From: Xanthomonas sp. CFBP 8443
GTDB taxonomy: Bacteria; Pseudomonadota; Gammaproteobacteria; Xanthomonadales; Xanthomonadaceae
DNA: 64,000 nucleotides
Direction: 5' to 3'
Assembly (NCBI RefSeq): GCF_025666195.1
Contig: NZ_CP102592.1
Location: 2,294,001-2,358,000, forward strand
Of the stretch, positions 1 to 64,000 are shown in pieces. How positions within the stretch are numbered: position 1 is the stretch's first letter; each line of letters opens with the position of its first letter. Under the pieces are notes generated by a model. The model saw only the letters and a list, made by a program, of their open reading frames with translations, searched no databases and was not told the origin of the DNA. The translations under genes and the position numbers were made by a program.

Positions 1-498
1 GGCGCCAGCCAGGCCAATCTGCCGGCGGCGACCATGCCGGCGGCGCTGGCCGATGGTTCGCTGCGGATGACTGCGGTCGACCACAAGGCGCAGGAGGATG
101 CGCGCCGTCTGCAATGGTCGGGCAAGGGCAAGGCGGGGGTGGCGCTGGTGCTGCCCAAGCCGGTGGACGTGTCGCGCGAGAGCAACGGCGACGTGCAGCT
201 GATCCTGACCTTGAAGGTGGACGCGGCGCCGAGCGCCAGCACGACCATCGGCGTGGGCTGCGGCAGCGGCTGTGCGGCGCAGGTCGATCTGGGCAAGGCA
301 TTGGCGGCGCTGCCCAAGGGCGAGTGGCGCGCGCTGGGCGTGCCGTTGAAGTGCTTCAGCGTCGCCGGCGCCGATGTGGCCAAGCTGGAGCGGCTGCCGG
401 TGATCGAGAGCGACGGCACGCTGGACCTGTCGCTGTCGCGGATCGCGCTGGGCGCCAGCAACGACGCGCAGAGCGTGGTCGACTGCCCGGTGCGCTGA
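1..498 (+). CDS. C-terminal part of a secreted GH3 exo-beta-glucosidase (5' end outside window)
   Basis: The frame is open from the first base, so only the last 165 residues are present. The segment has the alternating strand-like pattern of the C-terminal galactose-binding-like (ExoP) domain that follows the two catalytic domains in secreted GH3 beta-glucosidases of xanthomonads. Visible short motifs are LQWSGKGKAGVAL, VGCGSGCAAQ and LPKGEWRALGVPL, and the protein ends in DCPVR. The catalytic Asp and acid/base Glu lie outside the window, so the family is inferred from this accessory domain only. A sodium/solute symporter follows on the same strand after about 400 bases, which fits release of glucose followed by uptake. 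Other carbohydrate-active enzymes with the same accessory domain cannot be excluded. Confidence 0.72.
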   Translation, partial: GASQANLPAATMPAALADGSLRMTAVDHKAQEDARRLQWSGKGKAGVALVLPKPVDVSRESNGDVQLILTLKVDAAPSASTTIGVGCGSGCAAQVDLGKALAALPKGEWRALGVPLKCFSVAGADVAKLERLPVIESDGTLDLSLSRIALGASNDAQSVVDCPVR

Positions 499-697
499 GC
501 CGCGCGTCGGGCGAGCACAGGCGGCGCTGTTCCTGTCGAACGGCGTCGTCGCTTGCTGAAACGCACGCAAGCGTCGCAAGACAGGAACACCAGCGCTGCA
601 GACGGACCCGCCGGAGCAGGTAAGCCGCGCGGCCACACCGCCACGGCTGCGCTCCTGCCTTCAGGCACCCGATTGGCAAGAACTCTCAGCAACCCCT

Positions 698-762
698 GTA
701 GGAGGGGCTTCAGCCCCGACAGTAGGCCAACAAGGCCCGTCGGCACTGAAGCCCCTCCCACA
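698..762. repeat. REP pair (GTAG-type palindromes, inverted)
   Basis: A GTAG-headed palindrome (GTAGGAGGGGCTTCAGCCCC, then GAC) at 698-720 is followed by an inverted relative at 739-761 (GTCGGCACTGAAGCCCC...). Two convergent REPs of this kind form a BIME-like unit. The same family recurs at 29.4, 39 and 62 kb in this window. The rest of the 499-904 gap holds nothing else recognisable except the ribosome binding site of the next gene. Confidence 0.8.
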
Positions 763-904
763 ACAGCCTGCCCTCCGAAGCAGGCCTGTCTCTATCGCCT
801 GATCGCCAACGGTCGCGGCGAATCGGGTGCAAGCACGCGCCGTCCCGCCGGGACGGGTTCATCGATACACAGGCGACGGGCCGCGGCCCGTGGGAGAAAG
901 TGCA

Positions 905-2467
905 GTGGGTCTGGCGACGTTGGATGTGGCGATCGTATTGGTCTACCTGACGGGCATCTTCGTGCTCGCGCAGTGGGTATCGCGGGAAAAGGCCGGGCAC
1001 AGCAAGAGCGCCGAGGACTACTTCCTGGCCGGCAAGACCCTGCCGTGGTGGGCGATCGGCGCCTCGCTGATCGCGGCGAACATCTCCGCCGAGCAGATCA
1101 TCGGCATGGCCGGGTCCGGCTATGCGATCGGCCTGGCGATCGCCTCCTACGAATGGATGGCGGCGCTGACCCTGCTGATCGTCGGCAAGTTCTTCCTGCC
1201 GATCTTCCTGCGCAACGGCATCTACACCATGCCGCAGTTCCTGGAGCAGCGTTACGGCAAGTGGATCCGCACCTTGATGGCCGTGTTCTGGCTGCTGTTG
1301 TACGTGTTCGTCAACCTGACCTCGATCCTGTGGCTGGGTTCGATCGCGGTGAGCCAGGTCACCGGCATGGACCAGACCCTGGCGCTGGCGCTGATCGGGG
1401 TGTTCGCGCTGGTCTACCAGCTGTACGGCGGGCTCAAGGCGGTGGCGTTGACCGACATCGTGCAGGTCACCTTGCTGGTGCTGGGCGGCCTGCTGGTGGC
1501 CGGGCTGACGCTGTCGCGCATCGGCGACGGCGCCGGCGTGCTGGCCGGCTTCAAGCACCTGTGGAACGCGCACCCCGAACACTTCCACATGATCCTGTCC
1601 AAGGACAACCCGTTCTACAAGGACCTGCCGGGCCTGAGCGTGCTGCTGGGCGGGCTGTGGGTGATGAACATCAGCTACTGGGGCTTCAACCAGTACATCA
1701 TCCAGCGCGCGCTGGCCGCCAAGGACATCGGCGAGGCGCAGAAGGGCATCGTGTTCGCCGCGTTCCTGAAGCTGCTGATGCCGTTGGTGATCGTGGTGCC
1801 GGGCATCGCCGCGGTGGTGCTGGCGCCGGACCTGGCCAAGCCCGACCAGGCGTATCCGACGATGATGCAACTGCTGCCCACCGGCGTGCTCGGCCTGGTG
1901 TTCGCCGCGCTGGTGGCGGCGATCGTCGCCTCGCTGGCGTCGAAGATCAATTCGGTGGCGACGATCTTCACCCTGGACTTCTACGCCAAGTTCCGCCCGC
2001 AGACCGAGCAGAAGCAGCTGGTGCGCGTGGGCCGCATCGCCGCGGTGGCGTCGGTGCTTGTCGGCATCCTCACCGCGCGGCCGCTGCTCGGCAACTTCGA
2101 CCAGGGGTTCCAGTTCATCCAGGAATTCACCGGCTTCTTCACCCCGGGCGTGGTGGTGATCTTCATGCTCGGTCTGTTCTGGAAACGCGCCAACGAAGCC
2201 GGCGCGCTGACCGCGGCGATCGGCTCGGTGGTGCTGTCGTTCGCGCTCAAGTTCGCCTGGCCGGAACTGCCGTTCATGGACCGCATCGGCGTGGTGTTCG
2301 TGGCGGCGCTGGTGCTGGCAGTGGCGGTGTCGCTGGCCACCCCGGCCAGGCAGGCGCACGACCTGATCCGCACCGACGACGTCGGTTACGGCACCACGCT
2401 CGGCTTCAAGATCGGCGCGGTCGGCGTGGTCGCGATCCTGATCGCGCTGTATACGGTGTTCTGGTGA
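905..2467 (+). CDS. Sodium/solute symporter, SSS (SGLT) family sugar transporter
   Basis: A 520-residue polytopic membrane protein with the features of the SSS family: an N-terminal helix LDVAIVLVYLTGIFVL, then SAEDYFLAGKTLPWW, a signature of sodium/sugar cotransporters such as vSGLT, then ISAEQIIGMAGSGYA in the unwound first core helix. About 13-14 hydrophobic helices can be traced. I chose the GTG at 905 because it is preceded by GGGAGAAAG at good spacing. An upstream in-frame ATG at 827 would add 26 charged residues before the first helix. Likely substrates are glucose, galactose or another monosaccharide released by the upstream GH3 enzyme; this is inference from context. The sodium site and sugar gate fit the family, but substrate specificity cannot be read here. 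Confidence 0.85.
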   Translation: MGLATLDVAIVLVYLTGIFVLAQWVSREKAGHSKSAEDYFLAGKTLPWWAIGASLIAANISAEQIIGMAGSGYAIGLAIASYEWMAALTLLIVGKFFLPIFLRNGIYTMPQFLEQRYGKWIRTLMAVFWLLLYVFVNLTSILWLGSIAVSQVTGMDQTLALALIGVFALVYQLYGGLKAVALTDIVQVTLLVLGGLLVAGLTLSRIGDGAGVLAGFKHLWNAHPEHFHMILSKDNPFYKDLPGLSVLLGGLWVMNISYWGFNQYIIQRALAAKDIGEAQKGIVFAAFLKLLMPLVIVVPGIAAVVLAPDLAKPDQAYPTMMQLLPTGVLGLVFAALVAAIVASLASKINSVATIFTLDFYAKFRPQTEQKQLVRVGRIAAVASVLVGILTARPLLGNFDQGFQFIQEFTGFFTPGVVVIFMLGLFWKRANEAGALTAAIGSVVLSFALKFAWPELPFMDRIGVVFVAALVLAVAVSLATPARQAHDLIRTDDVGYGTTLGFKIGAVGVVAILIALYTVFW

Positions 2468-2484
2468 GCCACCGCTGAGCAGTG

Positions 2485-2512
2485 GCGGCGACCGCGCGCC
2501 CGCGGTCGCCGC
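2485..2512. terminator. GC-rich hairpin between convergent genes
   Basis: GCGGCGACCGC (2485-2495) pairs perfectly with GCGGTCGCCGC (2502-2512) around a six-base loop. It lies between the stop of the symporter gene and the stop of the convergent EAL gene. There is no U tract on either strand, so it is at best an atypical or Rho-assisted terminator. Confidence 0.35.
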
Positions 2513-2551
2513 GGGTTCGGCGGCTGTTGCCGGTGCTGGCGTGGCCGCGCC

Positions 2552-4342
2552 TCAGCCGCCGCGCCAGGGTGTGGCCAGCCACGCGTCCAGCGCCGCGGCC
2601 GGCATCGGCCGCGCGATCCAGTAGCCCTGGCCCTCGTCGCAGCCCCATTCGCGCAGCATGGCGTAGATCTCTTCGGTCTCGATGCCTTCGGCCACCACCT
2701 GCTGGCCGAAGTCGTGGCCGAGCCGGATCATCGACGGCACGATCATGCAGTCGGTGCGGCTGCTCGGCAGCGTGCGGATGAACGACTGGTCGATCTTCAG
2801 CGCGTTGGCGGGAATGCGCTTGAGGTAGCTGAGGTTGCTGTAGCCGGTGCCGAAATCGTCGATGGCGATCTTCACCCCCAGCGCGCTGATCTCCTGCAGC
2901 TGTTCGGCCACGCGTTGCGGATGCCGGATCATCGCGCTCTCGGTGAATTCGATCTCGATGCGGCCCGGTTCCAGCGCATGCCGCGCCAGCAGCTCGCGCA
3001 GCGTGGCGATGAAGTCGGCCTGTTCCAGGTCGACCGCCGAGACGTTCAACGAGACGCTGAAATGATGCCCCTGCCGCTGCCACAGCGCGGCCTGGGCGAT
3101 GCCGGCCTGCAGGACCCAGGCGGTGATCCGGCTCATCAGCGCGGTCTTTTCCGCCAGCGGGATGAATTCGTTCGGCGCGACGTTGCCGAGCAGCGGATGC
3201 TGCCAGCGCAGCAGCGCTTCCACGCCGACGCATGCGCCGTCGCGCAGGCTGACCCGCGGCTGGTAGTGCAGGCTCAGTTGCTCGCGCGCGTCCAGCGCCT
3301 CCGGCAGTGCGGCCAGGATGCGGAAGGCGTTGCGCTGGCTGGCGTCGTGGCTGCGTTCGTACAGGCTCCACGGCAGCCCGCGCTGGCGCGCCATGTCCAC
3401 CGCGGTGGTCAGCGAGCGCAACGTGTGGTTGGCGCTCAGCGTGCCGTCCAGACGCACCGCGCCGATCGACGGCGTCGCCGCGTGCGGGATGCCCTGGTGC
3501 TCGATCGCCTCGGCGAAGGCGCTGCACACGTGTTCGCAACGTTGCTTCAGGCGCGCGGGGTCGTTGCCTTCCACGACGAAGGCGAAACTGGTGGTGTCGA
3601 TGCGGTAGGCGGGCGGCCCGTCCAGCGCCGCGAGCAGGCGATCGCGCGCGGCCAGCAGGTAGCCCTCGGCGTACTCCCAGCCCAAGGCCTTGACCATGTC
3701 GCGGAAGTACTCGGTGCCGCACACGTCGATCGCCACGCCGGTATCGTGATGGTCGGCGCTCTGCAGCGACAGCCACATGGTCAGGTCTTCGTTGAAGCGG
3801 CTACGGTTGGGCAGGCCGGTCAACGCATCGACGAAGCTGGTGTTGCGCAGCGTCTCGATCCGCATCAGCAGCAGATCGCGCAGCTCCTGCAGGGTGCGGC
3901 GCGATTGCGCGTCGAACGTGCTGCGCGGTTCGGTGTCGATCACGCACAGCGTGCCCAGGCCGCTGCCGTCGGCCAGCAGCAGCGGCGCGCCGGCGTAGAA
4001 GCGGATGAACGGCGGTCCGGTGACCAGCGGATTGTCGCGGAAGCGCGGATCCTGCTGCGCATCGGCCACCACCAGCAGCTCCGGGCTGTGCAACGCATGC
4101 GCACAGAAGGCCTGGTCGCGTGGCGTCTGCGGCACATCCAGGCCGACCCTGGCCTTGAACCATTGGCGCTGCTCGTCGATCAGCGAGACCAGCGCGATCG
4201 GCGCGTGCAGGGTGCGCGCGGCCAGCTGGGTGATCAGGTCGAACACGCGGTCGGCCGGCGTGTCGAGCAGGCACAGCTGGCGCAGGCTGGCCAGCCTGCG
4301 CGATTCGTCGGGCGGCGGCGGGGGAGGGGAAGAGGAATGCAT
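2552..4342 (-). CDS. GAF - degenerate GGDEF - EAL domain protein, probable c-di-GMP phosphodiesterase
   Basis: This 596-residue soluble protein has three domains. An N-terminal GAF domain covers about residues 25-165 (FCAHAL, LGTLCVIDTEPR). A GGDEF-like domain covers about 170-330 and begins with DALTGLPNRSRF, but the active-site loop reads TTSFAFVVEG instead of GGDEF, so cyclase activity is unlikely. The C-terminal EAL domain (about 340-590) keeps its catalytic signature: VEALLRWQHP, LNVSA, EFTESAM, DDFGTGYSNLSYL, LKIDQSF, VVAEGIETEE and GQGYWIARPM. The expected activity is hydrolysis of cyclic di-GMP to pGpG, controlled by a ligand or redox signal at the GAF domain. A run of six prolines follows the start. 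It is convergent with the symporter gene and separated by about 145 bases from regA, so it is probably transcribed alone. Confidence 0.9.
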   Translation of the reverse strand: MHSSSPPPPPPDESRRLASLRQLCLLDTPADRVFDLITQLAARTLHAPIALVSLIDEQRQWFKARVGLDVPQTPRDQAFCAHALHSPELLVVADAQQDPRFRDNPLVTGPPFIRFYAGAPLLLADGSGLGTLCVIDTEPRSTFDAQSRRTLQELRDLLLMRIETLRNTSFVDALTGLPNRSRFNEDLTMWLSLQSADHHDTGVAIDVCGTEYFRDMVKALGWEYAEGYLLAARDRLLAALDGPPAYRIDTTSFAFVVEGNDPARLKQRCEHVCSAFAEAIEHQGIPHAATPSIGAVRLDGTLSANHTLRSLTTAVDMARQRGLPWSLYERSHDASQRNAFRILAALPEALDAREQLSLHYQPRVSLRDGACVGVEALLRWQHPLLGNVAPNEFIPLAEKTALMSRITAWVLQAGIAQAALWQRQGHHFSVSLNVSAVDLEQADFIATLRELLARHALEPGRIEIEFTESAMIRHPQRVAEQLQEISALGVKIAIDDFGTGYSNLSYLKRIPANALKIDQSFIRTLPSSRTDCMIVPSMIRLGHDFGQQVVAEGIETEEIYAMLREWGCDEGQGYWIARPMPAAALDAWLATPWRGG

Positions 4343-4486
4343 GCCACGGTAGCGGCGTGCGGATGGGCGACTTGAGGGGCGCGGTGCGGGTGGTGGCGCG
4401 GAAGATGAACGACCGCGTGTGGAGAGATGCAGCGGCGCGGCGCCGGCCCGCCGTGGTGGCGGCGCATGGCGCTGCCAGGGAGAGCG

Positions 4487-5053
4487 TCAGCGCGGCGGGT
4501 CGCGCTGCGGGCTGGGGCGCTTGGCCAGCTTGCGCTGCAGCGAGCGGCGGTGCATGCCGAGCAGGCGCGCGGCCGCCGAGACGTTGCCGCCGGTCTCGTG
4601 CATGGCCTGCTGGATGTGCTCCCACTGCAGGCGGCTGAGCGGGGTCATCGCGTCCGGCAGTTCGACGCCGTCCTCGTCCTCGGCGCTGTCCGCGTCCAGG
4701 TTCAAGGCGCGCAGGATCATCTGCACCGTGGCCGGCTTGGGCAGGTAGTCGTCGGCGCCGAGCTTGATCGCCTCCACCGCGGTGGCGATGCTGGCGTAGC
4801 CGGTGACCAGCAGGATGCGCATGTCGGCGCGGATCGCGCGCAGCGGCTGGATCAGGGCCAGGCCGGATTCGTCGCCGAGCTTGAGGTCGATCAACGCGTA
4901 GTCCGGCGGCGTCGCCGTGGCCAGCGCCAATGCCGCGGCGCCGCTGTCGGCGGTGAGCGTCTCCAGCCCGCGGCGGGCGAGGGTGCGCTGCAGGGTGCGC
5001 AGGTACAGCGGGTCGTCGTCGACCAGCAGGCCCAGCGGGGCGTCGGTGTTCAT
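4487..5053 (-). CDS. regA: Response regulator of the RegA/PrrA/ActR family (Fis-type HTH)
   Basis: A 188-residue response regulator. The receiver domain has the acidic cluster VDDDP (residues 11-15), the phosphoacceptor Asp56 in ALIDLKLGD, and Lys106 in YLPKPA. The C-terminus carries a Fis-like helix-turn-helix, NVSAAARLLGMHRRSLQR, almost identical to the highly conserved recognition helix of RegA/PrrA regulators. In purple bacteria and rhizobia these adjust respiration, CO2 and nitrogen metabolism to redox state. The start codon overlaps the stop of the histidine kinase gene (ATGA), which indicates translational coupling as a RegB-RegA operon. The exact targets in xanthomonads cannot be read here. 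Confidence 0.9.
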   Translation of the reverse strand: MNTDAPLGLLVDDDPLYLRTLQRTLARRGLETLTADSGAAALALATATPPDYALIDLKLGDESGLALIQPLRAIRADMRILLVTGYASIATAVEAIKLGADDYLPKPATVQMILRALNLDADSAEDEDGVELPDAMTPLSRLQWEHIQQAMHETGGNVSAAARLLGMHRRSLQRKLAKRPSPQRDPPR

Positions 5054-6273
5054 GCGGGGGTCTCCAGGGCGAGCAGCGGCAGGCGGAAACCGACCCGCGC
5101 GCCGTGGCCAGGCGCGGGCTGGGTCCACAGTTCGCCGCCCAGGCGTTCGATGGTCGCATGCGACAGCGCCAGGCCCACGCCCATGCTGTCGGGCTTGCCG
5201 CTGCGGAACAGGGTGGCCGGCAGTGCGACCTGGTTGGCGTCGAAGCCGCCGCCGTAGTCGCGCACCTCGCCGACCAGTTCGCTGCCGGTGACCCGCACGC
5301 TCAGGTCCACCTGCGGATGGCCGGCGCGTTCGCCGGCATCGGCGGCGTTGTTGAGCAGCACCTGCAGCAGGTGCCCGATCGCGCTTTCCAGGCGCAGCTG
5401 CAGCGGCGCGTCGACGTTGCGGCGCAGCTGCACCGTCGGCCGCACCAGCTGCCACTGGTGCAGCACGTGCGCCAGCGACACCGTGCCGCCGCCGGCGCGC
5501 TGCGCCGGCGCGGCCAGCGCCAGCACCCGTTCGCGGCACTGCACCAGCAGTTCGCGCAGGGTTTCCAGGTCTTCGCGCAGCTCCGGCTGCTCGATCTGCT
5601 CGACGATGTCGTCGGTGAGCAGGGTCATCGTCGCCAGCGGCGTGTTCAGTTCGTGCGCGACCGAGGCGGCGTGGGTGGCCAGGGCGACGATGCCCTCGTT
5701 GCGGGTGAAGCGCTCGCGCAGCAGCGCCAGCTCGCGCTCGCGTTCGCGCAGCGCCAGCGCCAGGCGGGTGGAGAACACCAGCACCACGATGGTGGACAGC
5801 AGGAAGTTGGCGGCCATGCCCCAGCGCTGCAGGTCCAGCGCCTGGTGCGGGCCGCGCGGCAGCGGCAGGCCGAACAGCGCACTGACCGCATAGCCGGCCA
5901 CGCAGGCCACCGCCACCGCCAGCGCCCAGCGCAACGGCAGGGCCAGCACCGCCAGCGCGATCAGCACCAGGAACAGCGACCCGAAGGCGTTGCCGATGCC
6001 GCCGCTCCAGCCGACCATCCAGGTCAGCACGGTCACGTCGACCAGGATGTGGCCGAAGGCGGTGGCCGGCGCCGCGGTGTCGGCATGGCGCAGGCGCAGC
6101 TGCGCATACAGGTTGAACAGGGCCAACGCGGCCACGCCGGACCACAGCGGCGCCTGCGGCAGCGGCAGCCGCATCGCCCAGGTCGCGACCAGGATCGTCG
6201 CCGCCTGCCCGGCGGTGGCCAGCCAGCGCAGGCTGCACAGGGTGCGCAGGAACGAGGCGTCGGTGGAAGTCAT
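5050..6273 (-). CDS. regB: Redox sensor histidine kinase of the RegB/PrrB family
   Basis: A 407-residue membrane sensor kinase. About six hydrophobic segments fill residues 20-170 and include GGIGNAF (91-97), matching the conserved GG-x-x-N-x-F quinone-binding loop of RegB. The H-box VAHELNTPLATM carries the phosphorylated His207. A cysteine at 246 (VQCRERV) sits where RegB has its redox-active Cys. An N-box (LLNNAADAG), a G-box (DYGGGF) and a second G-box (GVGLALSHA) complete the ATP-binding domain. The ATG at 6273 is used here; an in-frame ATG three codons upstream is possible. The gene overlaps regA by four bases. RegB-type kinases respond to the ubiquinone pool and oxygen, so this pair probably senses redox state. 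Confidence 0.9.
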   Translation of the reverse strand: MTSTDASFLRTLCSLRWLATAGQAATILVATWAMRLPLPQAPLWSGVAALALFNLYAQLRLRHADTAAPATAFGHILVDVTVLTWMVGWSGGIGNAFGSLFLVLIALAVLALPLRWALAVAVACVAGYAVSALFGLPLPRGPHQALDLQRWGMAANFLLSTIVVLVFSTRLALALRERERELALLRERFTRNEGIVALATHAASVAHELNTPLATMTLLTDDIVEQIEQPELREDLETLRELLVQCRERVLALAAPAQRAGGGTVSLAHVLHQWQLVRPTVQLRRNVDAPLQLRLESAIGHLLQVLLNNAADAGERAGHPQVDLSVRVTGSELVGEVRDYGGGFDANQVALPATLFRSGKPDSMGVGLALSHATIERLGGELWTQPAPGHGARVGFRLPLLALETPA

Positions 6274-6385
6274 GGCGCGCATCGTATGCGCTGGCGCCGG
6301 CGGCTGTCTGCGACAAACCGTCGCAGCGCCGGCCGTTCGGCTGAACCGGTGCCGCCGGGGAGTGGGGCAGGGCCGCCGCACACGC

Positions 6386-6391
6386 TAAAAT
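6386..6391 (+). promoter_or_regulatory. Probable -10 box for a leaderless ispG transcript
   Basis: TAAAAT lies only six bases before the ATG at 6398. Normal spacing from a sigma70 -10 box would start transcription on or next to the A of the start codon, and there is no Shine-Dalgarno between. No convincing -35 is visible in the GC-rich DNA upstream. Confidence 0.5.
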
Positions 6392-6397
6392 GCGCGC

Positions 6398-7663
6398 ATG
6401 TACGACGCCGTCAGCCGACCCACCCCCCCCAGCGACGCCGCGCCCTGGGCGCGCCGTTCCACCCAGCCGGTCCGTGTCGGAGGCGTCGTCGTGGGCGGCG
6501 GCAAGCCGATCGTGGTGCAGTCGATGACCAACACCGACACCGCCGACGTGGCCTCCTCGGTCAAGCAGGTGGCCGAACTGTGGCGCGCCGGTTCGGAGCT
6601 GGTGCGGCTGACCGTCAACAACGCCGAATCGGCCGCGGCGATCCCGCGCATCGTCGACAAGCTGCGGATGATGGGCATCGAGGTGCCGCTGATCGGCGAC
6701 TTCCACTACAACGGGCACCAGCTGCTGGCCGCCGAGCCGGCCTGCGCGCAGGCGCTGGCCAAGTACCGGATCAATCCCGGCAACGTCGGCTTCGGCAAGA
6801 AGAAGGACACCCAGTTCGCGCAGCTGATCGAGTTCGCGCTGAAGTACGACAAGCCGGTGCGCATCGGCGCCAACTGGGGCTCGTTGGACCAGGCCCTGGC
6901 GGCGCAGCTGATGGACGAGAACTCGCGCCGCGACACGCCGTGGGACGCCGGCCGCGTGCTGCGCGAGGCGCTGATCCGTTCGGCGCTGGATTCGGCCGAG
7001 CGTGCGGTGGAACTGGGCCTGGGCCGCGACCGCATCGTGCTCAGCTGCAAGGTCAGCGGCGTGCAGGAACTGATCGCGGTGTACCGCGACCTGGCGCAGC
7101 GCTCGGATTTCGCGCTGCACCTGGGCCTGACCGAGGCCGGCATCGGCAGCAAGGGCATCGTCGCCTCCAGCGCGGCGCTGGCGGTGCTGATGCAGGAAGG
7201 CATCGGCGACACCATCCGCATTTCGCTGACCCCCGAACCGGGCCAGTCGCGCACGCAGGAGGTGATCGTCGCCCAGGAGCTGCTGCAGACCACCGGCCAG
7301 CGCGCCTTCACCCCGCTGGTCACCGCCTGCCCGGGCTGCGGCCGCACCACCTCCGAGTTCTTCCAGGAACTTGCCAAGGTGGTGCAGAACCACGTCCGCG
7401 CGAAGATGCCGGAGTGGAAGGTGACCCATCCGGGCGCCGAGAACATGACCCTGGCGGTGATGGGCTGCGTGGTCAACGGTCCGGGCGAGTCGCGCCACGC
7501 CAACATCGGCATCTCGCTGCCGGGCACCGGCGAGGCGCCGTCGGCGCCGGTGTTCGTCGATGGCGAGAAGAAGATCACCCTGCGTGGCGAGAACATCGCC
7601 CACGAATTCGTCGCGCTGATCGACGACTACGTCGAAACCAAGTACGTCCGCCGTGCCGGTTGA
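6398..7663 (+). CDS. ispG: 4-hydroxy-3-methylbut-2-en-1-yl diphosphate synthase (flavodoxin)
   Basis: IspG (GcpE) makes HMBDP from methylerythritol cyclodiphosphate in the MEP isoprenoid pathway. The 421-residue length suits the proteobacterial single-domain type. The N-terminus shows [20 protein letters not shown] and the barrel shows [10 protein letters not shown] and RINPGN. The 4Fe-4S cluster ligands are the two cysteines in CPGCGRT and the one in [10 protein letters not shown], with the conserved Glu in the latter. The ATG at 6398 probably begins a leaderless message. A run of eight C residues lies at 6423-6430, in codons 9-11. The next gene starts inside the 3' end of this one (11-base overlap). 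Confidence 0.97.
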
Positions 7664-8351
7664 GGTTCCGGCCGAGCGCGCCGCCGGCGTACGCGAGTGG
7701 TTGCGCCGCAACGCCTGGCGCATCGGCCTGCTGTTTGCCGGGGTGCTGCTGCCGATGGGCGTGTTCGTCGAGCTGGCCGACGAAGTCCACGAACTGGAGA
7801 ACTTCTACTTCGACGAACCGCTGCTGTGGAGCATGCGCGCGCTGGCCGCGCCCGGCTGGGACCGGTTCTTCACCGTCGTCACCGAGGCTGGCTACCAGTA
7901 CGGCGTGATCCCGCTGGATACGGTGATCGTGCTGGTGCTGCTGGGCCTGCGGCGCTGGCGCGAGGCCATGTTCGCCGCGTTTTCGTTCGTCGGCTCGGCG
8001 CTGCTGAACATGGGCGCCAAGCAGTTCTTCCAGCGCGACCGGCCGAGCCTGTGGGAGTCGATCGCGCCCGAGCACACCTTCAGTTTTCCCAGCGGCCACG
8101 CGATGGGCTCGATGACCCTGGCCGCGGTGCTGGTCGCGCTGGCCTGGCGCACCCGCTGGCGCTGGCCGGTGCTGCTGCTGGCCGGCAGCTTTGCGCTGCT
8201 GGTCGGCGTGTCGCGGATCTACCTGGGCGTGCATTACCCGTCCGACATCCTCGGCGGCTGGTGCGCGGCGCTGGTGTGGGTGGTCGGGCTGTACCTGCTG
8301 ATGTTCCGCGGCGAACGGCGCCCGCGCTGGCGGCAGCGCCGCGCTTCCTGA
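7653..8351 (+). CDS. PAP2-family membrane phosphatase
   Basis: A 232-residue integral membrane phosphatase with the three PAP2 motifs: KQFFQRDRP (motif 1, K-x6-RP), FPSGHAM (motif 2, PSGH) and [16 protein letters not shown] (motif 3, SR-x5-H-x3-D). Motif 2 and 3 histidines form the catalytic pair. Six hydrophobic segments are visible. It starts with GTG at 7653, overlapping ispG by 11 bases, so the two are translationally linked. The linkage suggests dephosphorylation of a lipid diphosphate, for example undecaprenyl diphosphate, as in the BacA-independent PAP2 enzymes; phosphatidate or phosphatidylglycerol phosphate are alternatives. The substrate is inference. Confidence 0.9.
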
Positions 8352-8584
8352 GCGGAAGCGAGCCGCGGCTGCCAACTCGAACTGGCGCCGCCGCGTGCGG
8401 TTTCGGCCACATGGCTTTTTTTGCACGGCAGCGTCTTGCGTGCGTGTGCAGGGAGTCCATTCCCGGCTCGTTGCCGACACCGCTTCAGCGAGGCTGAGCC
8501 GCTTTCGGCGCAGGCGTTGCGGGCCGCTCGCCGGACCCGATCCGGCCAGCGAAGACCGGCGATCGGCCGTGTGCTGCCGCGCCG

Positions 8585-9274
8585 CTACGCCAGGCTGTGC
8601 AACGCCGCCGCATGCGCATGCAGCGCGGCGGTATCGAACAGCGGCAGCTGCGCGTCGGCGGCGCCGACCAGCAGCGAGATCTCGGTACAGCCCAGGATCA
8701 CCGCCTCGGCGCCTTGCGCCTGCAGCGCGCCGATCACGTCGCGGTAGCGCGCCCGCGATGCATCGCGGATCGTCCCCTGGCACAGCTCCTCGTAGATGAT
8801 GCGGTGCACCTCGGCGCGCTGCTCCGCCGCCGGCACCAGCACATCGAAGCCGTGGCGCTGCAGCCGCTCGCGGTAGAAGGCCTGTTCCATGGTGAAGCGC
8901 GTGCCCAGCAGGCCCACCCTGCGGATCCCGGCGTTGTGCAGGGCGGCGGCCGTGGCATCGGCGATATGCAGCAGCGGCAACGGCACCGCGGCCGTGATCG
9001 CATCGGCGACGCAGTGCATGGTGTTGGTGCACAGCACCAGGAAATCGGCGCCGCCGGCGTGCAGCGCACGCGCCGCGGCGGCCATCGCCGCGCCGGCCGC
9101 GTCCCAGTCACCGGCCTGCTGCAACTGCTCGATCTCGTGGAAGTCCACGCTGTATAGCAGGATCTTCGCCGAATGCAGCCCGCCCAGCCGCGTGCGGATC
9201 GTCTCGTTGATGTGCCGGTAGTAGGGCACGGTGGATTCCCAGCTCATGCCGCCGATCAGGCCGATGGTCTTCAT
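8585..9274 (-). CDS. Aspartate/glutamate racemase family protein
   Basis: A 229-residue member of the Asp/Glu racemase family, related to E. coli YgeA. It begins with TIGLIGGMSWEST. The two half-sites each supply a catalytic cysteine, CTNTMH in the N-terminal half and GCTEIS in the C-terminal half. The ATG at 9274 gives the family's usual N-terminus and follows GGAAAG; an upstream in-frame ATG would add 12 residues. These enzymes interconvert L- and D-amino acids without a cofactor. Broad-spectrum racemases and aspartate racemases cannot be told apart by eye. The gene stands alone, with about 230 bases before the convergent phosphatase gene in which I see nothing. Confidence 0.85.
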   Translation of the reverse strand: MKTIGLIGGMSWESTVPYYRHINETIRTRLGGLHSAKILLYSVDFHEIEQLQQAGDWDAAGAAMAAAARALHAGGADFLVLCTNTMHCVADAITAAVPLPLLHIADATAAALHNAGIRRVGLLGTRFTMEQAFYRERLQRHGFDVLVPAAEQRAEVHRIIYEELCQGTIRDASRARYRDVIGALQAQGAEAVILGCTEISLLVGAADAQLPLFDTAALHAHAAALHSLA

Positions 9275-9382
9275 TCCGCTTTCCATACGGCACCCGAAAT
9301 GGATGCGCACACGGCAAGCATACCTGTGCGCAGCGAACCGTCCGACCCGCTCACGGCGCTCGCTTCGGCATCGGCTCTGCGC

Positions 9383-11263
9383 TCATGCGGCCTGCAGGCG
9401 CGCGCGTACGTCCGCCAAGGCCACATGGATCTTCTCCGCGAACACGCCTTCACCGTGGTGTAGCATCACCAGGCGCCCCAGTGCACGGGTCATCGCCACA
9501 TACAGCAGTTTCGCCTCCAGCAGCATCTGCTCTTCGTCGCCATGCTGGCGCTGGCCGATCTCGCAGATACCGGGAATGAAGACGGTGTCGAACTCCAGCC
9601 CCTTGCTGGAGTGCATCGTCATGACCTTCACCGACGGCGCGCCTTCGAACAAACTGCGCTTGGCGCTGTCTTCCGCGAGAACCACCGGAATACGTTCCTT
9701 AATTAGACGGTTGGCGATTAGCTTGGCCAGCTGGTTACTGCGGCAAAGCACGGCGAAATCGTTAGCGTTGGCGCCTTGGTCGATCGCCTCGGCGACCTGC
9801 AGGGCAATGCGTTCGGCCTCGTCCCAGATGTTCCTGCAACGCAGCAGTTCCGGGAGTGGCCCGCGGCGGCCGGCGCTTTCCGGGGCAATCACGGGGACGT
9901 GATCGTCGTCGGCGTCATGGCTTTCGAGCAGTTCACGGGCGAACGCTTTCGCCGTGGCCAGCACCTCTAGGGAGTTGCGATAGTTCATCCGCAAGATGGT
10001 GGTTCGCCCCTGCGCCTGGATGCCGACGCTGGCAAACGTGAACTTGCGTTTGCCGCCATTGTCGTAGAGCGCCTGCGCATCGTCGTAGAGAAGCAGGAGC
10101 GCATTGGTTTCCGGGTCGATCATCTGCACGACCAGTTGGAACCATTCCGGTTTGAAGTCGTGGCCTTCGTCGATCAACACTGCCGCGTACTGAGCGCGCG
10201 GAATCGCATTGGATGCGACACCGTCTATTACGCATCGCACCAACGCCTCGGCGTAGGCATGCCCATCGCTTTGCGCCGCCGGACTGCGGACATGGAAGGC
10301 CTCCAGTTGCTGCCGGCACCACCCATGGAAATGCGCGACCACGATCCGCTCGCTCATGTCCTTGGCGGAGATCAGTTGCTGCAGCCGTCCTGCCAATGTC
10401 TTGTTGTAGCACAAGACCAGGACCGGCTTCGCGTAGCGGCGCGCCAGCTCCAGGCAGCGGTAGCCGAGAATCATGGTCTTGCCGGAGCCGGCGACGCCGT
10501 GGATGACCCGATGGCCATCGCCCAGCGAGCGCGCCAACTGCTCCTGTTGCAGATCCATGATCTTGATCAGGTCGGGGATTCCGTCGAGCAGCGATTTCGG
10601 TTCCGCCGCGCCATCGAACATGTTGCCCTGCGTCGGGATGCGCAGTTCGGGGAACAGGTGCCAACGAAAGCGATCGATCTGAGGAAGCGACATCTGGCAA
10701 GCAAACGGCATCATGAACATGTCCCAGAGCCGTTTCTGAAAATCTTCGGGATCCGTGGCTTCGGTCATCTCGTCGCGGCATATCACCGAGGCGGAGGGGA
10801 TGAAGTGCTCGAGTTGCGCCTGTTCGAACTGATGGCGCGTGATGTTGGTCAGAACCACGCCCCAGCCCCAGGGCATCATCAGTTTGCCTGCGCGCTGGCT
10901 GCCGTCGGGATGGCGCAGCGCCGGGTCGCGTTGCAGGAGCTTGCATAGTTCGAGGGTGTATTCGCGAGACTGACGCACTGGATTGGCGGTGACGTCGCGC
11001 CCGCGTTCGGTATGCAGCACCACACTGTCGCGATTGATCTCCGCGATCGATTCAAGCTTCCAGTCCTTGGCTTCCAGGACCAGAAACCCCCGGCTGGGAT
11101 GCAGAACGACGAAGTCCGGATGCCGGTGCTTCGGACCCACCGGCACGTCGTACCAGCACAGATAGTCGTCTTCCAGCTTATCGATCAGACGCTGGGCGAA
11201 GCGGCGTTCGCCTGTTGTCATCCGTTGCGAGCATGACGCATAGCTGGGTATCAGCGCTGCCAT
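9383..11263 (-). CDS. NERD-domain UvrD/Rep-like superfamily 1 helicase
   Basis: A 626-residue protein. Residues 15-110 form a NERD (nuclease-related) domain with HPDFVVLHPSRGFLVLEAKDW, the D...ExK pattern of restriction-endonuclease-like folds. From about 230 onwards comes an SF1 helicase: Walker A HGVAGSGKTMI (256-263), Walker B VLIDEGHDF, MNYRNS, TMHSSKGLEFDTVFIPG and LLYVAMTRA. The start at 11263 is set by a strong AGGGGG ribosome binding site. Codon use is less GC-biased than its neighbours, and AT-richer patches such as TTAATTAG occur, which suggests later acquisition. NERD-helicases are sporadic in bacteria and often lie in variable regions; the role is not established. It may act in DNA repair or in defence against foreign DNA. 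Confidence 0.88.
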   Translation of the reverse strand: MAALIPSYASCSQRMTTGERRFAQRLIDKLEDDYLCWYDVPVGPKHRHPDFVVLHPSRGFLVLEAKDWKLESIAEINRDSVVLHTERGRDVTANPVRQSREYTLELCKLLQRDPALRHPDGSQRAGKLMMPWGWGVVLTNITRHQFEQAQLEHFIPSASVICRDEMTEATDPEDFQKRLWDMFMMPFACQMSLPQIDRFRWHLFPELRIPTQGNMFDGAAEPKSLLDGIPDLIKIMDLQQEQLARSLGDGHRVIHGVAGSGKTMILGYRCLELARRYAKPVLVLCYNKTLAGRLQQLISAKDMSERIVVAHFHGWCRQQLEAFHVRSPAAQSDGHAYAEALVRCVIDGVASNAIPRAQYAAVLIDEGHDFKPEWFQLVVQMIDPETNALLLLYDDAQALYDNGGKRKFTFASVGIQAQGRTTILRMNYRNSLEVLATAKAFARELLESHDADDDHVPVIAPESAGRRGPLPELLRCRNIWDEAERIALQVAEAIDQGANANDFAVLCRSNQLAKLIANRLIKERIPVVLAEDSAKRSLFEGAPSVKVMTMHSSKGLEFDTVFIPGICEIGQRQHGDEEQMLLEAKLLYVAMTRALGRLVMLHHGEGVFAEKIHVALADVRARLQAA

Positions 11264-11377
11264 GGTTTCCCCCTGAAACCGATGTCCTTGTCCGCCGAGC
11301 TTAGTGCAGTGTCGCTGCGGCCAGGTAAACAAATGCAGGACGCGGCTGTCCGCCAGCTTGAGACCGGATCTGCGGCG

Positions 11378-11555
11378 CTATACACACAGCTTGGCCGCTG
11401 CCGTGGGTGCAGCGTTGGCCGCGCGCGTTGCCAGCACCGCCTTGCGGTAGGTATTGGCGCCGAGAATGATCGGCGACCCGAGTACGTTCCAGCGGTCGGG
11501 GCTTCGTCGAACGCGAGCTGGGTGCCGGCGCTGAACGTCGCCGCGTGGGGCGCAC
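11378..11555 (-). pseudogene. Decayed remnant of an EamA/DMT permease gene
   Basis: On the minus strand two pieces resemble the EamA permease encoded 1.2 kb away (12755-13648). The piece HAATFSAGTQLAFDEAP recalls GAATFSTGTLVAL plus FGEAIAP of that protein. After a frame change, LGSPIILGANTYRKAVLATR recalls its C-terminal LGAAIIIAANVYIAHRES. The DNA also aligns: the stretch GGTGCCGGCGCTGAACGTCG at 11521-11540 differs from the live gene by few bases. About 300 bases between the two pieces are missing and the frame is broken. I read this as a deleted, degenerate duplicate. Confidence 0.6.
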
Positions 11556-11561
11556 GCAGCG

Positions 11562-12692
11562 CTACCAGCTCGAACTGGCGCCGCCGCCGCCGGAGCTGCC
11601 GCCGCCGGAGGAGCCGGAGGAGGACGAGCCGCTCGAACTGGACGACGAGGAAGACGACGAGGACGACGAGGACGAAGATGAGGACGAAGACGACTTGCGG
11701 CTGGCGTAGTACGCCGGGGTATAGGCGTAGCCGCCGGACGTGGTCGCGACCACGTGGCCCTTGCGCATCAGCGCCTGGCGCTCGCGCGCCTGCTCGCGCA
11801 GGAAATCGCGGAAATACTCGGGCGAGGAATAGCGGCGGCCGGCCAGCGCCAGCGCCAGTCCCAGCACCAGTAGCTCGATGGCCAGCGAGAGCACGAACGC
11901 CACTGGGAACAGCGCCGACAGCACCAGCACGAACACGCCGGGGTTGACGGTCAGGAACAGCCTGATGAACGCCGCGAGGAACCACGAGCGGCGGGTCGAT
12001 TCGGCGATGTCTTCGGCCTGGCCGGCCAGTTGCGGGTGCTCGCGCAGCAACCGCGCGCGCAGGTGCCGCATCCACAGCCGGCGCAGCAGCGGCAGTAGCC
12101 AGATCAATGCCACCAGCCCGGCCCACGCGATCATGCCGCGTTCCCAGTGGCGCGGTTCGGCGGCGGGCGCGGCCGACGGCCGCGACAGTTCTTCGAGGCT
12201 GGTCGGGTCCTGCGCAACGACACGCGCCATGAAGCCGAAGGCGTCGATGATGGCGCCGGCGGTATCGCCCTGGCGCATCCTGGGCGTCAGGTAGTCGTCC
12301 AGCGCGTGCTTGCTGACCACGTCCGGCAGGCGGCCTTCCAGCCCGTAGCCGACCTCGAAGCGCGAGCGGCGGTCCTGGATCGACAGGACCAGCAGCAGGC
12401 CGTTGTCGACGTCCTTCTGGCCCAGTTGCCAGGTCTTGAACGCGCGCTCGGACAGGCTCTCGAGGTTGTCGCCGTCGAGCGCGGGCACGATGTAGACCGC
12501 GCCCCAGATCCCCTGGTCGGTGCGGAGCCGCTGCAGGGACGCGTTCACCCGCTGCCGGTCCGACGCGCTCAACTGGCCGCTGGGATCGACCACGTCCGGC
12601 GTATACGCGGGAATCTCGATGGCGAGCGCGGCGAGCGCCGGCCACAGCAGCAGGGCGAGCGTGGCGATGGCAAGCAGGCGGAAGGCGCGCAT
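11562..12692 (-). CDS. TPM-domain (YgcG-type) membrane protein with serine-rich tail
   Basis: A 376-residue protein with a signal peptide (MRAFRLLAIATLALLLWPAL) followed by a TPM domain at about residues 25-165 (DVVDPSGQLSASDRQRV, NGLLLVLSIQDRRSRFEVGYGLEG). Two hydrophobic segments follow. The C-terminus is a tract of about 20 consecutive serines, then Ser/Gly repeats ending in GASSSW. TPM (DUF477) domains face the periplasm; some have acid phosphatase activity in plants and a chaperone-like role in photosystem repair, but bacterial function is unclear. The serine tract uses TCG, TCT, TCC, TCA and AGT codons mixed together, so it is kept as protein sequence rather than by slippage of one repeat. 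The ATG at 12692 gives the cleanest signal peptide. Confidence 0.85.
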   Translation of the reverse strand: MRAFRLLAIATLALLLWPALAALAIEIPAYTPDVVDPSGQLSASDRQRVNASLQRLRTDQGIWGAVYIVPALDGDNLESLSERAFKTWQLGQKDVDNGLLLVLSIQDRRSRFEVGYGLEGRLPDVVSKHALDDYLTPRMRQGDTAGAIIDAFGFMARVVAQDPTSLEELSRPSAAPAAEPRHWERGMIAWAGLVALIWLLPLLRRLWMRHLRARLLREHPQLAGQAEDIAESTRRSWFLAAFIRLFLTVNPGVFVLVLSALFPVAFVLSLAIELLVLGLALALAGRRYSSPEYFRDFLREQARERQALMRKGHVVATTSGGYAYTPAYYASRKSSSSSSSSSSSSSSSSSSSSSGSSSSGSSGGGSSGGGGASSSW

Positions 12693-12754
12693 GGCGTGGG
12701 CCGAGGTGGATCGTGCGGCCATTATGGCGGCCGCCAGGCGCGGTGCGGCTGCGC

Positions 12755-13648
12755 TCATTCCCCGGGCTTGGCGCCTTCCATCGGCGCGTGCGTGGCGGCG
12801 CGCTTGGCCAGCACCGATTCGCGATGCGCGATGTAGACGTTGGCGGCGATGATGATGGCCGCGCCGAGCAGGGTGTGCGGCGCGATCGCCTCGCCGAACA
12901 GCCACCAGCCCAGCAGCGCCACGAACGGCAGCTGGATGAAGCTGATCGGGGTCAGCGCCGAGACCTCGCCGATGCGCAGCGCGCGCGTCCACAGCAGTTG
13001 CCCCAGCGTGCCGAACAGGCCGGTGGCGAGCAGCCACAGCCAGTCGATGCCGTGCGGCCAGGTCCAGGCGAACAGCGCCGGCAGCAACGACATCGGCACC
13101 CAGAACACGTAGGTGTAGAACACCACCGTGTTGGCCGAGTCCGCCCGTGCCAGCTGCTTGATCTGGATCGCCACCAGCGCGCTCATCACCGCCGCCAGCA
13201 GCGCGACCAGGGTGCCGGTGCTGAACGTGGCCGCGCCGGGGCGCACGATGATCAGCACGCCGGCGAAGCCGCACAGCACCGCCATCCAGCGCCGCAGGCG
13301 CACGTTCTCGCCCAGCCAGAACGCCGCGGCCAGGGTCACGAACAGCGGCGTGGAGTAGGACAGCGCGATCGCCTGCGACAGCGGCAGGTGGCCGATCGCC
13401 CAGAACCCGGCCAGCATCGACACCAGGCCGACCGCGGTGCGCAGCAGGTAGCGCGGCAGCTGCGCGGTGCGCGGCAGCGGCTGGCCCGGACGCAGCAGCA
13501 TCGGCAGCAGGAACAGCAGGCCGAACAGGTTGCGGAAGAAGGCGATCTCCACCGTGGACAGGTGCGCGGATGCCAGCCGGATCGCCACCACCATCAGCCC
13601 GAACGCCAGCGTGCTGGCCAGCATCAGCATGGCCGCGCGCAGCGACAT
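12755..13648 (-). CDS. EamA/DMT-family permease
   Basis: A 297-residue transporter with ten hydrophobic segments in two EamA repeats (first ending near AGVLIIVRPG, second with LFGTLGQLLWTRALRIGEVS and ending GAAIIIAANVYIAHRES). The family exports metabolites or amino acids across the inner membrane; the substrate is unknown. The ATG at 13648 is used, nine bases past the murB stop; a GTG at 13660 overlapping that stop is an alternative. Position directly after pyrD and murB suggests co-transcription. A degraded relative lies downstream at 11378-11555. Confidence 0.85.
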   Translation of the reverse strand: MSLRAAMLMLASTLAFGLMVVAIRLASAHLSTVEIAFFRNLFGLLFLLPMLLRPGQPLPRTAQLPRYLLRTAVGLVSMLAGFWAIGHLPLSQAIALSYSTPLFVTLAAAFWLGENVRLRRWMAVLCGFAGVLIIVRPGAATFSTGTLVALLAAVMSALVAIQIKQLARADSANTVVFYTYVFWVPMSLLPALFAWTWPHGIDWLWLLATGLFGTLGQLLWTRALRIGEVSALTPISFIQLPFVALLGWWLFGEAIAPHTLLGAAIIIAANVYIAHRESVLAKRAATHAPMEGAKPGE

Positions 13649-13656
13649 CGCCTCGT

Positions 13657-14697
13657 TCACCACTGCGCGCCGACGATGCGCGGCTCCGGTTCGAGGATCA
13701 CGCCGAAACGTTCCAGCACCGACGCGGAAATGCGCCGCGCCAATGCCAGCAGCTCGGCGCCGCTGGCCTGGCCGTGGTTGACCAGCACCAGCGCGTGCGC
13801 GGCGGACACGCCGGCGTCGCCGTCGCGATGGCCCTTCCAGCCGCAGGCCTCGATCAGCCACGCCGCCGACAGCTTGCGCTGGTCCTCGGCGTCGCCGGGA
13901 AACACTGGCAGCGCCGGGTAGGCGTGCTGCAGCGCCTGCGCCTGTTCGGCCGGCAGCAGCGGGTTCTTGAAGAAGCTGCCGGCGTTGCCGAGCACGTCCG
14001 GGTCCGGCAGCTTGCGGCGGCGGATGTTGATCACCGCCTGCGCCACGTCGGGCGCGCCGGGCATGGCGATGCCGAGCGCCTCCAGTTCCTCGCCGATGCC
14101 GGCGTAGTCCAGGCGCAGCGCATGCAGCCGCGGCAGGTTGAATTCGACCGCGGCGATCAGATAGCGGTCGGGCTGGCGCTTGAACAGGCTGTCGCGGTAG
14201 CCGAATTCGCAGGCCGCCGCGTCCAGCCGCACGAAGCGCGCGTCGGCGCGGTCGTAGGCCTCGACCACGTGCACGAACTCGCCGACCTGCGCGCCATAGG
14301 CGCCGATGTTCTGGATCGGCGCGGCGCCGACCGTGCCCGGGATCAGCGCCAGGTTCTCCAGGCCGGACAGGCCCTGCGCCAGCGACCACATCACCAGTTC
14401 GTGCCAGCCCACGCCGGCGCCGGCGCGGACGATGGCGTAGTCGGCGCGATGCTCCAGCGTGTCGATGCTGCGGTTGGCGAAGGCCAGCACCACGCCGGGC
14501 GCATCGCCGGCGAACAGCATGTTGCTGCCGCTGCCCAGCGGCAGCAGCGCGGCGCCGGCCAGTTCCGGCGCCAGCAGCGCCTCGGGCAGCGCCTCGGGCG
14601 CGAAGATCTGCAGCAGCCACGGCGCCTGCGCGGCGACATGGAAGGTGTTCAGCGCCTGCAGCGGCGCGTTGGCGGTCAGCGACCAGGCATTGCTCAT
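13657..14697 (-). CDS. murB: UDP-N-acetylmuramate dehydrogenase
   Basis: MurB reduces UDP-GlcNAc-enolpyruvate to UDP-MurNAc in peptidoglycan synthesis, with FAD and NADPH. The 346-residue length and order match the type I (E. coli-like) enzyme. Visible motifs are NTFHV at the start, [12 protein letters not shown] (FAD pyrophosphate loop), [26 protein letters not shown] (split here by the reader as [15 protein letters not shown] and IQNIGAYG), FGYRDSLFK, and GSFFKNP, where the serine is the proton donor. [12 protein letters not shown] and VLVNHG follow. The start ATG overlaps the pyrD stop (ATGA), giving coupled translation in a pyrD-murB-permease operon. Confidence 0.96.
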
Positions 14698-15749
14698 AGC
14701 GCGGCGACCGCGCCGCGGCTGGGCGCCTCGCGGCGCCGGCGCATCGCCTCGACGCATTCGCCGATCAGTTCCGGCCCGCGGAACACCAGCCCGCTGTAGC
14801 ACTGCACCAGGGCCGCGCCGGCGGCCATCTTCGCCACCGCGTCGGCGCCGGAGAGGATGCCGCCGACCCCGATCAGCGGGATCGCCTCGGGCAGGCGCGC
14901 GCGCAGCCGGCGCAGCACCAGCGTGGACTGGCCCAGCAGCGGCGCGCCGGACAGGCCGCCGGCTTCGGCGCCCAGTGGGTTGCGCTCCAGGCCGGGGCGG
15001 GTGATGGTGGTGTTGGTGGCGATGACCCCGTCCACCTGCAGGTCCGACAGCACCCGCGCCGCCGCGTCGATGTCGCTGTCGCTCAGGTCCGGCGCGACCT
15101 TGACCAGCATCGGCACGCGCTTGCCGTGGCGCGCGGCCAGCGCTTCCTGCGCCTCGCGCAATTGCGACACCAGCTGCCGCAGCGCCTGTTCCTCCTGCAG
15201 CTCGCGCAGGCCGGCGGTGTTGGGCGAGGAGATGTTGACGGTGACGTAGTCGGCCAGCGCGTAGACCTTTTCCAGGCAATGCAGATAGTCCGACGCGGCG
15301 TCCTCGTTCGGCGTGTCCTTGTTCTTGCCGATGTTGATGCCGAGCAGGCCGTGGCGGCGGCGCGCGCGCTCGACGTTGCGCACCAGCGCATCCACGCCGA
15401 GGTTGTTGAAGCCCATGCGGTTGATCACCGCCTGCTCGCGCGGCAGCCGGAACATGCGCGGCTTCGGATTGCCCTGCTGCGGCCGCGGGGTGATGGTGCC
15501 GATCTCGACGAAGCCGAAGCCCAGCGCCAGCAGCGCGTCGATGTGCTCGCCGTTCTTGTCCAGGCCGGCGCCCAGCCCGACCGGGTTGGGGAACTCCAGG
15601 CCGAAGGCGCGCGTGGGCATCGGCGCGATGGCCTTGGCCAGCAGCGGGTTGGTGCCGGTGCGGTAGGCCATCTCGATCGCGCGCAGGCCCAATGCGTGGG
15701 CGCGCTCGGCGTCGAAGGCGAACAGGAACGGGCGGGCGAGGGAATACAT
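14694..15749 (-). CDS. pyrD: Dihydroorotate dehydrogenase (quinone), class 2
   Basis: PyrD oxidises dihydroorotate to orotate in pyrimidine synthesis and passes electrons to ubiquinone at the inner membrane. The 351 residues start with the short amphipathic [20 protein letters not shown] segment that docks class 2 enzymes on the membrane. Then come [36 protein letters not shown] (family signature, FMN site), and the catalytic serine in [12 protein letters not shown], and [11 protein letters not shown] near the end. It is followed by murB with a four-base overlap; the methyltransferase gene ends ten bases upstream, so all may be one transcript. Confidence 0.97.
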
Positions 15750-15759
15750 GCGGCGCAGC

Positions 15760-16527
15760 TCAGTTCAACGTGCCGGCGAAGGCACGGGTACGGTAGTGGA
15801 CATCGACCAGGCCATCGACCTGGTGGCGATCGAACAGCGCGCGCAGCGCGGCCAGCATCGGCGCGTGGCGCGGATGCCCGGCCAGCGGCGCGTAGGAGGA
15901 CGACAGCAGGCGCCCGCGCAGGCCGTCGTAGTCCAGCTGCTGCACGTTCGGGAACTGGGCCGTGCCGCGCAGGCCGGCGCCGAACCAGCGCTGCATCGTC
16001 GCATCGTCGTGGTAGCGCTCGGCCACCGCGCTGTAGTCGGTGCCGTAGTCGAGCAGCAAGCGCTCGTAGTCGTGCAGGAACGGCGTGCCGTCGAGCAGCC
16101 GCGAGTTCCAGTACACCAGCGCCAGCCCGCCGGGGCGCAGCACCCGCGCCCATTCGCGGCGCACCGCCTCCAGGTCGAACCAATGGAAGGCTTGCGCGGC
16201 GCTGATCAGGTCGACGCTGGCGGCGGGCAGGGTGGTGGCCTCGGCGCTGCCGTCGACCGCGGCGAAGCCGGGGAGGTCGCGCAGCAGCGTCTCGGCGGCC
16301 GCGCGCATCGCCGCGTTCGGCTCCACCGCCAGCACCGGGTGCCCGGCCTGCAGCAACATGCGGGTGGAGATGCCGGTGCCGGCGCCGATGTCGGCGACCT
16401 GCGCGTCGCGCGCCACGCCGAGTTCCCCGTGCACCCAGTCCAGCAGTGCCGGCGGATAGTCGGGGCGGTAGCGGACGTAGTCGGCGACGCGGTCGCTGAA
16501 GCGTTCGCGCGGAGCGGAGGCGTCCAT
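15760..16527 (-). CDS. Class I SAM-dependent methyltransferase
   Basis: A 255-residue methyltransferase of the UbiE/BioC-like superfamily. The SAM-binding motif I is [15 protein letters not shown], followed by [14 protein letters not shown] (acidic residue binding the ribose), then [13 protein letters not shown] and [12 protein letters not shown]. The AQAFHWFD motif is common in uncharacterised methyltransferases of the Methyltransf_11 group. The substrate is unknown. The gene ends ten bases before pyrD and starts a few bases after the small membrane protein gene, so it is likely in the same operon. Confidence 0.85.
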
Positions 16528-16531
16528 CGGC

Positions 16532-16813
16532 TCAGCCCTGGATGCTGGCGAGCCACGCCAGCCCGCCGAAGAACGCCACGAACGCCAGCACCACCACGAC
16601 GGCGACGATCACCGCGAGCCAGCCGAGGAGCAGCCCGCCGACCGCCAGCCCGTCGCCCTGGAAGCGCTGTGGCTGGCGCCGGATCTCGGCGCGCGCCAGG
16701 TGCCCGGCGATGATCGCGCCGAGGCTGCCGAGCACCGGCATCAGGGTCCAGCCGAGGATGCCGGCGATCAGGCTGACCACGGCGAGCGAATTGGTTTCAC
16801 GGACGGCGTTCAT
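16532..16813 (-). CDS. DUF4190-type small membrane protein
   Basis: A 93-residue protein with two hydrophobic segments, SLAVVSLIAGILGWTLMPVL and about residues 55-85, joined by a basic loop (AEIRRQPQRFQGDGLAVGG). The pattern of NSLAVVSLI...GHLARAEIRR...GDGLAVGGLLLG is that of DUF4190 proteins, small membrane proteins of unknown role that often carry a cytoplasmic N-terminus. It overlaps nothing but lies four bases before the methyltransferase gene. Confidence 0.75.
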   Translation of the reverse strand: MNAVRETNSLAVVSLIAGILGWTLMPVLGSLGAIIAGHLARAEIRRQPQRFQGDGLAVGGLLLGWLAVIVAVVVVLAFVAFFGGLAWLASIQG

Positions 16814-16912
16814 CTGCGGATCCTCGTGAGGTGGAGGGCGGCATTCGCCTGGCGGGCATCGCGGCGTGCGCGATGCGCGAATTATCCCAGAAGCGTGCGC
16901 GCCGTGCGTCGC

Positions 16913-17653
16913 TCATCCGGGCATGCGTCCGTGGCGCAGCGCGTGCGCCCACAGCGGTTGGCCGTTGCGTTCGGCCTGCGCCGCGGCGCTGGCATGGTCG
17001 TAGTCGACCGCCAGCAGCTGCGCCTGCCAATGGCCGTCGCGGTGTTCCAGGATCGCGTAGCGCGCCTGCGGCGTGCCGGTCTCGACCCGGTACGGCCGCG
17101 GATGCGTCTCGGCGTAGGCGGGCAGGCCGACGCTGCCCGGATTGCACAGCAGCCGCCCGTCGTCCAGGCGCAGCGTGCGCGGCACGTGGCTGTGTCCGCA
17201 CAGCACCAGCGTCGCCTGCGGCGTTGCGCCGAGTCGTTCGCTTACGCGGCGTGCGTCGGCGGCCAGCAAGCGGGGCGGGTCCAGTTCGTCGAGCAGCCAG
17301 CACAGATCGTCGTGCGGCGTGCCGTGGCACAGCAGGGCCTGGTCCAGCGCGAGGGTCGGCGGCAGCCCGGCCAGCCAGCGCAGCTGCGCCGGCGTCAGCT
17401 GCGCGTGGGCGTAGGCATCGCTGGCGCCCATCGCCGCGGGCGCCAGTTCGCCGAGCTGGCGTTCGTGGTTGCCGCGCACCGTGGGCAGGGCCAGCGGCAG
17501 CAGCCGCGAGGCGGTCTCGCGCGGCCACAGCGGACCGGACACGATGTCGCCGAGGTTGACGATCCGCTCCACGCCGCGCCGCCCGATGTCCGCAAGCACC
17601 GCGTCCAGCGCGGGCAGGTTGCCGTGGATATCGGACAGGGCGGCGATGCGCAT
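16913..17653 (-). CDS. Metallophosphoesterase (calcineurin-like, YfcE/serine-threonine phosphatase type)
   Basis: A 246-residue cytoplasmic phosphoesterase with the full metal-binding set: SDIHGNLPAL (D-x-H), VNLGDIVSGP (GD), VRGNHERQL (GNHE), CHGTPHD and LCGHSHVPR (GHxH), then NPGSVGLP. These coordinate two divalent metals. Related proteins are phosphodiesterases or protein phosphatases with no settled substrate. It starts four bases before the ALDH7 gene ends upstream on the same strand (three bases between), so it is probably translated from the same message. Confidence 0.87.
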   Translation of the reverse strand: MRIAALSDIHGNLPALDAVLADIGRRGVERIVNLGDIVSGPLWPRETASRLLPLALPTVRGNHERQLGELAPAAMGASDAYAHAQLTPAQLRWLAGLPPTLALDQALLCHGTPHDDLCWLLDELDPPRLLAADARRVSERLGATPQATLVLCGHSHVPRTLRLDDGRLLCNPGSVGLPAYAETHPRPYRVETGTPQARYAILEHRDGHWQAQLLAVDYDHASAAAQAERNGQPLWAHALRHGRMPG

Positions 17654-17656
17654 CGC

Positions 17657-19189
17657 TTACAGGTCGAACTTGATGCCCTGCGCCAGCGGCAGCGAGTCGG
17701 AGTAGTTGATCGTATTGGTCTGCCGGCGCATGTACACCTTCCACGCGTCCGAGCCGGATTCGCGGCCGCCGCCGGTGTCCTTCTCGCCGCCGAACGCGCC
17801 GCCGATCTCGGCGCCGGAAGTGCCGATGTTGACGTTGGCGATGCCGCAGTCGCTGCCGGCCGCCGACAGGAACTTCTCAGCGGCCTTCAGGTTCTGGGTG
17901 AAGATCGAGGAGGACAGGCCCTGCGGCACGCCGTTCTGCAGGTCGATGGCCTCGTCCAGGGTGCTGTACTTCATCACGTACAGGATCGGCGCGAAGGTCT
18001 CGTGCTGCACCACGTCGTCGCCGTTGTGCAGGCCGGTGACGATCGCCGGCAGCACGAAGTTGCCGGGCCGGTCCAGCGCGGTGCCGCCGGTCTCGACGGT
18101 GCCGCCGGCGGCCTTGGCCTTTTCGATCGAGGCCAGGAACTGCTCGACCGCGCCGCGGCTGTTCAGCGGCCCCATCAGGTTGGCCGGATCGGTGGGATCG
18201 CCGATCTTGCCTTCGACCTGCTTGTAGGCCTTGAGCAGGGTCGCCAGCACGGTGTCGTAGATCGATTCGTGCACGATCAGCCGGCGCGTGGTGGTGCAGC
18301 GCTGGCCGGCGGTGCCGACCGCGCCGAACACGATGCCCGGGATCGCCAGCTTCAGGTCGGCGCTCTCGTCGAGGATGATCGCGTTGTTGCCGCCCAGCTC
18401 CAGCAGGCAGCGGCCCAGGCGCCGCGCGCACTTCTCGGCGACGTTGCGCCCGACCTGGGTCGAACCGGTGAAGCTGATCAGGGCGATGCGCTTGTCCTCG
18501 ACCAGGGTTTCGGCCAGTTCGGTACCGGCGTCGTTGATCAGGAAGAAGATGTCCGGGAAGCCGGCGTCGCGCAGCGCGTCGTTGCAGATCTTCATCGACG
18601 CGATCGCGGTCAGCGGGGTCTTGTTGGACGGCTTCCACAGGCAGATGTCGCCGCAGATCGCCGCCAGGAACGCGTTCCACGCCCACACCGCGACCGGGAA
18701 GTTGAACGCGCTGATAATGCCGACCAGGCCCAGCGGCTGGTACTGCTCGTACATGCGGTGGCCGGGACGCTCGGAGTGCAGCGTGTAGCCGTACAGCATG
18801 CGGCTCTGGCCGACCGCGAAATCGGCGATGTCGATCATCTCCTGCACCTCGCCGTCGCCTTCGGGCTTGCTCTTGCCCATTTCCAGCGCGACCAGCGAAC
18901 CCAGCGCGTCCTTGTTCCGGCGCAGCGCTTCACCGCACAGCCGCACCGCCTCGCCGCGGCGCGGCGCCGGGGTCGTGCGCCACACCTTGAACGCGGCCTG
19001 GGCACGGGCGACGACGGTTTCGTAATCGTCCTTGGTGGTCGCCTGCACCTCGGCGATCACCGCGTTGTTGGACGGGTTCAACGGCTGCAGCACGCCGGCG
19101 CCGGTGGCCGTGGACCACTCGCCGTTGCCGAGGTAGGTGCCGGAATTGGACGCGGTCAGGCCGAGCGCCTTGAGCAGATCAGCGGACAT
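17657..19189 (-). CDS. ALDH7-family aldehyde dehydrogenase (probable L-piperidine-6-carboxylate / aminoadipate semialdehyde dehydrogenase)
   Basis: A 510-residue NAD-dependent aldehyde dehydrogenase. The catalytic nucleophile is in [10 protein letters not shown] and the general base in [25 protein letters not shown] and [11 protein letters not shown] form the nucleotide and oxyanion region. The C-terminus [17 protein letters not shown] is the hallmark of the ALDH7 (antiquitin) branch. Bacterial relatives (AmaB) oxidise aminoadipate semialdehyde in lysine catabolism, and this is the best guess. Minus-strand TAAAAT at about 19261-19268 may be its -10 box. A ribosome binding site AGGAGATTCC precedes the ATG at 19189. 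Confidence 0.9.
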
Positions 19190-19313
19190 GGAATCTCCTG
19201 GGAATCGTTGCGACAGGGAAGGCGACCGCAGGCGGGGGACGCGGGGCGCGATTAGCCGCGCATTTTAGCAGACCGGGCGGGCCAGGCCGCAGCGGCAGCG
19301 CGCTGGCGCGGGC

Positions 19314-19341
19314 TTGGCAAGCGCGGCGATCGTGCGACAAT
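19314..19341 (+). promoter_or_regulatory. Probable promoter of tRNA-Arg
   Basis: TTGGCA (19314-19319) and GACAAT (19336-19341) are separated by 16 bases and predict a start near 19348, five bases before the tRNA. Both are close to sigma70 consensus for this GC content. Confidence 0.55.
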
Positions 19342-19352
19342 GCGCCGGCCAA

Positions 19353-19429
19353 GGCCCTGTAGCTCAGCTGGATAGAGCGGTCCCCTCCTAAGGGACAGGT
19401 CGTGCGTTCGAATCGCGCCAGGGTCACCA
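19353..19429 (+). tRNA. tRNA-Arg (anticodon CCU)
   Basis: The 77 bases fold as a full cloverleaf. The acceptor arm pairs GGCCCTG with CAGGGTC (one G-U). The D arm is GCTC/GAGC, the anticodon stem is GTCCC/GGGAC with loop CTCCTAA, giving anticodon CCU for AGG codons, and the T arm is GTGCG/CGCGC with TTCGAAT. The discriminator A and an encoded CCA end the gene. tRNA genes such as this are common phage integration sites, but I found no integrase or direct repeat of its 3' end nearby. Confidence 0.96.
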
Positions 19430-19903
19430 TCGCATGGAGTTTGCGCAGCCCGCTTTCCGGCTGCGCGCGCCGGGGCGCTCCGCGGCGCCGTCGTGCTATT
19501 CGCCGGAAGCGCATCCGCCAGTCATGGCGCCGCCGTTTCGGCTGTCGCTGCAAGCGCGATTTCCTGACGAAAACCAGCGCATCAGCGCCCGGATGCGGCT
19601 CACGCCGCCTACACCTTGCGCCGACGCTGTTTAAGCATCGCGCTGCGTAGCCTACGAGCGTCCGCCAATGACGGAGCGGCCGTCGCGAACTGCGATGCGC
19701 GGCCCTGTCGAGGTCGAGATGCATGACGGCCGCCTGGCCATGCCGGGCCCATGCCTGCCGCAACGCCACGCATCCACCGCGTGGAGGCGACACGGCGATG
19801 GTCGCGGTCCTCGTGCGTTTTCGAGTGCGGGCTAGCTGTCATCGGCCGCCGCTCGCGGCTGCTCTTCTACCAACCACGTACGCATGCGAAGCAGGAGTCA
19901 CTC
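19430..19903. other. Gap without a supported gene
   Basis: About 470 bases after the tRNA hold only short frames with arginine-rich, shadow-like translations. I see no clear repeat, hairpin with U tract or promoter. The last 15 bases carry the AGGAG ribosome binding site of the lipoprotein gene. Confidence 0.5.
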
Positions 19904-20302
19904 ATGAGCAGAACGTTGAAGGTTATGTTGGTCGGTTCGGTCCTGGCGGCGCTGGTCGCCTGCCACCGCGATGGCGACCAGGCGGCCCAGGACCAGAACG
20001 CAGCGACCCCGTCCACCGCAGCCGACGGCAGCCCGGCGGGCGGCCAGAGCGGAAGCGCCGCACCGGCGGCGGGCACCACCAGCGGCGATGCCGCCACCGG
20101 CACCGCGACCGGCGACGGCGCCGCGGGCTCGGCCACTGGCACTGGCACTGGCACTGGCACCGGGACTGGCACTGGCACCGGAACTGGCATGGGGACCGGC
20201 ACCGGCACCGACCAAGGCTCGACCACCGGCCAGGACGCGACCCAGGGCACCCAGCCGACCGATCCGCAGCAGCAGCCTCCGGCCGACAACCAGCAGCATT
20301 GA
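19904..20302 (+). CDS. Small lipoprotein with Gly-Thr repeats
   Basis: A 132-residue protein with a lipoprotein signal peptide: MSRTLKVMLVGSVLAALVAC, where LVAC fits a lipobox and Cys20 would be lipidated. The rest is low-complexity: Ala/Gly/Thr/Gln-rich, with a run of Gly-Thr dipeptides at about residues 78-103, and ending in Pro/Gln-rich sequence. No enzyme domain is visible. The ATG at 19904 is chosen because AGGAG lies seven to eight bases upstream and it gives the signal peptide directly. A Rho-independent terminator follows 40 bases after the stop. It may be a surface or periplasmic spacer protein; function unknown. Confidence 0.75.
   Translation: MSRTLKVMLVGSVLAALVACHRDGDQAAQDQNAATPSTAADGSPAGGQSGSAAPAAGTTSGDAATGTATGDGAAGSATGTGTGTGTGTGTGTGTGMGTGTGTDQGSTTGQDATQGTQPTDPQQQPPADNQQH
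20133..20210 (+). repeat. GGCACT/GGCACC hexanucleotide repeat inside lipoprotein gene
   Basis: About 13 imperfect copies of a six-base unit encode the Gly-Thr run. Because the unit is two codons long, copy-number change would lengthen or shorten the protein without breaking the frame. Confidence 0.85.
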
Positions 20303-20341
20303 TGGCGCGGCAGGCGTCCATGTCCGCTTGATGACGTTCCG

Positions 20342-20378
20342 GCCCATGCGCGAGGCGACTCGCCATGGGCTTTTTTTT
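20342..20378 (+). terminator. Rho-independent terminator after the lipoprotein gene
   Basis: GCCCATG (20342-20348) pairs with CATGGGC (20364-20370), with further possible pairing inside the loop (GCGAG/CTCGC), and is followed by eight T residues. It separates the lipoprotein gene from the thr leader. Confidence 0.88.
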
Positions 20379-20579
20379 GCGTGTCGGCTGCTTCGGTCGC
20401 AGCTGCGTCGGCGCACGTGCCGCTGGCGACTGCACGCCAACAATCCACGCCGCGGCGGGCAATCCGCATCGACGCACGATAGTAACTTCTGCAACCTGTT
20501 GACCCAGGCGTGGTCTCCATGCTGCGTCGGCACAATCGGTGCTTGACAGCACCCCGGCGCATGATGTCCTCTTGCGTCC

Positions 20580-20714
20580 ATGCCCAGCGCTTCCGTCCTC
20601 GCCCGTGATCCCGCACCGCCGTCGCATCGGCGGGCGGCAGCGTGCTGCGCGGGCACGACCACTGGCATTACCACCCACACCATTAGCCCGGTGCGGCCCG
20701 TCGTTTTCGCGTAA
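20580..20714 (+). CDS. thrL: Threonine/isoleucine-rich leader peptide of the thr operon
   Basis: A 44-codon frame runs from ATG 20580 to TAA 20712. Codons 26-35 read Thr-Thr-Thr-Gly-Ile-Thr-Thr-His-Thr-Ile, that is six Thr and two Ile codons in ten, as in the E. coli ThrL leader that senses charged tRNA-Thr and tRNA-Ile. It lies 90 bases before thrA. No Shine-Dalgarno precedes the ATG; a TTGACA at 20543-20548, placed inside the inverted repeat GGTGC...GCACC, would start transcription close to the ATG, so the leader may be translated from a leaderless message, although its -10 is poor. The Thr codons sit just ahead of the competing RNA stems described in the next entry. No other start in this frame exists, so the function is inferred from codon content and position. 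Confidence 0.72.
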   Translation: MPSASVLARDPAPPSHRRAAACCAGTTTGITTHTISPVRPVVFA

Positions 20715-20803
20715 CAGTCGAAACCCACGGCCCCGCACCCGGATCAGGATGCGGGGGAACCCGTCAGCCTGATGCGAGCGGGGCCTCCACTTCGAGGTCT
20801 CCC
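20690..20803 (+). promoter_or_regulatory. Predicted attenuator with thrA Shine-Dalgarno sequestering hairpin
   Basis: Four segments can pair in exclusive ways. Segment 1 GGTGCGG (20690-20696) lies inside the leader gene and pairs with CCGCACC (20733-20739). Segment 2, GGCCCCGCA (20729-20737), also pairs with TGCGGGG (20750-20756) or, by eight bases, with GCGGGGCC (20778-20785). GGGGCCTC (20780-20787) pairs with GAGGTCTC (20794-20801), whose GAGG is the thrA Shine-Dalgarno. Pairing of segment 2 with 20778-20785 would prevent this last hairpin. No U run follows, so control would be of translation or via Rho rather than a classical terminator. Confidence 0.55.
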
Positions 20804-23302
20804 ATGCCGTCCCCCGCTGTCGCTTCCGCTCCCGCCGCAGAACCCGCGCGCACCGTCGTCCACAAGTTCGGCGGCACCTCGGTGGCCGACGCCGAACGCT
20901 ATCGCCATGTCGCGCAGCTGTTGCTGGCGCGCCCGGAGACCCTGCAGGTCACCGTGGTCTCGGCGATGAAAGGGGTCACCGATGCGCTGATCGCGCTGGC
21001 CGAACTGGCCGCCAGCGAGAACAGCGACTGGCGCGAACGCTGGCACGAGACCCGCGCGCGGCACCGCGCCGCGGCGGTGTCGCTGCTCGGCGAGCACGCC
21101 GGCATCACCGTGGAGTGGCTGGACGCGCGCTTCGAGCATCTGGCCGAGATCCTCGGCGCGCTGGCGGTGATCGGCGAACTGCCGCGCGAGGTGCTGGACC
21201 GGGTGCAGGGCCTGGGCGAGGTGTATTCGGCGCAACTGCTCGGCGAGCACCTGCGCGCGCTGGGCGAGGACTGCGCGGTGCTGGACGCGCGCGAGGTGTT
21301 GGTGGTGGATCGCGGCGAACTGGGCGTGGACGTGGATTGGGAGGCCAGCGCGCGGCGCCTGGCGGACTGGCGCGCGCAGCACCCGCAGCAGCGCATCGTG
21401 GTCACCGGCTTCGTCGCCCGCGATCGCGCCGGGCGCATCACCACGCTCGGCCGCAACGGCAGCGACTATTCCGGCGCGATCTTCGCCGCCTTGTTCGATG
21501 CCGACGAACTGCATATCTGGACCGACGTCGACGGCGTGCTGTCGGCCGATCCGCGGGTGGTGCCCGAGGCGGTGCAGCTGGAGACGCTGAGCTACGACGA
21601 GGCCTGCGAACTGGCCTATTTCGGCGCCAAGGTGGTGCATCCGCAGACCATGTCGCCGGCGATCGAGCGCGGCCTGCCGATCATCATCCGCAACACCTTC
21701 CAGCCCGAGCACCCGGGCACCCGCATCACCGCCAGCAGCGCCTCCAGCGGCCCGATCAAGGGCCTGACCCTGAGCCCGGATCTGGCCGTGCTGAACCTCG
21801 AGGGCACCGGCCTGATCGGCGTGCCCGGCACCGCCGAGCGCGTGTTCGCCGCGCTGCGCAACGCGCGGGTGTCGGTGGTGATGATCTCACAGGGATCCTC
21901 GGAGCATTCGATCTGCTGCGTGGTGCGGCAGAACGAATGCGAGCGCGCGCGCGACGCGCTGCTGTCGGCATTCGCGCACGAGCTGGTGGTCGGCCAGGTG
22001 CAGCGGGTGCAGCTGACCACCGGCATCAGCGTGCTGGCCGCGGTGGGCGACGGCATGGCCGGGCAGCCGGGCGTGGCCGCGCGCCTGTTCGAATCGCTGG
22101 GCCGCGCCCAGGTCAACATCCTGGCGATCGCGCAGGGGTCCTCCGAGCGCAACATCTCGGTGGCGATCGACAGCGCGCACGCGACCAAGGCATTGCGCGC
22201 GGCGCACGCCGGGTTCTGGCTGTCGCCGCAGACCTTCTCGGTCGGGGTGATCGGCCCGGGCAACGTCGGCGCAGCGCTGCTCGACCAGTTGCGGGTGGCG
22301 CAGCCGCAACTGCTGGCCAAGGCCAACCTCGACCTGCGCCTGCGCGCGATCGCTTCGCGCAGCACGATGCGCCTGGAAACCCGCGCGATCGCCGGCGATT
22401 GGCGGCAGGCCTTCGCCAGCGGCCCGCAGCCCACCGACCTGGACGCGTTCACCGCGCACCTGCTGTCGGCGCACCTGCCGCACGCGGTGATCATCGATTG
22501 CAGCGGCAGCGCCGACGTCGCGGACCGCTACGCCGGCTGGCTCGCCGCCGGCATCCACGTGGTCACCCCGAACAAGCAGGCCGGCGCCGGGCCGCTGGCG
22601 CGCTTCCATGCGATCCGCGCCGCCGCCGCGGGCAGCGGCGCGCGCTTCCGCTACGAGGCCACGGTCGGCGCCGGGCTGCCGGTGATCACCACGCTGCGCG
22701 ATCTGGTCGACACCGGCGACGCGGTCACCGCGATCGAAGGCATCTTCTCCGGCACGTTGGCCTGGCTGTTCAACAAATACGACGGCAGCGCGCCGTTCTC
22801 GCAGCTGGTCACCGAGGCGCGCGGCATGGGCTATACCGAGCCGGATCCGCGCGACGACCTGTCCGGCATCGACGTGGCGCGCAAGCTGGTGATCCTGGCG
22901 CGCGAGGCCGGGCGCGAGTTGAGCCTGGAGGACGTGGCGGTGGAGAGCCTGGTGCCGGAAGCGCTGCGCCAGGCCAGCGTCGAGGACTTCATGGCGCGCC
23001 TGCACGAAGTGGACGCGGCATTCGCGCAGCGCCTGCAGGCGGCCAGGGCGCGCGGCTGCGTGCTGCGCTACGTGGCGCAGCTGGCGCCGGACCGCGCGCC
23101 CAGCGTCGGCCTGGTGGAACTGCCGGCCGAGCACGCCTTCGCCAACCTGCGGCTGACCGACAACGTGGTGCAGTTCACCACCCGCCGGTATTGCGACAAT
23201 CCGTTGGTAGTGCAGGGCCCCGGTGCCGGTCCGGAAGTCACCGCCGCCGGCGTGTTCGCCGACCTGCTGCGGGTGGCGGCGGGCGAGGGGGCGCGCTTGT
23301 GA
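20804..23302 (+). CDS. thrA: Bifunctional aspartokinase / homoserine dehydrogenase I
   Basis: An 832-residue fusion that catalyses the first and third steps of the aspartate pathway to threonine. The N-terminal kinase (about 18-310) begins [16 protein letters not shown] and contains [11 protein letters not shown] and WTDVDGVL. Paired ACT domains occupy about 320-470 ([11 protein letters not shown] form, and [13 protein letters not shown]), the site of threonine feedback in ThrA enzymes. The dehydrogenase (about 475-832) begins [14 protein letters not shown] (NADPH) and has [17 protein letters not shown] and [17 protein letters not shown]. The ATG at 20804 follows GAGG at seven bases, which can be hidden in the hairpin described above. 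thrB overlaps the stop by four bases. Confidence 0.97.
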
Positions 23303-24267
23303 GCGCAGCGCAGATGTCGCTGTCGCCGCAGCCCGGCGCGCGCGCCTTGCCGCGCGAGGCGCGTGCGTTCGCGCCGGCCTCAGTGGCCAACGTGGCGGTG
23401 GGCTTCGACCTGCTCGGCTACGCGGTGGAAGGCGTCGGCGACACGGTGACGGTGCGCCGCATCGACGCGCCGCAGGTGCGCATCGCGGCGATCCGCGGCA
23501 CCACCGTGGCGCTGCCGCTGGAGGCGGCGCGCAACACCGCCGGCGCGGCCTTGATCGCGCTACGCGAGGCGCTGGCATTGCCGTTCGGATTCGAACTGGA
23601 GATCGACAAGGGCATCCCGCTCAGTTCCGGGATGGGCGGTTCGGCGGCCTCGTGCGTGGCCGCGCTGGTGGCGGCCAATGCGCTGCTGGACGCGCCGCTG
23701 TCGCGCGAGCAGCTGTATCTGTATTCGCTGGAAGGCGAGGCGGTGGCCAGCGGCAGCCGCCACGGCGACAACCTGGGGCCGATGTTCCTGGGCGGGCTGG
23801 TGCTGTCGACGCTGCAGCGGATGGTGCCGGTGCCGGTGCCGGCGGCCTGGCACAGCCTGTTGGTGCATCCGGATGCGGTGCTGGAGACGCGCCGCGCGCG
23901 CGAGGCGCTGGCGGGCGAGTACCGGCTTGGCGAGTTCGTGACGCAGAGTTCCAATCTGGCGCTGGTGTTGGCGGGCTGTCATGCCGGCGATGAGGCATTG
24001 GTGCGCGCCGGCCTGCGCGACGTGCTGATCGAGCCGCGGCGGGCGCCGTTGATCGCCGGTTTCGATGCGGCCAAGGCGGCGGCCTTGGCGGCGGGGGCGA
24101 TGGGCGCGAGCATTTCCGGTGCCGGTCCCAGCGTGTTCGGGTGGTTCGCGACGCGCGCGGCGGCCGAGGCGGCCGCGCCGGCGGTGCAGGCGGCGTTCGC
24201 GGACGCCGGCTTCGACAGCCAGTATTGGGTATCGCCGCTGCAGTGTCCGGGCGCCCGATTGCTGTAG
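23299..24267 (+). CDS. thrB: Homoserine kinase (GHMP family)
   Basis: A 322-residue GHMP kinase that phosphorylates homoserine. It shows [17 protein letters not shown] at the N-terminus, the ATP-binding [21 protein letters not shown] (motif P-x3-GLGSSA type) and [16 protein letters not shown] near the C-terminus. It most likely starts with GTG at 23299, four bases into the thrA stop (GTGA), behind GAGGGG; an ATG five codons further is the alternative. It is coupled to thrA, while thrC is separated from it by 720 bases of repeats, an unusually long gap for this operon. Confidence 0.95.
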
Positions 24268-24360
24268 CGGCACGTAGCCTAGCTGTTGCTGTTGCTTTCG
24301 GGGTTGTTTTTGCTGTTGCTTTTGCTGTTGCGGTACCGGGTTCCCTTCCCGAAGCGGCGG

Positions 24361-24454
24361 CCATGACGGGGAAAAACCCCGAAGGGGCGGCGCACAAGGA
24401 TGTGCGCCGTTCGCGGCAGGGGCAGGATGCCCCTTCCGCGAATCCCCGTCATGG
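24361..24454 (+). ncRNA. Left cloverleaf element with GGA-loop hairpins
   Basis: An outer 11-base stem, CCATGACGGGG with CCCCGTCATGG, encloses three hairpins: CCCC/GGGG around GAA; CGGCGCAC/GTGCGCCG around AAGGAT (24388-24409); and TTCGCGG/CCGCGAA extended by AGGGGCA/TGCCCCT around GGA (24410-24442). ACAAGGATGT at 24394-24403 equals the core of the published CsrA selection consensus (ACARGGAUGU). Whether it is transcribed as a separate RNA is unknown; it would be part of any thrABC read-through message. Confidence 0.5.
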
Positions 24455-24737
24455 ACGCGGACCCGGAGCGCGCAGCGCGGAGGGCGCAAGGCAGGGCGCG
24501 CTTTCTTTTGGTTACTTTTCTTTGCGCGAGCAAAGAAAAGTGACTCGCCGCAAGGCGAAAGCCTTTGCCTCTGCTTCTGTTTTGGTCTGAAGATTCAAAG
24601 CAAGAGCAAGAGCAAGAGCAAGAGCAAGAGCAAAGCTTCCGCTGGCGCGGGTCACTTTTCTTTGCTTGTGCAAAGAAAAGTAACCAAAAGAAAGCACACC
24701 CGGGCGGCGCGCCCTCCGCGCTGCGCGCTACGGGTCC

Positions 24738-24840
24738 GCAAGCAGGATGGGAATTTTCGGAAGGCACATCCATGTGCCTGCCGAAAACGACGCGCATCCT
24801 GCGCGTCGCCCCCTTCGGGGGTTGTACCCATCCTGCTTGC
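24738..24840 (-). ncRNA. Right cloverleaf element, inverted and diverged copy
   Basis: Read on the minus strand, an outer 14-base stem (GCAAGCAGGATGGG with CCCATCCTGCTTGC) encloses hairpins in the same order as the left copy: CCCCC/GGGGG around GAA; CGACGCGCA/TGCGCGTCG around GGA; and TTTTCGG/CCGAAAA extended by GGCACA/TGTGCC around TGGA. Nearly all stem bases differ from the left copy but pairing is kept, while the loops keep GGA. Confidence 0.5.
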
Positions 24841-24987
24841 CGCGCCTCACGGGAGATCGAAAAGCAAAAAAAGCAACAGCCGAAGCAAGGCAGAGCAACA
24901 ACAAGAGCAACAACAAGAGCAACAACCAAGCAGTGCCATAGTCACGGATGACAGTGCGATCGAATTCCCCCTGCCGATGGAACCACC

Positions 24988-26289
24988 ATGAACTTCATTT
25001 CCACCCGTAATGCCGCGCCCGCCGCCACGCTCAGCCAGGCCATCGCCGCCGGCCTGGCGCCCGATGGCGGGCTGTATGTGCCCGAGCGCATGCCACCGGC
25101 CCGCGAACTGCGTGCTGGTGACAACCTGGCCGAGACCGCCGCGACGCTGCTGGCGCCGTTCTTCGATGGCGACGCGCTCGCCGCCGAGCTGCCGGCAATC
25201 TGCGCCGAGGCCTTCGATTTCGCTGCGCCGCTGCAGTCGCTGGCCACGCCCGGCGACCACGCGCTGGAGCTGTTCCATGGGCCGACCGCCGCGTTCAAGG
25301 ATTTCGGCGCGCGCTTCCTCGCCGCCTGCCTGGCCCGGTTGCGCCGCGATGCCGCCACGCCGCTGACCATCCTCGTCGCCACCTCCGGCGATACCGGCGC
25401 CGCGGTGGCCGCCGCGTTCCATCGCCAGCCTGGGCTGCGCGTGGTGGTGCTGTATCCGGACGGGCGCGTGTCGCCGCGCCAGGCGCATCAACTGGGCTGC
25501 TTCGGCGACAACATCCAGGCGCTGCGCGTGGCCGGCACCTTCGACGACTGCCAGGCGCTGGTCAAGCAGGCCTTGAACGATGCCGAGCTGCAGGCGCAGG
25601 CGCCGTTGAGTTCGGCCAACAGCATCAGCCTGGGCCGGCTGCTGCCGCAGATGAGCTACTACGCGCACAGCGCGCTGGTGCATTACGCCGGGCGTGCGCA
25701 GCCGCTGAACCTGGTGGTGCCGACCGGCAACCTCGGCAATGCGCTCGCCGCGATCCTGGCGCGCGGGCTGGGCGTGCCGCTGGGCCGTATCGTGCTGGCG
25801 ACCAACGCCAACCACGTGCTGCCGGACTATTTCGCCGGCGCCGACTACGCCCCGCAACCCAGCGTGGCCACCGTGGCCAATGCGATGGACGTGGGCGCGC
25901 CGAGCAATTTCGAGCGCCTGCGCTGGCTGTACCGCGGCGACGATGCCGCGTTGCGCGCGCAGTTCCAGTCGTATTCGGTGGACGATGCGCAGATCCGCCA
26001 GCTGATCGGCGAGCGCTTCCGCCGCTACGGCGAGGTGCATTGCCCGCATACCGCCACCGCGTTGCACGTACTGCAGCAGATCCGTGCCGAGGGCGCCGAG
26101 GCCGATGCCGGCGACTGGGCGGTGGCCGCGACCGCGCATCCTGCCAAGTTCGAGGCGGTGGTCGAGCCGTTGATCGGCCAGCCGGTGCCGGTGCCGCCGG
26201 CGTTGGCGGCGTTGCTGCAGCGCCCGGCGCACGCCGAGCCGATCGCGCCGGACTACGCGGCACTGCGCGCGCGCCTGCTGGCCGGCTGA
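24988..26289 (+). CDS. thrC: Threonine synthase
   Basis: A 433-residue PLP enzyme that converts O-phosphohomoserine to threonine. The N-terminus NFISTRNAAPAATLSQAI and GLAPDGGLYVPE are typical of the ThrC group. The PLP-binding lysine is in HGPTAAFKDFGARFL, and the phosphate-binding loops are ATSGDTGAAV and PTGNLGN. The ATG at 24988 gives the usual N-terminus. It completes the thrABC set, but the long repeat-filled gap before it means it may have its own promoter or depend on read-through. Confidence 0.96.
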   Translation: MNFISTRNAAPAATLSQAIAAGLAPDGGLYVPERMPPARELRAGDNLAETAATLLAPFFDGDALAAELPAICAEAFDFAAPLQSLATPGDHALELFHGPTAAFKDFGARFLAACLARLRRDAATPLTILVATSGDTGAAVAAAFHRQPGLRVVVLYPDGRVSPRQAHQLGCFGDNIQALRVAGTFDDCQALVKQALNDAELQAQAPLSSANSISLGRLLPQMSYYAHSALVHYAGRAQPLNLVVPTGNLGNALAAILARGLGVPLGRIVLATNANHVLPDYFAGADYAPQPSVATVANAMDVGAPSNFERLRWLYRGDDAALRAQFQSYSVDDAQIRQLIGERFRRYGEVHCPHTATALHVLQQIRAEGAEADAGDWAVAATAHPAKFEAVVEPLIGQPVPVPPALAALLQRPAHAEPIAPDYAALRARLLAG

Positions 26290-26389
26290 GGGCCGCGACG
26301 GCCATGGGGCCGGGCAGCGGCAGTGCCGCCGTCCGTCCGCCGCGCTGCCGCACGGGCTGCGCGCAGCACGGGAACCCAGGCGCGCAGGC

Positions 26390-26701
26390 TCAGTCGTCGG
26401 GCTGCAGCCGCTGCCAGGCGGCCTGCACCACGCTGCGCGCCTGCAGCCAGTCCAGGCGCGAGCGCGGATGGTCGCGCAGGAACACGTCGCGCAGCTGCGG
26501 CACCACGTCCTCGAAGCGCTGGCCGTGGTACTTGAGATAGGCGTCGTAGGCCAGCTTCAGCGCCGGCTCGTAGTCGGTGAACACATGCCCGGGCCGATGG
26601 AACGGGGCCTGCGCGAAATGCGCCTTCCAGAACTCCAGTTCTCTTTCGCGATCCAGCATCACGCAGGCGCGCGAGTCGTGCATATCGATGGCGACGGCCA
26701 T
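26390..26701 (-). CDS. Conserved hypothetical protein, small acidic/aromatic family
   Basis: A 103-residue soluble protein with no signal peptide. After a Met-rich start it has LEFWKAHFAQAPFHRPGHVFTDYEPALKLAYDAY (given here as the pieces LEFWKAHF and DYEPALKLAYDAY), YHGQRFEDVVPQL and SRLDWLQARSVVQAAWQRL. This pattern of an EFW start, an aromatic middle and a C-terminal A-x-x-AW helix resembles an unnamed family of small proteobacterial proteins often linked with stress genes. No enzyme motif is seen. It stands alone, downstream of thrC on the other strand. Confidence 0.7.
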   Translation of the reverse strand: MAVAIDMHDSRACVMLDRERELEFWKAHFAQAPFHRPGHVFTDYEPALKLAYDAYLKYHGQRFEDVVPQLRDVFLRDHPRSRLDWLQARSVVQAAWQRLQPDD

Positions 26702-26921
26702 GGCGGCCCTCCGAATGGTTCCCCCCCACCGGCACCGCGGCGGCGCCGCAGGTGTATTGCGGGCGCAAGTCTATGCCCCGGCGTGCGACAGGTGCATGGC
26801 GATGGTCTGAAGCATTCATGGGCGCGGTGGGGCCGCGTCTGCTGCCGGTCCCGCGCATTGCCGGAGGCCGGCTCGGCTGCCTGCCGCGCGTCGCCGAAGG
26901 CGTTCCGTGGCTGGCGCCGGG

Positions 26922-26967
26922 TTGTCCACAGCGCATGTGGAGCGTTGCCCTGGAAACTTGTGGATAA
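26922..26967. other. Two DnaA-box-like sites in a gene-free gap
   Basis: TGTGGATAA (26959-26967) is a perfect reverse-strand match to the DnaA box TTATCCACA, and TTGTCCACA (26922-26930) matches with one change on the plus strand. The gap 26702-27036 has no gene and no AT-rich unwinding region, so a replication origin is not supported. The rest of the gap shows nothing else. Confidence 0.4.
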
Positions 26968-27036
26968 GTCGGTGCGGCCGCCGTGGTGCAAGGCGTAGAC
27001 ACGGGCTGGCGAAAAAAACGCCGCGCCGTGGTCGGC

Positions 27037-27816
27037 TCACTCTTCGTCGGAGGCCAGCCGGTGCAGCGCGGCGAAGTCGCGGATCTCGACCACGTGCAGC
27101 TGCGGCAGGGCGATCAGGCCTTGCTGGCGCAGCTTGGTGAAGGTGCGGCTGACCGTTTCCATGGTCAGGCCGAGATGGTCGGCGATGTCGCCGCGGCCCA
27201 TCATCAAGGTCACCGTGTTGCCGGGATCGCCGCGGCTGGCGGTGCGCGCCGCCAGCTTGAGCAGGAAATCGGCGAGCTTTTCCATCGGCTGCAGGCGCGC
27301 CAGCGCCAGCGCCGCGTCCTGCGCCGCGTCCAGTTCCAGGCAGGCACGCTGCAGCAGCTTGCGCTCCAGCTGCGGGTATTGCGTGCGCAACTGCCGCATG
27401 TTCGCCACCGAAACCCGGCATACGCGAGAGTCGGCGATCGCTTCGACGTCGGTGCGGTATTTCTCCGATTCGCTCAGGCCCACGTAGTCGCCCGGCAGCA
27501 CGAAGCCCGCCACCTGGCGGCGGCCGTCGGCCAGCGTGCGGACCAGGCGCAGCGCGCCGGAGGTGACGGTATAGACCGCCTGCCGCGCCTCGCCGGTGCG
27601 GATCACGGTGGCGCCGGCGGCGTAGGACAGCGAGGTGGTCACCCGTTCCAGCGCCTGGACCTCGTCGCAGGCCAGCGCCGAGCAGACCGCCAGGTGGCGC
27701 ACGGCGCAATGCATGCACTCGTGCGCGTTCGGATCGCGGGCCGCGGCGGGCTCGACATAGGGCAGGGCGAAGCCGGAGGCGGTCCGGTGCGGGCGCTGGT
27801 CGGGCAGAGTGGTCAC
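27037..27816 (-). CDS. CRP/FNR-family transcription regulator with FNR-like cysteines
   Basis: A 259-residue regulator. An N-terminal cysteine cluster reads [12 protein letters not shown] (C-x2-C-x7-C) and a fourth Cys lies in SRVCRVS, at the place of FNR Cys122. Together they could bind an oxygen-sensitive 4Fe-4S cluster, although FNR itself has C-x2-C-x5-C. The cyclic-nucleotide-like beta barrel covers about 60-165. The HTH has [17 protein letters not shown], where the E-x-x-SR recognition residues are those of FNR, which bind TTGAT-N4-ATCAA. The start is a GTG at 27816 with no Shine-Dalgarno. It is divergent from hisS by about 85 bases. It probably controls anaerobic or redox-responsive genes. 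Confidence 0.9.
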
Positions 27817-27902
27817 GCGCAGATGATACGCCGATACGACCGCGGCACCCAGTGCGGCTAGAATTGGCGTCCGTTTGCCCCCAAGACGCAGGAGTTTTGC
27901 AC

Positions 27903-29306
27903 GTGATCAAGCCCCGTACGCCGCCCGGCATCATGGAATTGCTGCCGCGCGAGCAGATCGCGTTCCAGCGCATGCTGGACGTCATCCGCCGCAACTACGA
28001 GCGGTTCGGGTTCCTGCCGGTGGAGACGCCGGTGTTCGAGCTGTCGGACGTGCTGCTGACCAAGTCCGGCGGCGAGACCGAGCGGCAGGTGTATTTCGTG
28101 CAGTCCACCGGCGCGCTGGCCAACGCCGCGGCCGACGCCGGCGGCGAGGGCGGCTTGCCGGAGCTGGCGCTGCGCTTCGACCTGACCGTGCCGCTGGCGC
28201 GCTACGTGGCCGAGCACGAGCACGAGCTGAGCTTCCCGTTCCGCCGCTACCAGATGCAGCGCGTGTACCGCGGCGAGCGCGCCCAGCGCGGCCGGTTCCG
28301 CGAGTTCTACCAGTGCGACATCGACGTGATCGGCAAGGATGCGCTGAGCATCCGCTACGACGCCGAGGTGCTGGCGGTGATCCACGCGGTGTTCGCCGAA
28401 CTGGGCATCGGCAAGTTCGCGGTGCAGTTGAACAACCGCAAGCTGATGCGCGGCTTCTTCGAGAGCCTGGGCGTGGCCGAGGGCGAGCGCCAGCTGGCGG
28501 TGCTGCGCGAAGTCGACAAGCTCGACAAGCGCGGCGCCGATTACGTACGCGAGACGCTGGTGGGCGAGGGCTTCGGCATCGCCGCCGAGCAGGTCGAGCA
28601 GATTCTGGCCTTCGTGGCGGTGCGCTCCAGCGGCCACGACGACGCGCTGGCGCGTCTGGACGCGCTGGCCGCGGCAGCCGAGTCGAGCGCGACGCTGCGC
28701 GAAGGCGTGGCCGAGCTGCGCGAGGTGCTGGCCCTGGTCAAGGCGCTGGGCGTGCCGGAAACCGCGTATTGCCTGAACTTCTCCATCGCCCGCGGCCTGG
28801 ACTACTACACCGGCACCGTCTACGAGACCGTGCTGACCGACTACCCGCAGATCGGCTCGATCTGCTCGGGCGGCCGCTACGAGGACCTGGCCAGCCACTA
28901 CAGCAAGTCCAAGCTGCCGGGCGTGGGCATCTCCATCGGCCTGACCCGCCTGTTCTGGCAGCTGCGCGAGGCCGGGCTGATCGAGGGCATCGCCTCCAGC
29001 AGCGTGCAGGCGATGGTGGCGCTGATGGACGAGGCCAAGCTGGACGACGCGCTGGACATCGCCCGCCGGCTGCGTGCCGGCGGGATCAACACCGAAGTGC
29101 AGATGGAGCCGAAGAAGGTCGGCAAGCAGTTCCAGTACGCCGCGCGTGCCGGCATCCGCTTCGTGGTGCTGGCCGGCGACGACGAGCTGGCGCGCGGCGT
29201 GGTCGCGGTCAAGGATCTGATGCGCGAGCAGCAGTTCGACGTCGCCCGCGACGAACTGGCCAGCACCCTGCTGGTCGAGCTGGAGCAGGCCAAGGTCATG
29301 CCCTGA
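27903..29306 (+). CDS. hisS: Histidyl-tRNA synthetase
   Basis: A 467-residue class II aminoacyl-tRNA synthetase that charges tRNA-His. The N-terminal motif 1 region is [15 protein letters not shown], motif 2 is [21 protein letters not shown], the histidine A motif is [13 protein letters not shown] and motif 3 is [12 protein letters not shown]. The anticodon-binding domain follows. The start is GTG at 27903, with GGAG at 27891-27894. TAGAAT at 27859-27864 is a likely -10 box. Placed between the FNR-like gene and the his operon region, but separated from hisG by REPs and the regulator gene. Confidence 0.95.
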
Positions 29307-29362
29307 GCGGGCTTGCCGGGCCGGGCATGGCGCAACCTGGACGGTCGCGCCGCATGTCCCTT

Positions 29363-29541
29363 GTGGGAGCGACTTCAGTCGCGACGCGGATGACCAGGGC
29401 CTGTCGCTACTGAGGCCGCCCCTGTGCCCTTGGGCCTATGCGGTAGGTGCGAGTGCCTGTCGCGGCTGAAGCCGCCCCTACAAAAGCGCACGAAAGCACG
29501 TGCGCGCACCACCCCCTGTAGGAGCGGCTTCAGCCGCGACA
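29363..29541. repeat. REP cluster before the his operon
   Basis: Four palindromes of the GTAG family, alternating in orientation: GTGGGAGCGACTTCAG-type at 29363-29385 (plus), a degenerate one at 29401-29426 (minus), one at 29459-29481 ending CTAC (minus) and GTAGGAGCGGCTTCAGCC-type at 29518-29541 (plus). The gap 29307-29606 holds nothing else. Confidence 0.8.
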
Positions 29542-29606
29542 GATCGCATGGCGACCTGATCCCATTCCGGATCGAACACATCCACACAACGCCCGCACAC
29601 CGCGGC

Positions 29607-29656
29607 TTGACCCGGTCCGTCCATTCGCGCTAATGTACTAACACGCTATTACATTA
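29607..29656 (+). promoter_or_regulatory. Promoter with overlapping palindromic operator upstream of the his regulator gene
   Basis: TTGACC (29607-29612) and TAATGT (29631-29636) are 18 bases apart. Over the -10 lies a palindrome, TAATGTACTA (29631-29640) and TATTACATTA (29647-29656), nine of ten bases complementary with a six-base spacer. It ends five bases before the regulator's ATG. A TrpR-family dimer would bind such a site, so autorepression and control of the whole his operon from this promoter is likely. Confidence 0.72.
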
Positions 29657-29661
29657 ATGCA

Positions 29662-29988
29662 ATGAAACAACGACCCGCCCCCACTACCGATCGCGAAAAC
29701 GACTCCTCGTTCAAGGCGCTGTCGCGCGCCCTGGCCCACCTGAGCAAGCCGCAGGAGGTCGCCGCGTTCCTGCAGGACCTGTGCACGCCGGCCGAGCTGG
29801 AGGCGATGTCCGACCGCTGGCGGGTGGTGCCGCTGCTGCTCAAGGGCGTGCCGTACCGCGAGATCCACGAGCTGACCCAGGTCAGCGTCACCACCATCGG
29901 CCGCGTCGCGCGGACCCTGGAATATGGCGCCGGCGGCTATGCCACGGCGCTGCGCCGGCAAGCGGCGCGTCCTTCCGATTCCCATTGA
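29662..29988 (+). CDS. hisR: TrpR-like (YerC/YecD) regulator of histidine biosynthesis
   Basis: A 108-residue protein of the TrpR/YerC family. It has the helical core KPQEVAAFLQDLCTPAELEAMSDRW and the HTH segment YREIHELTQVSVTTIGRVARTL (here in pieces TQVSVTTIGRV and YREIHELT). TrpR dimers bind a small molecule and a palindromic operator; in Xanthomonadales regulators of this kind at the head of the his operon have been predicted as histidine repressors (HisR). The stop is nine bases before hisG, so it is the first gene of the operon, and the palindrome directly upstream suggests autoregulation. Histidine as the effector is inference. The symbol is used here for the regulator, not for a tRNA gene. 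Confidence 0.82.
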   Translation: MKQRPAPTTDRENDSSFKALSRALAHLSKPQEVAAFLQDLCTPAELEAMSDRWRVVPLLLKGVPYREIHELTQVSVTTIGRVARTLEYGAGGYATALRRQAARPSDSH

Positions 29989-29997
29989 GATGTCCTG

Positions 29998-30918
29998 ATG
30001 AGTGCTTCCCTGGCAGCGCCGGCGCGTGACCGGCTGCGTATCGCGATCCAGAAGAGCGGCCGCCTGGCCGAGCCGGCGCGGGCGGTGCTGGCCGCCTGCG
30101 GGCTGAGCTGGCGCGAGAGCCGCGACAAGTTGTTCTGCTACGGCGAATCGCTGCCGGTGGACCTGTTGCTGGTGCGCGACGACGACATCCCCGGGCTGAT
30201 CGCCGACGGCGTCTGCGATTTCGGCATCGTCGGCCGCAACGAGTTGGAAGAGCAGGCCGGCGAGCGCCGCCGCAACGGCTTGCCCGAGGCTTACCGCGCG
30301 CTGCGCGGGCTGAACTTCGGCCAGTGCCGGCTGATGCTGGCGGTGCCCGACACCTGGGACTGGACCGGCGTGGAGCAGCTGCAGGGCAAGCGCATCGCCA
30401 CCAGCTATCCGGCGGTGCTGGCCGACTGGCTGGAAGCGCGCGGCATCGACGCGCAGGTGGTGGAGCTGTCCGGCTCGGTGGAGATCGCGCCGCGCCTGGG
30501 CACCGCCGAGCTGATCTGCGACCTGGTCTCCAGCGGCGCGACCCTGGCCGCCAACCAGCTCAAGCCGGTGGAGACGCTGCTGGAAAGCGAGGCGGTGCTG
30601 GCCGGGCCGGTGCGCGAGCCGGGCGATGCCCGTGCCGGGCTGGCGGCGATGCTGCTGCGCCGGCTCGACGGCGTGCTCAAGCTGCGCGACAGCAAGCTGC
30701 TGATGTTCCGCGCCTCGCGCGACCACGTCGCCGAGCTGACCCGGCTGCTGCCCGACGCCGACCCGCTGGTGCAGTTGCCCGGCGACGGCGACGGCGACGG
30801 TCCGCTGCAGCTGCAGACCATGTGCCACGGCGCCATCACCTGGCAGCGCATGGAAGAACTGGAGCGCGCCGGCGCGCAGGGGCTGATGGTGTTGACGGTG
30901 GAGCGCTCGCTGGCATGA
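29998..30918 (+). CDS. hisG: ATP phosphoribosyltransferase (long form)
   Basis: HisG starts histidine synthesis by joining ATP and PRPP. At 306 residues it is the long, self-sufficient form with a C-terminal ACT-like regulatory domain (about residues 225-306), which makes it feedback-inhibited by histidine. Motifs are [13 protein letters not shown] at the start, [27 protein letters not shown], and the PRPP loop [25 protein letters not shown] (shown in part as [15 protein letters not shown]). It ends in a four-base overlap with hisD. Confidence 0.97.
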
Positions 30919-32210
30919 ACCGATTGGAGTGGTATTCGCTCGACGCGCAGGCACGCACGCAGGCCCTGACCCGGCCGGCGCAGACCGTGGCCGCGCAGAC
31001 CCGCGCGGCGGTGGCGCAGTTGCTCGATGATGTGCGCGGCCGCGGCGATGCGGCCTTGCGCGAGATCACCGCGCGTTTCGACGGCGTGGTGCTGCAGAGC
31101 TTCGAAGTCGGCGACGACGAGTTCGCCGCCGCCGAGGCCGCGGTGCCGGCCGTGCTGCGCGAGGCGATGGCGCAGGCCGCGGCGCGGATCGAGAGCTTCC
31201 ACCGCGCCGGCATGACCCAGCCGTATGCGGTGGAAACCGCGCCCGGCGTGGTCTGCGAACGGGTGGTGCGGCCGATCGGCCGGGTCGGCCTGTACGTGCC
31301 GGCCGGCAGCGCGCCGTTGCCGTCCACCGCGCTGATGCTGTGCGTGCCGGCGGCGCTGGCCGGCTGCCGCGAGGTGGTGCTGTGCACGCCGCCGCGCGCC
31401 GACGGTTCGGCCGATCCGGCGGTGCTGGTCGCGGCCAGGCTGACCGGCGTGGATCGCGTGTTCAAGCTCGGCGGCGCGCAGGCGATCGCGGCGATGGGCT
31501 TCGGCACCGAGTCGGTGCCCTCGTGCGACAAGTTGTTCGGGCCGGGCAACGGCTACGTGACCGAAGCCAAGCAACAGGTGGCGCAGGCCGGTGCGGCGGC
31601 GATCGACATGCCGGCCGGGCCGTCCGAGGTGCTGGTGATCGCCGACGTCGGCGCCGATGCCGCGTTCGTCGCCGCCGACCTGCTGTCGCAGGCCGAGCAC
31701 GGCCCGGATTCGCAGGTGCTGCTGCTGTCCGACAGCGCCGAACTGATCGATGCGGTCGAGGACGAGATCGAACGGCAGCTGGCGACCTTGCCGCGTGCGG
31801 CGATCGCGCGCCAGGCGCTGTCCGCGTCGCGGCTGATCCAGGTCGGCACGCTCGAGGACGCCTTCGCGATCAGCAACCGCTACGCGCCCGAACACCTGAT
31901 CCTGGCGCTGCGCGAGCCGCGCGGCTGGCTGGAGCGGGTCGAGGCCGCCGGCTCGGTGTTCCTCGGCGACTACACCCCGGAAGCGCTGGGCGACTACTGC
32001 AGCGGCACCAACCACGTGCTGCCGACCAACGGTGCGGCGCGCGCCTACAGCGGGGTCAGCGTCGCCAGTTTCCAGAATTTCGTCAGCGTGCAGAGCGCCA
32101 GCCGCGCCGGCATCGCCGCGATCGGCGCCTGCGCGGTGACCATGGCCCGCGCCGAGGGCCTGGACGCGCACGCCAATGCGGTAGCGCTGCGGATGGAGAA
32201 GGCGGCATGA
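30915..32210 (+). CDS. hisD: Histidinol dehydrogenase
   Basis: A 431-residue zinc enzyme that oxidises L-histidinol twice to L-histidine with NAD. It shows [45 protein letters not shown], the family signature [30 protein letters not shown] (Zn ligands Gln and His), YAPEHLIL and [18 protein letters not shown] (His and Asp ligand region). The ATG at 30915 overlaps the hisG stop, and hisC overlaps its own stop by four bases. Confidence 0.97.
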
Positions 32211-33316
32211 GCGCGGCGACCGCTGCGGCGACGCCCGGCTCGATGCTGGCCCTGGTGCGCCCCGACCTGCGCGACTTCGCCGGCTATTCCTCGGCGCGCA
32301 GCAGCGCGCTGCAGGGCGAGGTCTGGCTCAACGCCAACGAATCGGCCTGGGCCAATCCCGCCGACCGCGACGCCGGCAACCGCCGCTATCCGGATCCGCA
32401 GCCGCCGGCGCTGCGCGCCGCGCTGGCCTCGCTGTACGCCTGCGCGCCGGAGCAACTGCTGCTCGGCCGCGGCAGCGACGAAGCCATCGACCTGCTGCTG
32501 CGCGCGCTGTGCGAGCCGGGCCGCGATGCGATCGTGATCACTCCGCCGGTGTTCGGCATGTATGCGGTGTGCGCGCGGCTGCAGAACGCGCGCATCGTCG
32601 AGGTGCCGTTGCGCGAAGACGCCGCCGGCCTGGTCACCGATGTCGATGCGGTGGTGGACGCGGCGCTGACGCAGATGGCCAAGCTGGTGTTCCTGTGCTC
32701 GCCGGGCAATCCCAGCGGCGCGGCGATCCCGCTGGCCGACATCGAACGCGCCGCCGAGCGCCTGCACGGGCGCGCCTTGCTGGTGGTCGACGAGGCCTAC
32801 GGCGAATTCTCCGAGGTGCCGTCGGCGACCACGTTGCTGGCGCGGTATCCCAACCTGGCGGTGCTGCGCACGCTGTCCAAGGCGCATGCGCTGGCTGCGG
32901 CGCGGATCGGCTGCGTGATCGCCGATCCGGCGCTGATCGCGGTGCTGCGCCGCTGCCAGGCGCCGTATCCGATCCCGGCGCCGTGCGCGCAGCTAGCGCT
33001 GGCCGCGCTGCAGGCCGAGCCGCTGCGGCAGACCGCGCTGCGCGTGGCCGAGGTGCGCGGCGAGCGCACGCGCATGCAGACCGCCTTGGCCGCGCTGCCG
33101 GGCGTGCGCCGCGTCTACCCGTCGCAGGGCAACTTCCTGCTGCTGCGCTTCGACGACGCCGACGCCGCGTTCCGCGCCTTGCTCGGCGCCGGCGTGGTGG
33201 TGCGCGACCAGCGTGCCGCGCCGAGCCTGGGCGATGCGCTGCGCATCACCCTCGGCACGCCGGAGCAGAACCAGCGCGTGCTCGGCGCATTGCAGGCGGG
33301 GAGGGCGGCGGCATGA
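32207..33316 (+). CDS. hisC: Histidinol-phosphate aminotransferase
   Basis: A 369-residue fold-type I PLP aminotransferase that converts imidazole-acetol phosphate to histidinol phosphate. It shows [12 protein letters not shown] at the substrate-binding N-terminus, [30 protein letters not shown], the DEAYGEF motif that binds the pyridine nitrogen, and the PLP lysine in [15 protein letters not shown]. Arg near [12 protein letters not shown] and RITLGT binds the phosphate or carboxylate. It overlaps hisD and hisB by four bases each, giving tightly coupled translation. Confidence 0.96.
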
Positions 33317-34440
33317 CCCCGATCCTGTTCGTCGACCGCGACGGCACCCTGATCGAGGAGCCGGAAGATTTCCAGATCGACGCCTACGAGAAGCTGCGCT
33401 TCGTGCAGGGCGTGATTCCTGCGATGCTCAAGCTGCGCGACGCCGGCTACCAGTTCGTCATCGTCACCAACCAGGACGGCCTAGGCGGCGAGGCCTATCC
33501 GCAGGCCGCGTTCGACGGTCCCAACGACCTGATGCTGCAGATCTTCGCCAGCCAGGGCATCGCGTTCCGCGAGGTGCTGATCGACCGCAGCTGGCCGGCC
33601 GACAACGCGCCCACGCGCAAGCCGGGCATCGGCCTGATGCTGCCGTACCTGCAGGACCGCAGCATCGACTGGGCGCGTTCGGCGATGGTCGGCGACCGCC
33701 TCACCGACATCCAGTTCGCCGAGAACCTGCGCATCCGCGGCTTCCAGCTGAAGACCGAGCAGTTCGGCGGCGACTGGGACTGGGCCGGCATCGCCCACGA
33801 ACTGGCCGACGCGCCGCGCCGCGCCACCGTGCAGCGCGATACCAAGGAAACCCGGATCCGCGTCGAGGTCGACCTGGACCTGGCGCGCGATCCGCATTGC
33901 GCCACCGGTCTGCCGTTCTTCGACCACATGCTCGAGCAGATCGGCAAGCACGGCGGCTTCGCCCTGGACGTGCGCGCCGAGGGCGATCTGCACATCGACG
34001 AGCACCACACCATCGAGGACACCGGCCTGGCCCTGGGCCAGGCGCTGCGCCAGGCGCTGGGCGACAAGCGCGGCATCGGCCGCTACGGCTTCGATCCGCC
34101 GGACAGCCCGTGGCCGGCCGACGCCGCCGCTGGCCGGGTCGGCTTCACCTTGCCGATGGACGAGACCCTGGCCAGCGCCGCGCTGGATTTCAGCGGCCGC
34201 CCGTATTTCGTGTTCGAAGGCGAGTTCAAGCGCGAACGCGTCGGCGACCTGCCGACCGAGCTGGTGCCGCATTTCTTCCGCTCGCTGTGCGATGCGTCGG
34301 GCTTGAACCTGCACCTGAGCGTGCGTGGCGACAACGACCACCACAAGGTCGAGGCCTGCTTCAAGGCGCTGGCGCGCGCCCTGCGCCAGGCGCTGCGCCG
34401 CGATGGCGCCGCGCTGCCCTCGACGAAGGGTGTGCTGTGA
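33313..34440 (+). CDS. hisB: Bifunctional histidinol-phosphatase / imidazoleglycerol-phosphate dehydratase
   Basis: A 375-residue fusion. The N-terminal HAD phosphatase (about 1-170) starts [14 protein letters not shown] with Asp8 and Asp10, and has [13 protein letters not shown] and [15 protein letters not shown]. The C-terminal IGP dehydratase (about 175-375) has [25 protein letters not shown] (in part [15 protein letters not shown]), [17 protein letters not shown] and [17 protein letters not shown], the metal-binding histidines. The HAD part lacks the C-x-H...C-x-C zinc loop of E. coli HisB: the corresponding stretch reads [16 protein letters not shown], with no cysteine. It is part of the overlapping his operon. 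Confidence 0.96.
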
Positions 34441-34468
34441 TGGCGGCCGTGTGCGCGAGGAGGCCGCG

Positions 34469-35071
34469 ATGACCGATGTCGCCTTGATCGACGCCGGCGG
34501 CGCCAACCTCGGCTCGGTGCGCTACGCACTGGAGCGCCTGGGCGTGGAGGCGCGGCTGGTGCGCGACGCGGCCGGATTGCAAGGCGCCGAGCGGGTGATC
34601 CTGCCTGGCGTCGGCGCCGCGCCGCACGCGATGGCGCGGCTGCGCGAGCAAGGGCTGGTCGAACCGCTGCGTGCGCTCGAAGTGCCGCTGATCGGCATCT
34701 GCCTGGGCATGCAGCTGCTGTTCGAGCGTTCCGAGGAAGGCGACGTCGACTGCCTGGGCCTGCTGACCGGCGTGGTCCGGCACATGCCGCCGGCGCTGGG
34801 CATCCGCATTCCGCACATGGGCTGGAACCGGCTGCTGCCGATGCGCGCCTCGCCGCTGCTCGACGGCCTGGCCGAACACGCCGACGCCTATTTCGTGCAC
34901 GGCTACGCCGCGCCGGTCACCGCCGATACGGTGGCGGCCTGCGACCATGGCGGCCTGTTCACCGCGGTGGTGCAACGCGGCCGCCGCTGCGGCGCGCAGT
35001 TCCATCCCGAGCGTTCGGCGAGCACCGGCGCGCGCATCCTGCGCAACTTCCTCGAGACCGATTTCCCATGA
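34469..35071 (+). CDS. hisH: Imidazole glycerol phosphate synthase, glutamine amidotransferase subunit
   Basis: HisH (200 residues) supplies ammonia from glutamine to HisF. The class I amidotransferase triad is Cys in [16 protein letters not shown], His in [10 protein letters not shown] and the Glu two residues later. It begins [15 protein letters not shown], where most HisH have D-x-G-x-GN. The start at 34469 is set by GAGGAGG ahead of the ATG; it lies 28 bases after hisB, the only real gap within hisG-hisI. It overlaps hisA by four bases. Confidence 0.95.
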
Positions 35072-35802
35072 GCTTCATCGTCTATCCCGCGCTGGACATC
35101 CGCGACGGCCGCGTTGTGCGGCTGGCGCAAGGCGACTACGCCCGCGAAACCCACTATGGCGACGATCCGCTGCCGCGCGCGCAAGCCTTCGCCGACGCCG
35201 GCGCGAGCTGGATGCACCTGGTGGACCTGGACGCGGCGCGCGCCGGCGGCTACACCCTGGCGCCTTTGCTGAGCCGGATCAGCGCGCAGACCGGGCTGCA
35301 GGTGCAGACCGGCGGCGGCGTGCGCTCGCGCGCCGACGTGCAGCGCATCCTCGACGCCGGCGCCACGCGCGTGGTGATCGGCTCGCTGGCGGTGCGCGAC
35401 CGCGAGTCGGTGCTGGAATGGCTGGCCGAGTTCGGCGCCGAGCGCATCACGGTGGCGCTGGACACGCGCCAGGACACGCAGGGCGTGTGGCGGCTGCCGG
35501 TGCTGGGCTGGACCGAAACCTCCTCGCTGACCCTGGAAGCGCTGGCGGTCGACTACGCCGCCGCCGGGCTGAAGCACCTGCTGTGCACCGACATCGCCCG
35601 CGACGGCATGCTGTCCGGGCCGAACCTGGAGCTGTACGCCTACCTGCGCCGGATCGCGCCGGGCGTGCACGTGCAGGCCTCTGGCGGCATCCGCGACGCC
35701 GCCGACGTGCGCGCCGCGCGCGAGGTCGGCTGCGCCGGCGCGGTGCTCGGCAAGTCGCTGCTGGAAGGGCGATTGCGCCTGGACGAGGCGCTGGCATGCT
35801 GA
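35068..35802 (+). CDS. hisA: ProFAR isomerase
   Basis: A 244-residue (beta-alpha)8 barrel enzyme that isomerises ProFAR to PRFAR. The catalytic Asp is in [15 protein letters not shown], and the second in [17 protein letters not shown]. Phosphate-binding loops are [13 protein letters not shown] and [12 protein letters not shown]. The overlap with hisH (ATGA) and with hisF places it in the middle of the operon. Confidence 0.96.
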
Positions 35803-36572
35803 GCCGGCGCATCATCCCGTGCCTGGACGTGCGCGACGGCCGCGTGGTCAAGGGCGTCAAGTTCCGCGACCACGTCGACATGGGCGACATCGTCGAACTG
35901 GCGCTGCGCTATCGCGACCAGGGCGCCGACGAACTGGTGTTCTACGACATCGGCGCCAGCCCGGAAGGGCGCTCGGTCGACTACGCCTGGGTCGAACGCG
36001 TGGCGCGGTTGATCGATATCCCGTTCTGCGTGGCCGGCGGCATCCGCGACGTGGCCACCGCGCGCGCGGTGCTGCATGCCGGCGCCGACAAGATCTCGAT
36101 CAACTCGCCGGCGCTGGAGCGGCCGGCGCTGATCGCCGAACTGGCCGAGGCCTTCGGCGTGCAGTGCGTGGTGGTCGGCATCGATTCGATCCGCGAGGAC
36201 GACGGCCAGTGGCGCGTGCGCCGCTTCACCGGCGATCCGAGCAAGACCCAGGCGCTGCGCGTGCGCACCGTGGACTGGGTGGTGGAGGCACAGCAACTCG
36301 GCGCCGGCGAGATCGTGCTCAACTGCATGGACAACGACGGCGTGCGCCGCGGCTACGACATCGCCCAGCTGTTCGAGGTGCGTTCGCTGTGCAAGGTGCC
36401 GCTGGTGGCCTCCGGCGGCGCCGGCGAGATGCAGCACTTCGCCGATGTGTTCGAACAGGCCGACGTGGACGGCGCGCTGGCCGCCAGCGTGTTCCACAGC
36501 GGCGCGATTCCGATTCCCGAGCTCAAGCGCTTCCTGCGCCAACGACAGATCGAGGTGCGCGATGGCGCATGA
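35796..36572 (+). CDS. hisF: Imidazole glycerol phosphate synthase, cyclase subunit
   Basis: HisF (258 residues) is the barrel that uses ammonia tunnelled from HisH to make IGP and AICAR. It starts [18 protein letters not shown] (catalytic Asp11 and the ammonia-gate Lys), and has [30 protein letters not shown] (catalytic Asp) and [12 protein letters not shown]. It overlaps hisA by seven bases and hisI by eleven. Confidence 0.97.
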
Positions 36573-37185
36573 ACACCAAGCCGCCGCCGCGACCGCGGAC
36601 GCGGGGCTGGACTGGAGCAAGGGCGACGGCCTGCTGCCGGTGGTGGTGCAGGACGCCGCCACCCTGCGCGTGCTGATGCTCGGCTACATGAACGCCGAAG
36701 CGCTGGCCGCGACCCGCGCCAGCGGCAAGGTCACCTTCTACAGCCGCAGCAAGCAGCGCCTGTGGACCAAGGGCGAAAGCTCCGGCAACACCCTGGAGCT
36801 GGTCTCGATCGAGACCGACTGCGACAGCGACACGCTGCTGGTGTTGGCGCACCCGCACGGCCCGACCTGCCACCTCGGGCGCAGCAGCTGCTTCCCGCAG
36901 GCGCCGGGCCAGTTCCTAGGCGCGCTCGACCGCTTGGTCGCGCAGCGCGAACGCGAACGTCCGCCCGGCAGCTACACCACGCAGCTGTTCGAGAAGGGCA
37001 CGCGGCGCATCGCGCAGAAGGTCGGCGAGGAGGGCGTGGAAACCGCCTTGGCGGGCGTGGCCGAAGGCGACGCCGAACTGCTCGGCGAATCGGCCGACCT
37101 GCTGTACCACCTCACCGTGCTGCTGCGCGCACGCGGCCTGGCGCTGGCCGACGCGGTGGCGGTACTGGAAGCGCGCCACCGCTGA
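36562..37185 (+). CDS. hisI: Bifunctional phosphoribosyl-AMP cyclohydrolase / phosphoribosyl-ATP diphosphatase
   Basis: A 207-residue HisIE fusion, catalysing the third and second steps. The cyclohydrolase half has [30 protein letters not shown] (in part [11 protein letters not shown]) and the zinc ligands in IETDCDSD and [13 protein letters not shown]. The diphosphatase half (about 115-207) has [25 protein letters not shown] and ESADLLYHL, an all-helical MazG-like domain. It is the last gene of the his operon. Confidence 0.96.
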
Positions 37186-37231
37186 ATCCCGGGCGTGCGG
37201 CGACGGTCATCGCCGTGCCGCGGCGGATGGC

Positions 37232-37237
37232 TACAAT
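37232..37237 (+). promoter_or_regulatory. Probable -10 box of the secreted phosphoesterase gene
   Basis: TACAAT lies 31 bases before the ATG at 37268, in the 82-base gap after hisI. No strong -35 is visible. Confidence 0.4.
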
Positions 37238-37267
37238 CGCGGCTTCTTCCGATCGCTGGACCCCCGC

Positions 37268-38854
37268 ATGTCGCTACGCGCCATAGTGTTCACCTGCCTG
37301 TTGACGGCCGCTGCGCCCGCGCTGGCGCAGTCGGCGACGATCAGCGGCAGCGTCTACCAGGAACGTGACGGCCACGCCGGCCGCGGCAGCGGCGAGCGCG
37401 GCGTCGCCGGGGTGCAGGTCTCCGACGGCGTGCAGATCGTGCGCACCGACGCGCAGGGCCGCTACCGCCTGGAGGTGGAGCCGGGGCGCACGCTGTTCGT
37501 GATCAAGCCCGACGGCTACGCCTTCGCCAGTGCCGGCAACGGCTTGCCGGACTACTGGCGGCACTACGCGCCGGTCGGATCGCCTGCGCTCAAATACCCC
37601 GGGATCGCGGCCAGCGCCGGCGCGACCAGCGGCTGGGACTTCGCGTTGCGCGCGCAACCGGCGGCGGCCAGCACCGAGGTGCTGGTGTTCGCCGACACCC
37701 AGACCGCCTCGGCGACCGACGTCGGCTACTACGCGCGCGACATCGTCGCGCCGCTGCTCGGCAAGACCCGCGCGCGCCTGGGCACCACCCTGGGCGACGT
37801 GGTCAACGACGACCTGTCGCTGTATCCGGCGTTGAACGCCGAAACCGCCAAGCTCGGCGTGCCGTGGTTCCACGTACCCGGCAACCACGACCTGAATTTC
37901 GATGCGGTCGACGACCTCGCGTCGCTGTCAAGCTGGCGTGCGATCTACGGCCCGGACACCTATGCGGTGGAAGAGGGCGGCGCCAGCTTCGTGTTCCTCG
38001 ACGACGTGGTCTATCAGCCGCAGCAGCGGCCGAATTACGTCGGCGGCTTGCGCGAGGACCAGTTTGCGTTCCTGCAGACGTACCTTGCGACGCTGCCGAA
38101 GCAGCGGCTGCTGGTGCTGGGCCTGCACATCCCGCTGTTCGACGCCGCGCCGGGCAAGGAAACCTTCCGCCATGCCGACCGCGCACGCCTGTTCGCGTTG
38201 CTGCAACCATTCGCGCACGTGCTGGTGTTGAGCGGCCACAGCCACACCCAGCGCCACTACTACCATGGCGCCGACGACGGCTGGCGCGGCGCGCAGCCGC
38301 TGCACGAATACAACGTCGGCGCGGCCTGCGGCGCGTTCTGGTCCGGTGCCAAGGATGCCGACGGCATTCCCGCGGCGACGATGGCCGACGGCACCCCCAA
38401 CGGCTACGCGCTGCTGACCGTGCAGCGCGACGGCCGCTATGCGCTGGCCTACCATGCCGCGCGCGCGGTCGACGATGCGCCGATGACCCTGCACGCGCCG
38501 AGGGTGTTGCGCCGCGGGGCGTATCCGGCCTGGGCGGTGTACGCGAACGTGTTCATGGGCGAGGACGACAGCCGCGTGGAATACCGCATCGACGACGGCG
38601 CGTGGAAGCCGATGGCGCGCGTGCAGCAGCCGGATCCGGACCTGCTCGCCGAGAACGCACGCGACGATGCCGCCGAGACCCTGCGCGGCTACGATCGCTC
38701 GCCGGAAGCGACCCCGTCGCAGCACCTGTGGCGCGGCGCCTTGCCGACCGACCTGGGCGCCGGCGCGCACCGCATCGAGGTCCGCGCCTTCGACCGCTGG
38801 CGCGGCGAGCAACGCGCCACCACTGGCTATCGCCTGCAGGACGCGACGCCCTGA
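37268..38854 (+). CDS. Secreted calcineurin-like phosphoesterase with N- and C-terminal beta domains
   Basis: A 528-residue exported protein. The signal peptide is MSLRAIVFTCLLTAAAPALAQ, cut after Ala-Gln. A beta-sandwich MetallophosN-type domain follows (about 24-130; GERGVAGVQVSDGVQ, TDAQGRYRLEVEPGR). The phosphoesterase core (about 135-390) shows FADTQTAS (replacing D-x-H), TLGDVVNDD (GD), VPGNHDLNF (GNHD), LGLHIPLF and SGHSHTQRHY (GHxH). A C-terminal MetallophosC-like domain covers about 430-528. The first D-x-H motif reads ADTQ, so one metal ligand is changed to Gln. Related enzymes hydrolyse phosphodiesters, nucleotides or phosphate esters outside the cell. Its gene is not part of the his operon functionally. 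Confidence 0.88.
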   Translation: MSLRAIVFTCLLTAAAPALAQSATISGSVYQERDGHAGRGSGERGVAGVQVSDGVQIVRTDAQGRYRLEVEPGRTLFVIKPDGYAFASAGNGLPDYWRHYAPVGSPALKYPGIAASAGATSGWDFALRAQPAAASTEVLVFADTQTASATDVGYYARDIVAPLLGKTRARLGTTLGDVVNDDLSLYPALNAETAKLGVPWFHVPGNHDLNFDAVDDLASLSSWRAIYGPDTYAVEEGGASFVFLDDVVYQPQQRPNYVGGLREDQFAFLQTYLATLPKQRLLVLGLHIPLFDAAPGKETFRHADRARLFALLQPFAHVLVLSGHSHTQRHYYHGADDGWRGAQPLHEYNVGAACGAFWSGAKDADGIPAATMADGTPNGYALLTVQRDGRYALAYHAARAVDDAPMTLHAPRVLRRGAYPAWAVYANVFMGEDDSRVEYRIDDGAWKPMARVQQPDPDLLAENARDDAAETLRGYDRSPEATPSQHLWRGALPTDLGAGAHRIEVRAFDRWRGEQRATTGYRLQDATP

Positions 38855-38948
38855 GTGCGCGCTGCGGACCGGCGCGTTGATGCGGTGGATTCCCTGGCCT
38901 GACATGGCGAGCGGCAAGCTGCGAGCGGCGAGCGTTTCGGCTTCCCGC

Positions 38949-39360
38949 GTCGGGACTGAAGTCCCTCCCACAGTGCACCCGGCCCGCGGCTGCGCGCCTT
39001 TGTAGGAGCGGCTTCAGCCGCGACGAACGAGCCGGCGAACTGTTTGGCTCCGCAAGCGGACTCTTGGGGCTGAAGCCCCTCCTAAAGTGCACCAGGCTGG
39101 TTTTCTGCGCTTCTGTAGGAGAGGCTCCAACCGCGAATCCGCCAGCGAGATGGGTGGCCTCGGCCACCGTCGGGACTGAGGTCCGTTCGACAATGCATCC
39201 AGCCCACTGTTACGTGCCTTTGTAGGAGCGGCTTCAGCCGCGACAAACGAGCCGGCAAACTGGTTGGCTCCGCAAGCGGGCTCTCGGGGCTGAAGCCCCT
39301 CCTGCAGTGCACGCCGGCTGGCTCGCCGCAAGCGCTTGTGGGAGCGACTTCAGTCGCGAC
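38949..39360. repeat. Array of eight alternating REPs (four BIME units)
   Basis: Palindromes alternate strand: 38949 (minus), 39002 (plus), 39064 (minus), 39115 (plus), 39169 (minus), 39222 (plus), 39283 (minus) and 39338 (plus), spaced 51-62 bases. The first and third plus copies carry GTAGGAGCGGCTTCAGCC; minus copies read as its reverse with varied stem bases. Units at 39002 and 39222 are near-identical over about 110 bases, including the linker GGCTCCGCAAGCGG, so the array grew by duplication. The wider gene-free gap runs 38855-39779. Confidence 0.85.
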
Positions 39361-39442
39361 GAGCGCAGGCGGCAAACCCTGCGGCTCGGCGCGGGCGCCA
39401 GCGTCGCCGATGGCGACAGGCCACCAGTGGATTTCGAATCCC

Positions 39443-39471
39443 AAAAACAAAAACGCCTCCACGCGGGAGGC
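39443..39471 (-). terminator. Rho-independent terminator (minus strand)
   Basis: On the minus strand GCCTCC and GGAGGC pair around CGCGT, followed by GTTTTTGTTTTT. It would end transcripts of the caspase-fold gene, whose stop lies 310 bases upstream. The stretch between shows no gene. Confidence 0.8.
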
Positions 39472-39779
39472 TGTCGAAAGCGGATGATCCTGGCTGGCGA
39501 GCGAAGGCGAGCGGGCGGAAGGATCGGGCGCAGCTGGCTGGCGTGAGGCTGGCGGGCTTGCTGCGGACGAAGTTTAGCGAGTGCCGGCAGTGTGCGATCA
39601 AACGCGAATCACTCGCATCTCGTTGCGGGGATGTGCCAAAGAAACCCTTGCGCTCCGCCAGTGCCGTCTGCATCGCGGCCAGGCTGCCGCCGCCGCGCGC
39701 ATGCGCGTAGACCGCGCCCAGCGCCGCGGACGTCACAGCTGGCGCTCGCGATCGTCCGCGCAGCATCGCCGCGTGGACC

Positions 39780-40967
39780 TCAGTGGCGGGGCGTTGTCGC
39801 GGACGGCAGTGCCGACGCCGGTACGTTCGCCGGACCTGCGGCCGCTGCCTTGGCCTCACCATCGGCATTGGGAACCGGCCTCGGTCCCGGCTGCGCATGG
39901 ATCTTGCGGTTCGCAGCGGCCGTGCCGTCGGCAGTCGGTTCCGGCCCTGCTGCCGTTGGCGTATCCGTGTTTGCCGGCGTCCCGGTTCCCGTCTCCGTCT
40001 CCGTTTCGGTCTCCGGCTCCGCCGCAGGTTCTGCCTCAGGTTCCGGATAGGGATACGCCGGCGCCGCGACCGGCTGCAGCTGTGCGCGCCAGCGCTGCAG
40101 CAACGGCGCGATCCGCGCGCCGACGTACAGCTGCGGATACGACGGCGCTTCGCCCTCGGCGCGTTCGCGCGCGGTGATCTCGGCGCTGGCCAGGCGATAG
40201 CTCTCGACGAAGTCGCTGGTGCGCGCCAGCGCATCGATCAGCCAGGCGCGGCCGAAATAGGTGGCGCTGGCGGTGTTGCCGCAGCCGAACGAGGGCCGGT
40301 CGCGGCGCGCGGCGGTGATGATCAGCGTGTCCGCGCTCTTCAGCGCCGGCACGAAGCCGCCCGAGTAGCACGCCGACAGCACGATCACCCGGTTGCGGAT
40401 GCCGGCGTCGTCGAGCAGTTCGCGCAGTTCCGCCGGCGCGATGGTGTCGTAGTCGGCGTCCTCGCCCGGGCCGAACTGCAGGTACAGCTCGTGCTGTTCG
40501 GTGCCGTGGCTGGTCAGGAACAGCAGCAGCGCGTCCTCGCGCCGGTCCATCAGCGCGCCGATCCGCTGCAGCGTCTCGGCCAGGTTGTCGTACGAGGCCT
40601 CCGGCGCATAGGCGTGGGCGTCGAGATTGTCGGCGTGGTTGATCAGGGTGACGATGCGCCCTGCCGCGCCGAAGCGCTGCGCGAACAGCTGGCGCAGGTA
40701 CAGCGTCTCGTTGCGGAACACGTCCTCGCTGGCGTCGCCGGCGAAGCCGACCACGTACAGGTCGGTCACGCCCGGCCGCTGCGGCTGCAGTGCACGCAGC
40801 TGCGCCTGCAGCAACGGATCCTGTCCGGGATCGGGCAAGGTGGATGCGGCCAGCGCGACCGGCGCCGCCGGCGACACCGCCGCGTGCGGGCCGGCGCCGC
40901 ACAGCAGCAGGCCCGCGGCCAGCAGGTGCCGGTACGGACGGGAGCGCGGGCGGGAGGTGGCGGCCAT
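39780..40967 (-). CDS. Secreted C13-family (caspase-fold) peptidase-like protein
   Basis: A 395-residue exported protein. The N-terminus has a basic start and hydrophobic core (HLLAAGLLLCGAG) as a signal peptide; Cys23 might be lipidated, though the lipobox LLLC is imperfect. Residues about 65-310 form a caspase-like domain: YVVGFAGDASEDVF, then the catalytic His154 in LFLTSHGTEQHELYLQFG and Cys200 in VIVLSACYSGGF, matching the SHG and AC-x-SGG motifs of peptidase family C13 (legumain, GPI8). The C-terminal 80 residues are Pro/Glu/Thr/Ala-rich with repeated PE and TE dipeptides. The ATG at 40967 gives the shortest clean signal peptide. Substrates of bacterial C13-like proteins are unknown. 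Confidence 0.82.
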   Translation of the reverse strand: MAATSRPRSRPYRHLLAAGLLLCGAGPHAAVSPAAPVALAASTLPDPGQDPLLQAQLRALQPQRPGVTDLYVVGFAGDASEDVFRNETLYLRQLFAQRFGAAGRIVTLINHADNLDAHAYAPEASYDNLAETLQRIGALMDRREDALLLFLTSHGTEQHELYLQFGPGEDADYDTIAPAELRELLDDAGIRNRVIVLSACYSGGFVPALKSADTLIITAARRDRPSFGCGNTASATYFGRAWLIDALARTSDFVESYRLASAEITARERAEGEAPSYPQLYVGARIAPLLQRWRAQLQPVAAPAYPYPEPEAEPAAEPETETETETGTGTPANTDTPTAAGPEPTADGTAAANRKIHAQPGPRPVPNADGEAKAAAAGPANVPASALPSATTPRH

Positions 40968-41185
40968 GCGCAGATGATCGCGGCAAACTGCGGGCCCGGC
41001 AATCGCCAAGGCCGGAGTGCGGAACCCTGGAATCAGGAAGGTGCATGAAGTGCAGGAGAGCGATCGGTCCTGCCGATGCTCCACCGGTTTTGATTCGCGC
41101 TGCCATGGTGCAATCGGGTTCCTGCCCAAGCGACTCCATGGATCATGGCCGCCTGATCGCGGCCACCCAGCTCGCGTGCGTCAAG

Positions 41186-41222
41186 AAAAAACGGCAGCCG
41201 CCTGGACCAGCGCGGCTGCCGT
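41186..41222 (-). terminator. Distal terminator copy behind the TonB receptor gene
   Basis: On the minus strand ACGGCAGCCGC and GCGGCTGCCGT form an 11-base stem followed by six T residues. It is the second of two copies. Confidence 0.85.
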
Positions 41223-41352
41223 GGAGAGAGCGACCCCATCTAAGCGGCGGGGCACCGGTGCCCCGGTAACGGGCGAGCGTCGTGCAGGCACATGGCCGCG
41301 CGACTACGTGGACCATCGCGCCTGGTCGCGGCCAACCGGCCCGCGCGTCAAG

Positions 41353-41389
41353 AAAAAACGGCAGCCGCCTGGACCAGCGCGGCTGCCGT
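41353..41389 (-). terminator. Proximal terminator copy behind the TonB receptor gene
   Basis: The same 11-base stem and T run as the distal copy, 40 bases after the receptor stop. Having both in series would give very tight termination before the caspase-fold gene region. Confidence 0.88.
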
Positions 41390-41429
41390 GGAGAGACCTG
41401 CCCCCGAGTCGAAGCGCCGGGGCGAGCGC

Positions 41430-44400
41430 TCAGAATTTCCAGTTCATGCCGAGATACAGCTGGCGGCCGGTGTAGGTGTTCGACAGCAGGCGCGCCTCGC
41501 TGTCGTTGCCCAGGTGGATGCGCTGTTCGGACCTGGTCGCATTGAGCACCGACGCGGTCAGGGTCAGGGCCTCGGTGAAGTTGTAGGCGACGTTGAGGTC
41601 CAACTGATCGTAGGGTTCGGAGTATTCGGTCAGCCCGTTGTTGAGGCCGCCGACGACTTCGCCGCGCCGGTTGTACGAGGCGCGCGCCAGGAATTTCTGG
41701 TTCTCGTAGAACACGGTGACATTGGCCTGGTTCTTGGCGCTGCCGACCAGCGGCGAGGAGCCGATCGCCTGGCCGTCCAGCACGATCGCGGCCAGGTTGG
41801 TGTCGTTGTAGGTGTAGTTGGCCTGGACGCCCAGACCGAAACCGAAGGTGTACTGGCCGTACAGTTCCACGCCTTGCGAGACGCCGTCCTGGCCGTTGGC
41901 CTCGGTTTCGTAGCGCTGCACCGTGACCGCCTGGCCGCCGACCGTCATCTGCTGGTCGCGCACCACCGGCACGGTGAAGTTGTCCACGTTCTTGCGGAAC
42001 AGCGCCACGCCGGCGACCGCACCCGGGGTGAAGTACCACTCCAGGCCGATGTCGTACTGGGTCGCCTCGAACGGTTCCAGGCCCTTGTTGCTGCCCGAGC
42101 CGTGCCAGCCGGGGGTGTCGGTGCCGCCGGCGACGCGGCGGTCGTTGCTGTACTCGTCGCTGACGAAGCGCAGGCTGCCGGGGTAGGCGATGCTGGTGTA
42201 GCTCGGCCGCGCGATCACCTTGGACGCCGCGCCGCGCAGCACCAGGGTGTCGGTGATGTCCCAGGCGATGTTGAAGCTGGGCAGCACGTCGGTATACGTC
42301 TTCTCCATCGAGCTCAGCGCATAGGTCTTCTCGCGCGCCAGCGCATCGGGCAGGCGGACGAAGCCGCTCTGGCACACATAGCCGCTGCCGGAGCCGATCA
42401 GCGCGGCGGCGGCCGGATCGTCGCAGCCCATCGGCGCGCCGGCCGCGTTGTCCTGGAAGTAATCGTTGAACCGTTCCACCGAATCGCTGGATTCGGCGAA
42501 CTGCTTGGTGCGCACCACGCGCACGCCGAGGTTGCCGCGCAGGCGCTCGGTGCGGAAGTTGGCCTGGAAGTAGCCGGAGAAGATCTTCTCGTCGACGTTG
42601 TAGACGAAGTCGTCCTCGCGGCGGTTGTGCGAGCCGCCGTAGCGGTCGTTGAGGTAGTCGATGTAGGCCGGGTAGTCGATGCCCGGAAACACGTTGGCGT
42701 TGAAACCGCCGCGGATGTTGTCGATCGGGCTGGAGCGGAAGAAGCCGGGCTGGGCTACGCCGGCGCTGGGGTCGCAACCGGACTGGTAGCGGTTGTTGTC
42801 GTAGTCGGCCGGATCGGTGCCCTGGCACACCCAGTAGGTGTTGCCGGTGTTGCGGTGCACCTGGCCGTCGCGGTACTTGGCGCCGAACTGGATCGAATCC
42901 AGCCAGCCGTTTTCGAACAGCTTGCTGATGTCGGCCTGGAAGTAGTTCTGCTTGATGCTGGTCTGCATCCACGACGAATCGGTCGAGCCGGTATCGATCT
43001 CGGCGATGCCCGCCATCAGCTGGTCCTGCAGGTTCGGCGAGAACGTCGCGCTCGGCGTGCCGGTGAGGTCCCAGGCGCTGTAGGCGTTGCCGGATTGCCA
43101 CACGCCGTCGACCTGCCGGCGTGGCTTGGCCGCCATCCGGAAGCTCATCGACGGGCCGCCGTCGGACCAGGTGCGGCCGCCGGTGAACGAGGCCTTCCAC
43201 AGCGGGCTGATGTCCCAGTCGATCGATAGGTCGGCGGTCTGCGACAGCGCCTTCTCGCGGCTGTAGGTGCCGGTGAGCTGCGGAGTCGGGATGGTGCAGT
43301 CGTCCGGCCCCCAGCCGCCCGGCGCCAGGCCGGCGGCGGCCGCCTGTTCCTCGCTGCAGTAGTAGGTCTTGCCGGCCAGTTTTTCGTATTGCGCGCCGGT
43401 GACGATGCTGCCGCTGGGGTCGAAGCTGAGCCCGTTGAGCAGGCGCCCGCCGGCCCAGTTGCCGTCGCCGTTGAAGCGCGCCAGGTTCCATTCCGGAATC
43501 TTCAGCATGTTCTGGGTGTAGTTGCCCTGCAGCTCGAAGCGGAAGTAGTTGGCGGTCAGGGTCAGGTTGTCGAGCGGCTTGAACTGGAACGTGAACTGCC
43601 CGCCCTTGCGTTCGCGCTGTTCGTCGCGCACCGCGAAGTTGACCGAGGTGGGCAGGAAGAACTCGCTGTAGTTGCGCCCGTTCTGGTCGTTGAAGCCGGA
43701 CTGGCCCCACCAGTAGTGGATGCCGTCCTGGGTCAGCGGATTGCCGTGGGCATCGACCGCGTCGGTGCCGGCGCCGTACCACTGGTAGTCCTCGGTGCTC
43801 GCCTCCATGCTGCGGTTTGTGCGCTTTTGCTGGGTCACGCCGACCAGCACGCCGAAGCGTTCGTCCTTGCTGTGCCAGGAGTACAGCGCCGACAGCTGCG
43901 GATCGACGTCGTGGCTGGTGTCGGACGAAGTGCCCTCGACGTTCACGTAGCCGGAGTTGGCTTCCATGTCGAGCGGGCGGCGGGTATGCAGGATCACCGT
44001 GCCGCCGATGCCGCCTTCGTCGATGCGCGCTTCCGGCGACTTGAACAGCTCCGCGCTGGACAGCATGTTCGACGGCAGCAGGGTATAGTTGAACGAGCGC
44101 GTGGCTTCGTCGTTGGTTTCCGAGGTGGCGACGTAGTTGCCGTTCAACTGGGTCAGGGTCAGGTCCGGCGCCAGGCCGCGCACGCTCACGCTCTTGCCTT
44201 CGCCGCCATCGCGGGTGATGACCACGCCCGGCACGCGCTGCAGCGCGTCGGCCACGTTCTTGTCGGGGAATTTGCCCACGTCCTCGGCGGTGATCACTTC
44301 GACCACGGCGTTGGCGTCGCGCTTCTGCTGCAGGCTCTTTTCGATGGCGTAGCGGTAGCCGGTGACGTTGACGCTGTCGAGCGTGGTCGCATCGGACGAC

Positions 44401-44525
44401 GGCGTGGCGGCCTGCGCGGTGGCCTGTTGCGCGAACGCGCCGGTCGGCGCCAGCGCGGCGGCCAGGGCGAAGCCGATGGCGGTGGACAGCGTGTGGCGGC
44501 CCTGCATGCGTGAAGTCTGTTTCAT
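41430..44525 (-). CDS. TonB-dependent outer-membrane receptor of a glycan-utilisation locus
   Basis: A 1031-residue outer-membrane receptor. The signal peptide ends near GAFAQ (residue 33). The plug begins with LDSVNVTGYRYAIEKSLQQKRDANAVVEVITAEDVGKFPDKN (short parts: VNVTGYR, ITAEDVGKFPDKNVADAL), followed by LQRVPGV and GKSVSVRGL, typical of TonB receptors of the TIGR01782 group that import carbohydrates in xanthomonads and Caulobacter. The beta barrel fills the rest and ends in aromatic LYLGMNWKF. It is divergent from the GH92 mannosidase, and the shared 420-base region has three LacI-type operators, so I infer that it imports mannose-containing oligosaccharides. Two terminators in series follow the stop. 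Confidence 0.93.
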   Translation of the reverse strand: MKQTSRMQGRHTLSTAIGFALAAALAPTGAFAQQATAQAATPSSDATTLDSVNVTGYRYAIEKSLQQKRDANAVVEVITAEDVGKFPDKNVADALQRVPGVVITRDGGEGKSVSVRGLAPDLTLTQLNGNYVATSETNDEATRSFNYTLLPSNMLSSAELFKSPEARIDEGGIGGTVILHTRRPLDMEANSGYVNVEGTSSDTSHDVDPQLSALYSWHSKDERFGVLVGVTQQKRTNRSMEASTEDYQWYGAGTDAVDAHGNPLTQDGIHYWWGQSGFNDQNGRNYSEFFLPTSVNFAVRDEQRERKGGQFTFQFKPLDNLTLTANYFRFELQGNYTQNMLKIPEWNLARFNGDGNWAGGRLLNGLSFDPSGSIVTGAQYEKLAGKTYYCSEEQAAAAGLAPGGWGPDDCTIPTPQLTGTYSREKALSQTADLSIDWDISPLWKASFTGGRTWSDGGPSMSFRMAAKPRRQVDGVWQSGNAYSAWDLTGTPSATFSPNLQDQLMAGIAEIDTGSTDSSWMQTSIKQNYFQADISKLFENGWLDSIQFGAKYRDGQVHRNTGNTYWVCQGTDPADYDNNRYQSGCDPSAGVAQPGFFRSSPIDNIRGGFNANVFPGIDYPAYIDYLNDRYGGSHNRREDDFVYNVDEKIFSGYFQANFRTERLRGNLGVRVVRTKQFAESSDSVERFNDYFQDNAAGAPMGCDDPAAAALIGSGSGYVCQSGFVRLPDALAREKTYALSSMEKTYTDVLPSFNIAWDITDTLVLRGAASKVIARPSYTSIAYPGSLRFVSDEYSNDRRVAGGTDTPGWHGSGSNKGLEPFEATQYDIGLEWYFTPGAVAGVALFRKNVDNFTVPVVRDQQMTVGGQAVTVQRYETEANGQDGVSQGVELYGQYTFGFGLGVQANYTYNDTNLAAIVLDGQAIGSSPLVGSAKNQANVTVFYENQKFLARASYNRRGEVVGGLNNGLTEYSEPYDQLDLNVAYNFTEALTLTASVLNATRSEQRIHLGNDSEARLLSNTYTGRQLYLGMNWKF

Positions 44526-44576
44526 TCCCCTCTCTCCTCTCTCCTGGATTGAACGGCGGCTTGCACGGTCTTGGTT

Positions 44577-44590
44577 TTTATCGATCCAAA
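44577..44590. promoter_or_regulatory. LacI-type operator, site A (degenerate)
   Basis: TTTATCGATCCAAA, centred on ATCGAT, lies about 50 bases upstream of the receptor start. It matches the outer AAA/TTT and centre of sites B and C but is less symmetric. Confidence 0.55.
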
Positions 44591-44671
44591 TCTGGGCGTT
44601 CGCGCTCCGCGACGATGTATCTGATGGGTTCGGCTGTGCCGGCGTCGCTGTGCTTCGGGCCTTGATCGAGC

Positions 44672-44686
44672 TTGAATCGATCTAAA
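44672..44686. promoter_or_regulatory. LacI-type operator, site B
   Basis: TTGAATCGATCTAAA is identical to site C 141 bases away. The ATCGAT centre with flanking TTnA/TnAA is the usual shape of LacI-family operators. It lies 146 bases from the receptor start, in the divergent control region. Confidence 0.7.
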
Positions 44687-44812
44687 CGGCGCCAGATGTG
44701 TAACACGACGTGCCGGGACACGCATGCTGCCGCGCAATATGCGAATCCGGGGTGGAGCAGGGCGATTGGATGCTGCGCCGCAGAATGCGCCCGCCGAGAT
44801 TCTCTTGTTTAC

Positions 44813-44827
44813 TTGAATCGATCTAAA
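44813..44827. promoter_or_regulatory. LacI-type operator, site C
   Basis: A second exact copy of TTGAATCGATCTAAA, close to the 5' end of the GH92 gene and just before GGGGAGG (44833-44839). Binding here would block the mannosidase promoter; sites B and C together would permit DNA looping. Confidence 0.7.
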
Positions 44828-44944
44828 TCTCCGGGGAGGCGAGCCTGCATGGGTGCTGCTGCGTTGGTCGGCTTGGGTTTTGCGGCGCGATGCAAGGTCG
44901 CGCGCCTCTCGGCGGGCGGCTCGCTGCCGCAGTGTCATCGGCCC

Positions 44945-47419
44945 ATGGCAGCGCTCAATCCGCCACTACCTGCCGCCGCCACCGCCGGGCCTCGGCACCG
45001 CCAGCTCGCCGGGCTGGCCTGCCTGCTGGCGCTGGCGTTCGCGCCGGCGCTGCAGGCCGCGCCGCAGGCGTTGGAACGCGAGGTCAACACCTTCATCGGC
45101 AGCAAGGACGACGGCAATACCTTCCCGGGCGCCTCGGCGCCGTTCGGCCTGATCCAGGTCAGCCCGATCGGCGAGCACTACGCCGGCTGGCGCTACGACG
45201 ACCCCAAGATCCGCGGCTTCGGCCACTCGTTCCTGTCCGGTGCCGGGTGCTGGGAACAGGGCGGCCAGGTGTCGGTGCTGCCGGTGACCGGACGCATCGG
45301 CCCCGGCGGCGATTTCGATACCGGCGACGCCAAGAGCTTCGACCACAAGCGCTACGCCTCGGCGTACACCCACGCCGGCGAAGTGGGGCAAGCCGGCTAC
45401 TACAAGGTGCGGCTGACCGACTACGGCGGCATCGACGTCGAGGCCACCGCGCGCACCCGCGCCGCGGCAGAGCGCTACACCTTCCCGGCCGCGGCCGGCA
45501 GCGGCCACGTGCTGGTCAACCTCGGTCAGGCCAACGACCGGCACATGGTGACGGGCAGCGCGATCGAGGTGGTCGGCGACCGCGTGGTCGAGGGCAAGCT
45601 GGTGACCGACAGCTTCTGCGGCGGCCACCAGTACACCACCTGGTTCCGCATCGAGTTCGACCGCCCGTTCAAGGCGTTCGGCACCTGGGGCGAGGCCGGC
45701 GGCGTGCCCGGCGCCCGCCACGGCATGGAAGGCGAACTCAAGCCGAGCGGGGCCTGGCTCAGCTTCGATCTGGGCGAGGGCCGCGCGGTGACCGCGGTCA
45801 GCGCGATCTCGCACGTGGACGCCGAAGGCGCGCGCGCCAACCTGCGCGCCGACGGCAAGCAAGGCGACAGCCTGCTGGGCTTCGAGCGGATGCGGCAGCT
45901 GGCGCAGCGGCAGTGGCGGCAGGAACTGGCCTCGGTGCGCCTGCGCGGCGGCAGCGGCGACGACCGCACCGTGTTCTACACCGCGCTGTACCACGCGCTG
46001 CTGCAGCCGCTGACCGGCAGCGACGCCGACGGCCGCTATCGCGGCTACGACGATGCCATCCATCGCGCCGACGGCTGGACCTATTACGAGTACTTCTCGC
46101 TGTGGGACACTTACCGCGCGCACAACCAATGGCTGGCGCTGACCCGGCCGCAGATCGCGCGCGACATCGCCCGCAGCGTGCTGGCGATCGACGCACAGGG
46201 CGGCTGGTTGCCGCGCTGGGGCTACGCCAACTTCGAAACCAACGTGATGACCGGCGATCCGGTGACGCCGTTCCTGGTCGACCTGTGGCGCGCCGGCGCG
46301 TTGGCCGGGCGCGAAGAGGTGGCCTATGCCGCGCTGCGCAGGAATGCCTTCGGCATCCCGCCGCTGAACTCGCGCCACGCCGGGCGCTCGGGCAATCCGA
46401 GCTACCTGGCCAACGGCTTCGTGCAGTACGACCGCGCGTTCCCGTCCAAGGGCATGGACGTGGATCCGCACCATGGCGGCTCGGCCACGCTCGAATACGC
46501 GCTGGCCGATTGCGCGCTGGCGCAAATGGCCGACGGGTTGGGCCACGCCGAGGACGCCGGCGTGCTGCGCGAACGCGGGCGCAATTGGCGCAAGGTGTGG
46601 GACCCGCAGGTGCGCGATGCGCAGGGCGGGTTCGACGGCTTCCCGCGGCCGCGCATGGAGGACGGCGCGTGGTACACGCCGGCCGACGGCCACTACAGCC
46701 CGCGCTCGCATCATGGCTTCCACGAGGGGACCGGCTGGCAATACCAGTGGCTGGTGCAGCAGGACGTGCCCGGCCTGGTCCAGGCGATGCACGGCCGCGA
46801 ACAGGCCGGGCGCCGGCTGGATGCGTTCTTCGCCTACGACGCGCTGCTTCAGGCGCCGCTGACCGCCGCGCGCAAGGAGTGGGTGGTCGGGCCGTACAGC
46901 TACTACAACCAGTTCCGCTACAACCCGAACAACGAGCCGGACCTGCACGCGCCGTGGATGTACACGCTGATCGGGCAGCCGTGGAAGACGGCGACCGTGG
47001 TGCGTGCCGCGCAGCAGTTGTTCACCAATGCGCCCAACGGCGTCACCGGCAACGACGACCTGGGCACGATGTCGGCCTGGTACCTGTTCAGCGCGCTCGG
47101 CCTGTACCCGGCGGTGCCGGGCAGCGGCCAGTTCCTGCTGCACACGCCGCGCTTCGCGCGCGCCGAGGTCGATCTCGGCGCGGGCAAGACGCTGACCGTG
47201 ACCGCGCCCGGCGCCGACGGCCGCCAGCTGCAGTACATCCAGCAGGTGCGGGTCGATGGCCGCGCGCATGCGCCGGTGTGGCTGGACTGGGCACATCTGC
47301 GCGAGGGCGGCGACATCGCCTTCGCGCTCGGCGCGAAGGCGCCGCAGGCCGGCTGGGGCACGCACGCCGACGCGTTGCCGGCCTCGTTCTGCGCCACCCC
47401 CGGCGCGACGCTGGAATGA
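44945..47419 (+). CDS. GH92 family alpha-mannosidase (secreted)
   Basis: An 824-residue enzyme of glycoside hydrolase family 92, calcium-dependent exo-alpha-mannosidases that release mannose from N-glycans with inversion. A signal peptide, LAGLACLLALAFAPALQA, ends before APQALE. Family motifs are VNTFIGSKDDGNTFPGA, SGAGCWEQGGQ, YYEYFSLWDTYRAHN, GRSGNPSYLANGF, HEGTGWQYQW and the C-terminal GNDDLGTMSAWYLFSALGLYP (acid-rich calcium and catalytic region, in part GNDDLGTMSAWYLF). I place the start at the ATG 44945 because it leaves a normal signal peptide. An upstream in-frame ATG at 44849 has the better ribosome binding site, GGGGAGG, but would add 32 residues before the signal. It lies downstream of operators B and C and is read towards the LacI gene. 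Confidence 0.93.
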   Translation: MAALNPPLPAAATAGPRHRQLAGLACLLALAFAPALQAAPQALEREVNTFIGSKDDGNTFPGASAPFGLIQVSPIGEHYAGWRYDDPKIRGFGHSFLSGAGCWEQGGQVSVLPVTGRIGPGGDFDTGDAKSFDHKRYASAYTHAGEVGQAGYYKVRLTDYGGIDVEATARTRAAAERYTFPAAAGSGHVLVNLGQANDRHMVTGSAIEVVGDRVVEGKLVTDSFCGGHQYTTWFRIEFDRPFKAFGTWGEAGGVPGARHGMEGELKPSGAWLSFDLGEGRAVTAVSAISHVDAEGARANLRADGKQGDSLLGFERMRQLAQRQWRQELASVRLRGGSGDDRTVFYTALYHALLQPLTGSDADGRYRGYDDAIHRADGWTYYEYFSLWDTYRAHNQWLALTRPQIARDIARSVLAIDAQGGWLPRWGYANFETNVMTGDPVTPFLVDLWRAGALAGREEVAYAALRRNAFGIPPLNSRHAGRSGNPSYLANGFVQYDRAFPSKGMDVDPHHGGSATLEYALADCALAQMADGLGHAEDAGVLRERGRNWRKVWDPQVRDAQGGFDGFPRPRMEDGAWYTPADGHYSPRSHHGFHEGTGWQYQWLVQQDVPGLVQAMHGREQAGRRLDAFFAYDALLQAPLTAARKEWVVGPYSYYNQFRYNPNNEPDLHAPWMYTLIGQPWKTATVVRAAQQLFTNAPNGVTGNDDLGTMSAWYLFSALGLYPAVPGSGQFLLHTPRFARAEVDLGAGKTLTVTAPGADGRQLQYIQQVRVDGRAHAPVWLDWAHLREGGDIAFALGAKAPQAGWGTHADALPASFCATPGATLE

Positions 47420-47500
47420 GCGGCGCGCATGCCGGCCTGCGGCAACCGCGGCGCGGCACCGGCGCGCAACGCCGGCGGTTCGATCGTTTAGGCTTGCGCC

Positions 47501-48568
47501 ATGCCGAAGAGTCCTGTCGACCCGATGAACGACAACACCCCTCCCGCCGGCAAGGGCGCACGCGCGGTCACCGTGACCGACATCGCCAATGCGATCGGCG
47601 TGTCGCGCGCGACCGTCTCGCTGGTGCTGCGCGGCAGCCCGCTGGTGAACGTGCACACGCGCGCACGGGTGGAAGCGGAACTGCAGCGCCAGCGCTACGT
47701 CTACAACCGCGGCGCGGCCAACCTGCGCCGGCGCACCTCCTCCAGCGTGGCGCTGGTGATCAACGACCTGTCCAATCCGTTCTTCGCCGAATTCGCCGCC
47801 GGCGTGGACGAGGCGCTGGGCGGCAAGGGCTACGTGACCCTGCTCGGCAGCACCGGCGAATCGCCGCAGCGCCAGCAGGCGGTGCTGGCCACGTTGATGG
47901 AGCACACCCCGGCCGGCCTGATCCTGTCGCCGGCCGAAGGCAGCGACACCGCGCAACTGCGGCAGGTGCTGGGCCAGGCGAACGTGCTGCTGTTCAACCG
48001 CGAGCTGGCCGGTGCGGAGTGGGATTTCCTCACCCTGGACAACCAGCAGGGCGCCTACCTGGCCACCCGCCATCTGCTCGAACGCGGGCACCGGCGCATC
48101 GCCTTCTTCGGCGGCCATGCCGCCTCCAGTTCCTGCGACCAGCGCCGCCGCGGCTATGCGCAGGCGCTGCAGGAGGCCGGCATGCCGCTGCAGCCGGAGT
48201 GGATGATCGAATCGGCGCCCAGCCGCCTGGATGCCGCTGCGCGGACCGGCGAGCTGTTCGCGCAGGCCGCCGTGCCGACCGCGGCGGTCTGCTACAACGA
48301 CAGCGTCGCGCTGGGCTTGATGCTGGGCCTGGCCCGGCGCGGGGTGCAGCCGGGGCGCGCGTTCGCGGTCACCGGATTCGACGATATCTCCGAGGCCGCG
48401 GTGGCCTCGCCGTCGCTGACCACGCTGACCGTGGATCCGCGCGCGCGCGGGCGGCAGGCGGCGGAACTGCTGCTGCAGCGCCTGGAGCATCCGCAGGCCG
48501 CGCCGCAGCGCACCGTCGCGCCGGTGCGGCTGTGCATTCGCGAGAGCAGCGGCGCTCCCGCCGCCTGA
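47501..48568 (+). CDS. LacI-family transcription regulator of the mannosidase locus
   Basis: A 355-residue regulator. The HTH (about 24-45) reads VTVTDIANAIGVSRATVSLVLRG, followed by the hinge (ANLRRRTSSSVALVIND). The periplasmic-binding-protein-like effector domain shows NPFFAEFAAGVDEAL, GTLILSPAEGS-like segment, FNRELAGAEWDFLTLDN, and ITGFDDISEAAVASPSLTTL near the end (in part VTGFDDISEA). The start is ATG 47501; an ATG eight codons later is possible. It lies 80 bases after the GH92 gene and 185 before the GH47 gene. It probably binds the three ATCGAT operators and is released by a mannose-type sugar. Confidence 0.92.
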   Translation: MPKSPVDPMNDNTPPAGKGARAVTVTDIANAIGVSRATVSLVLRGSPLVNVHTRARVEAELQRQRYVYNRGAANLRRRTSSSVALVINDLSNPFFAEFAAGVDEALGGKGYVTLLGSTGESPQRQQAVLATLMEHTPAGLILSPAEGSDTAQLRQVLGQANVLLFNRELAGAEWDFLTLDNQQGAYLATRHLLERGHRRIAFFGGHAASSSCDQRRRGYAQALQEAGMPLQPEWMIESAPSRLDAAARTGELFAQAAVPTAAVCYNDSVALGLMLGLARRGVQPGRAFAVTGFDDISEAAVASPSLTTLTVDPRARGRQAAELLLQRLEHPQAAPQRTVAPVRLCIRESSGAPAA

Positions 48569-48752
48569 GATCGGCGCCACCGGCGCGAACGCTGCGCGCG
48601 TCGCGCCGCGGTTCCCGCGCCGCGCCTGTCGACAGACGCCACAGACCGCAGCCGCGGCGCTGCGCGGACATCTGCACCGCTGTGCCCGCACTGCGCCGCA
48701 GCCGCGACCGGCGTTGCGCTGCCCACACCGTTTTCCACCCGAGGACCCGACC

Positions 48753-50180
48753 ATGACGATGCGAGCCATTCCCTTTGCCTCCCTGGCCAGCGCCCTGTTG
48801 CTGGCATCGTCCGCCTGCGCCAGCGCTGCACCGCCGGCGCGCGAGGCGGCCCCGGCCACGTCCGCCGCCGCGCTCGCGCCGGTGCCCGCGGTGGACGACA
48901 AGGAAGCCGCGCGCCTGGCCGAGCAGGTCCGCGAACAGACCCGCCACGCGTGGCAGGGCTACATGCGCTACGCCAAGGGCCACGACGATCTCAAGCCGAT
49001 CAGCGGCACGCCGCACGACTGGTACCAGGCGCCGCTGCTGATGTCGCCGGTGGATGCGCTGGATACGCTGCTGCTGCTCGGCCTGGACAAGGAAGCGGCC
49101 GAAGCGCGCGAGCTGATCGTCACCCAGCTCTCGTTCGACCGCGACATGGACGTGCAGAACTTCGAGATCACCATCCGCCTGCTCGGCGGGCTGCTCTCGG
49201 CCCACCAGATGACCGGCGATGCGCGCTTGCTTGCCCTGGCCGAGGACCTGGGCAAGCGCCTGTTGCCGGTGTTCGACAGCCCGACCGGCCTGCCGTACAC
49301 CCACGTCAACCTGCGTACCGGCAAGGTGAGCGGCACGGTCAGCAACCCGGCCGAGACCGGCACGCTGCTGCTGGAGTTCGGCACGCTGAGCAAGCTGACC
49401 GGCAACCCGGTGTACTACGACAAGGCCAAGCGCGCGCTGGTGGAAACCTTCAACCGGCGTTCCAAGGTCGGGCTGGTCGGCTTGAACATCGACGTGGAGA
49501 CCGGCAAGTGGACCAACCCGGACAGCTCCATCGCCGGCGGCATCGACTCGTACTACGAGTACCTGCTCAAGTGCTGGAAGCTGTTCGACGATCCGGACTG
49601 CAAGCGCATGTGGGAGCAGAGCATCGGCCCGGTCAACGCGCACCTGGCCGACGAGGTGCGCGAAGGCGAGCTGTGGTACGGCCACGCCGACATGCACACC
49701 GGCAAGCGCACGCGCACCGTCTACGGCGCGCTCGACGCCTTCATGCCGGGCATGCTCGCGCTCGGCGGCGACCTGGAGCGGGCCAAACGCTTGCAAGAGT
49801 CGGGGCTGAAGATGTGGCGGCTGCACGGCATCGAACCCGAATCGCTGGACTACGCCACGATGAAGGTCGGCTCGCCCGGCTACGCGCTGCGTCCGGAGAT
49901 CGTCGAATCGGCGTACTACCTGTACCGCTACACCGGCGATGCGCGCTACCGCGGCATGGGCAAGGTGTTCTTCGAGGACTTCGTGCGCCACACGCGCACC
50001 GAGCACGGGTTCGCCGCATTGCAGGACGTGCGCAGCAAGCAGAAGAAGGACTCGATGGAAAGCTTCTTGTTCGCCGAGACCTTCAAGTACTACTACCTGC
50101 TGTTCGCGCCGGCCAGCGCGCTGCAGTTCGACCGCGTGGTGTTCAACACCGAGGCGCACCCGCTGCGGCGGACCTGGTAG
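48753..50180 (+). CDS. GH47 family alpha-mannosidase (class I)
   Basis: A 475-residue exported enzyme of glycoside hydrolase family 47, known mainly as eukaryotic ER/Golgi alpha-1,2-mannosidases, with bacterial members that cleave terminal alpha-1,2-linked mannose. The signal peptide is MTMRAIPFASLASALLLASSACASAAPP or a lipoprotein variant with Cys25. Family motifs: SPVDALDTLLLLGL, FEITIRLLGGLLSAHQMTGD, SSIAGGIDSYYEYLLK, YGALDAFMPGMLAL, LRPEIVESAYYLYRYTGD, MESFLFAETFKYYYLLF and FNTEAHPL, the last holding the Thr that binds calcium in the family. The start at 48753 follows GAGGAC. With GH92 it would trim different mannose linkages of high-mannose glycans. Confidence 0.92.
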   Translation: MTMRAIPFASLASALLLASSACASAAPPAREAAPATSAAALAPVPAVDDKEAARLAEQVREQTRHAWQGYMRYAKGHDDLKPISGTPHDWYQAPLLMSPVDALDTLLLLGLDKEAAEARELIVTQLSFDRDMDVQNFEITIRLLGGLLSAHQMTGDARLLALAEDLGKRLLPVFDSPTGLPYTHVNLRTGKVSGTVSNPAETGTLLLEFGTLSKLTGNPVYYDKAKRALVETFNRRSKVGLVGLNIDVETGKWTNPDSSIAGGIDSYYEYLLKCWKLFDDPDCKRMWEQSIGPVNAHLADEVREGELWYGHADMHTGKRTRTVYGALDAFMPGMLALGGDLERAKRLQESGLKMWRLHGIEPESLDYATMKVGSPGYALRPEIVESAYYLYRYTGDARYRGMGKVFFEDFVRHTRTEHGFAALQDVRSKQKKDSMESFLFAETFKYYYLLFAPASALQFDRVVFNTEAHPLRRTW

Positions 50181-50198
50181 GCGCCGCCGCTGCCGGCG

Positions 50199-50225
50199 CT
50201 GGCCGGCCCGCCGCTCGCCGGCCAG
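50199..50225. terminator. Hairpin between convergent GH47 and mtnC genes
   Basis: CTGGCCGGC (50199-50207) pairs with GCCGGCCAG (50217-50225) in the 70-base gap between two convergent stops. No U run is seen. Confidence 0.35.
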
Positions 50226-50250
50226 ATCGGCCGGCCGCGCAGCGCTCGGC

Positions 50251-50949
50251 TCAGAGCGCGATCTGCTGGAAATTCTCCGCGCGCGCATGGCCGTGCGTGG
50301 CCTGCCCGGTGCGCGGTTGCGGGTAGTCCTCCAGGCGGTCGAGCAGGCGGGTCTGCAGCCCGGCGTCGCGCGCGGCGTCCAGCTCTTCGACCACGTCGGA
50401 CAGGAACACGATCTGCGCGGCGGGCACGCCGATCGCGGCGACGATGTTGCGGTAGCTGTCGGCCTCGCGCTTGCCGCCGATCTCGGTGTCGAACCAGCCC
50501 GAGACCAGCCCGGTCAGGTCGCCGGCTTCGCTATAGCCGAAGAACTGCTTCTGCGCCGGCACCGAGCCGGACGAGTACACGTACAGCGGCATGCCGGCCG
50601 CGTGCCAGCCCTGCATCACCGCCGCCACTTCCGGATAGAAGTGCGCGCGGTAGTCGCCGTCGCGGTAGCCGGTTTCCCAGATCATGCCCTGCAGCGCCTT
50701 CAGCGCGGTGTGCTTGCGGTCCTGGTCGATCCAGCCCTGCAAGGTCTCCGCGATCACCTCGTCGCTGCAGATGCCGCCGCATTCGGTCGCCACCGCGTCC
50801 AGCCACTGCCGCACCTGCGGCTGCTGGCCGTGTTCGCGCACGAAGCCGGGCAGGGCGCGGCGCGCATAGGGAAACAGCACGTCCTTGACGAAGGAAATGC
50901 TGCTGGTGGTGCCTTCGATGTCGGTCAGAATCACCCGGGATTCGCTCAT
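50251..50949 (-). CDS. mtnC: Enolase-phosphatase E1 (acireductone synthase)
   Basis: A 232-residue HAD-superfamily enzyme that enolises and dephosphorylates 2,3-diketo-5-methylthiopentyl-1-phosphate in methionine salvage. The HAD nucleophile region is [23 protein letters not shown], and the family signature continues with [38 protein letters not shown] (Ser-Ser motif II) and [16 protein letters not shown] (motif III Asp). The start lies three bases after the mtnD stop upstream, so the two are co-translated. Confidence 0.95.
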
Positions 50950-50952
50950 CGC

Positions 50953-51519
50953 TCAGGTCGCCTCGCCGCGCAGCGACGCTTCGTAGCGCGGGAAGCGCTG
51001 GGCAATGTCGGTGCCGGTGAAATGGCCGACCCAGCCGTCCGGCTCGGTGAAGAAGCGGATCGCGACGAAGCGCGGCTCCGGGCCCATGTCGAACCAGTGG
51101 TGGGTGCCGTCCGGCACCGCGATCAGGTCGTTCTGCACGCATTCGATCTCGTAGACCTTGCCGTCCACGTGCAGGGTGAACAGGCCCGAGCCGGCGACGA
51201 AGAAGCGCACTTCGTCCTCCTTGTGGAAATGCTCCTCGAGGAACTTCCTGCGCATCTCCTCGCGCTGCGGGTGGTCCGGCGCGATGCTGACCACGTCCAC
51301 GGTCTTGAAGCCGTGCGCGGCCACCAGCCGGTCGATGTCGCTCTTGTAGGCGGCCATCACCGCTTCCGGGGTGGCGCCGGCCTCGATCGGCTGGTCGGCC
51401 TGCCAGCGCTCGAAGGTGACGCCGATCGTGCGCAGCTCGGCGGCGATCGCGTCGCCATCGCGGCTGTCGAACAGCGGCGCGTCGGGAGTGGTTTCGGCGA
51501 AGATGCGGAGTCGGCTCAT
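50953..51519 (-). CDS. mtnD: Acireductone dioxygenase
   Basis: A 188-residue cupin enzyme that oxidises acireductone to the 2-oxo acid precursor of methionine and formate. The metal-binding motif is [13 protein letters not shown] (H-x-H-x4-E) and the second His is in GTHHWFDMG. Whether it is the iron form (methionine route) or the nickel form (off-pathway) depends on the metal bound, which sequence does not show. It sits between mtnB and mtnC on the same strand. Confidence 0.95.
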
Positions 51520-51626
51520 GGCGGCGGGCGAGGGCGTCGTGGAGGGAGGAAAAGGGTAGCAGCTGGCGGGTAAGCCGCCGTTGCGGCGCTGGAACGCTGT
51601 CGCGCGGGCGCCGCTGGGGAAATGGC

Positions 51627-52268
51627 TCAGCCGGTTGCGCGCAGCTTGCGCAGTTCCAGTTCGCAATGCAGCAGGAACTCGATGGCTTCCAGGTGGCGGC
51701 GCGCCTCGGCCATGTCGCGGCCCCAGGCGTACAGGCCGTGGCCGTCGATCAGGTAGCCCCACAGCGGGGCACGGTCCAGCAACGCGTCCACCTGCGCGGC
51801 CAGCACGGTCATGTCCTGGGTGTTGGCGAACACCGGCAGGTCCACCGCGGTCTCGTGGGTCTGGTTGCCGTGCAGCGCCTTCAGCAACTCGTAGCCTTCC
51901 AGGCGCACATGGCCGGCGCCGGCGTACAGCCGCGAGGCGATGGTCTGCACCGGCGAGTGCGTGTGCAGCACGCAGCCGACCTCCGGGAAGCGGCGGTACA
52001 GCTGGGTGTGCAGCAGGGTCTCGGCCGAGGGCCGGTGCTCGCTGCCGACGGCCTTGCCGTCGAAGTCCACCACCATGATGTCGGCTTCGACCAGCCGGCC
52101 CTTGTCGCGGCCGGACACGGTGATCGCGGCATGCGCCGCGTCGAGCCGGTGCGAGAAATTGCTGCTGGTGGCCGGGGTCCAGCCGGCCGTCGACAGTTCG
52201 CGGATGTTGCCGATCAGCAGCTGGGCCAGCGTGCGCAGGCGTTCGGTATCGTAGGGCTGTGCGTTCAT
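51627..52268 (-). CDS. mtnB: Methylthioribulose-1-phosphate dehydratase
   Basis: A 213-residue class II aldolase-fold enzyme that dehydrates methylthioribulose-1-phosphate. It shows [52 protein letters not shown] with the zinc-binding H-x-H, and [14 protein letters not shown] with a third zinc His. It precedes mtnD by about 107 bases on the same strand. mtnA (isomerase) is not in this window. Confidence 0.95.
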
Positions 52269-52277
52269 GCCCCTATT

Positions 52278-53714
52278 CTAGCGAGGCTGTGTGGCACGCA
52301 GACGGCTGTGGCGGAAGCCGTAGCCGAAATAGATGAGCAGGCCGAGCACGGTCCAGCCGCCCATCAGCAGCCAGTTGTGCGCGGTCATCGCCGACAGCAG
52401 CGCCATGCAGCTGAGTACGCCGGCGATGCAGATCGGCCAGACGAACGGGATGCGGAACGGGCGCGGCAGGTCCGGCTGGGTGCGGCGCAGGATCAGCACC
52501 CCGGCGCAGACCGCGGCGAAGGCGATCAGCGTGCCCATCGAGGTCAGCTCGCCGAGCACGTCCAGCGGGAACAGCGCCGCCAGCAGCGCGATGCCGATAC
52601 CGGTGATCACCGTATTGACGTGCGGGGTGCGGTATTTGGGGTGGATCTTGGTGAACACCGGCGGCAGCAGCCCGTCGCGGGCGATGATCATGAAGATCCG
52701 CGGCTGGCCGATGATCATCACCAGCACCACCGAGGACAGGCCGATCAGCGCGCCGATCTCCACCACCACCCGCAGCCAGGCCAGCTGCGGGTGCGCGCCC
52801 ACCGCGGTCACCACCGGCTCGTCGGTGCCCAGCAGGGTGTAGGGCACCAGCCCGGTCATCACCGCGGCCATGGCGATGTACAGCACGGTGCAGATCACCA
52901 GCGACAGGATCATGCCGATCGGCAGGTCGCGCTGCGGCCGGTGCGATTCCTGCGCCGCCACCGACACCGCCTCGAAGCCGATGTAGGCGAAGAACACCAT
53001 CGCCGCGCCGCGCAGCACGCCTTCCATGCCGTACTTGCCCGGGCCTTCGTTGGCCGGGATGAACGGGTGCCAGTTGGCGGTGTCCACGTACTTCCAGCCG
53101 ACCGCGATCACCAGCAGGATCAGCCCGGTCTTCAGCACCACCATCGCCATGTTCATCGCCGACGACTTGCGGATGCCGACATAGCACAGCCAGGTCAGCA
53201 GCAGCACGATGCCGGCCGCGGGCAGGTTGGCGATGGCGCCGGTGCGTTGCAGTTTGCCGTCCAGTGGCGCGTTGACCAGCGCCGCGGGCAGGTGGATGCC
53301 GAAATGGTCGAGCAGGCTCAGGAAATAGCCGGTCCAGCTCACCGCCACCGCCGAGGCCGACACGCCGTATTCCAGTACCAGCATCCAGCCGATGAACCAG
53401 GCTGCCAGTTCGCCGAAGGTGGCGTAGGTGTAGGTGTAGGCGCTGCCGGAGACCGGCACCATCGCCGCGAATTCGGCATAGGCCAGCGCGCAGAACGCGC
53501 AGCACAGCGCGGCCAGCACGAACGAGAGCATGATCGCCGGGCCGGCGTGGTTGGCCGCGGCCTGCCCGGTGATGACGAAGATGCCGCCGCCGATCACCGC
53601 GCCGATGCCCAGCGCGGTCAGGCCCCAGGGGCCGAGCGCGCGCTGCAGGCCCAGGCCGCCGGCATCCTCGTGGGCGGCGTGGGGGTGTTTGGTGGCCCAG
53701 AGTTGTTTGAACAT
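52278..53714 (-). CDS. APC-family amino acid permease (second of two)
   Basis: A 478-residue transporter with about 12 helices. It begins with the cytoplasmic segment LGPWGLTALGIGAVIGGGIFVITG, whose GIGAVIGGGIF is the first core helix of APC (CAT/YfnA-like cationic amino acid) permeases. YAEFAAMVPVSGSAYTYTYATFGE, FFAYIGFEAVSVAAQES and GQPRIFMIIARDGLLP are further family motifs. It has the same structure as its upstream neighbour and probably arose by duplication. Substrate is unknown; amino acid or polyamine import are the usual roles. It ends just before the mtnB start region, on the same strand. Confidence 0.9.
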   Translation of the reverse strand: MFKQLWATKHPHAAHEDAGGLGLQRALGPWGLTALGIGAVIGGGIFVITGQAAANHAGPAIMLSFVLAALCCAFCALAYAEFAAMVPVSGSAYTYTYATFGELAAWFIGWMLVLEYGVSASAVAVSWTGYFLSLLDHFGIHLPAALVNAPLDGKLQRTGAIANLPAAGIVLLLTWLCYVGIRKSSAMNMAMVVLKTGLILLVIAVGWKYVDTANWHPFIPANEGPGKYGMEGVLRGAAMVFFAYIGFEAVSVAAQESHRPQRDLPIGMILSLVICTVLYIAMAAVMTGLVPYTLLGTDEPVVTAVGAHPQLAWLRVVVEIGALIGLSSVVLVMIIGQPRIFMIIARDGLLPPVFTKIHPKYRTPHVNTVITGIGIALLAALFPLDVLGELTSMGTLIAFAAVCAGVLILRRTQPDLPRPFRIPFVWPICIAGVLSCMALLSAMTAHNWLLMGGWTVLGLLIYFGYGFRHSRLRATQPR

Positions 53715-53809
53715 GGAGCGGTTCCAGCCTGGCGCTGCGCGCGATGGACGAAGAGAAGAAGGTGCGAACGCGCAGACCGGCGCTAGGCGCCGGTCTGCGG
53801 GGGGACGGA

Positions 53810-55282
53810 TCAGGCTTTGGTGGCCAGGCGGCTGTGGCGGATGCCGTAGCCGAAATAGATGAACAGGCCGATCACGGTCCAGCCGACGAACACCTTCCAG
53901 TGCTCCTGGAACGCCTGGAAGAACAGGAACAGGCAGGCCAGCGCGCCGAGCGGACAGATCACCATCGCCAGCGGCACCCGGAACGGGCGCGGCAGGTCGG
54001 GCTTGGTGAAGCGCAGCACCATCACCCCGATGCAGACCGTGGCGAAGGCGAGCAGGGTGCCCATCGACACCAGTTCGCCAAGCACGTCCAGCGGGATCAG
54101 CCCGGCCAGCAGCGCGGCGACCACGCCGACGAAGATGGTGCCGACGTAGGGCGTGTGGAACTTGCGGTGGACCTTGCCGAACAGCTTCGGCAGCAGGCCG
54201 TCGCGGGCCATGGTGTAGAAGATGCGCGGCTGCGCCATCAGCATCACCAGCACCACCGAGGACAGGCCGGCGATGGCGCCGATCTCCACCGCGGTCTTCA
54301 GCCAGGCCAGGCTCGGATAGTGTTCCAGCGCGGTGGCGACCGGCTTGGCGGTGCCGAGCTGGGTGTAGGGCAGCAGGCCGGTCAGCACCGCGCAGACGAT
54401 GATGTAGATGACCGTGCACACCGCCAGCGACACCAGGATGCCGATCGGCATGTTGCGCTGCGGGTCCTTGGTTTCGCCGGCGGAGGTGGAGACCGCATCG
54501 AAGCCGATGTAGGAAAAGAACACGATCGAGGCGGCGCGGAAGATGCCGCTCCAGCCGAACTCGCCCGGCCCGGTGTTCTCGGGGATGAACGGGTGCCAGT
54601 TGGCCGGATCGACGTGGGATACGCCGAAGCCGACGAACAGGCAGATCACCAGGACCTTGATCGCCACCACGATGGCGTTGGCGAACGCCGACTGGGTGAC
54701 GCCGACGTAGCACAGCGCGCTGACCGCGACCACGATCAGCACCGCCGGCAGGTTGACGATGCTGCCGGAGGCGACGAAGGTGTCGCCGTTCCAGGCCAGC
54801 GGCGCGCCGGCCAGTTCCGCCGGGAACGGCAGCCCCAGGGTGCCGGTCAGGAAACTGATCAGGTAGGCCGACCAGCCGACCGCGACGCTGGAGCCGGCGA
54901 ACAGGTATTCCAGCACCAGGCACCAACCGATGAACCAGGCCACGCCTTCGCCCAGGGTGGTGTAGGAGTAGGAGTAGGCGCTGCCGGAGACCGGCATCAT
55001 CGCCGCGAACTCGGCGTAGCACAGGCCGGCGAAGGCGCAGGCGATGCCGGCGAACACGAACGACAGCATCACCGCCGGGCCGGCGTGGTTGGCCGCGGCC
55101 TGGCCGGTCAGCACGAAGATGCCCGCGCCGATCACCGCGCCGATGCCGAGCATGATCAGGTGCTTGGCGGTGAGGGTCCGTTTCAGCGTGGCTTCGCCTT
55201 CCAGGCTGCCTTCGAACGGTTCGCCGGCATCGACGTGCCCGGCCGGTTCGATCGGCTTGACCCTCAACAGAGACTTCAGCAT
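53810..55282 (-). CDS. APC-family amino acid permease (first of two)
   Basis: A 490-residue permease, close in sequence to the neighbour. Core motifs: LIMLGIGAVIGAGIFVLTGQAAANHAGPA (in part GIGAVIGAGIFVLTGQAA), YAEFAAMMPVSGSAYSYSY, FFSYIGFDAVSTSAGETKDPQRNMP, and MLMAQPRIFYTMARDGLLP. It has a longer N-terminus than the second copy (GEPFEGSLEGEATLKRTL). Twelve helices are visible. The ATG at 55282 gives MLKSLLRVKP; an ATG three codons earlier is possible. Tandem duplicates like this often differ in substrate or affinity. It is divergent from the Nudix gene. Confidence 0.9.
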   Translation of the reverse strand: MLKSLLRVKPIEPAGHVDAGEPFEGSLEGEATLKRTLTAKHLIMLGIGAVIGAGIFVLTGQAAANHAGPAVMLSFVFAGIACAFAGLCYAEFAAMMPVSGSAYSYSYTTLGEGVAWFIGWCLVLEYLFAGSSVAVGWSAYLISFLTGTLGLPFPAELAGAPLAWNGDTFVASGSIVNLPAVLIVVAVSALCYVGVTQSAFANAIVVAIKVLVICLFVGFGVSHVDPANWHPFIPENTGPGEFGWSGIFRAASIVFFSYIGFDAVSTSAGETKDPQRNMPIGILVSLAVCTVIYIIVCAVLTGLLPYTQLGTAKPVATALEHYPSLAWLKTAVEIGAIAGLSSVVLVMLMAQPRIFYTMARDGLLPKLFGKVHRKFHTPYVGTIFVGVVAALLAGLIPLDVLGELVSMGTLLAFATVCIGVMVLRFTKPDLPRPFRVPLAMVICPLGALACLFLFFQAFQEHWKVFVGWTVIGLFIYFGYGIRHSRLATKA

Positions 55283-55452
55283 GCGGTGGATCCCCTGGGT
55301 GGCGATCGGGACTGTCGTGCCCCGGTAAAGATGGTGCGCTAGGCCCAAGCGGGCCACGCAAGCGTCGTACCATGCCAAAGCCGGACCGCTGCCACAAGCC
55401 GCGCTGCACCGTCGGCGGCGATAATGGCCGCCCCCGATCGCGAGAACCCCCC

Positions 55453-56004
55453 ATGCCGGACCTCTCCCTGCGCCGCCAGTTGCAGGCCTATGCCGCCCGT
55501 TGGCCGCAGGAGGCCGAGGTTGCGGCGCAATTCCTGGCGCTGCTGGACGACGCGCACGACCCCTTCGTGCGTGCGCGCCTGGACGGCCACTTCACCGGTT
55601 CGGCCTGGCTGGTCAGCGCCGACGGCGCGCGCACCCTGCTGACCCACCACCGCAAGCTGCAGCGCTGGCTGCAGCTGGGCGGGCACGCCGACGGCGACCG
55701 CGACCTGGCGCTTGTGGCGCTGAAGGAGGCCGAGGAGGAGTCGGGGCTGCCCGGGCTGGCCTTGGAGGACGGCGAACTGTTCGACCTGGACCGGCATTGG
55801 ATCCCTGAGCGCAAGGAGGTGCCCGGGCACTGGCACTTCGACGCGCGCTACGTGGTCCGCGCCGGCGCCGACGAGACGTTCGCGGTCAGCGCCGAATCGC
55901 TGGCCCTGGCCTGGCGTTCGATCGCCGAGCTGCTGGCCGAGCCGGACCTGGATCCGTCGTTGCGGCGGATGGCCGGCAAGTGGGTGGCGCGCAGCGACCG
56001 CTGA
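55453..56004 (+). CDS. Nudix hydrolase
   Basis: A 183-residue Nudix-fold hydrolase. The Nudix box reads GGHADGDRDLALVALKEAEEESGL: the last part, KEAEEESG, holds the metal-binding Glu residues, while the first E of the classic box is Asp and the R of RE is Lys. Before it, FTGSAWLVSADGARTLLTHHRKLQRWLQLGGH (in part LLTHHRKLQRWLQLGGH) forms the substrate strand. Members cleave nucleoside diphosphate-linked molecules; the substrate is not known. The ATG at 55453 is chosen because it gives the usual N-terminus; an in-frame ATG at 55372 would add 27 residues of low-conservation type. Confidence 0.85.
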   Translation: MPDLSLRRQLQAYAARWPQEAEVAAQFLALLDDAHDPFVRARLDGHFTGSAWLVSADGARTLLTHHRKLQRWLQLGGHADGDRDLALVALKEAEEESGLPGLALEDGELFDLDRHWIPERKEVPGHWHFDARYVVRAGADETFAVSAESLALAWRSIAELLAEPDLDPSLRRMAGKWVARSDR

Positions 56005-56113
56005 TGCGCCGGTGACCGGCGCTTCCGGACCGGCTGGTCCGGGCGCTGCGTGTGCGCCGCCGGCTGGGCGGGCATGGCGGGATTGGGTACCCTTGGGCGC
56101 CCGTTGCCTGTCC

Positions 56114-56395
56114 ATGCCCATGTCCCGCACCGCTGCTTCGTTCACCTATCGCCTGGCCTTCCGCCCGGTCGACGACCGGATGGATTCGGCCGAACTGGCG
56201 CGCACCGTGCAGCGTGCGCTGCTGGCGTTGAGCGGACCGCCGCATGGCGTGGCGATCGTCAGCCTGCAGCGCCCGCCGCGCGAAGACAGCGGCGGCCTGT
56301 ACATGGAGGCGGTCACCACCGGCCCGGAGCGCTGGTACCTGAAGGCCGACGACTATCTGTTGAGCGAAGGGTTGCGCGGGGAGTTGCAGCCTTGA
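56114..56395 (+). CDS. Small hypothetical protein
   Basis: A 93-residue soluble protein with alternating strand-like pattern (TYRLAFRPVDDRMDSAELARTVQRALLAL, then VAIVSLQRPP and LYMEAVTTGPERWYLKADDYLLSEGL). No family recognised. The start could be either of two ATGs, 56114 or 56120. It is followed by the inverted heptad element two bases after its stop. Confidence 0.55.
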   Translation: MPMSRTAASFTYRLAFRPVDDRMDSAELARTVQRALLALSGPPHGVAIVSLQRPPREDSGGLYMEAVTTGPERWYLKADDYLLSEGLRGELQP

Positions 56396-56396
56396 T

Positions 56397-56590
56397 CGGG
56401 ACTGGGGACTCGGGACTCGGGACTCGGAAGAGCGTGGGTCGCGTGATCTGCTTTTCCGCGCTTGTTTCTTGCCTCTCAAGCGTTCGTGCGTTTGCGTCAC
56501 CGCAATCCATCCAAGCCTGATCGCAGTCGGAGAACGGACTCGCTGGCGTCGCCGCTGTTCCGAGTCCCGGGTCCCGAGTCCCCAGTCCCG
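56397..56590. repeat. Inverted arrays of a GGGACTC heptad, element 1
   Basis: CGGGACTGGGGACTCGGGAC... (56397-56428, 32 bases) is the reverse complement, with one mismatch, of 56559-56590. The unit is seven bases, GGGACTC. The arms abut the stop codons of the two convergent genes on either side, so a long hairpin could mark both 3' ends. The 130 bases between hold no gene. Confidence 0.85.
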
Positions 56591-56593
56591 GGC

Positions 56594-57835
56594 TCAGTAA
56601 AGAACCCGCGTCCGCAACGTCCCCGCAATCTGCCCCAGCTCGTCCTTCAGTACGCCGGCCAGTTCCTCGCTGGCGGCCACGTCGATCACCACGTAGCCGA
56701 CCTTGGGGTCGGTGCGCAGGAACTGGCCGTCGATGTTGACGTTGTGGCGCGAGAACAGTTCGTTGATCTGCGACAGCACGCCCGGCACGTTGCGGTGGAT
56801 GTGCAGCAGGCGCAGGCTCTCGGCGTGCTCGGGCAGGGTCACTTCGGGGAAGTTCACCGCCGACAGGGTGCTGCCGTTGTCGCTGTAGCGCACCAGCTTC
56901 GCGGCCACCTCTACGCCGATGTTGTCCTGCGCTTCCAGCGTGCTGCCGCCCACGTGCGGGGTCAGGATCACGTTGTCGTGCGCGGCCAGCGGCGATTCGA
57001 ACAGGTCGCCGTTGCCCTTGGGCTCGACCGGGAACACGTCCACCGCCGCGCCGCCGATGTGGCCGGAGGTCAGCGCCGCGTCGAGCGCGGCGATGTCGAT
57101 CACGGTGCCGCGCGAGGCGTTGATCAGGTGCGCGCCCGGCTTCATCTGCGCGATCTGCGCCGCACCGATCATGTCCTTGGTCGCCGCCGTTTCCGGCACG
57201 TGCAGGGTCACCACGTCCGAACGCGCCAGCAGGTCGTCCAGGTCGGTCGCCGCGCGCGCGTTGCCCAGCGACAGCTTGGCTTCGATGTCGTGGAAGATCA
57301 CCTGCATGCCCAGCGATTCGGCCAGCACGCCGACCTGGGTGCCGATATGGCCGTAGCCGACGATGCCCAGCACCTTGCCGCGGGTCTCGTGGCTGCCGGC
57401 GGCCGACTTCGACCAGCCGCCGCGGTGGCACTCGGCGTTCTTCTGCGGAATGCCGCGCAGCAGCAGGATCGCCTCGGCGATGACCAGTTCGGCGACGCTG
57501 CGGGTATTGGAGTAGGGCGCGTTGAACACCGGGATGCCGGCCAGTTCGGCCGCGTCCAGGTCCACCTGGTTGGTGCCGATGCAGAAGCAGCCGACCGCGA
57601 TCAGGCGCTTGGCCTGCGCCAGCACTTCGGCGCTGAGCTGGGTGCGCGAGCGGATGCCGACGATGTGCGCCTCGGCGATGCGCGCCTTCAGTTCCTCTTC
57701 CGGCAGCGACTTGGCGTGCAGTTCGATCTGCGAATAGCCGGCGGCGCGGAACACGTCGATGGCGGTCTGGCTGATGCCTTCGAGCAGCAGCACGCGGATA
57801 TCCTGCTTCGGAAACGAGGTTTTCTTGGGCGACAT
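56594..57835 (-). CDS. serA: D-3-phosphoglycerate dehydrogenase
   Basis: SerA begins serine synthesis by oxidising 3-phosphoglycerate with NAD. At 413 residues it is the type with one C-terminal ACT domain (about 335-413; RNVPGVLSQINELFSRHNVNI), which binds serine for feedback. The Rossmann domain has GIVGYGHIGTQVGVLAESLGM and VDVFPVEPKGNG. Catalytic residues are Arg in INASRGTVID, Glu in VPETAATKDM-like region and His in ILTPHVGGSTLEAQ. It reads divergently from the D-2-hydroxyglutarate dehydrogenase gene. Like its E. coli relative it probably also reduces 2-oxoglutarate to D-2-hydroxyglutarate. Confidence 0.95.
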   Translation of the reverse strand: MSPKKTSFPKQDIRVLLLEGISQTAIDVFRAAGYSQIELHAKSLPEEELKARIAEAHIVGIRSRTQLSAEVLAQAKRLIAVGCFCIGTNQVDLDAAELAGIPVFNAPYSNTRSVAELVIAEAILLLRGIPQKNAECHRGGWSKSAAGSHETRGKVLGIVGYGHIGTQVGVLAESLGMQVIFHDIEAKLSLGNARAATDLDDLLARSDVVTLHVPETAATKDMIGAAQIAQMKPGAHLINASRGTVIDIAALDAALTSGHIGGAAVDVFPVEPKGNGDLFESPLAAHDNVILTPHVGGSTLEAQDNIGVEVAAKLVRYSDNGSTLSAVNFPEVTLPEHAESLRLLHIHRNVPGVLSQINELFSRHNVNIDGQFLRTDPKVGYVVIDVAASEELAGVLKDELGQIAGTLRTRVLY

Positions 57836-57960
57836 TGCGGCAACGGTGCGATGGCGAGAGGGCGGTCACTATGCCAGATGCGTCCGCGCTTTGGTGCGCC
57901 GCAATAGGATGCCGGGATGGCGTAGACGCAACGCTGGCGAAGGTTTCAGATGCATCTGTT

Positions 57961-58077
57961 CGGGACCCGGGACTCGGGACTCGTAGGGTGCGTAGGCTGA
58001 CGGTGTTGCCTGGCTTCATGCAGGTGGTGCCGCTTTTCCGAGTCCCCTGTCCCGAGTCCCAAGTCCCAAGTCCCGTG
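57961..58077. repeat. Inverted arrays of a GGGACTC heptad, element 2
   Basis: The left arm CGGGACCCGGGACTCGGGAC (57961-57980, continuing to 57983) and the right arm 58038-58077 (CCGAGTCCCCTGTCCCGAGT...) are inverted relatives of element 1. This copy lies between the divergent starts of serA and the FAD dehydrogenase gene, so it cannot be a terminator here. The gap is 57836-58145; no promoter stands out. Confidence 0.8.
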
Positions 58078-58145
58078 CCCAACTAGACGCCGCCAGCCAA
58101 CGCTGGCACGCTTGAACGCTTGCCTTCGCCCCGACCTTTGAGCCG

Positions 58146-59534
58146 ATGACCGACCCGCGCCTGGATGCCCTTACGCACGCCGTTCCCGGCTTGCGCCTGA
58201 AGACCGATCCCGCCGACCTGGAACACTACGGCCGCGACTGGACCCGGCGCTGGACGCCGGCGCCGCTGGCGATCGCGCTGCCGTCGACGGTGCAGGAGGT
58301 GCAGGCGGTGCTGCGTTGGGCCAACGACCACGCGGTGGCGGTGGTGCCTTCCGGCGGCCGCACCGGCCTGTCCGGCGGCGCGGTGGCCGCGCACGGCGAA
58401 CTGGTGCTGAGCCTGGAGCGGATGAACAAGGCGCTGGCGTTCGATGCGGTCGATCGCACCCTCACCGTGCAGGCCGGCATGGCGCTGGAGGCGGTGCACA
58501 ACGCGGCGCGCGAGCATGGGTTGGTGTACCCGGTGGACTTCGCCGCACGCGGCTCGTGTTCGATCGGCGGCAACATCGCCACCAATGCCGGCGGCATCCG
58601 CGTGATCCGCTACGGCAATACCCGCGAATGGATCGCCGGGCTCAAGGTGGTGACCGGCAGCGGCGAGCTGCTCGAGCTCAACCGCGGGCTGATCAAGAAT
58701 TCCAGCGGCTACGATTTCCGCCAGTTGCTGATCGGCTCGGAAGGCACCCTCGGCATCGTCGTGGAGGCCACGCTGCGGCTGACCGACCCGCCGCCGCCGA
58801 GCAACGTGATGCTGCTGGCGCTGCCCTCGTTCGAAGTACTGATGCAGGTGTTCGCCGCGTTCCGCGGCCGACTGCAGCTGGAGGCGTTCGAATTCTTCAC
58901 CGACCGCGCGCTGCAGCACGTGCTGGCGCATGGCGCGCAGGCGCCGTTCGACACGGTCTATCCGTACTACGTGGTCACCGAGTACGCCAGCGGCGACGAG
59001 GCGCAGGAAGCCGCGGCGCTGGCCGCGTTCGAGGCGTGCATGGAGCAGGGCTGGGTGCTGGACGGGGTGATCAGCCAGAGCGATGCGCAGGCGGCGCAGC
59101 TGTGGCGCCTGCGCGAAGGCATCACCGAGGCGCTGGCGCGCTACAAGCCGTACAAGAACGACGTGTCGGTGCGGATCTCGGCGATGCCGGCGTTCCTGGC
59201 GCAGACCCAGGCGCTGCTCGGCGCGGCCTATCCGCAGTTCGACGTGGTCTGGTTCGGCCATATCGGCGACGGCAACCTGCACATCAACGTGCTCAAGCCC
59301 GATGCCACCGCCGACGCCGATTTCATCGCCGCCTGCGAACAGGTCACCAAGCTGCTGGCGCAGGTGCTGGCCGAGCATGGCGGCAGCATCTCCGCCGAAC
59401 ACGGCATCGGCCTGGTCAAGAAGCCGTATCTGGACAGCACCCGCAGCGCCGAGGAGATCGCGCTGATGCGCGCGGTCAAGCGCGTGTTCGACCCGGCCGG
59501 GCTGCTCAACCCGGGCAAGCTGTTCGATCCCTGA
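58146..59534 (+). CDS. FAD-linked D-2-hydroxyacid dehydrogenase, probably D-2-hydroxyglutarate dehydrogenase
   Basis: A 462-residue flavoprotein of the FAD_binding_4/FAD-oxidase_C family (GlcD-like). The FAD-binding domain shows VVPSGGRTGLSGGAV, FAARGSCSIGGNIATNAGG, RYGNTREWI and LIGSEGTLGIVVEATL. The C-terminal domain has FGHIGDGNLHINVLKP, with metal-binding histidines, and SAEHGIGLVKKPYL. In Pseudomonas stutzeri a dehydrogenase of this family is coupled to SerA: it removes D-2-hydroxyglutarate that SerA makes and so drives serine synthesis. The divergent pairing here argues for the same role. D-lactate or glycolate oxidation are alternatives. Confidence 0.82.
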   Translation: MTDPRLDALTHAVPGLRLKTDPADLEHYGRDWTRRWTPAPLAIALPSTVQEVQAVLRWANDHAVAVVPSGGRTGLSGGAVAAHGELVLSLERMNKALAFDAVDRTLTVQAGMALEAVHNAAREHGLVYPVDFAARGSCSIGGNIATNAGGIRVIRYGNTREWIAGLKVVTGSGELLELNRGLIKNSSGYDFRQLLIGSEGTLGIVVEATLRLTDPPPPSNVMLLALPSFEVLMQVFAAFRGRLQLEAFEFFTDRALQHVLAHGAQAPFDTVYPYYVVTEYASGDEAQEAAALAAFEACMEQGWVLDGVISQSDAQAAQLWRLREGITEALARYKPYKNDVSVRISAMPAFLAQTQALLGAAYPQFDVVWFGHIGDGNLHINVLKPDATADADFIAACEQVTKLLAQVLAEHGGSISAEHGIGLVKKPYLDSTRSAEEIALMRAVKRVFDPAGLLNPGKLFDP

Positions 59535-59647
59535 GCCGTCTAGCGCCGCGCGTGGTGCGGGCGCTCGCGCTCGCGCCGGCGGCCGGCTAGGCTATGCCGG
59601 CGCGGCGACTGCCACGCTTCTTCCCTGATCCCGTTGGAACCGATGCG

Positions 59648-59965
59648 ATGAACCGAGTGACCGCGCGCTGCGCCCTGCTGTTGATCCTGACCCTCCCCGC
59701 GCTCGCGCAGGCCTCCAGCTTCGCCGGCAGTTCCGCCGGTTCGGCCTCGGCCGGCTCTGCCGGCAGTTCCGCGTCTTCGGACAGCAGCTCCGGCGACGAC
59801 AAGCTGGTGCTGCAGGCGCGCGACGACGCGGCCGGCTTCGTCGCCAGCGCCGGCCGCATCCGCGGCGCGCAGCTGGAAGCGGCGCTGCGCGTGCTGCGCG
59901 AGCGCAACCCGCAGGCGCAGCAGGCCAGCGACCTGCAACTGGCGCAGGCCATCCTGGCGCTGTGA
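59648..59965 (+). CDS. DUF2388-family exported protein
   Basis: A 105-residue protein with a signal peptide (MNRVTARCALLLILTLPALAQA). The mature part has a Ser/Ala/Gly-rich stretch (SFAGSSAGSASAGSAGSSAS) followed by DDKLVLQARDDAAGFVASAGRIRGAQLEAALRVLRE (in part ARDDAAGFVASAGRIRGAQLE) and ASDLQLAQAILAL. This is the pattern of DUF2388, a family of short periplasmic proteins of unknown function, common in pseudomonads. It overlaps the next gene by four bases (GTGA) and is very likely made together with it. Confidence 0.82.
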   Translation: MNRVTARCALLLILTLPALAQASSFAGSSAGSASAGSAGSSASSDSSSGDDKLVLQARDDAAGFVASAGRIRGAQLEAALRVLRERNPQAQQASDLQLAQAILAL

Positions 59966-62010
59966 GACCGCGCCGGCCGCGGCGCCGGCTGGCGTGGCTG
60001 GCGCTGCTGTGGCTGGCCTGCGCAGTGCCCGCGCAGGCCTTGCAGTTGCAGGTGGATGCGAGTGGCCTGAGCGCGCCCGAGCGCGCGGCCAGCCAGGCGC
60101 TGCTCGATGCGGTGCTGCCGAAGCTGCCGCCGGCCTGGGTGGCGGCGATCGATGCGCCGCTGGCGCTGCAATGGCGTGACGACCTGCCGGCGCAGGTGCA
60201 TGGCAGGGCGCAGGCGCGGCGACTGCTGTTGAACAAGGCACTGCTGCGCGCATGGATGGCGCGTCCTGTTGCAGGTGGCGATGACGGTGCCGGCGCGGCG
60301 ACGCGGCCGGCGATCGCCGCGCTGCTGCACGAACTGGCGCATTTCTACGACCGCTCCGCGGCGGGCCGGCTGTCGTCGGATCCGCGCCTGCTGGATCTGG
60401 CCGGCTGGCAGGTCAGCCCGATGCGGCTGGGCCTGCGCTTGGGAGACAACGCCTTCAGCGAGCGCAGCCCGGACCGGTACGAACTGGCGTCTCCGGCGGA
60501 ATTCGTCGCGGTCAACCTGGAACATTTCCTGCTGGATCCGGACTACGCGTGCCGGCGCCCGGCGCTGGCGCGGTATTTCGCGCAGCGCCTGGACTGGTCG
60601 CCGCCGGCGTCGGCCTGCGCCCCTGGTCTGGTCTATCTGCAGGATCCGCTGGCCGACGAGGCGGCGCTGCTGCAGCTGGATCCGGCGCGGGTCTACGCCG
60701 TGGACTACCTGCTGGCCGAAGGCAATGCGCAGCCGATGAGCCATTGGGGCCACAGCATGCTGCGGCTGGTGATCTGCGCGCCGGGGCGCACGCCCGGTCC
60801 CGATTGCCGCCTGGACCTGGCGTATCACAAGGTGCTGTCGTTCCGCGCCTTCGTCGACGATGTGCAGATCTCCAGCGTGCGCGGCCTGGTCGGCTCGTAT
60901 CCGTCGCGGCTGTTCGTGCTGCCGCTGCGCCAGGTGGTGGACGAATACACCCAGGTGCAGCTGCGCGGGCTGCAGTCGATTCCGCTGCGGCTGGCGCCGG
61001 ACGAGATCGCCGCGTTGCTGGAACGCGCCGCGCAGCTGCACTGGAGCTACGACGGCCGTTACTACTTCCTCAGCAACAACTGCGCGGTGGAGATCTACAA
61101 GCTGCTGCACGACGGCGTGCCGCGGCTGGCCGGCGCGCGCCTGGCCGGGATCAGCCCGACCGGCCTGCTGCGGCGCCTGGCCCGCGCCGGCATCGCCGAC
61201 ACTCGGGTGCTGGACGATGCCGACGCCGCGGCGCGCCAGGGCTACTACTTCGTACCGGCGAGCGCGCACTACGCGGCGATGTTCGCGGTCGCACGCGCGC
61301 AACTGGCGTTGCCGGCGCGCACCGCGCACGCCTGGCTGGACCTGCCGGCGGCGCAGCGCGCACCGTGGCTGCAGCGCGGCGACCTGCGCGCCAGCGCCGC
61401 ATTGCTGCTGCTGGAGAATGCCGCGCGCCGGCGCCAGGAGCAGCGCGGGCGCGATGTGTTGAAGCGACGCTATCTGGCAGGAGCGCGCATGCCTGAGGCG
61501 CACGCTGGCGGTGCTGGCATCGATGCTGGTGTCGATGGCGGTGCCGATGCCGGTGCTGGTGCTGGTGCTGGTGCTGATGCAGGTGCAGGTGCAGGTGCAG
61601 GTGCCGGTATTGCCGCCACTGCCGGTGCCGCCGCTCCGGTCACTGACGCGTCCGCTGCCGACGAGAGCCAGAAGGCGGCCGCAGCCGTCCGCGCGGTGCT
61701 GGCGCAGCAAGGCCTGTTGAGCCAACCGTCGACGCTGCTGCAGGGTCAGCCCGGCTATGGCCTGCCGCAGGCGCAGGAGCGCGACTGGCTGCAGCGCCAG
61801 GGGCAGGCGCGGATCGACGCGTTGCACAGCGAGGGCGCCGCGTTGCAGGCGCGGCTGCACGCCTTGCTGCCGCCACCGCTGCGCGCGGAACTGCAGCAGA
61901 TCGATGCGAACCTGGCCGCGCTGGGCATGCGTCTGCGCGAACTCAATCGCGACGGCGGCGGGTTGCAGCTGGTGTCGCCGTCGGTGTTGCAGCCTGCGGC
62001 GGAGAAATGA
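59962..62010 (+). CDS. DUF4105 (Lnb-like) periplasmic protein with HExxH motif
   Basis: A 682-residue exported protein that starts with GTG at 59962. After a signal peptide (residues 1-27), a first region carries HELAHFYD (123-130), an HExxH zinc-peptidase-like motif, followed by SPAEFVAVNLEHFL (possible third ligand). The DUF4105 domain has SHWGHSMLRLV (His261, His264) and FLSNNCAVEIYKLL (Cys374). DUF4105 is now grouped with the N-terminal domain of lipoprotein N-acyltransferase Lnb and NlpC/P60-like folds that use a His and Cys. The C-terminal part has a long Ala-Gly-Asp low-complexity stretch (about 513-550) and then a helical end. It may be an envelope acyltransferase or peptidase; this is inference. 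Confidence 0.82.
   Translation: MRPRRPRRRLAWLALLWLACAVPAQALQLQVDASGLSAPERAASQALLDAVLPKLPPAWVAAIDAPLALQWRDDLPAQVHGRAQARRLLLNKALLRAWMARPVAGGDDGAGAATRPAIAALLHELAHFYDRSAAGRLSSDPRLLDLAGWQVSPMRLGLRLGDNAFSERSPDRYELASPAEFVAVNLEHFLLDPDYACRRPALARYFAQRLDWSPPASACAPGLVYLQDPLADEAALLQLDPARVYAVDYLLAEGNAQPMSHWGHSMLRLVICAPGRTPGPDCRLDLAYHKVLSFRAFVDDVQISSVRGLVGSYPSRLFVLPLRQVVDEYTQVQLRGLQSIPLRLAPDEIAALLERAAQLHWSYDGRYYFLSNNCAVEIYKLLHDGVPRLAGARLAGISPTGLLRRLARAGIADTRVLDDADAAARQGYYFVPASAHYAAMFAVARAQLALPARTAHAWLDLPAAQRAPWLQRGDLRASAALLLLENAARRRQEQRGRDVLKRRYLAGARMPEAHAGGAGIDAGVDGGADAGAGAGAGADAGAGAGAGAGIAATAGAAAPVTDASAADESQKAAAAVRAVLAQQGLLSQPSTLLQGQPGYGLPQAQERDWLQRQGQARIDALHSEGAALQARLHALLPPPLRAELQQIDANLAALGMRLRELNRDGGGLQLVSPSVLQPAAEK
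61500..61612 (+). repeat. GGTGCT/GGTGCA hexanucleotide repeat inside the DUF4105 gene
   Basis: Degenerate six-base units encode the Ala-Gly-Asp stretch. Copy-number changes keep the frame. Confidence 0.75.
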
Positions 62011-62021
62011 CGGCTCCGTTC

Positions 62022-62530
62022 GTCGCGACTGAAGTCGCTCCCACAAAGAGCTTGCGGCGGGCTGGCTGGGTGCACGGATAGGAATGGCTTTAGCCCCGAC
62101 CGAATCCGAGACCGGCAGGTGTGCCGCTCCGTTCGTCGCGGCTGAAGCCGCTCCTACCAAGGCTTGCAGCGAACCGACTGGGTGCACTGTAGGAGGGGCT
62201 TCAGTCCCGACCGAATCCAAGGGCGGTAGGTGTGCCGCTTCGTTCGTCGCGGCTGAAGCCGCTCCTACCAAGGCTTGCGGCGAGCTGGCTGGGTGCACTG
62301 TAGGAGGGGCTTCAGCCCCGACCGAATCCATGGGCGGTAGGAGTGCTGCTCCGTTCGTCGCGGCTGAAGCCGCTCCTGCCAAGGCTTGCGGCGAGCTGGC
62401 TGGGTGCACTGTAGGAGGGGCTTCAGCCCCGACCGAATCCGTGGGCGGTAGGTGTGCCGCTTCGTTCGTCGCGACTGCAGTCGCGCCTACAAGAACTTTT
62501 TGCGAGCTGATCGATGCGGTGTAGGAGGGC
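62022..62530. repeat. Tandem array of 111-base BIME units
   Basis: GTAG-headed palindromes in plus orientation start at 62189, 62300 and 62411, exactly 111 bases apart, with a degenerate one near 62078. Each is paired with a minus-orientation palindrome (GTCGCGGCTGAAGCCGCTCC type) about 60 bases later. Linkers such as TGCGGCGAGCTGGCTGGGTG are nearly identical between units. As 111 is divisible by three, the array is open in several frames, which is not evidence for a protein. The whole gap 62011-62569 is repeat. Confidence 0.88.
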
Positions 62531-62569
62531 TCAATGCCAGCCCTCCCTTTCCGAAGCCGGCCGCCGCCG

Positions 62570-62959
62570 CTACGGCAGGTCGAGGCCGGCGTCCTCGCCG
62601 TAGCGGTTCAGCCATGCGGTGCGCGCCGGGTCCTGGCGGTACTGCGCGCGCAGCTTGGTCCAGGCCGCTTCGTTGCCGTCGCAGTACTTCGCGATCGCCC
62701 GTTCCAGTTCGCGGCGGCGCGCCGCGTCGTAGGGCTCTTCGCCGGCGAAGTGGTTGCAGACGTCCTGGCGCGCGACGAACGCGCGCACGTCCTGCGGCAT
62801 GGCGCAGAAGCCGGCGTGGTGCTCGGGATCCACGTCCGCGGGAATGGCGCAGGCGGCCTTGGCCGCCGGCGCGCCCGCCGGTGCGGCCGCGTCGGCGCCG
62901 GACATCAGGCCCGGCAGCGTCAGCAGCGCCACCAGGGCGAGCTCGCGGGGTGTTCGCAT
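62570..62959 (-). CDS. Small exported cysteine-containing protein
   Basis: A 129-residue protein with a signal peptide (ELALVALLTLPGLMSGADA). The mature part has four cysteines (ACAIP, GFCAM, DVCNHF, KYCDG), which suits two disulfides. Further recognisable pieces are PQDVRAFVARQDVCNHFAGEEP and YDAARRRELERAIAKYC. No family recognised. It starts four bases after the stop of the EF-P-like gene on the same strand, so it is likely co-transcribed. Confidence 0.65.
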   Translation of the reverse strand: MRTPRELALVALLTLPGLMSGADAAAPAGAPAAKAACAIPADVDPEHHAGFCAMPQDVRAFVARQDVCNHFAGEEPYDAARRRELERAIAKYCDGNEAAWTKLRAQYRQDPARTAWLNRYGEDAGLDLP

Positions 62960-62963
62960 GCGC

Positions 62964-63530
62964 TCAGTCCGCACGCCCGGCGAACTCGCCGGTGGTGGTG
63001 TTGACCAGCACGCGCTCGCCGTTGCCGATGTACTCCGGCACCATGATCTCCAGCCCGGTATTGAGCTTGGCCGGCTTCGGCCGCTTGGTCGCGGTGCCGC
63101 CCTTCAGCTCCGGCGGGGTCTCCACCACTTCCAGGGTCACGCTCTGCGGCAGCTGCACCGCCACCGGCTGGTCGTCGATGACCTGCACGTAGATGCCGGT
63201 CAGGCCCTCGGTGATGTAGCCGGCGTCGTCGCCGATCACGTCGGCGTCGAGCGTGTACGGGGTGTAGTCCTCGTCGTCCAGGAACACGAACGCGTCGCCG
63301 TCCTTATACGAGAAGGTGGCCTGGTGGCGGGTCAGTTCGACCTCGCGCAGGTCGTCGTCGCCGTCGAAGCTGGCGTCGAGCTTGTTGCCGCCCGGCACGC
63401 TGTACATCACGAAGCGGAAGCGCACGTTGCCGCCGCGGCCCTGCGGCGAGCTGCGTTCGATGTCGCGGATCTGATAGACGCCGTTGTTGTACTCGACGAC
63501 GTTGCCTTTCTTGATTTCGTTGGCTTTCAT
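62964..63530 (-). CDS. yeiP: Elongation factor P-like protein (YeiP/EfpL)
   Basis: A 188-residue three-domain EF-P paralogue, not canonical EF-P: it starts [15 protein letters not shown] and has [35 protein letters not shown] (in part DEDYTPYTL), [18 protein letters not shown] and [16 protein letters not shown], as in E. coli YeiP. The loop that carries the modified lysine of EF-P reads SSPQGRGGN here, with Arg at its tip as in EfpL. EF-P-type factors rescue ribosomes stalled at polyproline; EfpL works on a wider set of motifs without modification. The ATG at 63530 gives the full N-terminus. Confidence 0.93.
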
Positions 63531-63540
63531 GGGTTTGGAG

Positions 63541-63642
63541 CCGGGATTGGGGATTGGAGATTCGGGATTGGTAAAGAGCAGGGCGGGGGGCGAAGGGGGC
63601 GGGGCGCTTTACGAATCCCCAATCCCGAATCACGAATCCCGG
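63541..63642. repeat. Inverted arrays of a GGGATTG/C heptad, element 3
   Basis: CCGGGATTGGGGATTGGAGA... (63541-63576) and 63607-63642 are inverted copies with about six mismatches over 36 bases. The second arm directly abuts the stop of the SDR gene. The unit differs from elements 1 and 2 by ATT in place of ACT, but is also seven bases long. Confidence 0.82.
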
Positions 63643-64000
63643 TTACTTGGGCGCCAAGCGTACCGCGCCGTCGAGACGAATGACCTCGCCGTTGAGATAG
63701 CGGTTGCGCAGCAGGAACATCACCGTGTCGGCGAATTCCTCCGGGCGGCCGAGTCGCGGCGGGAACGGGATCGACGCGGCCAGCGACTGCTGCACCACCT
63801 CGGGCATGCCGTCCACCATCGGGGTCCAGAAGATGCCAGGGGCGACGGTGTTGACGCGGATGCCGAAGCGCGCCAGTTCGCGTGCCATCGGCAGGGTCAT
63901 CGCCACCACGCCGCCCTTGGATGCGGCATAGGCGGCCTGGCCGATCTGGCCTTCGTAGGCGGCGACGCTGGCGGTGTTGACGATCGCGCCGCGCTCGCCG
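63643..64000 (-). CDS. SDR-family oxidoreductase, type II 3-hydroxyacyl-CoA dehydrogenase-like (5' end outside window)
   Basis: The last 119 codons are present; the gene continues past the window edge. It contains [32 protein letters not shown], where the YAASK motif gives the catalytic Tyr and Lys, preceded by Ser in NTAS. The remainder, [16 protein letters not shown] and [18 protein letters not shown], is typical of short-chain dehydrogenases of the 17-beta-HSD type 10 group, which act on 3-hydroxyacyl-CoA. The N-terminal NAD-binding glycine motif is outside the window. The substrate is inferred. Confidence 0.85.

Follow-up and report, generated by a model that had tools for sequence, protein, structure and literature searches.

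An inverted element of ~600 bp is located between thrB and thrC in Xanthomonas sp. CFBP 8443. The two cloverleaves of this element are tentatively interpreted as halves that together make up one copy of a mobile-type repeat, non-coding and palindromic, the RNA of which may dock RsmA/CsrA. The repeat is dispersed, its stem pairs covary, and GGA is held in the loops of hairpins 2 and 3. All positions refer to the window, which is the whole stretch of 64,000 nucleotides that was analyzed.

The initial annotation had placed two inverted cloverleaves of the same four-stem architecture inside thrABC. Folding confirmed the coordinates and the shared architecture, and Pfam identified thrB and thrC as the neighbors and agreed with a thrA-type aspartokinase/homoserine dehydrogenase (Table 1). 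In both cloverleaves, the outer stem encloses a short GAA-loop hairpin followed by two longer hairpins with A(N)GGAT loops. The main outer stem of the left fold spans 24361-24454. Read from the outside to the inside, each half contains a GTTGCT-type simple repeat, the cloverleaf, a linker hairpin, and a 35-nt constant hairpin, GGTTACTTTTCTTTGC-NNNN-GCAAAGAAAAGTNAC. Other copies that were read are bordered by repeats similar to (GCTGTT)n. The bases of the left hairpin 2 loop are indeed those that had been annotated. Separately, an ORF upstream of thrA (19751-20302, + strand) encodes a long Gly-Thr repeat run.

Table 1 Positions of the thrB-thrC element, its parts, and its neighboring genes in the window.
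Feature	Position	Strand	Basis or remark
thrB (homoserine kinase), upstream neighbor	23299-24267	+	Pfam GHMP kinase domains
Simple repeat (GCTGTT)n, outer flank of left half	24282-24331	.	Tandem Repeats Finder
Left half, covariance model R1 match	24341-24479	+	150.8 bits; copy is among the model's own building sequences
Left cloverleaf, GGA strand = +	24357-24458	+	DNA fold, MFE z -11.2
Left hairpin 2, loop A-AGGA-T	24388-24409	+	ACAAGGATGT at 24394-24403
Left hairpin 3, loop A-GGA-T	24410-24442	+	Stem has unpaired C facing T
Linker hairpin CCC-GGA-GCGC-GCA-GCGC-GGA-GGG	24462-24484	+	Folding
Constant hairpin GGTTACTTTTCTTTGC-GCGA-GCAAAGAAAAGTGAC	24510-24544	+	Pattern search, own genome
Simple repeat (AGCAAG)n, center of pair	24599-24633	.	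Tandem Repeats Finder
Constant hairpin, second copy, inverted	24651-24685	-	G000:C1:2318651-2318685
Right half, R1 match	24717-24856	-	132.8 bits; copy is among the model's own building sequences
Right cloverleaf, GGA strand = -	24738-24840	-	DNA fold, MFE z -10.8
Right hairpin 3 loop ATGGAT	24768-24773	-
Right hairpin 2 loop AGGAT	24796-24800	-
Simple repeat (AGAGCAACAACA)n, outer flank of right half	24892-24926	.	Tandem Repeats Finder
thrC (threonine synthase), downstream neighbor	24988-26289	+	Pfam Thr_synth_N and PALP

A chance fold was rejected for both cloverleaves at a z of about -11, and none of 200 shuffles folded equally well as DNA. Similarly, the z value as RNA was -8.3 for 24354-24460 (+) and -9.4 for 24734-24844 on the + strand, which is the complement of the GGA strand there; 0/200 shuffles were equal in either case. 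All 45 stem pairs of the left copy and 44 of the 45 in the right copy are standard pairs. The annotated statement that almost all stem bases differ between the two copies was wrong, since 34 of the 45 pairs are identical. The compensatory changes themselves were borne out. In the model alignment, all 11 differing pairs carry changes at both partners, and no pair is changed at a single partner.

Covariation was then measured among 88 distinct copies from the genus, in which 98.7% of the cells pair and two-sided changes are found at 24 of the 45 stem pairs. The number of covariation cells was 480, compared with 138 in shuffles (0/500 as high) and at most 69 with slid partners. The covariation score for the same copies was 0.361, compared with 0.137 in shuffles (0/500) and at most 0.096 when the partners were slid. 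The number of further pair types was not in excess in these copies (53 vs 51.9 in shuffles, 183/500). Because kin sequences can beat such shuffles, the weight is carried by the slid control and by the two-sided changes. Helix 5, formed by the inner four pairs of the linker hairpin, is invariant and therefore uninformative either way. One alignment took 54 of 93 distinct copies, with partial copies and near-duplicates omitted. These data indicate that what is conserved is the fold and not the sequence, as the initial annotation had proposed.

The strand that folds was assessed from the mismatches in three sets of copies: A2 from the genus, A3 from other genera, and A4, with 34 rows, four of them from one genome of the same family (G047) and the rest from other families. 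In the outer stem of A2, mismatches on the GGA strand were G.T in 102 cells and A.C in 2. This points, with caution, to folding of the GGA strand as a single strand, either RNA or DNA. A two-strand cruciform as the sole selected form was rejected on the same count, with which the alignment-free G.U count disagrees: this gave 107 G.U pairs in folds of the GGA strand vs 135 in folds of its complement in A2, 56 vs 74 in A3, and 50 vs 77 in A4, and did not favor the GGA strand. The G.T bias of A2 is confined to the outer stem, where 41 of the G.T cells come from one pair, and no bias was found in the arms (5 vs 5). In A3 the numbers of G.T vs A.C were 19 vs 4 in the outer stem and 4 vs 13 in the arms. 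The bias was reversed in A4 (9 vs 28 outer, 12 vs 24 arms), for which the alignment is rough. Folding energy prefers the GGA strand in 74/87 (A2), 22/33 (A3), and 19/28 (A4) copies.

The GGA loops were kept, as annotated. The hairpin 2 loop contains GGA in 86/88 genus copies, 29/32 copies of A3, and 32/33 copies of A4, and the hairpin 3 loop in 84/88, 32/33, and 32/33, respectively; the single hairpin 3 miss in A3 is a spurious antisense row, one of the 33. The loop of hairpin 1 contains GGA in 2/88, 1/33, and 0/33 copies of the three sets and drifts among GAA, GCA, GTA, and GGA. Thus GGA persists in loops 2 and 3 while the stems diverge. A few copies lack GGA in one loop (CACGATG). When the copies were folded singly, at least two GGA hairpin loops were formed in 81/88 genus copies and in 31/33 copies from other genera, one of the 33 being the spurious antisense row. 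The motif ACANGGATGT, which we take to match the CsrA/RsmE consensus, was found in 81/88 and 23/33 copies, respectively. In 56 of the 57 genus copies with exactly two motif matches, the starts of the two sites differ by 27 or 28 nt.

The window contains four A(N)GGAY hairpins with five or more Watson-Crick pairs, all within the two folds and two per strand. Other triplets in the GGA position gave up to 8 such hairpins in the window (CCG), so it is the place of these hairpins that matters and not their number. Extra A(N)GGAY hairpins were not enriched near lone halves (53 loci, 51 distinct): five were found downstream on the same strand, two of which are hairpin 3 itself split by a partial match, and two on the opposite strand. 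The linker hairpin carries GGA in 8/33 copies from other genera vs 1/87 in the genus and 2/29 in A4, a count that is given little weight because several of the 8 share one locus. In two loci (L161 and L164), a folded insert occupies the constant-hairpin loop, and the opposite strand of this insert includes an AAGGAT hairpin.

Many further copies with preserved pairing were found by the covariance model search that had been named as a test of the annotation. In the own genome, the query 24330-24480 matched at least 18 places at E < 1e-8, and R1 found at least 20 halves at 13 sites, composed of seven inverted pairs and six lone halves. All seven pairs are in the order + then -. The six lone halves are single matches in their stretches (L173-L178), besides weak opposite-strand echoes of the same folds. 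The constant hairpin was found at 17 places in this genome, all adjoining a half, and the reversed control pattern at none. Matches were found in 20/20 genomes of the genus, from 2 to at least 38 per genome; in at least 79/149 genomes and at least 37/54 genera of the family by R1; and, as diverged copies, in at least 15/369 genomes of the class Gammaproteobacteria, 13 of them outside the family. These numbers are lower bounds, as the best 40, 22, and 8 candidates per genome were scored for genus, family, and class, respectively. When named genomes were scanned with the constant hairpin as the only query, the matches listed were from Xanthomonas, Stenotrophomonas, Pseudoxanthomonas, Lysobacter, [Pseudomonas] boreopolis, Mannheimia, Bowmanella, Stagnimonas, and Sulfuricaulis, among others that the list may not have reached. 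The dispersal and the inverted pairs fit the palindromic mobile-type repeat that the initial annotation had suggested as one reading.

The copies tend to be found at the same sites. The thrB-thrC pair is present in 16/20 genomes of the genus; in the remaining four, the fetched stretch around thrC contains no cloverleaf, and thrB is not within 1.5 kb. At a second and a third site, both halves are present in 14/18 and 16/19 loci, one half in 2 and 1, and none in 2 and 2, respectively. One of the loci with none (L228) stops short of the element, and a second match in G002 (L263) was omitted. Element-free sites occur in G004 and G001. Reading by eye revealed one pair collapsed to a hybrid in G004 and, in the small-genome species G013, a decayed remnant in which the simple repeats persist. 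The same-site retention across the genus indicates that the copies are long-lived in place. The best paralogues are 96-97% identical to the thr left half, and the orthologues of the left half are 86-98% identical. Paralogues as alike as orthologues suggest that gene conversion or renewed spread may have acted among the copies.

Several arrangements of the halves were also observed. Two pairs ~13 kb apart (G000:C1:383971-384466 and 397427-397922) are inverted copies with 94.6% identity over 590 bp (L180 vs L181), and a spacing of about 14 kb between halves is seen in several relatives. Inverted pairs with the ~13-kb spacing could be possible seeds for inversion. In G132, the fetched halves are paired oppositely, with the 5' ends facing (L166-L169). 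An ORF that resembles an IS110-type transposase, as read from the sequence, lies between two halves 1.4 kb apart (L102:1777-2784).

The constant hairpin was used on its own to define the frame in which the cloverleaf is located. A total of 83 distinct constant hairpins were found by the hairpin alone (80 loci listed), with four hairpins close to a locus end omitted. By folding, 57 of the 83 have at least two GGA loops upstream, 13 have one, and 13 have none; by stem matching, the numbers are 54, 8, and 21, respectively. An interior named type B (GTCTGAGCGnAGCGAGTT), which has no GGA loop, occupies the same frame upstream of the constant hairpin at nine of the loci with fewer than two GGA loops (L274, L275, L277, L283, L288, L294, L298, L302, and L339), seven of them identified by a strict motif. 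The hosts are Stenotrophomonas, Pseudoxanthomonas, and Xanthomonas sp. XNM01. The strict motif gave 16 matches in 10 loci, of which 10 have both feet (GAGCATCGCAG ... GAGAAGCGCAGG) and 9 have the constant hairpin near; it gave no match in the 64-kb window. Of 11 loci with GGA-type copies from other families, 7 likewise have the 5' foot pattern at their cloverleaf. The GGA-free interior in the same frame indicates that the frame is not dependent on the GGA loops. By eye, the Mannheimia and Stagnimonas loci also resemble type B.

A nested multi-hairpin module of ~95 nt was also observed inside the loop of a GGA hairpin. The module is in hairpin 3 within the genus (L075:1856-2081, L078:1047-1272, and L087:2007-2232) and in hairpin 2 in [Pseudomonas] boreopolis (L315, L317, L327, and L328). 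The seven copies of the module align end to end.

These observations bear on the explanation that the element is a mobile repeat acting at the DNA level alone, with the GGA strand folding when single-stranded during replication or transposition, an enzyme reading the fold and the loops, and the likeness to RsmA sites being incidental. This is possible, although it leans to the unlikely side. It is favored by the inverted pairs and the dispersal, by lone halves without sense bias (see below), by the GGA-free interior housed in the same frame, and by the nested module, which leaves the branching intact while destroying the loop in two genera. The loops of hairpin 1 and the linker are mostly GNA or GNNA (GAA, GCA, GTA, GTTA, GTCA), and loops of this type are especially stable in DNA. 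However, the hold on GGA with A-Y closing in hairpins 2 and 3, the RsmA pattern, is left unexplained when hairpin 1 drifts. Most copies also lack the GT(A/G)G foot of REP, which was present in 8/88 genus copies and 12/33 copies from other genera, and REP/RAYT membership by head motif was rejected. Similarly, integron attC was rejected, as the paired cores RYYYAAC / GTTRRRY were present in 2/88 and 0/33 copies.

REP/BIME elements are mobilized by RAYT transposases. They are described as intergenic, palindromic, single-strand folding, and alternating in orientation (PMC2817692). The thrB-thrC repeat shares these traits, but its fold is much larger and branched, and most copies have no GTRG head. 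A Xanthomonas-type REP (GTAGGAGCG...) is found apart from the repeat, nested between halves. In L036, L037, and L116, GTAGGAGCGGCTTCAGCCGCGAC repeats are likewise nested between halves and are similar to the Xanthomonas REP described in PMC2817692. Like MITE-type elements, the repeat is short and non-coding, with inverted repeat ends and many copies at unrelated places; its ends are masked by the flanking simple repeats, and no target-site duplication is readable.

The element was also compared with known RNA families. A known Rfam family was rejected at the gathering level for the window copy and for 18 loci with copies, none of which gave a match. In a permissive scan of nine loci, five of the eight sub-threshold matches coincide with cloverleaves, and all five are to members of the CsrA-binding clan CL00106 (TwoAYGGAY, RsmW); the other three (isrK, nadA, and a microRNA model) lie off the cloverleaves. 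A permissive scan of the window gave 13 matches, for which several unrelated models were equally good, and the best was a microRNA model on the constant hairpins. Among these matches, RsmW spans the left half, the unrelated models CrfA, Chloroflexus-1, ncS011, and BTH_s1 match the cloverleaves weakly, and Bacillaceae-1 (RF01690) matches 24744-24805 on the + strand, the complement of the right half, with 26.9 bits against a cut-off of 35.

TwoAYGGAY (RF01731, clan CL00106) is among the closest comparisons. Its model matched 32/149 genomes of the family at E <= 0.01 and 5/149 above the cut-off of 43 bits; no match to the window copies was found at E <= 5 or at the gathering level. The cut-off was passed by halves in the same frame (L215-L217, in G106, G152, and G121), which marks the cloverleaf interior as a predicted relative of TwoAYGGAY RNA. 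Both have a multibranch fold and two adjacent hairpins with A(N)GGAY loops. Unlike TwoAYGGAY, the element described here is a dispersed, inverted repeat of ~600 bp that is flanked by simple repeats and includes a constant TTTCTTTG hairpin. Of the four window loops, AAGGAT and AGGAT on the left and AGGAT and ATGGAT on the right, one fits AYGGAY. Matches to RF01731 without the repeat frame were also found (L213, L214, L219, L222, and L223), with L213 and L214 above the cut-off. These are plain TwoAYGGAY-type RNAs, in which a long stem bears two AYGGAY hairpins; RF01731 matched several times in G118. Bacillaceae-1 was reported from another phylum, and its match here is below the cut-off. We know of no repeat frame for Bacillaceae-1. 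TwoAYGGAY has been proposed to bind CsrA, as has Bacillaceae-1 in its reverse complement, which was reported to match the CsrA motif (PMC4333381). No paper describing the repeat was found, as judged on titles and the starts of abstracts, and the string of the constant hairpin gave no literature match.

The own genome has one csrA/rsmA gene, and a CsrA gene was found in 145/149 family genomes and in 135/135 of the good ones. RsmA of Xanthomonas citri was reported to bind GGA in the loop of an mRNA leader (PMC3937308), and the same 2014 paper describes xanthomonads as lacking the inhibitory RNA rsmB. The one RsmA-sequestering RNA of Xanthomonas that our literature searches yielded is RsmU, an RsmA-binding RNA said to derive from the comEA 3' UTR (PMC7694677). 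RsmU was set aside as the same element, by its published description alone.

Transcription through the element is plausible, given its position inside thrABC. A consensus scan of the window copy found no sigma-70-like promoter in 24200-25000. Three terminator-like matches were found in the same interval, compared with 1.3 expected (sd 1.2); one (24717-24689) is on the GGA strand of the right half, immediately 3' of that half, and the other two lie in the middle of the pair. The orientation was counted for distinct lone halves: of the 40 with determinable neighbors, 9 are sense, 13 antisense, 15 convergent, and 3 divergent. Genes were called crudely by codon-position GC, and 16 of the 56 distinct lone halves had no determinable neighbors; the count passed over 15 loci that contain more than one half, and the duplicates L132/L153 and L129/L170 were counted once.

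A dedicated and selected family of RsmA decoy RNAs, which would be the missing counterpart of CsrB/RsmZ in Xanthomonas with its copies kept for titration, is unlikely. The repeat resembles the CsrB and RsmX/Y/Z decoys in having several hairpin loops in which GGA agrees with the RsmA consensus. In addition, the copies stay put, as shown by the thr pair and by at least one half at 16/18 and 17/19 loci of the two other sites, and even the small-genome species retains its decayed remnant. The CsrB and RsmZ models were above the cut-off in 0/20 genus genomes, although the RsmZ search has no positive control because that model was above the cut-off in 0/14 control genomes. Against the decoy family, no promoter was recognized, and the repeat is dispersed rather than confined to one or few loci. 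A decoy read by run-through should be sense-biased, so the 9 sense vs 13 antisense lone halves count against it. The frame has GGA-free variants, the copy number ranges widely between species (2 to at least 38 matches), and RsmU has already been described as an RsmA-binding RNA. The fold, the copies, the GGA loops, and the mobile-type repeat of the initial annotation hold; the lack of sense bias, the lack of a promoter-like site, and the GGA-free interiors elsewhere do not support its decoy role, which stays hypothetical.

It is also improbable that the fold and the T-rich stretch that follows it end or protect transcripts in both directions via the inverted pair: the convergent lone halves outnumber the divergent ones and one of the terminator-like matches adjoins the right half, but the other two lie in the center of the pair, full termination inside thrABC would cut off thrC, and the GGA loops are left unexplained.

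The tentatively preferred reading, a mobile-type repeat with an RNA that docks RsmA/CsrA, would work as follows. Each half is built from a (GTTGCT)n tract, the outer stem, a branched interior, the linker hairpin, and the constant TTTCTTTTGGTTACTTTTCTTTGC hairpin. The interior in this lineage is the TwoAYGGAY-related cloverleaf, in which the starts of the two A(N)GGAY hairpins are separated by 27-28 nt. Because the halves are oppositely oriented, only one thr half would be in the GGA sense per transcript, and a transcript that enters the pair from either side would read the GGA-sense half first. Such an RNA would therefore present a pair of sites at which one RsmA/CsrA dimer could dock. From the sequence, we infer that the cloverleaf RNA would bind RsmA/CsrA. 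Docking may titrate RsmA, or it may tag and stabilize the transcript. The spread and homogenization of the copies would be a DNA-level process independent of the GGA loops.

A broader reading is more doubtful. The repeats may be a class of modular mobile repeats found across the Gammaproteobacteria, with a constant frame and exchangeable interiors that fold as single strands, one of which docks RsmA/CsrA. The constant frame of this class would comprise the simple-repeat flanks, the foot sequences, and the TTTCTTTG hairpin. In Xanthomonadaceae, tens of copies would then act as a distributed RsmA sponge or tag that replaces the usual Csr RNAs. If this modular-repeat reading is true, a selfish repeat has been drafted into a global post-transcriptional circuit.

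Among bacterial repeats, a frame with swappable folded interiors is an unusual design, whether or not RsmA is involved. The repeat would also tie the orphan Rfam family TwoAYGGAY to a mobile-type repeat and be a case of stronger constraint on the fold and on two loops than on the sequence. With at least 20 halves of two hairpins each, the own genome carries about 40 RsmA-type hairpins or more. The presence of the repeat in all 20 genomes of the genus makes the question of an RsmA antagonist in Xanthomonas directly testable.
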